Shown: positions 1 to 33,523 of the stretch, piece by piece
Layout of the letters: each line of letters begins with the position of its first letter
Position numbering within the stretch: the stretch's first letter is position 1
Assembly: GCA_030065715.1 (NCBI GenBank)
Contig: JASJDF010000006.1
Coordinates: 1 to 33,523, forward strand
Source: Xenococcaceae cyanobacterium MO_188.B19
Lineage (GTDB): Bacteria > Cyanobacteriota > Cyanobacteriia > Cyanobacteriales > Xenococcaceae
Reading direction: 5' to 3'
Length of the DNA stretch: 33,523 bases
The notes under the pieces: generated by a model
What the model saw: only the letters and a program-made list of their open reading frames with translations
Databases searched by the model: none
Told to the model about the DNA's origin: nothing
Translations under genes and position numbers: made by a program

Positions 1-1575
1 TCCAGCAGTAGAGGTAAATAATTGTCCTTTATTAGTCAAGAATAAGTTTTTAGATTTAAGTTTTATTATGCCACCATTGCCGATACCATTCTTATTTATT
101 GTGTTGAAAATCGAACTGTTACTATCAATAAAAAGTCTTTCTTCAGCATTAATAATTATGTTGCCTAAATTACCATTTCCCTTGAAAATATTTTCGCTAA
201 TTGTTGCATTTTGTGTTAATTTTAATGATTCTGTATTAATTTCAATATTACCAGCATTTCCTTGACCAATAAAGATTGTATTAAAAATAGAACTTCCAGG
301 ACTATTAATAGAAATATTTTCTTCAGTATTAATAATTATGTTGCCTGTATTTCCTTCACCATAATTAAGACTAACTATTTTAGCTCCGTTAGTAATATCT
401 AATTTTTTAGTATTTATCTCGATATTACCACCCTGCCCTTTTCCGTTAACAATAAAATCAAATCCTTTTGATTCTGTTTTTAATTCTTTTTCAAAAGCTA
501 ATCCAATTTGATTAGTCGCATTAGTAGGAAAATTTGAACCACCGCGTTGAGAATTTCGACTACGTACTCCATCAAAAATAACACTATCAGTCCCATTAAT
601 TATAATATCTCCTGCTTGAGAATTAATAGAACCTTTAAAGGGTCTAATTCCCGCAAATAGACTACTACCATTTTTTACTATTACAGTTTGACCTGTTATG
701 ATGATATCTCCTCCACCTTTCCCTTGTACATCTATTGATGCGTCATTAATTAATGAAATATTACTTAAAAGACTATTATTAGGGAATACTAAATTACCAT
801 TAGCGTTTATTTGAATAATACCTTCATTGGCTAATCCTCCCACTTGAATTTTTCCACTTAATGCTGTTAACCCACCGCCATTTAATTCAATATCGCCACC
901 AACTAAAGTGATATTTTGATTGGGATTTACTTCTAGACCAACTAGAGTATTAACTATTTTTTCTTCAAGAGGAATATCTTTTCTAAAAACAGGAAAAATT
1001 GTAGGTAATTGTTCATCGCCAAAACGCTCTTCTTTGATTAAATTAGCCTGATTAATAATTTTACCTGGATTATTTAGTCTTAAACCAATTGGTGCAGTTA
1101 CAGTTAATAAAGATTTATTATTAACATCATTAGTACTAAACTCAGTATTATCAGCAAATAAAATACTTTCCGCAGTAGTAGCGAAAAAAGAGCCACCAAT
1201 ATTGAGTTGTGCATTCTCACCAAAAACAATTCCCGCAGGATTAAGAATAAATAAGTCGGCTTGCCCTACATTGCTAATTAAACCATCAATATTAGAAATA
1301 TTACCGCCTGTAACACGAGTAAAAATACTCTCAATATTAATGCCATTATTAAAGAAAACTTCTTGGTTAGTATTTACATTAAATTCTCGGAAACTGTGAA
1401 ATAAATTATTACCTCTAGTAGCACCACCGTCAACTTGTAAAAGATTGTTAGTAGAATTTACAACCGAGCTTTCATTTCCTAAAGATTGGTCTGGGATTAA
1501 TTGTGCTGATGCTGAATTATTGAGTAAGAAAGGAGTAATTGCAGTAAGAAAAGATATTTTAAATAGGTTTTTCAT
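1..1575 (-). CDS. Two-partner-secretion adhesin, filamentous-haemagglutinin N-terminal domain (3' end outside window)
   Basis: The minus frame is open from an ATG at 1575 to the window edge (525 codons), with no stop in any codon. Residues 1-24 form a signal peptide (MKNLFKISFLTAITPFLLNN, then SASAQ). Next comes the haemagglutination-activity/TPS domain: FREFNVNTNQEVFFNN near residues 63-78 and NPAGIVFGENAQLNIGGSFF near 112-131, the equivalent of the conserved NPNGI motif. After about residue 200 the chain becomes a beta-helix of irregular G-N-I-x-I-N repeats. Family knowledge: such exoproteins are exported by a TpsB/FhaC outer-membrane channel and act as adhesins or as large surface proteins. 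No TpsB gene is in the window. The C-terminal part and real length are unknown. The 5' end is secure because the signal peptide starts at the first Met and about 780 bp of non-coding DNA lies upstream. Confidence 0.88.
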   Translation of the reverse strand, partial: MKNLFKISFLTAITPFLLNNSASAQLIPDQSLGNESSVVNSTNNLLQVDGGATRGNNLFHSFREFNVNTNQEVFFNNGINIESIFTRVTGGNISNIDGLISNVGQADLFILNPAGIVFGENAQLNIGGSFFATTAESILFADNTEFSTNDVNNKSLLTVTAPIGLRLNNPGKIINQANLIKEERFGDEQLPTIFPVFRKDIPLEEKIVNTLVGLEVNPNQNITLVGGDIELNGGGLTALSGKIQVGGLANEGIIQINANGNLVFPNNSLLSNISLINDASIDVQGKGGGDIIITGQTVIVKNGSSLFAGIRPFKGSINSQAGDIIINGTDSVIFDGVRSRNSQRGGSNFPTNATNQIGLAFEKELKTESKGFDFIVNGKGQGGNIEINTKKLDITNGAKIVSLNYGEGNTGNIIINTEENISINSPGSSIFNTIFIGQGNAGNIEINTESLKLTQNATISENIFKGNGNLGNIIINAEERLFIDSNSSIFNTINKNGIGNGGIIKLKSKNLFLTNKGQLFTSTAG

Positions 1576-1880
1576 TATGAAATATTAGAACTGTATAGAA
1601 TCTGTATCTATTTATCAAATAAAACAATTTAGATAAACAATATAATCCACAGATATTGAATAAGTATTTCATTAATAATACTTTTAGTCAAATCTACTCC
1701 TAATGTGATAATCAAAGTCAATATTTCTCGCTGAGTTTTAAATATTTATTGAGTTAAAGTTGCTTTGTAAGAATTATTAAAAGTAGCAATTTTGACATCT
1801 CATTGAGATAAATATTGCATGATAATTACAGATATTTTGATTATAGCGATCGCGTAGCCTTCTCTTTGAGATCGCCCTAC
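1576..1880. other. Intergenic stretch, no gene seen
   Basis: AT-rich upstream region of the adhesin gene; its promoter must lie here but no clear -35/-10 pair can be chosen. Around 1844-1877 it holds a HIP1 octamer followed by an imperfect copy of a cyanobacterial dispersed repeat (GCGATCGCGTAGCCTTCTCT, then GAGATCGC). No open frame with a start was found. Confidence 0.5.
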
Positions 1881-2021
1881 TCAATCAAAACAAGGATAAT
1901 TGCCCAGGACTAAAAGCACTATATTTGCTGTCCACTCCGAACGAGTTAAATGTTCTGGTCTTTCTCCTGGTTTATAACATCGCTTTCCACAGCAAGAGCA
2001 ACGCCAAGCAAGCCGATTCTT
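1881..2021 (-). pseudogene. Zinc-ribbon-like gene fragment
   Basis: A 46-codon minus-strand stretch without a start codon reads as folded-protein-like sequence. It has a four-cysteine cluster RCSCCGKRCYKPGERP followed by HLTRSEWTANIVLLVLGNYP and then TGA. A TGA at 2022-2024 closes the frame just before the cysteine cluster. Composition (three Trp-containing motifs, Cys pairs) is unlike random AT-rich intergenic translation. I cannot name the family. It is most simply the remnant of a small zinc-ribbon or transposon-associated protein. It lies 240 bp upstream of an intron relic, in a zone that contains only debris. Confidence 0.35.
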
Positions 2022-2261
2022 TCAGTTGAGACAAAATTAATCGGGATGAATTTTAGGTTTTTTTGAGATTATGGGTAGATGACGGGTAGATGAGATTTTT
2101 TTCTAGAACAAGTAGTTTATTAGTACTATTGATTTTATATGTTTAGGGGAGTAAATATACTCCCTTGAAAATGCTTTTTTTCTTCAATTTAGTTCACTTA
2201 TACAAAGCGTGCCATAAACAAGTACACAACAAATCCAAGTTAAAGGCTTGAAGTATGGCTT

Positions 2262-2334
2262 GAGCCGTGTGATTGGAGACAGTCACGCACGGTTCTTAGG
2301 GGAGGGGAGAGTCGCGAGGCTCAAACCTTACCCG
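2262..2334 (+). ncRNA. Group II intron 3'-end relic (domains V and VI)
   Basis: Positions 2262-2295 are exactly 34 nt and fold as group II intron domain V. GAGCCGT (2262-2268) pairs with ACGGTTC (2289-2295), a two-base bulge GC lies at 2287-2288, GTGA (2269-2272) pairs with TCAC (2283-2286), TTG pairs with CAG, and a GAGA (GNRA) tetraloop sits at 2276-2279. The AGC catalytic triad is present at 2263-2265. The following 2296-2334 should be domain VI with an intron end near CTTACCCGAC. No reverse transcriptase/maturase frame and no recognisable domain I were found upstream, so this is a 3' relic or a very degenerate ORF-less intron. Confidence 0.8.
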
Positions 2335-2358
2335 ACAAATGCCTTTACCAATTGCAAA

Positions 2359-4389
2359 TTAAAAATAAATCAAAAGGTTTAAACCTGGAATAGTGCGGGA
2401 AAGAGTCCAGAGAAGCAAAATAATATATAGAACTCCCAAACACCATTGATACCAAACCAAAGTAGCAATAATTCCTGGCATATGTTCGTCTCGCAGGCGG
2501 ATATCATTAAAACCAAATTTGAGTATGTTATTTAAACTAAAATCATAATAATTAAGCCAGTTCCATCTTTTAGACCATAAAATTGGTTGATAGCGGTCGC
2601 GGCAAAAGGGAAATAAAGGCATAATGGGTAACCTACCTAATAAGAGACGAAACTGACGGAATGAACCGTCTTGTACGAAATAGGTAAGGTTGAGTAATTT
2701 GTGATATCTACCCTGCCAATATAGGCGTAGCAAAAGACTAATGGGGATGGGAATTAACACAATTGCCAGACAAGCTAAAGTCAAATAAGGCTTATCGGTA
2801 GTTATAAAAATATTGATAATGCCCAACACCGTCAAAGTTAGATAACTACCTACCATGCAGATAGTTTCATAACGGTTGGGAATTATTGGCTGAGAAATAC
2901 CTGGACGATAGCGGTCAATTAACCAAAATAAAAGGCTAAAAAAAGCGATTGCCACTAATCCGACATTAAAAACCAAATTGACATTAGTACCATAGTTACC
3001 TAGAAGTAGCAGTAAACTTAAGCTTAACCAGTTTAAAACTTGGCTAATAAAAGTAATGCTAAATATTCTTTGCCAAGATAATTTTATAAGGCGATCGCTC
3101 AATTGTTGGAGTATTAATTTTTCTCGTTGGTATTCAATTTGATTGGCATCAGCTATTTGTTCTAAACTACGAAAATTACGCACTAAATTGCGTAAGACAG
3201 TTTCATTACCTTGATAACGATCTACTACCAAAAGATTGCCAATAGTGCCAATTTCACCAATAATTTTGGCTTCTGCGCTATCAAAAGCCAAGCCAGCCAC
3301 ATTGATATTCGCAGTATTAGTAAAAAAAGCATTACTAAAGTCAACTCGGTTTAATAAATTAACATCTTGAAAATTAATTGTTGAACCAACATATACATCT
3401 CGTAAAACAATATTTTTTTCAAAAGTCGCATTAGTAAAAATTACCGAGTCTAAAAACTTACTCTTAGAAAATAACAAGCGATCGCGCCAGATAGTTTTAG
3501 TAAAATTAGCAGGTTGCCAAAAAACACTACGACTAAAATCGGTGAGCTGCCCAAAGATGGCTTCTTTAAATTCTACTGATTGCTCAAAATTACTATTGCT
3601 AAAATTTGCTACCCCTTGAAATTGTGCCAAATTAAATTTAGTTGGCTGAAAAAAATGACTAAAATCAAAATTAACATCTAGATTAAAATTAGCAGCACTT
3701 AAGTCTACGGTTTGACCAAATATACTATTACTAAACTTAGCTAACTGCTGAAAATTAGTATCAGTTGCCAATACTGGTTGCAAAAATAAACTATCAGCAA
3801 AATCTGCGGTTGCTGTAAATATAGTGCGCTCAAGCTTGAGTATACCTCGAAATACACTAATTGTTTTGATTGGTTGATTGACCCTGGCAGAAAGTGGATA
3901 ATACTGTTTAATTTGTTCCTGTTCGGTGGGTGTAATTAAAGAAGATAAAGCACCTTCGGCTAAGGTAGTTGCAATTCCTAATTGACTAAAATTAAAATCC
4001 CCTTGAATAATTGTATCACTCAAATCTAAGGCGATCGGTTCTTGGGTACGACTAATTTTTGTTTTAATTTGTTGATAAAATTGGTTTCTGAAATTATTAG
4101 CTTGAGGAGTAAAATCGATAATATATTTACTGAGATCGATAGTATTTACTCCTTCTTGTTTGACTAGATTGTCTAGGCGTTCTTCTAAAATTTTAATAGT
4201 CAGATAATTTTGGTTTTCTGATATAGTAGCAGCCTGTACAGAATTACAGTCGCTCAATAATATGCTGAAAATAATTAATATCAAACTAAATAGGGAGGCT
4301 AAATATATGGTAATCCTACATAAGTTGTGATAATTAAATAATGTTCTTGGAAAATAGGGAATAGGGAATAAGGAATAAGAATTTACCAT
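2359..4389 (-). CDS. Pentapeptide-repeat membrane protein
   Basis: 676 residues. A hydrophobic segment at about residues 26-48 (IYLASLFSLILIIFSILLSD, then C) looks like a signal peptide, possibly a lipobox. Residues about 120-390 are degenerate pentapeptide repeats of the A/F-x-F type (ANFSNSNF, ADFADSLF, VIFTNATF, VDFSNAFF), which form a right-handed beta-helix in this family. The last 240 residues carry four or five membrane segments (for example LSLSLLLLLGNYG, ICMVGSYLTLTVLGIINIFI, LACLAIVLIPIPISLLLRLY and a C-terminal helix). This suggests a periplasmic beta-helix anchored in a membrane. The first dozen residues (NSYSLFPIPYFP) come from a GGGAATA-type repeat just inside the ORF, so the true start may lie nearer the signal peptide. 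No other Met is available there, which would require a GTG/TTG/ATT start. Function unknown. Confidence 0.8.
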   Translation of the reverse strand: MVNSYSLFPIPYFPRTLFNYHNLCRITIYLASLFSLILIIFSILLSDCNSVQAATISENQNYLTIKILEERLDNLVKQEGVNTIDLSKYIIDFTPQANNFRNQFYQQIKTKISRTQEPIALDLSDTIIQGDFNFSQLGIATTLAEGALSSLITPTEQEQIKQYYPLSARVNQPIKTISVFRGILKLERTIFTATADFADSLFLQPVLATDTNFQQLAKFSNSIFGQTVDLSAANFNLDVNFDFSHFFQPTKFNLAQFQGVANFSNSNFEQSVEFKEAIFGQLTDFSRSVFWQPANFTKTIWRDRLLFSKSKFLDSVIFTNATFEKNIVLRDVYVGSTINFQDVNLLNRVDFSNAFFTNTANINVAGLAFDSAEAKIIGEIGTIGNLLVVDRYQGNETVLRNLVRNFRSLEQIADANQIEYQREKLILQQLSDRLIKLSWQRIFSITFISQVLNWLSLSLLLLLGNYGTNVNLVFNVGLVAIAFFSLLFWLIDRYRPGISQPIIPNRYETICMVGSYLTLTVLGIINIFITTDKPYLTLACLAIVLIPIPISLLLRLYWQGRYHKLLNLTYFVQDGSFRQFRLLLGRLPIMPLFPFCRDRYQPILWSKRWNWLNYYDFSLNNILKFGFNDIRLRDEHMPGIIATLVWYQWCLGVLYIILLLWTLSRTIPGLNLLIYF

Positions 4390-4573
4390 AAATAGTTTAT
4401 GATTACTATATAATAGATTTTAAAATAATTTATACATGGAACTTAAAGATAATAATAAATCAAGGTATAATTAACTACTAATTAATTATTGGTTTTTTTT
4501 ATAATTTATTTCCTGTAAAAAATTATAGAAATCATTTTTTAAATACTTACTGAAAAGTATCAAGAAAAAATGA

Positions 4574-4747
4574 ATGATAATTTCTGGCAATGCTGGAAAT
4601 GATATTTTAAGCGGAAATCGTAATTCAGATACTATCTTTGGCAACGACGGAGATGATCGCCTGATTGGTGGATTCGATGATGATTTCTTAGAAGGAGGCG
4701 TAGGAAGCGATCGCAATACTTCTTGGCGGGAGGCTGCGATCGCTTAA
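4574..4747 (+). pseudogene. RTX (haemolysin-type calcium-binding) repeat fragment
   Basis: A 57-codon ORF directly preceded by an in-frame TGA at 4571-4573. It encodes two to three nonapeptide calcium-binding repeats: ISGNAGNDIL, then IFGNDGDDRL, IGGFDDDFLEGGVGSD. These are the GGxGxDxUx repeats of RTX exoproteins, which normally occur in tandem at the C-terminus of large type I-secreted proteins. No ribosome site is evident and nothing else of such a protein is nearby, so this is probably a leftover of a decayed gene. The reading on the opposite strand (4486-4716) is a shadow. Confidence 0.6.
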
Positions 4748-4846
4748 CCCCCATCGCTTCAACATAAATCTTTAACTAAAACAATGATTGGGTTGCCGAT
4801 TATTAGTAACAATAAATAGTAAGAAAGAAAATGTTGAAATTAAGCT

Positions 4847-5281
4847 ATGATTACTACTTTTTCTGCTGCTAGTTCTCTTGAATCTCTATTAGGGCAAGAA
4901 GCTCAAAGCTTATTGACTTACAAAGCTAAGGTATCAAAAGATTTACTGCATTTGCCTGGAACAGATTTTGTTGAGCGGATTTTCCTAAATAGTGACCGCA
5001 ATTCTCAGGTACTACGAAGTTTGCAACAGCTATATTCTACAGGAAGACTGGCTAATACTGGCTATCTTTCTATTTTGCCTGTAGATCAGGGAATCGAACA
5101 CTCGGCAGCAACTTCTTTTGCACCTAATCCGATTTATTTTGATCCTGAAAACATTATCAAGCTAGCTTTAGAAGGTGGTTGCAACTCTGTAGCAACTACA
5201 TTGGGAGTATTGGGGATGGTATCCCGTAAATATGCTCTAAGTTATTTCATGCTATACAAGATGTTTATTTATCAGAGCTAG
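4847..5281 (+). pseudogene. Class I fructose-bisphosphate aldolase, N-terminal fragment
   Basis: The 144-residue ORF matches the N-terminal third to half of the cyanobacterial class I (DhnA/FbaB-like) fructose-1,6-bisphosphate aldolase: [20 protein letters not shown], then [40 protein letters not shown] and [12 protein letters not shown]. Homology stops abruptly after SRKYA, where full-length proteins continue toward the Schiff-base lysine of a barrel of about 300-360 residues. Here 14 unrelated residues ([14 protein letters not shown]) and a stop follow, and the next few hundred bases hold no continuation in any frame. The catalytic half is therefore missing and the gene should be dead. The start at 4847 agrees with the family N-terminus. 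Confidence 0.85.
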
Positions 5282-5373
5282 TAACAATTGCTTAATTAGG
5301 AAAAGATCGCCTTTTGTGGTTTGCTTTGTCAAATCGCGCACTGTCAACTTGGCAAAAGCTGACAACAATCAAC

Positions 5374-5562
5374 TTACAAAAACTTCCCAACAAACTTCAG
5401 ATAACCTTGTCTTCCATGTTGCTTACTCCAGAATTTAACCGAGGATTGAATTGAATTGAGACAAGCTACTATTTCCGATGGCTCTAATTTCTCTAACTCT
5501 AGTTCTTTAAGTCCTACTTCGGTTATTTCACCAGCCGAAGGCTGTCCGTGAGACAAGAGCAA
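5374..5562 (-). CDS. Small hypothetical protein, possibly a truncated gene
   Basis: A 62-codon minus frame with only a TTG available as start, closed by TAA 15 bases upstream of it. The C-terminal 50 residues look like real protein (a charged helix LKELELEKLEPSEIVACL, then SSVKFWSKQHGRQGYLKFVG), while the first dozen residues derive from a short inverted repeat (CAGCCGAAGGCTG around 5532). I suspect a conserved cyanobacterial small protein whose original 5' end was replaced by a repeat insertion. No function can be assigned. Confidence 0.4.
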   Translation of the reverse strand: MLLSHGQPSAGEITEVGLKELELEKLEPSEIVACLNSIQSSVKFWSKQHGRQGYLKFVGKFL

Positions 5563-5809
5563 ACCTCTCGCTAATAGTTACATTTATTTAAAGTTAGTAT
5601 GAGTTAATTAATGCCAATTTGGCAACATATTTCTCAATTGTTTTCTACTATTTTTGGTAAAACTTAAAACTATTTTGAGTTTCGTATAATAATTCCTCAT
5701 TAATATTTAGTAAAAAAATCATGAGTGCTTTTTTAAAAACATTATCAAAATAGTTTTTGACAGATAAATAACAGGAGTTACTGCTGAAAACAGAGCGGGA
5801 GAAATAGCA

Positions 5810-6031
5810 ATGGGTAAGTCCAGAAATAATTTAACTCAAATATTAGGGCAACTTTTCTTAAAGGATGACCAAACAGAAAGAACAGCTAAAATAGAGAAAA
5901 AAGAACCTTCTACAATAAGTCTTTTATTATTAATTTTTGTAACTTTAAGTTTCTATAATTTTGAAATTTATCAATTGAGCAATGGTGTTAGTAATTTTGT
6001 CGATACCGCTATGGAAAAGTTGCTGTACTAA
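5810..6031 (+). CDS. Small single-span membrane protein, hypothetical
   Basis: 73 residues starting at ATG 5810, preceded by GGGAGAA about 10 bases upstream as a ribosome site. A charged N-terminus of about 35 residues (KDDQTERTAKIEKKEP) is followed by one membrane helix (ISLLLLIFVTLSFYNFEIY) and a short C-terminal tail. Not recognised. It stands alone; the next gene starts 340 bp downstream. Confidence 0.5.
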   Translation: MGKSRNNLTQILGQLFLKDDQTERTAKIEKKEPSTISLLLLIFVTLSFYNFEIYQLSNGVSNFVDTAMEKLLY

Positions 6032-6372
6032 AATCAATGAGTAAAGCGTCTTTAAAACGGAATACCTCTCTATTCCTTGCTAAGTATGGAAGTTATTATT
6101 ACCAGAATTATAGAAACACGAAATTAACTGAGCTTTCTGGTATAGGCTCAACCCTCTAACCAGATTAGGCTTGGTTTGGGACTTGGTTCTGATATTTATT
6201 CTTTGAGCTGAGCGCTTTGATCTAAGCTAGTGGTAGCCTCAAATGTTAATTAAAGTAAGAGAATTTGTCAGTTCAAAGGGTATTAATGTTAATGATCAGT
6301 TATCTATTAATAACTGAATAGTTATTTATGGAATGCTTCTCATTGGAAGTGTGAGATAGCAAAAGGTAAATC
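6032..6372. other. Leader region of the methionine adenosyltransferase gene
   Basis: 341 bp without a convincing ORF. A small hairpin GGAATACCTCTCTATTCC lies at 6059-6076 just after the upstream small gene. I looked by eye for SAM-riboswitch cores because a SAM synthetase follows and saw none. Confidence 0.4.
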
Positions 6373-7575
6373 ATGGATTTAATTGTTCGTCCTCTAACAA
6401 CGCTGCCCCTCGAATTATCTGACGTAGAAATTGTCGAGCGTAAGGGTCTGGGACACCCAGATACTATTTGTGATGCCTTAGCCGAAGAACTGAGTATAGC
6501 CCTATGTCGCTTTTATCAAGAACGTTTTGGGTTGCTACTGCACCATAATGTAGATAAAGTTTTACTTTCAGGAGGTATGGCTCGTCCCGCTTTTGGTGGT
6601 GGCAAGGTACTAGCACCGAGCGAAATTTTTCTGGCTGGTCGAGCCACCCAAGAGTTCAAGGGCGTTAAGATTCCAGTTCAAGAACTAGCAATTGAGAGTT
6701 CTCGAAATTGGTTACGTAACAACTTTCATGTCCTAGACCCAGAAAAACATATTAAAATCCATTGTTTAGTCAAACCGGGTTCTGTAGAGCTAACGGAATT
6801 GTACGCTCGTGGTACAGAAACTAACATCTGGCTGGCGAATGATACTTCCTGTGGCGTGGGCTTTGCGCCAATGAGTCATCTCGAACAAGTAGTTTATCAG
6901 GTGGAAAAATATCTTAACTCCCCCAAAGTTAAAGAATCCTCTCCTGAAATTGGCGAAGACATTAAGGTCATGGGAATCAGAAGAGGAGCCCAAATTTGCC
7001 TCACCTTAGCTTGTGCTTTTGTTGATCGCTTTGTCAGGGATCTGGACGATTATAGTGCTAAAAAAGCCCATCTCCAGAAAATAGCCCAAGAAGCTGCCCA
7101 ACAGGTTATTAACAAGTCTATAACTATAGAGCTCAATACTGGAGATGATTTGAAGCGAGGTAATTGTTACCTAACCGTAATCGGAACTTCTGCGGAGGCA
7201 GGAGATGATGGTCAAGTGGGTCGAGGCAACCGAGTCAATGGTTTGATTTGCCCTTATCGACCGATGACCTTAGAGGCAGCAGCCGGGAAAAATCCCGTAA
7301 CCCATGTGGGCAAGTTATATAATGTTGTTGCTAATCTCATGGCTCAGACAATCATTGAGGAAATTGAGCCAGTTAAAACCGCCTATTGCTATCTTGTGAG
7401 CCAGATTGGTCAACCAGTCACGCAACCGCAAATCATCGACGTACAACTTCAAATGTCAGAAAATCAAACCATCAATAAGTTCCAAAGGCGCATAGAAGAG
7501 ATTGTACAGAACCATCTATTACAGATTAATCGGTTGTGGCAAAGGTTAGTCGAGCGTGACTTCACTCTTTACTAA
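6373..7575 (+). CDS. mat: Archaeal-type S-adenosylmethionine synthetase
   Basis: 400 residues, the usual length of the archaeal methionine adenosyltransferase family (COG1812), which makes S-adenosylmethionine from ATP and methionine and is almost unrelated in sequence to bacterial MetK. Motifs seen: VERKGLGHPDTICDALAEEL (21-40, containing the GHPD signature), HHNVDKVLLSGG near residue 57, GFAPMSHLE near 160, NTGDDLKRGNCYLTVIGTSA near 256, GDDGQVGRGNRVNG near 278 and EAAAGKNPVTHVGKLYN near 304. Start ATG 6373 fits the family N-terminus. All core motifs are intact, so an active enzyme is expected. Cyanobacteria normally use MetK, so this is probably a horizontally acquired second enzyme. It stands alone, 340 bp from its upstream neighbour and followed by a DnaB remnant, so the context gives no pathway partner. 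Confidence 0.93.
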   Translation: MDLIVRPLTTLPLELSDVEIVERKGLGHPDTICDALAEELSIALCRFYQERFGLLLHHNVDKVLLSGGMARPAFGGGKVLAPSEIFLAGRATQEFKGVKIPVQELAIESSRNWLRNNFHVLDPEKHIKIHCLVKPGSVELTELYARGTETNIWLANDTSCGVGFAPMSHLEQVVYQVEKYLNSPKVKESSPEIGEDIKVMGIRRGAQICLTLACAFVDRFVRDLDDYSAKKAHLQKIAQEAAQQVINKSITIELNTGDDLKRGNCYLTVIGTSAEAGDDGQVGRGNRVNGLICPYRPMTLEAAAGKNPVTHVGKLYNVVANLMAQTIIEEIEPVKTAYCYLVSQIGQPVTQPQIIDVQLQMSENQTINKFQRRIEEIVQNHLLQINRLWQRLVERDFTLY

Positions 7576-7647
7576 TGCCGACAAAAGGTTACTATTTTCT
7601 GAGGATTTTAGACTAATTTATATCCATAACCGATAAGTCTACTTCAT

Positions 7648-7670
7648 AAATCGGATTTAGTATAAGAGGG
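7648..7670 (+). repeat. Direct repeat copy 1 bounding the dnaB/NACHT block
   Basis: AAATCGGATTTAGTATAA at 7648-7665 recurs with one mismatch at 13108-13125 in the same orientation; both are followed by a short G-run (AGGG). The copy coincides with the point where homology to DnaB begins. Confidence 0.55.
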
Positions 7671-8050
7671 GTGAACTAGGCTTAGTAGTCTTGGACTATA
7701 TTCAGAAGCTTGGAGACAGGGCTGCGGGTAATAGAGCGCAGGTAATAGGCAAATATAGTGGTGCTTGTAAAGATATTGCCAAGCAGTTCAATGTACCATT
7801 TGTAGCCTTAGCTCAGATTAATAGGGGAGTAGAAACTCAAAACAATAAGCGACCTTCAATGGCATCTGTGAAGGATTCAGGAGATTTAGAGCAGGACTGT
7901 GACCTAATGATGATGCTCTACCGAGATGAATATTACAGGTCTGATACTAATGAGCCTGGAGTAATGGAGATAATTGTAGGTAAAAATCGGAATGGAAGTA
8001 CTGGTACTTGCAAGGTGGAGTTTGAACCTAGTATCGGTAAATTTTCTTGA
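7661..8050 (+). pseudogene. DnaB replicative helicase, C-terminal fragment
   Basis: About 128 codons open from just after a TAG at 7658-7660 encode the end of the RecA-like DnaB_C domain: ELGLVVLDYIQKLGD (Walker B strand), NRAQVIGKYSGACKDIAKQF, VPFVALAQINRGVETQNNKR (helicase motif H3 region), DSGDLEQDCDLMMMLYRDEY and GKNRNGSTGTCKVEFEP before TGA. Full DnaB is about 450 residues; the N-terminal collar, linker and Walker A are absent upstream, where a short direct repeat occurs instead. The only start is a TTG at 7691 inside the Walker B motif. It cannot be a functional helicase. It is convergent with the large NACHT gene, with 56 bp between the stops. Confidence 0.85.
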
Positions 8051-8106
8051 AATACCTTTATATTGTGAGTCTAAAAAGCGAGTTTGTATTAGGGAATATA
8101 AGGCTA

Positions 8107-11100
8107 CTAAGATGTTCTCATACCTCGACACACAACTCGAAAACCGCAGGTTTCGCTTTTGCCCAAATCCTCGTCGCGATAAGAAGAACGACACAACCAA
8201 GGTATACTACGCCAAGAACCCCCACGCATTACTTGAGATTTCTCTTTTTCTCCATATAACCGTGCACTACCATCAGTTGGAGCGTTATCATAGCCTTTGT
8301 GCCAAATGTCTAAACACCTCTCCCAAACGTTGCCGTGCATATCGTATAATCCCCAAGTGTTAGGATAAAAAGTTCCTACAGGAGTTGTTTCTTTTCTATT
8401 TTTACCTTTTGGTCCATAGTTGTACGATCCACCTTTATAATTCACTAAATCACTGGTAATAGTTTCTCCAAAGTAAAATGGAGTTGTTGTTCCGGCTCGA
8501 CACGCATATTCCCACTCCGCTTCTGTTGGCAAACGATAGGATTTTCCTGTTGCCTGAGAAAGGCGTAAGCAAAACTCCTCTGCATCAACTTCGGAAACTC
8601 TTTCCACTGGTCGTTGATCACCTTTAAATTTTGATGGATTTGCCTCTAAATCTTTGAAAACTTTTGGCATTGCGGCTACTTTTCTCCACTGTGCTTGAGT
8701 TACAGGATATTGACCCATCCAAAACTCTGGTATTTTGACTAAATGTTGTGGTTTTTCGCTATCAGTATTAGGATTATAGCCAAAAGCACCATCATTTTCA
8801 TTAGGATGACACTCTGTATCAGGACAGCCCATCATAAAACTACCTGACGGAATTTTTACCATAGTTAAGATGACACCCTCACTTAAATTCTCCTTAAAAC
8901 AACTATTTCTCATAGCTTTAGCTTTCCTTTGAATAGCATAAAGATTTTTTTTCTCTAAGCCCATTCCTAAGACGTTACCTTCCACAACAATTCTTGTTTT
9001 TCCAATAACTTTATCGGTCAAATTTACTATCACAGTCTCAAAATTAAAGTTTTCGGATAATACTTGTGAAGATATAGACGAATTCAATTCATCTTGTTGT
9101 CTGCACTGCTCCTTGTATAATGCTTCTGCTTTTTGTCTTTCACGTCGTTCCTGTTCTTCCGCTTCTTGTTGCTTACGTTGTGCCTCAGCTTCTTCCTTTT
9201 CTTTACGCTCAGTTTTTTCTCTCTGTTTACGCTCAGTTTCTTCTCTCTGTTTACGTTTAGTTTCCTGCTCAAATTGACATTTTAATTCTCTTAATTGTTC
9301 TTTCTGTACTCTTATTTCTGAGTCCAGAAGACCTCGTAAAACAAAATTATTATCAAAAGGTTTTCTTTTGTTCTGATGCCATTTTTCAAAAGCTTGTTTT
9401 GCTTCAGGTGTATCAATTTCTTTTAAGGATTTAGCCGCAACATCGCAAACTCGTTTGAGTAACCATAAGCCTCCTGGACGTTCTGTATCATTCAGCAGAT
9501 TGATCAAACTGGTTACAACAGTTGTACATTGATTTTTTCCTAGGGCTTCAGCAGAAGTTGCACGGATTTTAGCTTGAGCATTCCCTAAACAGTCAGTTAA
9601 GCCAGAAATAGCTAAAGTTTTAACTAAATCAGAAATATCAGGATTAGAAGCGATATCTTCAAGGATACTGACAGAAAATAACCTTATTTCTTCATTATCA
9701 TTATTAAGAGATTCAAACAAGGCTTGAAATACACTATGATAATCTTGAGCTTCTATAACTGCTTCACAAGCAGTAAGGCGAACATCTTTATCTGAATCTT
9801 GTAGAACTTTGCTAAGGATTGGTGATATTTCACTGCTACCAAATTTTTTCAGTGATTTGATAGCTGTTCTACGTACTTCTACTTGTGAGTCAGCTAAGGC
9901 CTCAATCAAGCCAGAAACACAAGCTTTATCTTTTAAATTAGATTTTGAAAACGAGCCAAGCTTCTCAGCAGCAAACTGACGGACGTTGGGTTCATGATGT
10001 TGCAAGGCTGAAACTAAATGTGGTAAGGCAGCAGTCTTTCTTCCAACCCTACAAAAAGCTTTGAAAGCAGCTAGACGAACAGAAGAACTGGAATCAAGTA
10101 AAGCATCGCAAAAGACATTCATTATTTTAGAACTATCTCCAAATTTTTCTAGTTCTTTAAACTTTTTTAGTTCATTAATAATGAAAAGACGTACGTTCGC
10201 TTTTTCACTTAGGGGGAAAACTTCAGATAAATATTGAATAGCAGTGACATCATCTCCAATTTTTCTAATATTGTTGACTGCGAATATACGAATACTTTCA
10301 TTTTTACTGTCAATACATTGCTTAAGAGCTGGTAGAGTAGGTTTACCTATTTGCTCAAGTAAATCAGAAATATAAGCACATTTTATTTCGTTACGATAAC
10401 CATCAATTGATTTCCAAATTTTACTAAATATTGGACTTGTAATATGTTTAGTAACAGGTTTAGATAGCCATGAAGGAACTAAAAGTGATACACCTGATAA
10501 TGGCAAACCAACGATTACTCCTATAGAAAAAGATCTAGCTACTTCTGCTGGTGATATAAGACTTATATCTTTGAGCAAATCAATAATTACTTTTGCGACT
10601 ATTTCATCAGAAGCGATAACTCCACCGGTCAGACATTCTGCGGCTAAATAAGAATTCTTATTATTAAGAATATGATTTATATAATGTTCAGCCTTTTCTG
10701 AATACAATTCACATAAAATCTTGATCGCTTGATCCCATTCGCCTTCAGTTCTCCATCCAAATATATTTTGAGATAAACTAGGTTTCGATATCTTACTTAC
10801 ACTTTCTAGTTCTGCTAACTTAAGTGCAGCAAAATAATCTCGCAATAATTGATGAGAAAAGTGAATATTGCCATTCTCAACTTCTACAAGACCAGCATCT
10901 TGAGATAATTCCCATACTGTCTCACTCTGTAAACAGTTTTCAGATGACTGCTTCATTGCCTCTACAAAAGGTGCTTGCGTTGAATGATTTTTATCGATCA
11001 TATTGAAAGCAAGATTGCCTAAAATCCTTTTAGCTACTTGTATATCTGGAAGCTCTTCTGCATTTCTTAAATCTTTCTCTCGTTTCCATAACTGACGAAC

Positions 11101-12498
11101 CAATACTTCAAATAGTTGTCCTTGAGTAGAAGGTAAATCTCTTTCTCTTTCTGTTGTGTAAAAAACTATAAATGCTGTTAAAAAATAAGGATTTTGTGCT
11201 AATTGAAAAAGATGGCGATTATTATCTTTTTTATTACTATTGACTGAAGGCAATATTTTATCTAAAAATTGTTCAGTATCTGAACCTAAATATGATGTCA
11301 CAAACGCTCGAATATGTGATTCATTCATTTTCTCCATCAAAACTACTGGTAAGTCAAGTTTTAGCTCTTTGGAATAGTCTCTAACACGACAGGTAATCAC
11401 TATGTGTTTAGGGGATTTATCTGACCTTAGCCATTCACTGAGACTCTCGACTTTTTGTTTATTCTCTTGACTTTCTTGATTTATCTCATTAAGTCCATCT
11501 AAGCAAAGTAAAATATCTCCATTTATCAGGCGATGTATAGGATCATCTGCAAAAGGCCAGTTCGCACGGATGAATTCATTAATCGTTCTTTGATCAGTCC
11601 AACTAGGTAACTTCAATAGCAGAGGTAAAGGATGAGAAGCATCTCCTAGTCGTTTACAAGCAGCATTGTATGCAATACGATACAATGTGGTCGTCTTACC
11701 CATACCTGGTTCACCTAACAACACAAAGCTTTCATATTCTTGTGTCGCTTCTGAAATGTTGTTTAACGTTTTTTTCTGAATCTGGTTGTCTGCCGTTTCA
11801 CTTCCAGCATTATCAGATTGTTCTAGAATGCTAAACTCAGATCCTAATCCCCATTCTTCTGAAAGATGCCTTTTGGAACTATTCATCTTTTTAGATTGGG
11901 TATTGATATCTGCTTGGGCAGATAATTCAACAAAAGCTCTTAGACTTTTCTTCCTTTCCAAGTTGGCACAGAATTCATTAAGATAATGCTCCTCAAGGAT
12001 TGCAGGGATAGCTTGATGTAAGAGAGGAGATGGTATGCAAAATCCGACTTTAATATTTGGTGATGTTTCTGCAACAACCGCCATTCCCACGACACCTTGT
12101 AATTCTTCATTCCAGATTGCTGTGCCACTGCACCCCTCGCCAAGAGAAAAACCAGTTCCGCTCTCAACTTGTAGCCAGCCACCAACACCTTTTTCTCGAA
12201 TTGAGCCATCAATCCATACACCTTCGTCATAATCATTGAGAAAACCGAATGCTCTAAATTTGTAATCCCATAAATTATCACGATAAACAAAATGAACAGG
12301 TTTAGCTTTAGTTGGTAAAGGACTGTCCAATTCTAAAACTGCAATATCTCCACTATCATTTGACTCTATTGGTTGCCAATGGATAACCCTAGCTGTTAAA
12401 CGTTCTGAATTAATTTGAGGAAAGTCCAAATATAATTGCTCTTGAGGTGGTGAAATACTTTGAGCAATATTCAACGCATCCTCTACTACAATTTTCAT
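8107..12498 (-). CDS. Trypsin-like / NACHT NTPase / HEAT / FGE-sulfatase multidomain protein, candidate conflict-system protein
   Basis: 1463 residues. (1) Residues 1-175 are a trypsin-like serine protease domain lacking its first part: catalytic Asp at GD51IAVLELDSPLP and Ser124 in EGCSGTAIW are present, but the CAH motif that precedes VVEDAL in relatives is missing; the ORF starts MKI-VVEDAL with an in-frame TAA immediately upstream (12499-12501). (2) About 255-600 is a NACHT/STAND-type NTPase: Walker A GEPGMGKT 262-269, Walker B LLCLDGLNE 330-338, and a helical end NIHFSHQLLRDYFAALKL. (3) About 720-1010 are HEAT-like repeats (VRLAAFKAF, VRQFAAEKL, VRRTAIKSL, VRLTACEAV). (4) About 1070-1140 is a K/E/Q/R-rich coiled coil. 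(5) About 1205-1460 is an FGE-sulfatase/SUMF1 C-type-lectin-like domain (PSGSFMMGCPD, RLPTEAEWEYACRAG, GLYDMHGNVWE, RGGSW, CGFRVVC). Such domain chains are known in bacterial NLR-like defence proteins; the sensing role of the C-terminus and the protease effector role are inference. Only one of the two FGE active-site cysteines seems present, so it is probably a binding domain, not an enzyme. No clear ribosome site precedes the ATG. Confidence 0.88.
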   Translation of the reverse strand: MKIVVEDALNIAQSISPPQEQLYLDFPQINSERLTARVIHWQPIESNDSGDIAVLELDSPLPTKAKPVHFVYRDNLWDYKFRAFGFLNDYDEGVWIDGSIREKGVGGWLQVESGTGFSLGEGCSGTAIWNEELQGVVGMAVVAETSPNIKVGFCIPSPLLHQAIPAILEEHYLNEFCANLERKKSLRAFVELSAQADINTQSKKMNSSKRHLSEEWGLGSEFSILEQSDNAGSETADNQIQKKTLNNISEATQEYESFVLLGEPGMGKTTTLYRIAYNAACKRLGDASHPLPLLLKLPSWTDQRTINEFIRANWPFADDPIHRLINGDILLCLDGLNEINQESQENKQKVESLSEWLRSDKSPKHIVITCRVRDYSKELKLDLPVVLMEKMNESHIRAFVTSYLGSDTEQFLDKILPSVNSNKKDNNRHLFQLAQNPYFLTAFIVFYTTERERDLPSTQGQLFEVLVRQLWKREKDLRNAEELPDIQVAKRILGNLAFNMIDKNHSTQAPFVEAMKQSSENCLQSETVWELSQDAGLVEVENGNIHFSHQLLRDYFAALKLAELESVSKISKPSLSQNIFGWRTEGEWDQAIKILCELYSEKAEHYINHILNNKNSYLAAECLTGGVIASDEIVAKVIIDLLKDISLISPAEVARSFSIGVIVGLPLSGVSLLVPSWLSKPVTKHITSPIFSKIWKSIDGYRNEIKCAYISDLLEQIGKPTLPALKQCIDSKNESIRIFAVNNIRKIGDDVTAIQYLSEVFPLSEKANVRLFIINELKKFKELEKFGDSSKIMNVFCDALLDSSSSVRLAAFKAFCRVGRKTAALPHLVSALQHHEPNVRQFAAEKLGSFSKSNLKDKACVSGLIEALADSQVEVRRTAIKSLKKFGSSEISPILSKVLQDSDKDVRLTACEAVIEAQDYHSVFQALFESLNNDNEEIRLFSVSILEDIASNPDISDLVKTLAISGLTDCLGNAQAKIRATSAEALGKNQCTTVVTSLINLLNDTERPGGLWLLKRVCDVAAKSLKEIDTPEAKQAFEKWHQNKRKPFDNNFVLRGLLDSEIRVQKEQLRELKCQFEQETKRKQREETERKQREKTERKEKEEAEAQRKQQEAEEQERRERQKAEALYKEQCRQQDELNSSISSQVLSENFNFETVIVNLTDKVIGKTRIVVEGNVLGMGLEKKNLYAIQRKAKAMRNSCFKENLSEGVILTMVKIPSGSFMMGCPDTECHPNENDGAFGYNPNTDSEKPQHLVKIPEFWMGQYPVTQAQWRKVAAMPKVFKDLEANPSKFKGDQRPVERVSEVDAEEFCLRLSQATGKSYRLPTEAEWEYACRAGTTTPFYFGETITSDLVNYKGGSYNYGPKGKNRKETTPVGTFYPNTWGLYDMHGNVWERCLDIWHKGYDNAPTDGSARLYGEKEKSQVMRGGSWRSIPWLCRSSYRDEDLGKSETCGFRVVCRGMRTS

Positions 12499-12638
12499 TT
12501 AGCTTATCTGTTCTACTTTATTAAAGTTTTCTACTCCCAAAATATATATGACCTTCCTTTATATTACAAGTAATCTGAAGCTTTAATTCTGATAGTTCCT
12601 TAAATTAGAAAATTAAGAATTTCCTCTTATTCTTTAAT

Positions 12639-12770
12639 TTAATGCTTTGCTGGTGATGGTTGATTTTTTTTGTGATATTTGAGAATCAGACTTATCTTTG
12701 CTGACAATTGCCCAATAACATCGAAACGAGGAATGTTCTCACAATCTAAGAGTAAAATACTGGCTTTCAT
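12639..12770 (-). pseudogene. NYN/PIN-like nuclease N-terminal scrap (43 codons)
   Basis: ATG at 12770 to TAA at 12639. The start MKASILLLDCENIPRFDVIG resembles the first strand of NYN/PIN-fold RNases, where the LLLDCENI-type motif carries the first metal-binding Asp. The rest (ISLILKYHKKNQPSPAKH) loses any similarity and ends early. A complete domain would need about 140 residues. Probably debris next to the 5'-truncated NACHT gene; a short functional peptide cannot be excluded. Confidence 0.35.
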
Positions 12771-12982
12771 CTTCAGCGATATTTTAGCCAATTAGCATCT
12801 ATTCAATAAACAATAATTAAGACAATATAAAATACCTTTTTGAAGGCTTACGTCGTAGAAGTTTAAATATCAAATTCATAATTTATCCCTCTTTTATGAC
12901 TATGGGATAAAAAAATAAAAATTCAATCTTGAAAAGGTTACGATATAAGAATCTCAGCATTTTTTTCTATTATTTATTTGCT

Positions 12983-13012
12983 TCCCTGGCTTGGCGATCG
13001 CCAAGCCAGGGA
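12983..13012. repeat. Perfect 30-bp palindrome centred on HIP1
   Basis: Left arm TCCCTGGCTTGGCGA (12983-12997) is exactly reverse-complementary to TCGCCAAGCCAGGGA (12998-13012). The centre is the octamer GCGATCGC. It lies in a gene-free stretch (12771-13168). Confidence 0.95.
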
Positions 13013-13107
13013 CAATTGACCAATCTCAATGGAAATAAGGACTCTAGAAAAGCCTTTACAAAAGTTAATCCTAAAGTAACAAAAGAGGGATTATACATTG
13101 ATTTTAA

Positions 13108-13131
13108 AAATCGGATTTCGTATAAATAGGG
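13108..13131 (+). repeat. Direct repeat copy 2 bounding the dnaB/NACHT block
   Basis: AAATCGGATTTCGTATAA at 13108-13125 matches 7648-7665 at 17 of 18 positions and in the same orientation. It lies 44 bases before the phytol-kinase-like gene. Confidence 0.55.
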
Positions 13132-13168
13132 CTTAAGCTTTATCTCCCAGTAACAACCAGCAAATTAA

Positions 13169-13867
13169 ATGACTAGTACTTTGACAAGCTATTTTAATCA
13201 GTCTTTCTATCCCTTAACTATTATTTTTGTCTATCTTGTGATTCTGGTGATTATTTCCGAAACATTAAATCGTTTTATTAATAACGATCCAGAATTAACT
13301 AGGAAAGTAGTTCATATTGGCAGTGGTAATGTAATTCTACTCGCTTGGTGGTTGCATATCCCTGGCTCAATTATTGTTGCTGCTGCGGTTATCGCTTCTA
13401 TAATAGCTCTGACTTCCTATTTTTTACCAATTCTTCCCAGTATTAACAGTGTAGGGCGTAAAAGCTTGGGTACGCTATTTTATGCCATTAGTATTGGTAT
13501 TTTAGCTCAGGTTTTTTGGCAAGACTATCCCCAATATACCGCGCTCGGTATTCTAGTTATGGCATGGGGTGACGGTATGGCTGCCATTATTGGTCAACGT
13601 TTTGGCAAACATTCTTATAGGGTGTTTGATATTAATAAGAGTTGGGAAGGTTCATTAGCAATGGCTTTTGCTAGTTTTATAGTTACAAGTTTAATCTTAG
13701 TATTAACTCAAGGAAATACCCCACAAACTTATTCAATAGCAGCAATTGTAGCCATAATTGCTACGGCTTTAGAAGCTTTTTCTAAACTAGGAATTGATAA
13801 TCTTACTGTTCCTTTGGGTAGTGCCAGCTTATGTTACTTTTGCAGTCAAGTTTTCTTAAGTATATGA
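13169..13867 (+). CDS. Phytol/dolichol-kinase-family membrane protein (CTP-dependent polyprenol kinase)
   Basis: 232 residues, about seven membrane segments, no large soluble part. Family motifs are present: ELTRKVVHIGSGN (about 42-54), SVGRKSLGTLFYAIS (about 92-107), MAWGDGMAAIIGQRFGKH (about 129-147) and NKSWEGSLAMAFASF (about 154-169). In cyanobacteria and plants (VTE5-type) this family phosphorylates phytol with CTP for tocopherol and chlorophyll recycling; related members act on dolichol or farnesol. The substrate here is inferred from the organism type. ATG 13169 starts right at the first membrane helix, as in relatives. It is a single gene, with only a small ORF downstream on the same strand. 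Confidence 0.82.
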   Translation: MTSTLTSYFNQSFYPLTIIFVYLVILVIISETLNRFINNDPELTRKVVHIGSGNVILLAWWLHIPGSIIVAAAVIASIIALTSYFLPILPSINSVGRKSLGTLFYAISIGILAQVFWQDYPQYTALGILVMAWGDGMAAIIGQRFGKHSYRVFDINKSWEGSLAMAFASFIVTSLILVLTQGNTPQTYSIAAIVAIIATALEAFSKLGIDNLTVPLGSASLCYFCSQVFLSI

Positions 13868-13954
13868 GAATAGCTAATCAAGAAAGATTTACAATTATCT
13901 TATAGTTGCAGTTGCTCTGTATTAAAACAGGGAACTATTTAGTGGATACACACC

Positions 13955-14074
13955 ATGAATAACCCAAATCAACCTCCCAGAAACGAAATTGATGTAGATG
14001 CAGGAACTTTACTCTTAATAATCTCGGCTTTAATTCTAGTTCCTCTACTATTTACTGGCTTTTTCTCTCATTGA
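13955..14074 (+). CDS. Small single-span membrane protein (39 aa), hypothetical
   Basis: ATG 13955 to TGA 14072-14074. The polar N-terminus MNNPNQPPRNEIDVDAGT is followed by one membrane helix LLLIISALILVPLLFTGFF. Too short for standard gene calling but protein-like. It lies 87 bp after the phytol-kinase-like gene on the same strand and may share its transcript. I do not recognise it as a known photosystem or cytochrome b6f subunit. Confidence 0.5.
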   Translation: MNNPNQPPRNEIDVDAGTLLLIISALILVPLLFTGFFSH

Positions 14075-14280
14075 TGGGGAAGTTAATTATAATTACATCC
14101 ATTAGAATTAATTTTTTACCAAGAGAAAAAACATATTTTTCTAATATATAAAAGCGTCTTTTATTCATTGAGTAGAAAATAACTTTGTGATTTAAGTCAC
14201 AGCGTTTTTGTATTGGTTTACTTGAGAATTGAAAAGTAATAGTGAAGTAATTGTTAAATTCTTAAAATTAATTTTATTTA

Positions 14281-14534
14281 TGGATAGTAAGGTTAAAACA
14301 TCAACTTGGTTAGAGTTGGCGGAATATTTATCTCTTGGGAGTTTGTTTTTTGGAGTAATTACAACAGTAATAACCAAAGAAATTTTATACTTATTTATTC
14401 CTCTATCTTTTACTTTCTTATTTAATACTATTAATATTCAAAAATACAAAAAAAATAATCGATTAGTTTTAACGGAACTTCAACAAAATCATAAAAACTA
14501 TAATGATATTGGCTCTTCTACAACAAAGGGGTAA
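14281..14534 (+). pseudogene. Cyanobacterial small membrane protein, truncated at the IS element
   Basis: From ATG 14281 the chain MDSKVKTSTWLELAEYLSLG, then a two-helix hydrophobic region (FFGVITTVITKEILYLFIPL) and LFNTINIQKYKKNNR, resembles the N-terminus of a cyanobacterial family that normally continues into a long coiled-coil region. Here the frame ends (STTKG, then TAA) exactly inside the palindrome at the left end of the ISL3 element. The upstream TTG at 14229 is a less likely start. The insertion most simply cut the gene. Confidence 0.5.
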
Positions 14535-14563
14535 AATGTAGCTTAAGCTACATTTTACCCCTT
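14526..14563. repeat. Perfect 38-bp palindrome at the left end of the ISL3 element
   Basis: Left arm AAGGGGTAAAATGTAGCTT (14526-14544) is exactly complementary to 14545-14563. It ends 8 bp before the transposase ATG. It may be the left terminal repeat itself, two abutted IS ends, or a hairpin limiting read-through into the transposase. Confidence 0.9.
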
Positions 14564-14571
14564 CAAGAAAA

Positions 14572-15719
14572 ATGGATATTCATTTAGACAATTTATTGGG
14601 ATTACCAAATGTGACAGTTTTTACTTGTTATCAAAAAGAAGGATTTCTAATTCTAGAACTAGAATTAATCAATCAATTTATCAATTGTCCATATTGTCAT
14701 AAATCCACCGATAATGTCCACCAAAATCGTCCAATTTTAGTCAGAGATTTATCAATTTGTGGACAGAGAGTATATCTAAAAATACCTCGTCGTCAATTTG
14801 ATTGCTCTAATTGTCAAAAAGTTTTCACAGAACAACTGTCTTTTCGAGAAACCCGAAGACAATATACAATTAGGTATGAAGAATATATCTACGAAAAAGT
14901 CAAAGAATTAACCGTAGAACAAGTGGCTAAAAATGAACAATTAAGTCCAAGAAGAGTAGATAATATTTTTCAAAGAATCGCTAAGAGAAAAAAAAAGACT
15001 GGGGACTACCAGAACGTTTAAGCTTAGATGAATTTAGTCGGAACAAAGGACAAGGAAACTATGTGACAGTAGTGAGTAATCTGGAGCAGGGGAATTTACT
15101 AGAAGTAATTGATTCACATAAAAGTAATGAAATAATTGAAAAACTAAAAGTTCAGCCTCAAGAAATTCGAGAAAATGTTAAAGAAGTCAGTGTGGATATG
15201 TGGGGTGGATTCCAGAAAGTTATTCAAGAAGTATTTCCTAATGCTTTAATTGTAATTGATAGATTTCATGTCATGCAGTTAGTCAATAAAGCTTTAAATA
15301 AAATACGTATATTATTAGGGATTAAAGGTTTAAAAAAACGCTATTTACTTTTAAAAAATAGTAAAGATTTGACTCAGTCAGAAACCCAAGAATTATCAAA
15401 ACTATTAACTTTATCTCCATGTTTGACTATTGCTTATGAACTAAAAGAAGAGCTACGTAATATTTATGAAACCAGCACAACTGTCAAGATGGGTATCAGA
15501 AAATTTAAAAAATGGTTGATTTGTGCTAGATGTTTATTTGGTAAAACAGCTGAGACTTTAAGCAAACATATTCAACAAATATGCAATTATTTTGTTAATA
15601 GAACAAATAGTGGAATAATGGAAGGAATTAATAATAAAATTAAATTAATTATTCGTCAAAGCTATGGTTTTAAAAGCTTTGATTCTTTAAGAACTAAACT
15701 ATTAGCTTGTTTATTTTAA
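14572..15719 (+). pseudogene. ISL3-family transposase, split by a -1 frameshift at A9
   Basis: Frame 1 (14572-15021) encodes the zinc-finger N-terminus (CPYCHKSTDNVHQNRP, then CSNCQKVFTEQLSFRETR) and a helix-turn-helix region ending RIAKRKKK. The catalytic part (DWGLPERLSLDEFSRNKGQG, VDMWGGFQKVIQ, VIDRFHVMQLVN, NSGIMEGINNKIK, ending KLLACLF) is in the -1 frame up to 15719. The switch point is the run 14988-14996 (nine A), which contains A-AAA-AAG in the phase of a canonical -1 slippery site (14991-14997). DDE residues (DEF, ID, ME) all appear present. Two readings: an inactivating one-base insertion in a homopolymer, or programmed frameshifting as in IS1/IS3; the second is unusual for ISL3. 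Confidence 0.85.
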
Positions 15720-15725
15720 TAAGAT

Positions 15726-16394
15726 TTATTTATCACCATAGGTGCAGGAGAGCCGAAAATTGCGTGCGCCAATACTATAAAGAATTTCTACTGTTTGAGT
15801 CAGATTTTTGACGGATTCTTCAGGATTAGCATCTGACACAATTTGATAGTCATTTGCACCTCCCCAAATAATATATAGAGCATCCTGATTTGCTGGTTGA
15901 TTAGCTTGAAAAAGGTCTGCTGCAAAAACATTAACTTGGGTCAAAATACCAGGAATTAGTGTTCCCGCTTCTCCAGCACCAGAGAATCCTGTTTGCGCTC
16001 CGCCAAAAGCAAAGTTAACGCTATTATCTGCGGTTGATCCATTAAAATTGAAGTTAATTCCTGGTTCGGGAAATAGAGTAATAGGGCTTGATGTTAGTTC
16101 TGTTGAGGGAATTAAATTTAATTCCAGTTTTGCTGCCAAAAAATCTACCCATACTAAACCATCAGCAAACCTTCCATCCTTATCATAAGGAGGGACTGGA
16201 GGGATAACAGGAACATCAATACCTAAAACCTCAGTAAATGGTTGCACTGCTTGGGTAACGTTAAATATATTACCTGGATCGGATAGACTATCCCCAAAAA
16301 CATATGCTTGGCTAAAACCCAGTGCTTCTGCCTCAGTACAAACTACAAAAGGGACTAGAGAAAACAGTGCTACTGATAATAATTTATGTTTCAT
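15726..16394 (-). pseudogene. GDSL/SGNH-family lipase-esterase, C-terminus lost
   Basis: 222 residues with a signal peptide (MKHKLLSVALFSLVPFVVCT, then EAEA). Block I YVFGDSLSDPGN contains the nucleophile Ser36. Block II-like VNFAFGGAQTG and block III YIIWGGANDY near residue 181 are present. Block V (DxxH), which supplies the catalytic Asp and His, should follow about 100-130 residues later but is missing. After IGARNF the sequence becomes unrelated (RLSCTYGDK) and stops at the border with the ISL3 element. The protein can be exported but should not be catalytically competent. ATG 16394 is supported by the signal peptide. Confidence 0.85.
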
Positions 16395-16692
16395 TGTCCA
16401 AGGTGCTTGCTACCCTAGTTGAAAAATTTTTATGTGGCTATTTAAATGCTTCAATTTCAAGTGATGTAAACCGTTGAAAATTTTCTTACGGTGTTACTTA
16501 ACATCTATCCCATCATCTCAAGAAACCCTGATAAGTACTGTGAAGTTTGTATTAAGATTGTATGTCTAAATAGTGAAGTGATTATATCTGCTTTTTTATA
16601 CTTTATATTACCCAGGGTAAGAGGGTCTCAACCTAGATTGACAAATGGGTGAGAAACGATCTCCAACAACAATCAATAATTGACCATTAATT

Positions 16693-18201
16693 TTACAAAA
16701 ACAGCTTATAAGCAGGATTTTGGCTTTCATCCCAATAGACATAACCCAGAGTTTCTAAGAAAGCTTGCCATTGCCCCATTTCATCTGGTGCTACTTGTAC
16801 ACCGATCGCGATTCTGCCATAATCAGCCCCATTATTCCGATAGTGAAATAGGCTAATATTCCAATTAGGACTCATGGAATTCAAAAATTGCATTAAAGCC
16901 CCTGGTCTTTCAGGAAATTCAAAGCGATATAGTAGCTCATTTTCAGCTAAAGGCGATCGCCCTCCTACCATATGACGCAAGTGCATTTTGGCTAATTCAT
17001 CATCGGTTAAGTCAATAGTTTCAAAGCCATTTTCCTGAAAAGTATTGGCAATATTGATGGCATCTTCACGATTTTGAATAGATATTCCGACAAAAATATG
17101 AGCTTTGTCCGCATCTGCTATACGATAGTTAAATTCTGTCAGGTTATGCTTGCCAATACACTGACAAAACTTGCGGAAACTCCCTCTAGCCTCAGGAATA
17201 GTCACACCAAATATAGCTTCTCTTCCCTCTCCAAATTCTGCTCTTTCTGCTACAAAACGCAAGCGATCAAAGTTCATATTTGCGCCACAAGCGATCGCAA
17301 CTAAAGTTTCATTTTCGATATTTTCCCTTGCTACATAAGCTTTAATTCCTGCTATGGCTAATGCTCCCGCAGGCTCTAAAATAGAACGGGTATCTTCAAA
17401 AACATCTTTAATAGCAGCACAAGTGTCATCCGTACTAACTAAAATAATTTCATCCACATATTCTTGACAGAGACGGAATGTTTCCTTTCCCACTTCCCTA
17501 ACTGCTACCCCATCAGCAAACAACCCTACTTGAGATAATCTAACCCGCTTCCCTGCTGCTAAAGATTGGTACATGGCATCCGCATCTACAGGCTCAACAC
17601 CAATAATCTTAATTTGCGGGCGTAATCTCTTGATATAGGCAGCAACTCCCGAAATCAACCCCCCTCCCCCAATAGCAATAAAAATTGCATGGATTGGTTG
17701 CTGATATTGACGTAAAATCTCCATCCCAATTGTACCTTGCCCTGCAATCACATCGGGATCATCGAAAGGATGAATGAAAGTTAAACCCTTCTCTGCTCCC
17801 AATTGTTTGGCATAAGCGCAAGCATCATCATAAGTATCTCCTTGTAATACTACTTGTCCCTCCCTAGCTCTGACTGCATCTATTTTCACTTGGGGGGTAG
17901 TGACTGGCATCACGATAATTGCTTTTGTACCTAATTTTTTAGCAGCAAGAGCTACTCCCTGAGCGTGATTACCTGCCGATGCAGCAATTACTCCTTTTTT
18001 AAGGATTTCAGGAGGTAATTGCGCCATTTTGTTATACGCTCCCCGCAACTTAAAGGAAAACACCGACTGCATATCTTCTCGCTTCAACAATACTTTGTTA
18101 CGGAGCCTGGCAGAAAGATTAGCAGCATCTTCTAGGGGCGATTCTTGTGCTACATCATAAACACGGGCAGTTAAGATTCTCTCCAAATAGTCGGAGTTCA
18201 T
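16693..18201 (-). CDS. ilvA: Threonine ammonia-lyase, biosynthetic
   Basis: 502 residues, the length of biosynthetic IlvA, which deaminates threonine to 2-oxobutanoate as the first step to isoleucine. The PLP-binding lysine is Lys51 in SVFSFKLRGAYNKM. Other motifs: AASAGNHAQGVALAAKKLG, the glycine loop AIGGGGLISGVAAY that binds the PLP phosphate, and LEPAGALAIAG. The C-terminal 180 residues carry two ACT-like regulatory modules (starting FGVTIPEARGSFRKFCQCIG and YRFEFPERPGALMQFLNSMS), so feedback inhibition by isoleucine is expected from family knowledge. The catalytic core is intact. Transcribed alone; upstream is 230 bp shared with the divergent small gene. Confidence 0.97.
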   Translation of the reverse strand: MNSDYLERILTARVYDVAQESPLEDAANLSARLRNKVLLKREDMQSVFSFKLRGAYNKMAQLPPEILKKGVIAASAGNHAQGVALAAKKLGTKAIIVMPVTTPQVKIDAVRAREGQVVLQGDTYDDACAYAKQLGAEKGLTFIHPFDDPDVIAGQGTIGMEILRQYQQPIHAIFIAIGGGGLISGVAAYIKRLRPQIKIIGVEPVDADAMYQSLAAGKRVRLSQVGLFADGVAVREVGKETFRLCQEYVDEIILVSTDDTCAAIKDVFEDTRSILEPAGALAIAGIKAYVARENIENETLVAIACGANMNFDRLRFVAERAEFGEGREAIFGVTIPEARGSFRKFCQCIGKHNLTEFNYRIADADKAHIFVGISIQNREDAINIANTFQENGFETIDLTDDELAKMHLRHMVGGRSPLAENELLYRFEFPERPGALMQFLNSMSPNWNISLFHYRNNGADYGRIAIGVQVAPDEMGQWQAFLETLGYVYWDESQNPAYKLFL

Positions 18202-18430
18202 AATCAGTAAATCAGGGAATTAGGAACAGACTGTATATTGTACTTGAAACAATTTTCAATTCATAATCAAAAATTGATAATTGATTAAGTTTTATCAAAA
18301 TATATTTTTTTGTAACTTTTGCTACAGAAATATGGCGTATTTACATTTGTAGGTGATATAGTGATTTCACAAGGGTTAAACCAGTAATGAATTTATCAAA
18401 AGCAATTTAATTAGCAATTTGGAGGAATAT

Positions 18431-18628
18431 ATGTCAGCTCAAAGTCAAGCCCGTTCTTTAATGAATCGTCATCATCATCTCATCAAACATCGTCAACAAT
18501 CCCTTCTGCGTCGTACAGCAGCAGAAATTGGCGTAGAAGTTGAGCAAGATTATTGGGCAAGCATTCAAGGTAAACCCAACAGCAGTTTTAGTAAAACCTA
18601 TGATCGCAGCAAAGCTTCTTTAAGTTAA
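18431..18628 (+). CDS. Conserved small cyanobacterial protein, unknown function
   Basis: 65 residues, basic and histidine-rich at the N-terminus (QARSLMNRHHHLIKHRQQSL, then LRRTAAEIGVEVEQDYW), ending KTYDRSKASLS. No membrane segment. ATG 18431 is chosen because GGAGGA at 18421-18426 is an ideal ribosome site; the in-frame TTG at 18419 overlaps that site and is not used. Divergent from ilvA and followed by a hairpin terminator. I recognise the type as a widespread cyanobacterial hypothetical protein but cannot assign a role. Confidence 0.75.
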   Translation: MSAQSQARSLMNRHHHLIKHRQQSLLRRTAAEIGVEVEQDYWASIQGKPNSSFSKTYDRSKASLS

Positions 18629-18666
18629 TTTTTTATACCTGAATATTGGAATTCTTCCATCAAAAT

Positions 18667-18696
18667 AGGGGCTATTTTTCAGGAGAAAATAGCCCT
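18667..18696. terminator. Bidirectional hairpin terminator between the small gene and ftsH
   Basis: AGGGGCTATTTTT (18667-18679) pairs with GAAAATAGCCCT (18685-18696) with one bulged G and a short loop. It lies between two convergent stops; T-rich sequence follows on both strands. Confidence 0.75.
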
Positions 18697-18713
18697 GTTT
18701 CTTAATTATCTTT

Positions 18714-20630
18714 TTATTGAACTGCTAGTTCTGGTGGTAAAGAATGAGAAAACTTTTTAACCAGCTTGCGGAATTCTCCTCCTTCAATGGTTTCTTGTTC
18801 GATCAGAATATCTGTAATTCTTTCGATAGTTTGGCGATTGTCTTGAATAATCTTTTTGGCATTTTCATAGCATTGTAGGGCAATAGTGCGGACTTGAGCA
18901 TCAATACGAGCAGAGATTGCTTCTGAATATTCGGCACGTTGCATGGAGTCATTGCCCAAAAATACTGGTTGCTCCTGACTTTCTAAAGATAATAAACCCA
19001 AGTCAGACATCCCAAATTTAGTCACCATCTGTCTTGCCATTGATGTTACCTTTTCCAAATCATTACTCGCCCCTGTGGTAACTTCTGTATCACCAAAAAT
19101 TATATCTTCCGCAGCTCTTCCCCCTAATGTAGCGGTTATTCTGGCTAAAATTTGATTTCTAGATACTAAACCCTGTTCTTCATCAGGGGTAAACCAAGTC
19201 AAGCCCTGAGCCTGTCCCCTGGGAATTAGAGTTACTTTTTCCAAAGGATCATGACCAGGAGTTAGAGTAGCAACAATGGCATGACCAATTTCATGATAGG
19301 CAATCAACCGCTTGGCTTTACTATCTACCAAGGGAGTACCTTCCATTCCTGCTACTACCCGATCTACCGCATCATTAATCTCTGACATAGTTACAGCTTC
19401 TTTCCTGCGTCTGACGGTGAGAATAGCAGCTTCATTAAGTAAATTAGCCAAATCTGCCCCACTAAAACCAGGGGTGCGACGGGCGATCGCTTCTAAAGAA
19501 ACTTCGGGATCGATTTTTTTATCCCGACCATGAACCTCTAAAATCCCCAATCTGCCATTGTAATCAGGATAATCCACCATCACTTGGCGATCAAAACGAC
19601 CAGGACGTAACAAAGCTGTATCAAGCACATCAGGGCGGTTAGTAGCAGCAATCACAATTACTCCGGAATTCCCCTCAAAACCATCCATTTCCGTGAGTAA
19701 TTGATTGAGAGTTTGTTCTCGCTCATCATTTCCGCCACCAATACCAGCACCGCGCTGACGACCTACCGCATCAATCTCATCAATAAAAATCAGACAAGGG
19801 GCATTTTCCTTCGCTTTACGGAACAAATCCCTAACTCTCGAAGCTCCAACCCCCACAAACATCTCGACAAACTCTGAGCCAGAAATACTAAAGAAAGGAA
19901 CTCCTGCTTCTCCTGCGATCGCTTTTGCCAAGAGAGTTTTACCAGTTCCAGGAGGACCAATTAACAACATTCCCCTGGGAATTTTTGCCCCTACTGCGGT
20001 GAATTTTTCGGGTTCTTTAAGAAAAGTGACAACTTCTTGCAATTCTTCCTTAGCTTCTTCAATTCCTGCCACATCATCAAACTTTACGCCTGTTTTCGCT
20101 TCCATCTGGAATTTAGCCCTAGATTTACCAAAGCTGAAAGCTTGACCAGAAGCATTAGCAGAACGACGAATAATCATAATGAGTACTGCTAACAGCACAA
20201 AAATGACCATTAAATTAATTAAAAGACCAGCAGTAGCAGAGCGATCAAGGGAAGTCTTAGGATCAAAATTTGGAACAGAATTTCTGATTTTAATAATTAA
20301 ATCTGGGTCTTTCTCAAACAGCAAGACATTCTTGCTACTTTCCCCTTCTGGTTGGTCTGTGAGGGTTACTTTGGCACGATGATTTGTTTGATCCAATTCA
20401 ACCTTGCTAACCTCTCCTCGTTCCAACTTTTCAATAAATTCGCTGTAACTAAGAGATGAAGGATTTTTTTGAGCCAAAGCAGGTGTTCCCAGAAGAACCG
20501 TTTGCAATATCATCCAACCAGCAGCTAGCCGACCAAGAGAACCAAATTTACTTTTAGGCTTTGCTGATGTCTTCAGCCTTAGATTTTGTGGATTATAAAT
20601 GCAAAAATTCTTTTGAGACTCTCGTTTCAT
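18714..20630 (-). CDS. ftsH: ATP-dependent zinc metalloprotease FtsH
   Basis: 638 residues. N-terminal hydrophobic segment at about 37-53, periplasmic/lumenal domain to about 130, second membrane helix 134-154. AAA+ domain: Walker A GPPGTGKT 225-232, Walker B IFIDEID 281-287, second region of homology RPGRFDRQV near 342-350. Zinc protease motif HEIGH 446-450 (HExxH). The hexamer degrades membrane proteins; in cyanobacteria FtsH complexes clear photodamaged D1 from thylakoids. The core is strongly like the Synechocystis FtsH2/3/4 group but the N-terminus ([20 protein letters not shown]) is longer than in FtsH2, so I do not assign the paralogue. All catalytic motifs are intact. About 610 bp of non-coding sequence lies upstream. 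Confidence 0.97.
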
Positions 20631-21244
20631 CTGACAATCAGGTTTGATAAAAAATTATTTGGGTAATTCAACGATAACGAAAAATTTGTGAGATTAGCTA
20701 TTGATTCAAGGTTTTAGTATAAGCTCAGAGTATTTTTGAGATTTTTGAATTCCCAATCAGCAGGAACAAAAAGGTAAGCTTCTCAATCTTAAACCTCATT
20801 CCCCTAGAAAGTGTGGTTTTGCCCTAATAAGCTAAATCCTTACTATTTTCATTCCCTGTTAGAATATTCCCTCAGAAGCTATTTTAGTAAAATTGAGGGT
20901 TTCAGAATAAATGGGGTTTAATATCTGGATTTTGATCTAATTTCCTAACCATAGCAATTTATTTGAGGATGCTGGGTATTTTAGAGGTTGTCGGTGATCC
21001 GTAATTGCGGATTAGCGGTGGTCAGAGAGACCTCTCCATAAAAAGACGAGACTTCCTCTGACTTCGTTAATCTCCAAAACATTGCGGAATTCACATAATA
21101 TATATTCTTGCCTAGTCAATGTATTTTTTATTAAATTTGCGAAATCTCAATCAGTCACTTTGATAAATTCCTGGGAAATATCTTTCCCTGTCCAAGGATC
21201 TATATGATTTACTGCCCAATAATTTAACATCTACAAAACCCAAC
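20631..21244. other. Intergenic region between divergent ftsH and cohesin-domain gene
   Basis: 614 bp without a plausible ORF on either strand. It must hold both promoters. A small hairpin ATCCGTAATTGCGGAT lies at about 20998-21013. Nothing else was recognised. Confidence 0.5.
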
Positions 21245-22267
21245 ATGAACACAGAATTATCAAATCAAGTTTTAGATTCAAATAAAGATTCATTATCAGG
21301 AAATCCCATCAACATTTTAGAGACCGAAGTTAGTAGTGTATCTCTGAGTGTTGATAGCTTGACAGGATTGCCTGGGGACACAGTCACAGTCCCCATATTG
21401 ATTAGCGATGGAGCAGGTGTTGTTTCATTAAATTTACTTTTAAAGTATGATCCCAATGTTCTGAGTATCCCCGACCCCGATACTAATACTGATGAGAATG
21501 AAAGAATTAGAAGAGCAGGCATTAGTGAAACTTGGGTTTCATCTGAAGGAAGCAACCCCACAGCTAACGTTAATTCAGAAACGGGAGAAGTCAATATTAG
21601 TTTGTTCAAAACTGATACCGCAGCAAATCCAACCTCTGATAGAGTCCTGGAAATAGATTTTCTAATTTCTGATGATGCAACACTAGATTCCACTACTAGT
21701 ATTGATTTACAATCGTCTCAAGGGGATAGTACTTCTCGTATTGGAATTGGTAGTCAAGATTTACTTCTCACTGATAGTGTTTTGAGTGATGGTGATATTA
21801 CTTTCGGACAATCAACAGTATTAGATACTCAAATAAATCGGTTTCAAAATAAAGATCGTCCTGGTACGTTTTTATTTGCCAATGAGGGAGAAAGCGTAAC
21901 TATTCGTAGGGACTTTCCTAACTTTGATGAAGAAGGACCAGCATTTAAAGTATCACAGGAAGCAGCAGATGGTTTAATACGCTTGAATCGGTTTCAGAAT
22001 GAGAATGTACCTGGTACTTATCTTTTCGCAACTGAGGGAGAAAGCGTAAATATTCGTAGGGACTTTCCCAACTTTAAAGAAGAAGGGGTCGCCTTTTATG
22101 TTTATGGTGCTGATGCCAACAAAGGGGTAGATTATTTCCGCTTCCAAAGCAACAATAACCCTGGTACTTATGTTTTTGTTAATCAAATAGAAAGAGATAG
22201 TATTCTTGCTAATTTCCCTAATGACTTTACCTTAGAAGGAGTTGCTTTTGAAGTTGAACCAATATGA
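21245..22267 (+). CDS. Cohesin-domain protein with three 50-residue C-terminal repeats
   Basis: 340 residues. Residues about 31-190 resemble a cohesin-type beta-sandwich (VSLSVDSLTGLPGDTVTVPI, then GAGVVSLNLLLKYDPNVLSI, GEVNISLFKTD, RVLEIDFLISDDA). The C-terminal 145 residues are three repeats with exact 50-residue spacing: RFQNKDRPGTFLF from 199, RFQNENVPGTYLF from 249, RFQSNNNPGTYVF from 299, each followed by an E-rich stretch and an FPNF...EG.AF end, similar to DUF5648-type repeats. Repeats 1 and 2 are nearly identical at DNA level too (21885-21940 and 22033-22088), suggesting recent duplication. There is no N-terminal signal peptide; acidic, Cys-free composition fits type I secretion, which is inference. 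No dockerin partner is in the window. Confidence 0.75.
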   Translation: MNTELSNQVLDSNKDSLSGNPINILETEVSSVSLSVDSLTGLPGDTVTVPILISDGAGVVSLNLLLKYDPNVLSIPDPDTNTDENERIRRAGISETWVSSEGSNPTANVNSETGEVNISLFKTDTAANPTSDRVLEIDFLISDDATLDSTTSIDLQSSQGDSTSRIGIGSQDLLLTDSVLSDGDITFGQSTVLDTQINRFQNKDRPGTFLFANEGESVTIRRDFPNFDEEGPAFKVSQEAADGLIRLNRFQNENVPGTYLFATEGESVNIRRDFPNFKEEGVAFYVYGADANKGVDYFRFQSNNNPGTYVFVNQIERDSILANFPNDFTLEGVAFEVEPI

Positions 22268-22464
22268 GTCAAAAAGCACAATACACATAATAGTCAATTT
22301 ATTATTATGTAATAGATAGAAGGTTATCTATGGTGGTAGACAGATTATCCTTTTGTTTAATTTGTCACCAATCCCCATTGTCTTCTTATCAAACATCTGT
22401 AGTGCTACAAAAGATAAATTGATAACTAGGGGCAAATCAACAATTTACAAACAACTATTAAGGT

Positions 22465-22470
22465 TATAAT
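22465..22470 (+). promoter_or_regulatory. Probable -10 box of the glutamine-riboswitch transcript
   Basis: A perfect TATAAT 22 bases before the aptamer; initiation about 7 bases downstream would start the RNA just ahead of the P1 strand. No good -35 hexamer is seen at the right spacing. The rest of the 22268-22464 stretch shows no gene. Confidence 0.5.
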
Positions 22471-22491
22471 GTTTTAATATAAATATTACTA

Positions 22492-22565
22492 ATCGTTCAT
22501 CTTTACATAATCACAATTGTGCAGAGACGGAAGTAGGTTTTTAGCAAACCGAAGGAACGCACCGC
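22492..22565 (+). promoter_or_regulatory. Glutamine riboswitch (glnA-type aptamer)
   Basis: The conserved core of cyanobacterial glnA RNA is present in order: ATCGTTCATC (22492-22501), GACGGAAGTAGG (about 22526-22537), a GGTTT/AAACC hairpin, and CCGAAGGAACGCACC to about 22563. P1 forms between CGTTC (22494-22498) and GAACG (22555-22559). The P2-side hairpin includes CACAATTGTG. This class binds L-glutamine and controls nitrogen-assimilation genes or, as the related downstream-peptide motif, short ORFs. Here it lies 30 bp before the ATG of a 70-codon gene, with the ribosome site (AGAGGA, about 22579) just behind it. Confidence 0.88.
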
Positions 22566-22591
22566 ATCCAAATTTGAAAGAGGATTAAACG

Positions 22592-22804
22592 ATGCTTGTG
22601 CTTTCTTTATGCTTTTTAGGAGTAGTAGCGATCGCAATTTACCTTAGTAGTAAAATTGAAGACGAAGTGTTTAAAGTCGGTATGCTCATCACCGCTTTAG
22701 CCTTCTCTCTGGTTGTTTTAATCTGTGCACCTTGGACAATCAAACTAATGGTGGCAGCTATTAGTGCCTTGGGAAGTATCTCTATAGAAGATTTGCCCTT
22801 CTAG
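22592..22804 (+). CDS. Small two-span membrane protein under glutamine-riboswitch control
   Basis: 70 residues with two membrane helices (LVLSLCFLGVVAIAIYLSSK and GMLITALAFSLVVLICAPWT) separated by an acidic turn KIEDEVFK, and a tail SISIEDLPF. The start is fixed by AGAGGA upstream and by the riboswitch ending 27 bases before it. Not recognised by name. The glutamine aptamer predicts that expression follows nitrogen status, so a role in nitrogen assimilation or in its regulation is a reasonable inference. The protein has no catalytic motif and may modulate a larger membrane partner. Confidence 0.75.
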   Translation: MLVLSLCFLGVVAIAIYLSSKIEDEVFKVGMLITALAFSLVVLICAPWTIKLMVAAISALGSISIEDLPF

Positions 22805-22905
22805 TTGCCCAGACAATTGAGAATATATACATATTGGAGATAATTTCCTATTAGTCAGCGATATTTGTTAATATATGTAAACTAAAATCAAGGAGAATTA
22901 AACTG

Positions 22906-23121
22906 ATGTCTTTACTCATGGAACTAGCAACAACTACAGGAAGTAAATTTCCCACTTACTTTGTGGCTGTATATGTGGTAGGTTTTATTGCTGCTGTGGG
23001 CATCGGTTCAATTGCCTGGTACAATTCCAAGCGTCCTGCTGGTTGGGAAAATGCCGAACGTCCTGATTTTATTCCAGGGATGAATGTGGAAGAGGATAAA
23101 AAGCAGGATGATCAAGCTTAA
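22906..23121 (+). CDS. Small single-span protein of thylakoid type
   Basis: 71 residues. One membrane helix (YFVAVYVVGFIAAVGIGSIA) is followed by WYNSKRPAGWENAERPDFIP and an acidic tail EEDKKQDDQA. AAGGAGA about 9 bases before ATG 22906 is a strong ribosome site. The WYNSKRPAGW segment directly after the helix is characteristic of a conserved cyanobacterial family; from memory it may correspond to the photosystem II assembly factor Psb35 (Synechocystis Ssl2148), but I am not sure enough to give the symbol. It is separated from the riboswitch-controlled gene by 101 bp and could have its own promoter. Confidence 0.75.
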   Translation: MSLLMELATTTGSKFPTYFVAVYVVGFIAAVGIGSIAWYNSKRPAGWENAERPDFIPGMNVEEDKKQDDQA

Positions 23122-23132
23122 AGTTGTTAGGA

Positions 23133-24113
23133 TTAAACTTGACCTGTACTAAATAAACGACCAATGACTTCTTCAATGGGGGGATCATTGACACTCAAAT
23201 CTCTAATTGGCAATTGAGCTAGAAGGCGGGAAATAGTTTCAGTTAAGTTTTCTCTGGGAACAAAAAACTTAACTTCTTGCCCTTCTATAGATTCTATTTC
23301 TCCATATTCTCTTAAAATTTGTTCCGATAGGGGTTGAGCCAATTCAACTTTAACTTCTCGGCAAGGGGAAAAGCGTTCTAATAAGCCATCGAGACTACCA
23401 TCGTAGATTAATAAACCTTGGTGAATTAGTAATACGCGATCGCATAATGCGGTAATATCAGTCATATAATGGCTGGTTAGCAAAATAGTAGCTTGATACT
23501 GCTGGTTATATTCCTTTAAAAATTCTCTAACTGAAACTTGAGCATTAACATCTAAACCCAAAGTCGGCTCATCTAAAAATAGTACTTGGGGATGATGTAG
23601 TAATGCAGCTAATAATTCCGCTTTCATTCTCTCCCCTAAAGAAAGTTTTCGTACTGGCTGAGTGAGCTTACTTTCTAAAGACAACATCGAACTGAGCTGT
23701 TCTAAACGGTGATTAAATATTTTGTCAGGAATTTGATAAACTGCAGCATTGATTTTTAGGGAGTCTAGGGCTGGTAAATCCCATAGTAATTGCTGTTTTT
23801 GTCCCATAACTAGACTAATTTTCTGCAAAAATTGGGGCTGACGACGAAAAGGATTGTAACCTGCCACCCTAACCTTTCCTGCGGATGGATGAATTAATCC
23901 TGTAAGCATTTTGAGGGTTGTGGTTTTTCCTGCGCCATTTGCTCCCAAGAAACCGACTACTTCTCCTGGCTCAATATAAAATGTTACATCTTGTACAGCT
24001 TTGATTTGACGATAGGTACGATTAAAAAAGTGATTCAAAGTACCTTTAAGACCAGGCTGCTTGACTGCAACAGGGTAAGTTTTGCTTAAATTTTCGACAG
24101 CAATAATAGACAC
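23133..24113 (-). CDS. ABC-2-type transporter ATP-binding protein
   Basis: 326 residues, a single nucleotide-binding domain. Walker A GANGAGKT 57-64, Q-loop near VMGQKQQLLWDLP, signature LSLGE 157-161, Walker B VLFLDE 177-182, D-loop GLD and switch histidine in LLTSHYMTD. The insertion between beta strands 1 and 3 (KQPGLKGTLNHFFNRTYRQI) is typical of ATPases that pair with two ABC-2 permeases of the DUF990/daunorubicin-exporter type. No permease gene lies in the window, so the substrate is unknown and the partner must be encoded elsewhere. A C-terminal domain of about 90 residues follows the ATPase. The stop is only 11 bp from that of the convergent small thylakoid-type gene. Confidence 0.93.
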   Translation of the reverse strand: MSIIAVENLSKTYPVAVKQPGLKGTLNHFFNRTYRQIKAVQDVTFYIEPGEVVGFLGANGAGKTTTLKMLTGLIHPSAGKVRVAGYNPFRRQPQFLQKISLVMGQKQQLLWDLPALDSLKINAAVYQIPDKIFNHRLEQLSSMLSLESKLTQPVRKLSLGERMKAELLAALLHHPQVLFLDEPTLGLDVNAQVSVREFLKEYNQQYQATILLTSHYMTDITALCDRVLLIHQGLLIYDGSLDGLLERFSPCREVKVELAQPLSEQILREYGEIESIEGQEVKFFVPRENLTETISRLLAQLPIRDLSVNDPPIEEVIGRLFSTGQV

Positions 24114-24155
24114 TATAACTTTCCTGAATTTACCAATGAGTCTGGATGATAATCT

Positions 24156-24767
24156 TTAGAAACAATCAGAAAAACTTGATAGCTGGTGAGGGACAGAACT
24201 AAATACCTTTGATTGGGAACTATCTATTACCTGTAACTTCGATGAGGTGTAAATTTGATTTGATTCCCAATAATAGCGATCGCTTGTTAAGGCAACTGGA
24301 TCTTGATTATAGTTAAATTCTGGTAGAAATTGTACTTGTGAATCATAACCCAATTTAGGGCATTTTTCAGTAAAAGCAGTTTCAACTAAGATTGTTTTAT
24401 TATTTCTCTGTATGATTAATACGCCTTGAGTTGGTTTTATTTTTACAATGTAGGAATTATTTCCATTATCTGCTTGATAGGTGTGGAGTTGATCTGTGGG
24501 GTAAGCAGGAATAAAGTTCGATTTGAGGCTTTTATTTTTAGCTGTTCCCATATAAAAATAGCGATCGCCAATAGCGCAAAGGTTAACATGAAAATTAGTT
24601 GTCTCAAAGCTGCCAATTTCTTGATAAGCTTCTCCAAACTGTTGGCAGTTGTCCCCCACTTGATCGACAATGAAAGAGTAATCCGTATTGGAATTACCAG
24701 CGACAGCGGGGAATGTGCAAGTTGTAGCTGCACTTACCAATAAACTTAGCCATAATCTGCCATACAT
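24156..24767 (-). CDS. Secreted hypothetical protein
   Basis: 203 residues with a signal peptide MYGRLWLSLLVSAATTCTFP, then AVA and a likely cleavage before GNSNTD. The mature part is beta-rich with four or five cysteines (NCQQFGEAYQEIG, NLCAIGDRYFYMG, EKCPKLGYDS, SDCF at the C-terminus), which suggests disulfides in the periplasm. No motif recognised. It lies 42 bp upstream of the ABC ATPase on the same strand and may be co-transcribed with it. Overlapping frames on both strands are shadows. Confidence 0.72.
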   Translation of the reverse strand: MYGRLWLSLLVSAATTCTFPAVAGNSNTDYSFIVDQVGDNCQQFGEAYQEIGSFETTNFHVNLCAIGDRYFYMGTAKNKSLKSNFIPAYPTDQLHTYQADNGNNSYIVKIKPTQGVLIIQRNNKTILVETAFTEKCPKLGYDSQVQFLPEFNYNQDPVALTSDRYYWESNQIYTSSKLQVIDSSQSKVFSSVPHQLSSFSDCF

Positions 24768-24997
24768 GATTGCTTCTCACTATTCAAGTAGATAATTTCT
24801 TAGAGTGACCAACTCTAAGGTATGTAGTTCCCTTTAATTAAAATATGTAAACTTAGTCTAGAAAACCACTACCAGTTACAGTAATAAAATTGTCCATGGC
24901 AAATTTAAAATAACTATTGTTGACCAATTCCAGAAAACGCTAGGATCATCCATAACATAATAAATACAATAAGGAATAGTCAGTTCAGAATAAAATT

Positions 24998-25210
24998 ATG
25001 GGAGAAGCAAAACGTCGTAAATCTGCCCTAGGGGATAAATATGGTCAAGAAGCACGAATTCTACCTGGAATCCCCATTACCAAATCTCAGGCAGATCAGT
25101 TTGTAAAATTGACAAGTAAGGGTGCTTGGATTGGAATCGGTTTGATGATTGCTGGTTGGTTTACTGTCAGGTTTATTGGTCCTGCTTTTGGTTGGTGGGA
25201 AGTTTATTAA
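24998..25210 (+). CDS. DUF2839 family small membrane protein
   Basis: 70 residues. The conserved start MGEAKRRKSALGDKYGQEAR and one membrane helix (GAWIGIGLMIAGWFTVRFIG) followed by PAFGWWEVY match the cyanobacterial DUF2839 family. Function unknown. It precedes the CPP1-like gene by 67 bp on the same strand, so the two may form an operon. ATG 24998 carries the conserved MGEAKRRK motif, so the start is secure. Confidence 0.85.
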   Translation: MGEAKRRKSALGDKYGQEARILPGIPITKSQADQFVKLTSKGAWIGIGLMIAGWFTVRFIGPAFGWWEVY

Positions 25211-25277
25211 TCTAACTTATAACGTAACTATATACACCAAAAAAATTTTAAATTCCAACAACTGGGAGAAATCTAGA

Positions 25278-25898
25278 ATGAGTGACAAGAATCCCTACGA
25301 AATACTTGGGGTTACAGAAAATGCTTCTTTTGAGGAAATACAGGCTGCTAAAGAACGTATCTCCCAAGAATATAGTGAAGATAATAAGATGGTCGAAAGC
25401 GTAGAAACAGCTTATGATTCGATTATTATGGAGCGTCTCCGTTTGCGACAGGAAGGAAAAATTAAAGTACCCGAAAGAATTAGATTCCCAGAGCGCAAGG
25501 TAGAAACTCCTAAAGCTAAAAATACTACTACCACCAATAGCACTCCTAACTGGGTTCAGGATTTGGTGGATAATCCCTCTCAGACGGAAATTTTGATTCC
25601 GACAGGATTATTCCTAGTTTTATCGATTATTACAGTAATTTCGCTCAATAATAATAACGATGCCTCATCTATGTTGATTGGCTTAGGTTTTATGAGTAGT
25701 CTTTACTTTCTTAATCGTAAAGAAAACCGTTTTGCTCGTTCACTTTTAATCAGTTTAATGGCTTTAGTCGTTGGTGTAGGTTTGGGAGTTGCGATCGCAG
25801 GAGGGTTAAGAGGCAGTAATGTCATGATTTCTAACAATCAAGTTGCCTCTGCTGTGACTTTTACTCTATTTTGGTTTGTTAGCTGTTTTTTACGCTAA
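25278..25898 (+). CDS. CPP1-like family protein (J-like domain plus membrane helices)
   Basis: 206 residues from ATG 25278, which has GGGAGAA upstream; a longer reading from 25149 overlaps the DUF2839 gene in another frame and is rejected. Residues 1-60 form a J-like domain (NPYEILGVTENASFEEIQAA, ending AYDSIIMERLRLRQEGK) without the HPD motif of true DnaJ proteins. A proline-rich linker follows, then three to four membrane helices. The plant homologue CPP1 is a chaperone-like protein that protects protochlorophyllide oxidoreductase; a similar role in pigment-protein biogenesis is inferred. No frameshift seen. Confidence 0.85.
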   Translation: MSDKNPYEILGVTENASFEEIQAAKERISQEYSEDNKMVESVETAYDSIIMERLRLRQEGKIKVPERIRFPERKVETPKAKNTTTTNSTPNWVQDLVDNPSQTEILIPTGLFLVLSIITVISLNNNNDASSMLIGLGFMSSLYFLNRKENRFARSLLISLMALVVGVGLGVAIAGGLRGSNVMISNNQVASAVTFTLFWFVSCFLR

Positions 25899-25914
25899 TT
25901 AACTAAGCTATTGA

Positions 25915-26610
25915 TTAATAGGTTAGAGGAATTAAAGAAGTGATTTTATTCACTGCTTGTTGCAGATTATCGAGGATGAAATCAGGTTGATGTAGTTCTA
26001 ATTGGTTGCGATCGCGAATTCCCGATAATACGCCAATTGCTTTCACATTATGGGTTTTAGCAGCTACTATATCGGCTTCAGTATCCCCTACCATCCAAAC
26101 GTCACTGGCAACAGGCAATTCCTTTAAAGCTCTAGCCATTAACAAGGGTTTGTCTTTTACATCAGCAGTTTTAATATAGTTATTAGGTAAGCAGTAGCGA
26201 CGATCAGCAGGAAAAAATCTTGCTAGATCATACTGCTCAAAAGCTGCATTAAGCTCCTTTTCTTTCCGCATAGTCATAACCGCTAAATCAAATCCTAGTT
26301 TTTGGACTTGTTCTAATGCTGCGATCGCTCCTGGAATAATCGTATCATAGACTAAATAAGGTAGATTATGGACTGTATCTCTGCGTAAGCGAGCAAAATC
26401 TTCGGCTTGAGTTGGATCTAATCCTGACATTAAGCCAATTTTGCGCTCTGGAACCCGACTTCTTTTTAATTTCCAAAACTCAGCTTTGGATAATTGATTA
26501 ATTGTTTGGTTCGGATGTTTTACCTTTTCTAGACAAGACTGGTAAACATGATAATAGCGAGGGGAAACATCCATTATGGGACCATCAAAATCTGTAATCA
26601 GTCGCAGCAT
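25915..26610 (-). CDS. HAD-superfamily hydrolase (phosphatase-like)
   Basis: 231 residues. Motif I ITDFDGPIMD has the nucleophile Asp7 and the acid-base Asp9. Motif II is probably VMTMRKEKE, motif III lysine in KDKPLLMARAL, and motif IV VWMVGDTEADIVAAKTHNVK. The cap of about 75 residues (helical, KAEFWKLKRSRVPERKIGLM) places it among phosphoglycolate-phosphatase/beta-phosphoglucomutase-like subfamily I proteins. The substrate is not predictable. It is convergent with the CPP1-like gene, the stops being 16 bp apart. Confidence 0.85.
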   Translation of the reverse strand: MLRLITDFDGPIMDVSPRYYHVYQSCLEKVKHPNQTINQLSKAEFWKLKRSRVPERKIGLMSGLDPTQAEDFARLRRDTVHNLPYLVYDTIIPGAIAALEQVQKLGFDLAVMTMRKEKELNAAFEQYDLARFFPADRRYCLPNNYIKTADVKDKPLLMARALKELPVASDVWMVGDTEADIVAAKTHNVKAIGVLSGIRDRNQLELHQPDFILDNLQQAVNKITSLIPLTY

Positions 26611-26813
26611 TCTTTATTTAATATTAAGCTTTGTTACAACTTAATATTAAACCATTATGAAGTCGCTAGTAGTTCCCCAGGATACTTACACTAGTACTCG
26701 TCAATTTTGCAATGATGGATTGAGATAAGACAAGGCAGTCCTAAAGGATACCGCTTCGCATAATAAGGGGGACAGGAGAGAAATTTATCTCAGATCACCC
26801 TAACTTAAAAAAT

Positions 26814-26957
26814 CTATTTTTTAATTTGGATTTGTTTTGGTGTGTAATCAGCAATGTTTACATAACCATTTTCTCGCAGAGTCCAAATAAAGTTATCACT
26901 TAAGACTAGTAAGCTAATACCTATTACTAAAATATACGTTTCCAATAATTTATTCAT
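26814..26957 (-). CDS. Small single-span membrane protein (47 aa), hypothetical
   Basis: ATG 26957 to TAG 26814. One hydrophobic helix at the N-terminus (MNKLLETYILVIGISLLVLS) is followed by a soluble tail DNFIWTLRENGYVNIADYTP, KQIQIKK. The amino-acid pattern (Trp, Tyr, aromatic-polar mix) is protein-like but no family is recognised and the ribosome site is weak. It is the only ORF I can support in the 26611-27467 gap. Confidence 0.4.
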   Translation of the reverse strand: MNKLLETYILVIGISLLVLSDNFIWTLRENGYVNIADYTPKQIQIKK

Positions 26958-27287
26958 TTTTCTATTTGCTTAAAGTTTATTTAGATGAAGCAGAATTAAA
27001 ACTATTAAATTAATTGTTTATACATCAACTTGATTTACAGAGGGTTACCTATTAGCCTGTGACAAAGGAAATTTAAAGTCTACAGATAATCAAAGGTAAG
27101 AAAATAAGCTGTACCAATTAGTTGTGCAAACCTCTGTAATTCTTTCGTTGTTATTAATTAGTTTGCCAATCTTGAATGAATTCTTGATGAGGCTTTTATG
27201 AGAGAAATTTCATTGACTCTGATTAATCAAATCACATCACTAAATGTTTGCTACCCATAAGGCATCTCTGAGTACTAGGGGAAACAG

Positions 27288-27409
27288 ATATAGCGGTTCT
27301 CACAGTTATGCGGTATGCCCAATGAACAATGAACGATGAACGATAAACGATGAACGATAAACAAAAAGCTTAAGGCTACTGTACTTCATCAGTACGAGAA
27401 CTGCTATAT
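27288..27409. repeat. MITE-like element with terminal inverted repeats
   Basis: ATATAGCGGTTCTC (27288-27301) is the inverted copy, with one mismatch, of GAGAACTGCTATAT (27396-27409). The 122-bp interval has no ORF and contains 7-bp tandem repeats. Its right end lies 58 bp from the start of the ferredoxin-lactamase gene, so it may affect that promoter. No clear target duplication. Confidence 0.6.
27320..27361 (+). repeat. Six tandem 7-bp repeats
   Basis: Six consecutive copies of C-R-A-T-R-A-A (CAATGAA twice, then CGATGAA and CGATAAA alternating). This is the style of cyanobacterial short tandemly repeated sequences and lies inside the MITE-like element. Confidence 0.85.
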
Positions 27410-27467
27410 TTTTTTGTATAATAAGTCATAGTCATAATGATTATGATTTGGAGGTTGAATTTAATCA

Positions 27468-28343
27468 ATGGCAAAACTCAAAGAGCGACGGGTTGAAAAT
27501 GTCAATGGTGATTTTTATGTTGATTCTAGCTGTATAGACTGCGATACTTGTCGTTGGATAGCACCAAACATCTATCATCGCGCTGGAAATCAATCTGCGA
27601 TATATCATCAACCCAGTAATAAAACTGAAAGAAAACAAGCAATACAAGCTTTATTATCTTGTCCGACAGCTTCCATTGGGACAGTAGAAAAACCCACAGA
27701 TATTCTGGAAGTACAAAAAACTTTTCCTTTACTGGTAGAAGATAACGTTTACTATTGCGGTTATCATTCCGAAAAGTCTTATGGCGCAGCTAGTTATTTT
27801 ATTCAAAGAGCAGAAGGAAATATCTTAATAGATTCTCCTCGCTTTACTCCCCCTTTAGTTAAAAGACTCGAAGCATTGGGAGGAGTAAGCTATATGTATC
27901 TCACCCATAAAGATGATATTGCCGATCATCAAAAATTTCAGCAACACTTCCAATGCCAACGTATTTTACATGAAGCAGATATTACCCCAGAAACTGAAGC
28001 TATAGAAATTACTCTATCGGGAAATGAGACAACAGAATTAACACCAGACCTTTTCATTATCCCTGTTCCAGGTCATACAAAAGGTCATACTGTGCTGCTG
28101 TACAAAAACAAATTTCTGTTCACTGGAGATCATCTCGCATGGTCACCTTATCTAAATCATCTCTATGCTTTTCAGAGGTATTGCTGGTATTCTTGGTCAG
28201 AACAACTCAAATCTATGGAAAAACTGGCTAATTATACTTTTGAGTGGGTTTTACCTGGGCATGGTCGTCGTTATCATAGCGATAGGGAGGAAATGCAACA
28301 ACAGATGCACCAATGCTTAAGCTGGATGAAACAATATAATTAG
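27468..28343 (+). CDS. Ferredoxin / metallo-beta-lactamase fold fusion protein
   Basis: 291 residues. Residues 1-75 form a ferredoxin-like module with Cys22, Cys25, Cys28 and Cys65-Pro (SCIDCDTCRWIAP ... LLSCPTA), sufficient for one [4Fe-4S] cluster. Residues about 85-290 have the metallo-beta-lactamase fold: THKDDIADH 146-154 in place of the usual HxHxDH, PGHTKGHT 201-208, TGDH 219-222 and PGHGRRYH near 263. The altered first metal motif is also seen, as I recall, in cyanobacterial and plant members of this fused family, so the metal site may be specialised. The substrate is unknown; redox coupling through the Fe-S module is inferred. GGAGG about 17 bases before ATG 27468. Followed by the DUF433 gene after 20 bp. 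Confidence 0.9.
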   Translation: MAKLKERRVENVNGDFYVDSSCIDCDTCRWIAPNIYHRAGNQSAIYHQPSNKTERKQAIQALLSCPTASIGTVEKPTDILEVQKTFPLLVEDNVYYCGYHSEKSYGAASYFIQRAEGNILIDSPRFTPPLVKRLEALGGVSYMYLTHKDDIADHQKFQQHFQCQRILHEADITPETEAIEITLSGNETTELTPDLFIIPVPGHTKGHTVLLYKNKFLFTGDHLAWSPYLNHLYAFQRYCWYSWSEQLKSMEKLANYTFEWVLPGHGRRYHSDREEMQQQMHQCLSWMKQYN

Positions 28344-28363
28344 AGCTTTTGGAGTTAAAAATA

Positions 28364-28594
28364 ATGTTTGAGCGCATAACATTCGATCCACAAATTATGG
28401 GTGGTAGAGCTTGTATTAGAGGAATGCGAATTACAGTATCTTTAGTATTAAGTTTAATTGCCAATGGTATGAGTAACCAAGAGATTATTGAAGCTTATCC
28501 ATATTTAGAAGTAGAAGATATTGAAGCTTGTTTGAAATATGCAGCATTTTTAGCCAACGAAGAAATACATCCTTTTACTGAAATGCCAGCATGA
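28364..28594 (+). CDS. DUF433 antitoxin-like protein
   Basis: 76 residues: FERITFDPQIMGGRACIRGM, then RITVSLVLSLIANGMSNQEI and EAYPYLEVEDIEACLKYAA. This is the winged-helix DUF433 family, which forms toxin-antitoxin pairs with PIN-like DUF5615 proteins. ATG 28364 is preferred over the in-frame TTG 28349, because TTGGAG serves as the ribosome site. The stop overlaps the next start by four bases (ATGA), i.e. translational coupling. As antitoxin it should bind DNA and the toxin. Confidence 0.9.
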   Translation: MFERITFDPQIMGGRACIRGMRITVSLVLSLIANGMSNQEIIEAYPYLEVEDIEACLKYAAFLANEEIHPFTEMPA

Positions 28595-28782
28595 AATTTT
28601 TAGCAGCTAGTAAAGACAATTTGCCCAATGTAATTATTTTTAGGTTAAAAACAACTCTTCCTAATTGTGTCAATTCTAGATTGTCTATTGTACTTTCTGA
28701 ATGTGCTGAAATTTTAAATAATGGTGCAATTATTATTGTGGAAGATTATCGCTATCGGGTTCGTAATCTTCCATTGAATTAG
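28591..28782 (+). pseudogene. DUF5615 PIN-like toxin with internal deletion
   Basis: 63 residues, about half the usual 110. It begins MKFL like the family, but jumps at once to AASKDNLPNVIIFRLKTTLP and then to the normal C-terminus (LSECAEILNNGAIIIVEDYR, YRVRNLPLN). The skipped part should hold the first metal-binding Asp (MKFLxDxxL) and the second acidic motif (THDxDF). The deletion keeps the frame, so a short protein without an active site would still be made from the ATGA overlap with the antitoxin gene. It is likely non-toxic. Confidence 0.75.
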
Positions 28783-28803
28783 TAAGCTGGCAATCGTACC
28801 ATC

Positions 28804-29914
28804 TTATACTAACTGGGTCTCCTTCCGTAAATAAGACTCGATAAAAGGATTAAGATTTCCATCCATAACATCATTAACATCGGTAGTTTCTTGCTCTGTC
28901 CGCAAATCCTTAACCATTTGATAGGGATGAAAAACATAGTTACGGATTTGATTTCCCCAAGCTGCTTCTACCATATCCCCCCGAATTTCCGCAATTTCTT
29001 GAGCCCGTTGTTCTTCTAAAATTACTAGCAACTTAGCTTTGAGTAAGGTAAGAGCTCTTTCTTTATTTTGTAGTTGAGACCGCTCTTCTGTACAACGAAC
29101 TGCTAACCCTGTGGGAAGATGGACAATTCGCACTGCTGTTTCTACTTTGTTAACATTTTGTCCTCCTTTTCCCCCAGCGCGAGAAGTGGAAATTTCTAAA
29201 TCTTTTTCGGGAATATCCACATTAATACTTTCATCTCCTAGATTTGGCATGACTTCAATACCAGCAAAACTAGTTTGCCGTTTACCATTGGCATTAAAAG
29301 GAGAAATTCTTACTAGACGATGGGTACCTTTTTCTCCTTTAAGATAACCGTAAGCGTAACGCCCTTCGATTTCGAGAGTAGCAGATTTAATACCAGCCTC
29401 ATCTCCTGAAGATTCTTCTGTGAGTCGTACTTTATAACCTTGTTTTTCTGCCCAACGAGTGTACATTCTCAGCAGCATTTCTGCCCAGTCTTGAGCATCA
29501 GTACCACCAGCCCCAGCATTGATGGTTAAAATTGCACCTTTTGTGTCGTAAGTACCAGCAAGGAGTCTTTGTAACTCCCAACGATCTAATTCTTGTTCTA
29601 GCTGTCGAATATTTTGCTGTGCTTCTACTGATAGAGCTTCATCTGTTTCTAATTCTAGCAGTTCTGCGATCGCATTAGTATCTTCCAGAGAATTTTTCCA
29701 TTGATGATACTGTGCTAGATTCGACTTAAGTTCATTGAGTTCTTGCAGGGTTTGTTGAGCTTGCCCCTGATTATCCCAAAATTCAGGTTGAGATGCTACC
29801 TGCTCTAAGTCAACAATTTTAGCATTAAGGTTAGGTAAGTCAAAGATACTCCTGGGTTTTACCCAGGCGTAAAGAGACAGTTTCAATTTCTCGTTTCAAT
29901 TCCGATAATTCCAT
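28804..29914 (-). CDS. prfB: Peptide chain release factor 2, with programmed +1 frameshift
   Basis: The true start is ATG 29914: the first 24 codons ([24 protein letters not shown]) end at an in-frame TGA (29842-29840). Skipping one T continues at GAC 29841 with [20 protein letters not shown] through to the stop at 28804, 369 residues in total. A start called in the downstream frame alone (29886) gives the wrong N-terminus ([13 protein letters not shown]). Domain features: SPF stop-codon-recognition motif in [16 protein letters not shown] and the GGQ motif in [15 protein letters not shown], which triggers peptide release. RF2 reads UGA and UAA, so low RF2 favours the frameshift at UGA and restores its own synthesis. 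Confidence 0.96.
29839..29853 (-). promoter_or_regulatory. prfB: RF2 autoregulatory frameshift site
   Basis: Minus-strand AGGAGTATCTTTGAC: a Shine-Dalgarno-like AGGAG, TAT spacer, CTT slippery codon, TGA stop and C as the unfavourable fourth base. This is the same arrangement as the E. coli prfB site. Confidence 0.95.
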
Positions 29915-30407
29915 GATTTTCTTGGTGATTCTCCACTTGTCTCTATTTTAATTAATTCTGCATCATTAAGTGGATTTCTTGCATAAATCAGGAAAAAGGG
30001 AAAATTAGTCAAAAAGCTTACATCGAAAATTTCGCTAATAAATTGCATATATCTAGACTCGAACGAATTATAATAAGGGAGGAATAAATCACAGACTAAA
30101 ACCCTAAAACGATCATTAATTATTTTTATACGAAGTTTATAATTATCTAAATCTATTACTATCAAAACTATATAATTTGTAAGATTATTAATGTGAAACT
30201 CCAATAATAATCAAAATCTTTTGGTTTATTTTTCAAATTAATCTTGTGCTAATGTGACCTATTGATTATATGATTTGCAACAGCACAAAAATTATTCTTT
30301 TTTTAAACTAGAAAAACCTTGATGGTGTAATTATTAAAATTACCTGGCTTGACAGTTAAAACAACTCAAAAATATTAACTTTTGATTGAAAAACTGTACT
30401 AATCTAA

Positions 30408-31121
30408 ATGTCAGAAGCTGCTCGTGTCTCTAGCAATCAAATATTATCATCTTTACCCAACTCTGTTTATCAGCGTTTAAAACCTTATTTGGAACTCATT
30501 TCGGTTAGTTCTGGAGAAATACTACAGCAAAAGGATGAATTAATTAAAGAAGTATATTTTCCCCAACAATCCTTGATTTCTCTCCTATTGATGATGTCTG
30601 ATGAATCAGTCACAGAGATTAGTTTGGTAGGAAAGGAAGGAGTGGTTGGCATTAATGGCATTTTGGGTGGTAACTTGAACAAGACTTTGTCAATTGTGCA
30701 GATTGCAGGTACAGCAGTAAAAATCCCAACCCAGATACTTCAAGAAGAGTTTAATCGTGGTGAAGAACTTCATCGACTATTATTACTATATACTCAAACA
30801 CAACTAAACCACATTTCTCAGATTGCTGCTTGTAGAACCCACCATATCATTGAGCAAAGATTTGCTCGTTGGTTGTTATTGGCTCGGGATGGTGTAGGGC
30901 AAGACAATTTACCCGTAACACAAAAATCAATTTCTCTAATGTTAGGAGTTCGTCGCGCCAGCATCACCGAGGTGGCAATTTCCCTACAAAAAGCAGGAAT
31001 TATTAATTACACCAGAGGTGAAATTACCATTACTAATCCTAAAGAGTTGGAAGTGGCTGCCTGTGAATGCTATGACAATATTAAAGCGGAATATACGCGG
31101 TTGCTAGGTCAAAGACTTTGA
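30408..31121 (+). CDS. Crp/Fnr-family transcription regulator (copy 1)
   Basis: 237 residues. An N-terminal cyclic-nucleotide-binding-like beta-roll (about 25-125; YFPQQSLISLLLMMSDESVT, then VGKEGVVGINGILGG) is followed by a long dimerisation helix and a winged helix (LPVTQKSISLMLGVRRASIT as recognition region, then EVAISLQKAGIINYTRGEIT). The canonical cAMP-contact pattern (RxS/T in the phosphate cassette) is not evident, so the ligand is unknown. ATG 30408 is the first start of the frame. The next gene, 220 bp downstream, is a close paralogue. Confidence 0.88.
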   Translation: MSEAARVSSNQILSSLPNSVYQRLKPYLELISVSSGEILQQKDELIKEVYFPQQSLISLLLMMSDESVTEISLVGKEGVVGINGILGGNLNKTLSIVQIAGTAVKIPTQILQEEFNRGEELHRLLLLYTQTQLNHISQIAACRTHHIIEQRFARWLLLARDGVGQDNLPVTQKSISLMLGVRRASITEVAISLQKAGIINYTRGEITITNPKELEVAACECYDNIKAEYTRLLGQRL

Positions 31122-31341
31122 AAGAATATCCAATTCTCAAATAGAACGAAGCTTCGTAACTTTTTGATTAATTTATGTACGGTAACGTACTATTTAAGCA
31201 ACCTATATTCGGTATTATCGGTAACAAACAAAATAACTAGTCAGAAAAGCTATGGATACTTACTGAGTTGAATTTTCAAGTTTCACTTTACGACATTAGT
31301 TAATTTTTTTTTTCAACATTATTGTTAGACTTTATTTTCTA

Positions 31342-32061
31342 GTGACCGAAAACGCCGAATCAAAAATAATCAACCAAATACTAGCGGCTTTACCTCAATC
31401 TGAATACCAACGTTTAGCTCCCCATCTAAAACAAGTATCATTGTTTGGGGGAAAAGTTCTTCAAGAACCAAATGAACCAATAAAGGAAATTTATTTTCCT
31501 AATCAAGCCATGATTTCTTTAGTATCAATTATGTCTGATGGTTCTACTACAGAAATTGGTTTGATTGGGAATGAGGGAATGGCAGGATTACCAGCAATTT
31601 TGGGGGGCAACTCTACAACTAGTCGTTCTATTGTACAAATTCCAGGCTCTGCAATGGTCTTACCTGCTGAAGTACTGAAGCGGGAATTTCATCGTGCGGG
31701 TAAGCTTCAAGAGTTACTATTAATTTACACTCAGGCATTATTAACTCAGGTTTCTCAAAGTGCTGCTTGCAATCGTCAACATACCATTGAAGCAAGATTA
31801 GCTCGTTGGTTATTGTCTGTTCAAGATTGTGTGTTAAGTGATGAATTACCCCTAACTCAAGAATTTATTGCCAATATGTTAGGGACTCGGCGTTCTGGTG
31901 TAACGGTAGCTGCGGGGACACTACAGAAAGCAGGTATGATCCGCTATAATCGGGGTAAAATTACGATTACCAATCAAAAAGATTTGGAAACAACCGCTTG
32001 TGAATGTTATCGTTTAGTTCAGCGAGAATTTATCCGATTGCTAGGATCTAGGCGTGGTTAA
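31342..32061 (+). CDS. Crp/Fnr-family transcription regulator (copy 2, tandem paralogue)
   Basis: 239 residues starting at GTG 31342. The same architecture as the preceding gene and alignable end to end (QILAALPQSEYQRLAPHLKQ with QILSSLPNSVYQRLKPYLEL; LPLTQEFIANMLGTRRSGVT with LPVTQKSISLMLGVRRASIT). The beta-roll again lacks the standard cyclic-nucleotide contacts. The C-terminal motif ACECYRLVQREFIRLLG is shared with copy 1 (ACECYDNIKAEYTRLLG). Intergenic sequence of 220 bp suggests independent promoters, hence possible divergence in regulation. It is convergent with ndhN. Confidence 0.88.
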   Translation: MTENAESKIINQILAALPQSEYQRLAPHLKQVSLFGGKVLQEPNEPIKEIYFPNQAMISLVSIMSDGSTTEIGLIGNEGMAGLPAILGGNSTTSRSIVQIPGSAMVLPAEVLKREFHRAGKLQELLLIYTQALLTQVSQSAACNRQHTIEARLARWLLSVQDCVLSDELPLTQEFIANMLGTRRSGVTVAAGTLQKAGMIRYNRGKITITNQKDLETTACECYRLVQREFIRLLGSRRG

Positions 32062-32101
32062 AGTAACTTCTCGGAATAGATTTTAAAAGCAAAATCAAAA
32101 A

Positions 32102-32130
32102 ATTCCTCAAGATATAATATCTTGAGGAAT
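32102..32130 (-). terminator. Intrinsic terminator of ndhN
   Basis: ATTCCTCAAGATAT (32102-32115) and its perfect complement 32117-32130 form a 14-bp stem. On the minus strand it is followed by a run of six T, placing it as the ndhN terminator; it also separates the convergent regulator gene. Confidence 0.85.
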
Positions 32131-32185
32131 CTAGATGAAAGAACTTGTTTAGCAGGATTACAAGCTTAAAATTAGGAGCTATGTT

Positions 32186-32662
32186 TTAAGCTGCAACTAA
32201 GGTATCTTCTAGAGATTCCCAATGAATATAGCGATCGCCACCTACTTCTAAAACCACCTTAATTCGGGGTTCAGTTTTAGGTAAATTTATTAAATATTGT
32301 TTCTCCTGACGGGATAAAATATGTCCTTCCATAATCCATAAAACCAAGCCTTTAGAATTTGCTGGTAGAGTTTCCAACTCATAGGAAGCGATAGGAGGAA
32401 TAAAATATACATCTCCTACTGCTGCACCTTGATCAATGTTTTTCTTACCCAAATGAGGTGGACGAACTCCGTGTACAGTAGTAAGATAGGCAGCTAAATC
32501 TCCCAAACCTCTAGCAGTGATATTAAGAGTTTGATAACCAGCAGCTCTTACCCGTCTTTGAAAACGCCCTTCGATTCCTCCTTCGAGGGGGACATATACC
32601 CCTAAAGCACCAAATTTTTCTAGATCGCGAATAAATGATTTACCAGTAACAATGAGTGGCAT
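32186..32662 (-). CDS. ndhN: NAD(P)H-quinone oxidoreductase subunit N
   Basis: 158 residues, the normal NdhN length. Conserved segments: MPLIVTGKSFIRDLEKFGAL, GVYVPLEGGIEGRFQRRVRA, ARGLGDLAAYLTTVHGVRPP, and the C-terminal HWESLEDTLVAA. NdhN is a subunit of the oxygenic-phototroph-specific part of the thylakoid NDH-1 complex used in respiration and cyclic electron flow around photosystem I. Start ATG 32662 fits the family. It is transcribed alone with its own terminator. Confidence 0.96.
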   Translation of the reverse strand: MPLIVTGKSFIRDLEKFGALGVYVPLEGGIEGRFQRRVRAAGYQTLNITARGLGDLAAYLTTVHGVRPPHLGKKNIDQGAAVGDVYFIPPIASYELETLPANSKGLVLWIMEGHILSRQEKQYLINLPKTEPRIKVVLEVGGDRYIHWESLEDTLVAA

Positions 32663-32750
32663 ATTGTTTTGAGTTAATTACTTAAGATTAAGAATTTTTC
32701 CTTACACTATATTGTATGACCCCAAAGAAAATTTTAGGATAGAAAAAACC

Positions 32751-32780
32751 TGTAGGGACGCAGCTTACTGCATCCCTACA
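32751..32780 (-). terminator. Hairpin terminator of the exported-protein gene
   Basis: TGTAGGGA (32751-32758) pairs with TCCCTACA (32773-32780), extended by GCAG/CTGC across one mismatch, loop CTTA. On the minus strand it is followed by GGTTTTTT. The TGTAGGGA arm is also a common cyanobacterial repeat. Confidence 0.75.
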
Positions 32781-32820
32781 ATCAAATTTTATGGATAATT
32801 TTGATAGATGAATTTTGGTA

Positions 32821-33523
32821 CTAGTCTGCAAACACAATTTGTTGTAGTTGCAGGGGAGTAGCGATAGTCATATCATCAAAAGCAAAGAAATCTTCAGATG
32901 AACCATTAGAGTTGACAATTTTAAATTCTACTTGATCAAAAGTTTCATAAGTTCCGTCGTCTTTTTGCTGTCCAACGATACCAATATATACGGCAGAGCC
33001 AGTATAACCACCATTGGTAGTAGTTGCATAAAGATTGTAAGTTTCATTGTCAATCGTACCTACCAGTTCTCCATCTTTATAGAGCTTAATGGCTAATTCT
33101 CCCCCAAAATCACCTAAATCATAAGCATAGAAGCCAAAAGCAGCAATTTCTTCCGTCATATTAATAGTGAAAGTAGAACCACCACCTACACTGGCTGAAG
33201 TACGCCAATACTGAGAACCAGAAGCTGCATATCTACCTTTTAACAATTCTCGCCCTACTTTATAATCTCGGTCAGCATTTTGTCCTTGAGTGTCTTCAAT
33301 ACTGTAAACTTGACCGTTTCCAGTTAAAGTCGCTGTTCCTGCACCTGGAAAACTAAGACTTAAATTAGCAGGAGTTGCCCAATCATAATCCTCAAATTGC
33401 TCTGTACCAACGTCAGTAGTTAACTTATTTAAAAATTGTGTTTCGGCATTTTGACTGCGATTAAGAGATGCACGAGTACCATTTCCACCAGTATTAATAT
33501 CTTCTGCGGAAATTACTTGAAAA
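32821..33523 (-). CDS. Extracellular beta-rich protein, 5' end outside window
   Basis: The frame is open from the window edge (phase: first whole codon 33522-33520) to TAG 32821-32823, 233 codons, so the TTG at 33246 is not the start. Visible sequence: TRASLNRSQNAETQFLNKLT, GTATLTGNGQVYSIEDTQGQ, ITxx-type beta strands FTINMTEEIAAFGFYAYDLG, DFGGELAIKLYKDGELVGTI, and a C-terminus SEDFFAFDDMTIATPLQLQQ. The FFAFDDMTIA strand is typical of exported cyanobacterial proteins with a PEP-CTERM tail, but no PEP-CTERM anchor follows here. Function unknown; the signal peptide, if any, is beyond the window. Confidence 0.75.
   Translation of the reverse strand, partial: FQVISAEDINTGGNGTRASLNRSQNAETQFLNKLTTDVGTEQFEDYDWATPANLSLSFPGAGTATLTGNGQVYSIEDTQGQNADRDYKVGRELLKGRYAASGSQYWRTSASVGGGSTFTINMTEEIAAFGFYAYDLGDFGGELAIKLYKDGELVGTIDNETYNLYATTTNGGYTGSAVYIGIVGQQKDDGTYETFDQVEFKIVNSNGSSEDFFAFDDMTIATPLQLQQIVFAD

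Follow-up and report, generated by a model that had tools for sequence, protein, structure and literature searches.

The closest described system is the type-1 glutamine riboswitch of Synechocystis gifB, the gene for IF17 (Klahn et al. 2018, via PMC6316151), which activates expression on glutamine (PMC6316151). Aptamers of this class are associated chiefly with DUF4278 genes (PMC6316151), and a 2010 paper names PII, GS, glutamate synthase and ammonium transporters as targets (PMC2864571). The type-2 glutamine riboswitch (downstream-peptide, RF01704) of marine picocyanobacteria also senses glutamine, controls short proteins and activates expression on glutamine (PMC11288750). In Limnospira indica PCC 8005 there is a second glutamine riboswitch for which no target is named (PMC8400943). 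IF7 (gifA) and IF17 are small proteins under glutamine riboswitches, in the genome considered here and in others; both are soluble and bind glutamine synthetase.

The locus described here shares with Synechocystis gifB the aptamer class, a similar spacing to a small-protein gene and, as we propose, the translational control expected there, ON at high glutamine. It differs in its target, which is a membrane protein without DUF4278. It is also distinct from the type-2 switch, which belongs to a different Rfam family; a scan of the window at gathering threshold gave no RF01704 match. The novelty lies in the target family, here named A1, and in the predicted expression platform, not in the aptamer. 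A1 is not among the targets given in PMC6316151 or PMC2864571, although it may have been noticed earlier in Klahn 2018.

The riboswitch and its genomic context

The locus lies in a stretch of 33,523 nucleotides, the window, from Xenococcaceae cyanobacterium MO_188.B19, whose nearest named relatives are the Xenococcaceae metagenome-assembled genomes MO_167 and MO_234. The features are as follows.

22465-22470, forward strand: probable -10 box TATAAT, read from the sequence; transcription start expected near 22477
22492-22563, forward strand: type-1 glutamine riboswitch aptamer (RF01739), Rfam full-length match
22494-22498, forward strand: P1 5' strand, CGTTC, from the Rfam alignment
22555-22559, forward strand: P1 3' strand, GAACG, also used by the predicted alternative OFF helix, from the Rfam alignment and the fold
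22580-22583, forward strand: Shine-Dalgarno-like GAGG, 8 nt 5' of the ATG, read from the sequence
22592-22804, forward strand: 70-residue two-helix membrane protein of the A1 family, from the ORF, profile, AlphaFold2 and dN/dS analyses

The original prediction, that a glutamine riboswitch with all conserved core segments is present, is borne out by a match to RF01739 over the full length of the model (positions 1-53) with 57.5 bits and E 2.4e-10, against a curated cut-off of 35 bits. This is the sole glutamine riboswitch that Rfam finds in the window, and a whole-genome search recovered the same aptamer. The Rfam alignment confirms the predicted P1 pairing of CGTTC with GAACG. The model ends 28 nt from the ATG at 22592, close to the 27 or so bases claimed, and on the same strand, in the leader of a small-protein gene. 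We regard the aptamer as virtually certain to be real. By covariance-model score and leader position the locus is a member of the type-1 class, and its binding of glutamine is predicted. Two further glutamine riboswitches occur in the same genome, each 5' of a DUF4278 (gifB-type) gene, and two congeners also have the arrangement of aptamer and membrane gene.

The region starts at 22465 with the first base of the TATAAT box. The box was not in the output of a consensus promoter scan and we infer it from the sequence; the leaders of relatives, for example L180, L178/L193, L195 and L199, conserve both TATAAT and the TTAATA stretch after it. Many relatives carry GAGG or GAGGT at the place equivalent to the Shine-Dalgarno-like element. 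No NtcA box (GTAN8TAC) lies near the leader, and the number of such boxes in the window is at chance level. Operon context was considered and set aside, as no neighbouring gene is conserved across the A1 family. The next gene downstream, encoding Psb35 (photosystem II assembly, NF047378, 22906-23121), follows the A1 gene only within the genus. The gene immediately before the riboswitch, at 21245-22267, encodes a 340-residue protein that has DUF5648 and a cohesin-like domain, and elsewhere in the window the end of a group II intron is found (2260-2336, RF00029, 58.6 bits).

The A1 membrane protein

The product has the sequence MLVLSLCFLGVVAIAIYLSSKIEDEVFKVGMLITALAFSLVVLICAPWTIKLMVAAISALGSISIEDLPF and no relative in Pfam, NCBIfam or the PDB, in keeping with its earlier description as an unnamed two-helix protein. 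Weak matches to DUF1290 and HisM/CpoB fall far below the cut-offs and probably represent chance hydrophobic similarity. A phage origin was also rejected, since no family member has a phage homologue. The AlphaFold2 model, from an alignment of 11 sequences, predicts helices at residues 2-21 and 25-61 with modest confidence (pLDDT 71.7, pTM 0.40). The peak 19-residue hydropathy is 2.53, compared with -0.41 to 0.19 in eight IF7-like products, and we assign the product to the membrane with high confidence. Values of dN/dS against same-genus copies are approximately 0.10-0.16, indicating a real gene under purifying selection.

Profile searches over 386 and 391 genomes place the protein in the A1 family, whose motifs MLxxSL, TxEEVxKV and APWxxKL it matches. 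The family sequences form a hydrophobic hairpin with many small residues. There is no Pfam match above cut-off to DUF4278 (PF14105), the YRG-repeat domain, and no QxSML-type motif of IF7. The proposal that the target is no glutamine synthetase and no soluble inactivating factor stands, and the hairpin sets the protein apart from both IF7 and IF17.

A1 has a distant homologue in a sister branch that carries APWQIQ (hhalign 95.3%, score 42.6; the column-permuted controls reached a maximum score of 14.5 and 1.6%). In at least 22 loci read, from many genomes, the sister domain and a DUF4278 region of three repeats form one fusion protein, with PF14105 matches at E 2.5e-10 and 5.9e-11. These fusions of the Cyanobacteriales (L030, L032, L222 and others) share the homologous membrane domain and the APW motif with A1 but carry a C-terminal DUF4278 region that is absent from the 70-residue protein. 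The fusion links the membrane domain with the domain found in IF17. Two examples were checked for a riboswitch (L030 and L032) and none was detectable nearby.

Recurrence of the riboswitch-gene pairing

Is the pairing an accident of one contig? Approximately 120 glutamine riboswitch matches were obtained from 386 cyanobacterial genomes, and targets were tallied for the 114 with downstream DNA read. DUF4278 (gifB-type) genes account for 62 of the 114 and the A1 family for 19. IF7-like genes follow 8 riboswitches; four more (L058, L060, L061 and L070) were tallied as other, giving about 12. A single-helix LCWxLP peptide is encoded at four loci, and the remainder are other short ORFs. The 19 A1-paired riboswitches are spread over nine families of one order, and further loci add two, giving at least eleven families. 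Assuming one such gene per approximately 4,500 genes per genome, we estimate that chance would place about 0.03 A1 genes downstream of the 114 riboswitches, against the 19 observed. The distance from aptamer end to start codon is 27 to 57 nt in nearly all A1 pairs, similar to that for DUF4278 genes. The A1 profile matches in 291 of 391 genomes of the order, a count that includes the sister branch. The pairing is a recurrent second target class of glutamine riboswitches, not an accident of one contig. The second riboswitch of Limnospira indica PCC 8005 may be of this kind.

Other small targets were seen in the survey. Four loci (L056, L085, L100 and L124) encode riboswitch-controlled membrane peptides of 43-53 residues with one helix and a conserved LCWxL(P), a second class of membrane peptide. 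Soluble peptides of 59-64 residues sharing an FxFxLWA motif follow riboswitches at L063, L081, L094, L095 and L118, and proteins of 78-94 residues with a common QWQxYxxLELxP start do so at L066, L069 and L078. At L099 (G170:C2:1066000-1067600) three riboswitch-DUF4278 units stand in tandem in approximately 700 bases.

A predicted start-codon switch

In the minimum-energy fold of 22477-22621 the P1 3' strand and the tail that follows form a helix with the start of the coding sequence. Its two arms are listed below.

22551-22568, forward strand: predicted left arm of the OFF helix, aptamer 3' end and tail, GAAGGAACGCACCGCATC, from the minimum-energy fold and duplex energy
22591-22608, forward strand: predicted right arm of the OFF helix, start codon and first codons, GATGCTTGTGCTTTCTTT, from the fold, the duplex and the recoding control

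This helix and P1 are mutually exclusive. The duplex has an energy of -18.0 kcal/mol, with a z score of -3.1 against shuffled sequences. Similar pairing of the start codon is seen at L179, L180, L108, L184, L186, L188 and others; in about half of the family leaders the helix is not clearly present. A synonymous-recoding control addressed whether the protein sequence alone forces the pairing. Only 0.8% of recodings pair as well in the window, 0.4% at L180 and 0.2% at L186, with 5-40% at other loci, and we caution that these loci are related and not independent.

The unliganded fold lies 9 kcal/mol below the fold in which P1 is enforced. Glutamine binding could not supply that much energy at equilibrium, so switching would have to be under kinetic control or be helped by tertiary contacts outside the model. 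Enforcing P1 raises the accessibility of the AUG only slightly in the window, from 0.00 to 0.14, and more at L180, from 0.00 to 0.69; the family mean rises from 0.31 to 0.43. The region from -14 to +3 as a whole shows no mean opening upon P1 formation; only the AUG itself opens on average. At DUF4278 loci GCGCCUC pairs with a GGAGGCG Shine-Dalgarno sequence, whereas the OFF helix predicted in the window covers the start codon and first codons instead. A translational ON switch is likely. The direction, ON at high glutamine, is suggested by a strong analogy with gifB, by the published behaviour of the type-2 switch and by the fold.

Retention of the gene in reduced genomes

Six small, single-contig genomes of N2-fixing organisms keep the A1 gene. 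Four of them measure 2.5-3.1 Mb, as diatom spheroid bodies do, and keep both riboswitch and gene, and in one of the reduced genomes (G147) the only glutamine riboswitch found is that 5' of the A1 gene. The remaining two (1.44 and 1.49 Mb) match UCYN-A in size; they keep the gene and no riboswitch was detected. We infer these identities, as spheroid bodies and UCYN-A, from size and kinship. Within each endosymbiont-size group dN/dS is 0.06-0.19, indicative of purifying selection. No DUF4278 protein was detected in any of the six. Each has one NIR_SIR protein, of sulfite-reductase size, with a second present in a free-living relative, and none of the six has NirA-type nitrite reductase. The four spheroid-body-size genomes have Amt; it was not detected in the two of UCYN-A size. 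Since genomes without them keep the gene, the partner of A1 need not be DUF4278, nitrite reductase or Amt.

Possible roles of the A1 protein

We consider it fairly likely that the riboswitch controls translation of a small membrane effector, a regulatory partner of a membrane complex at nitrogen surplus. At low glutamine the P1 3' strand and tail would base-pair across the start codon and the codons next to it, and little protein would be made. At high glutamine, signalling nitrogen surplus, the ligand would stabilize P1, release the start codon and allow synthesis of the protein, which would insert in the membrane as a helical hairpin. There it would partner a membrane complex as a small regulator that adjusts nitrogen and energy flow under nitrogen surplus, the membrane-bound equivalent of the soluble factors that inactivate glutamine synthetase and are under the same riboswitch class. 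Taken separately, the last step, action as a partner of a complex, is tentative and on balance doubtful. The identity of the molecular partner is a guess, with GS, GifB, Amt, NDH-1 and ATP synthase as candidates, and no neighbouring gene is conserved that would name it.

One alternative is that the protein anchors or partners DUF4278 proteins of the GifB/IF17 type, so taking glutamine synthetase inactivation to the membrane. The fusions of the sister domain to three-repeat DUF4278, and the control of both by one riboswitch class, point this way. We nevertheless judge it unlikely, because the four pair-bearing genomes of endosymbiont size and the two of UCYN-A size, all without a detected DUF4278 protein, imply that the family works without one.

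Riboswitch-exporter pairs exist, such as guanidine with SugE and fluoride with CrcB, and the protein could be an efflux valve or channel releasing surplus glutamine or another small nitrogen compound. Predicted ON control by an accumulating metabolite would suit such a role, as would a hairpin rich in small residues and the retention of the gene in reduced N2-fixing genomes of endosymbiont size. Against it, each chain has two short helices, conserved polar residues are all but absent from the membrane part, there is no transporter homology, and many free-living species have the gene; we consider this role improbable.

Inhibition of nitrogen uptake or reduction, for example of Amt or nitrite reductase, would fit a protein made at nitrogen surplus, and Amt is available in the spheroid-body-size genomes. 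The UCYN-A-size genomes keep the gene without Amt, and a single NIR_SIR protein of sulfite-reductase size in all six reduced genomes argues against the reductase; we give this reading little credence.

The leader has decayed in some lineages. A degraded aptamer, or no recognizable one, stands before a retained gene at G508/L178, L195, L199 and L201, in G143 and in the UCYN-A-size genomes; the G508/L193 leader, at 34.8 bits, is just below the cut-off. That the gene outlives the switch implies that some lineages benefit from the protein without glutamine control and can dispense with the switch. The degraded aptamers 5' of A1 at L178/L193, L195, L199, L201 and L007 may be relics or altered-ligand variants. 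Synechocystis-like genomes have the gene but no riboswitch before it. In two of these genomes a Cyano-1 RNA (RF01701; L022 1050-1128 and L023 1047-1125) lies approximately 370-450 nt upstream of the membrane gene. That the riboswitch in the window is itself a relic without regulatory function, as decay in related leaders might suggest, is very improbable, given an intact aptamer with a full conserved core far above cut-off, its retention by two other members of the genus and start-codon pairing better than synonymous chance.

Implications

An unannotated, conserved membrane family can be named as a predicted direct target of glutamine sensing, which offers an immediate handle on its function. 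The start-codon-hiding platform represents a testable variant of a known switch. A more speculative thought, to which we attach a low probability, is that A1 constitutes a second, membrane-based arm of glutamine-riboswitch control, apart from glutamine synthetase inactivation, and of such importance that one reduced N2-fixing genome, as small as those of diatom endosymbionts, reserves its sole detected switch for it; the protein there may determine how fixed nitrogen is released or partitioned. Because the gene persists in N2-fixing genomes reduced to endosymbiont size, the family bears on the handling of fixed nitrogen in such organisms, and a membrane target this widespread broadens the view of how cyanobacteria respond to high glutamine.
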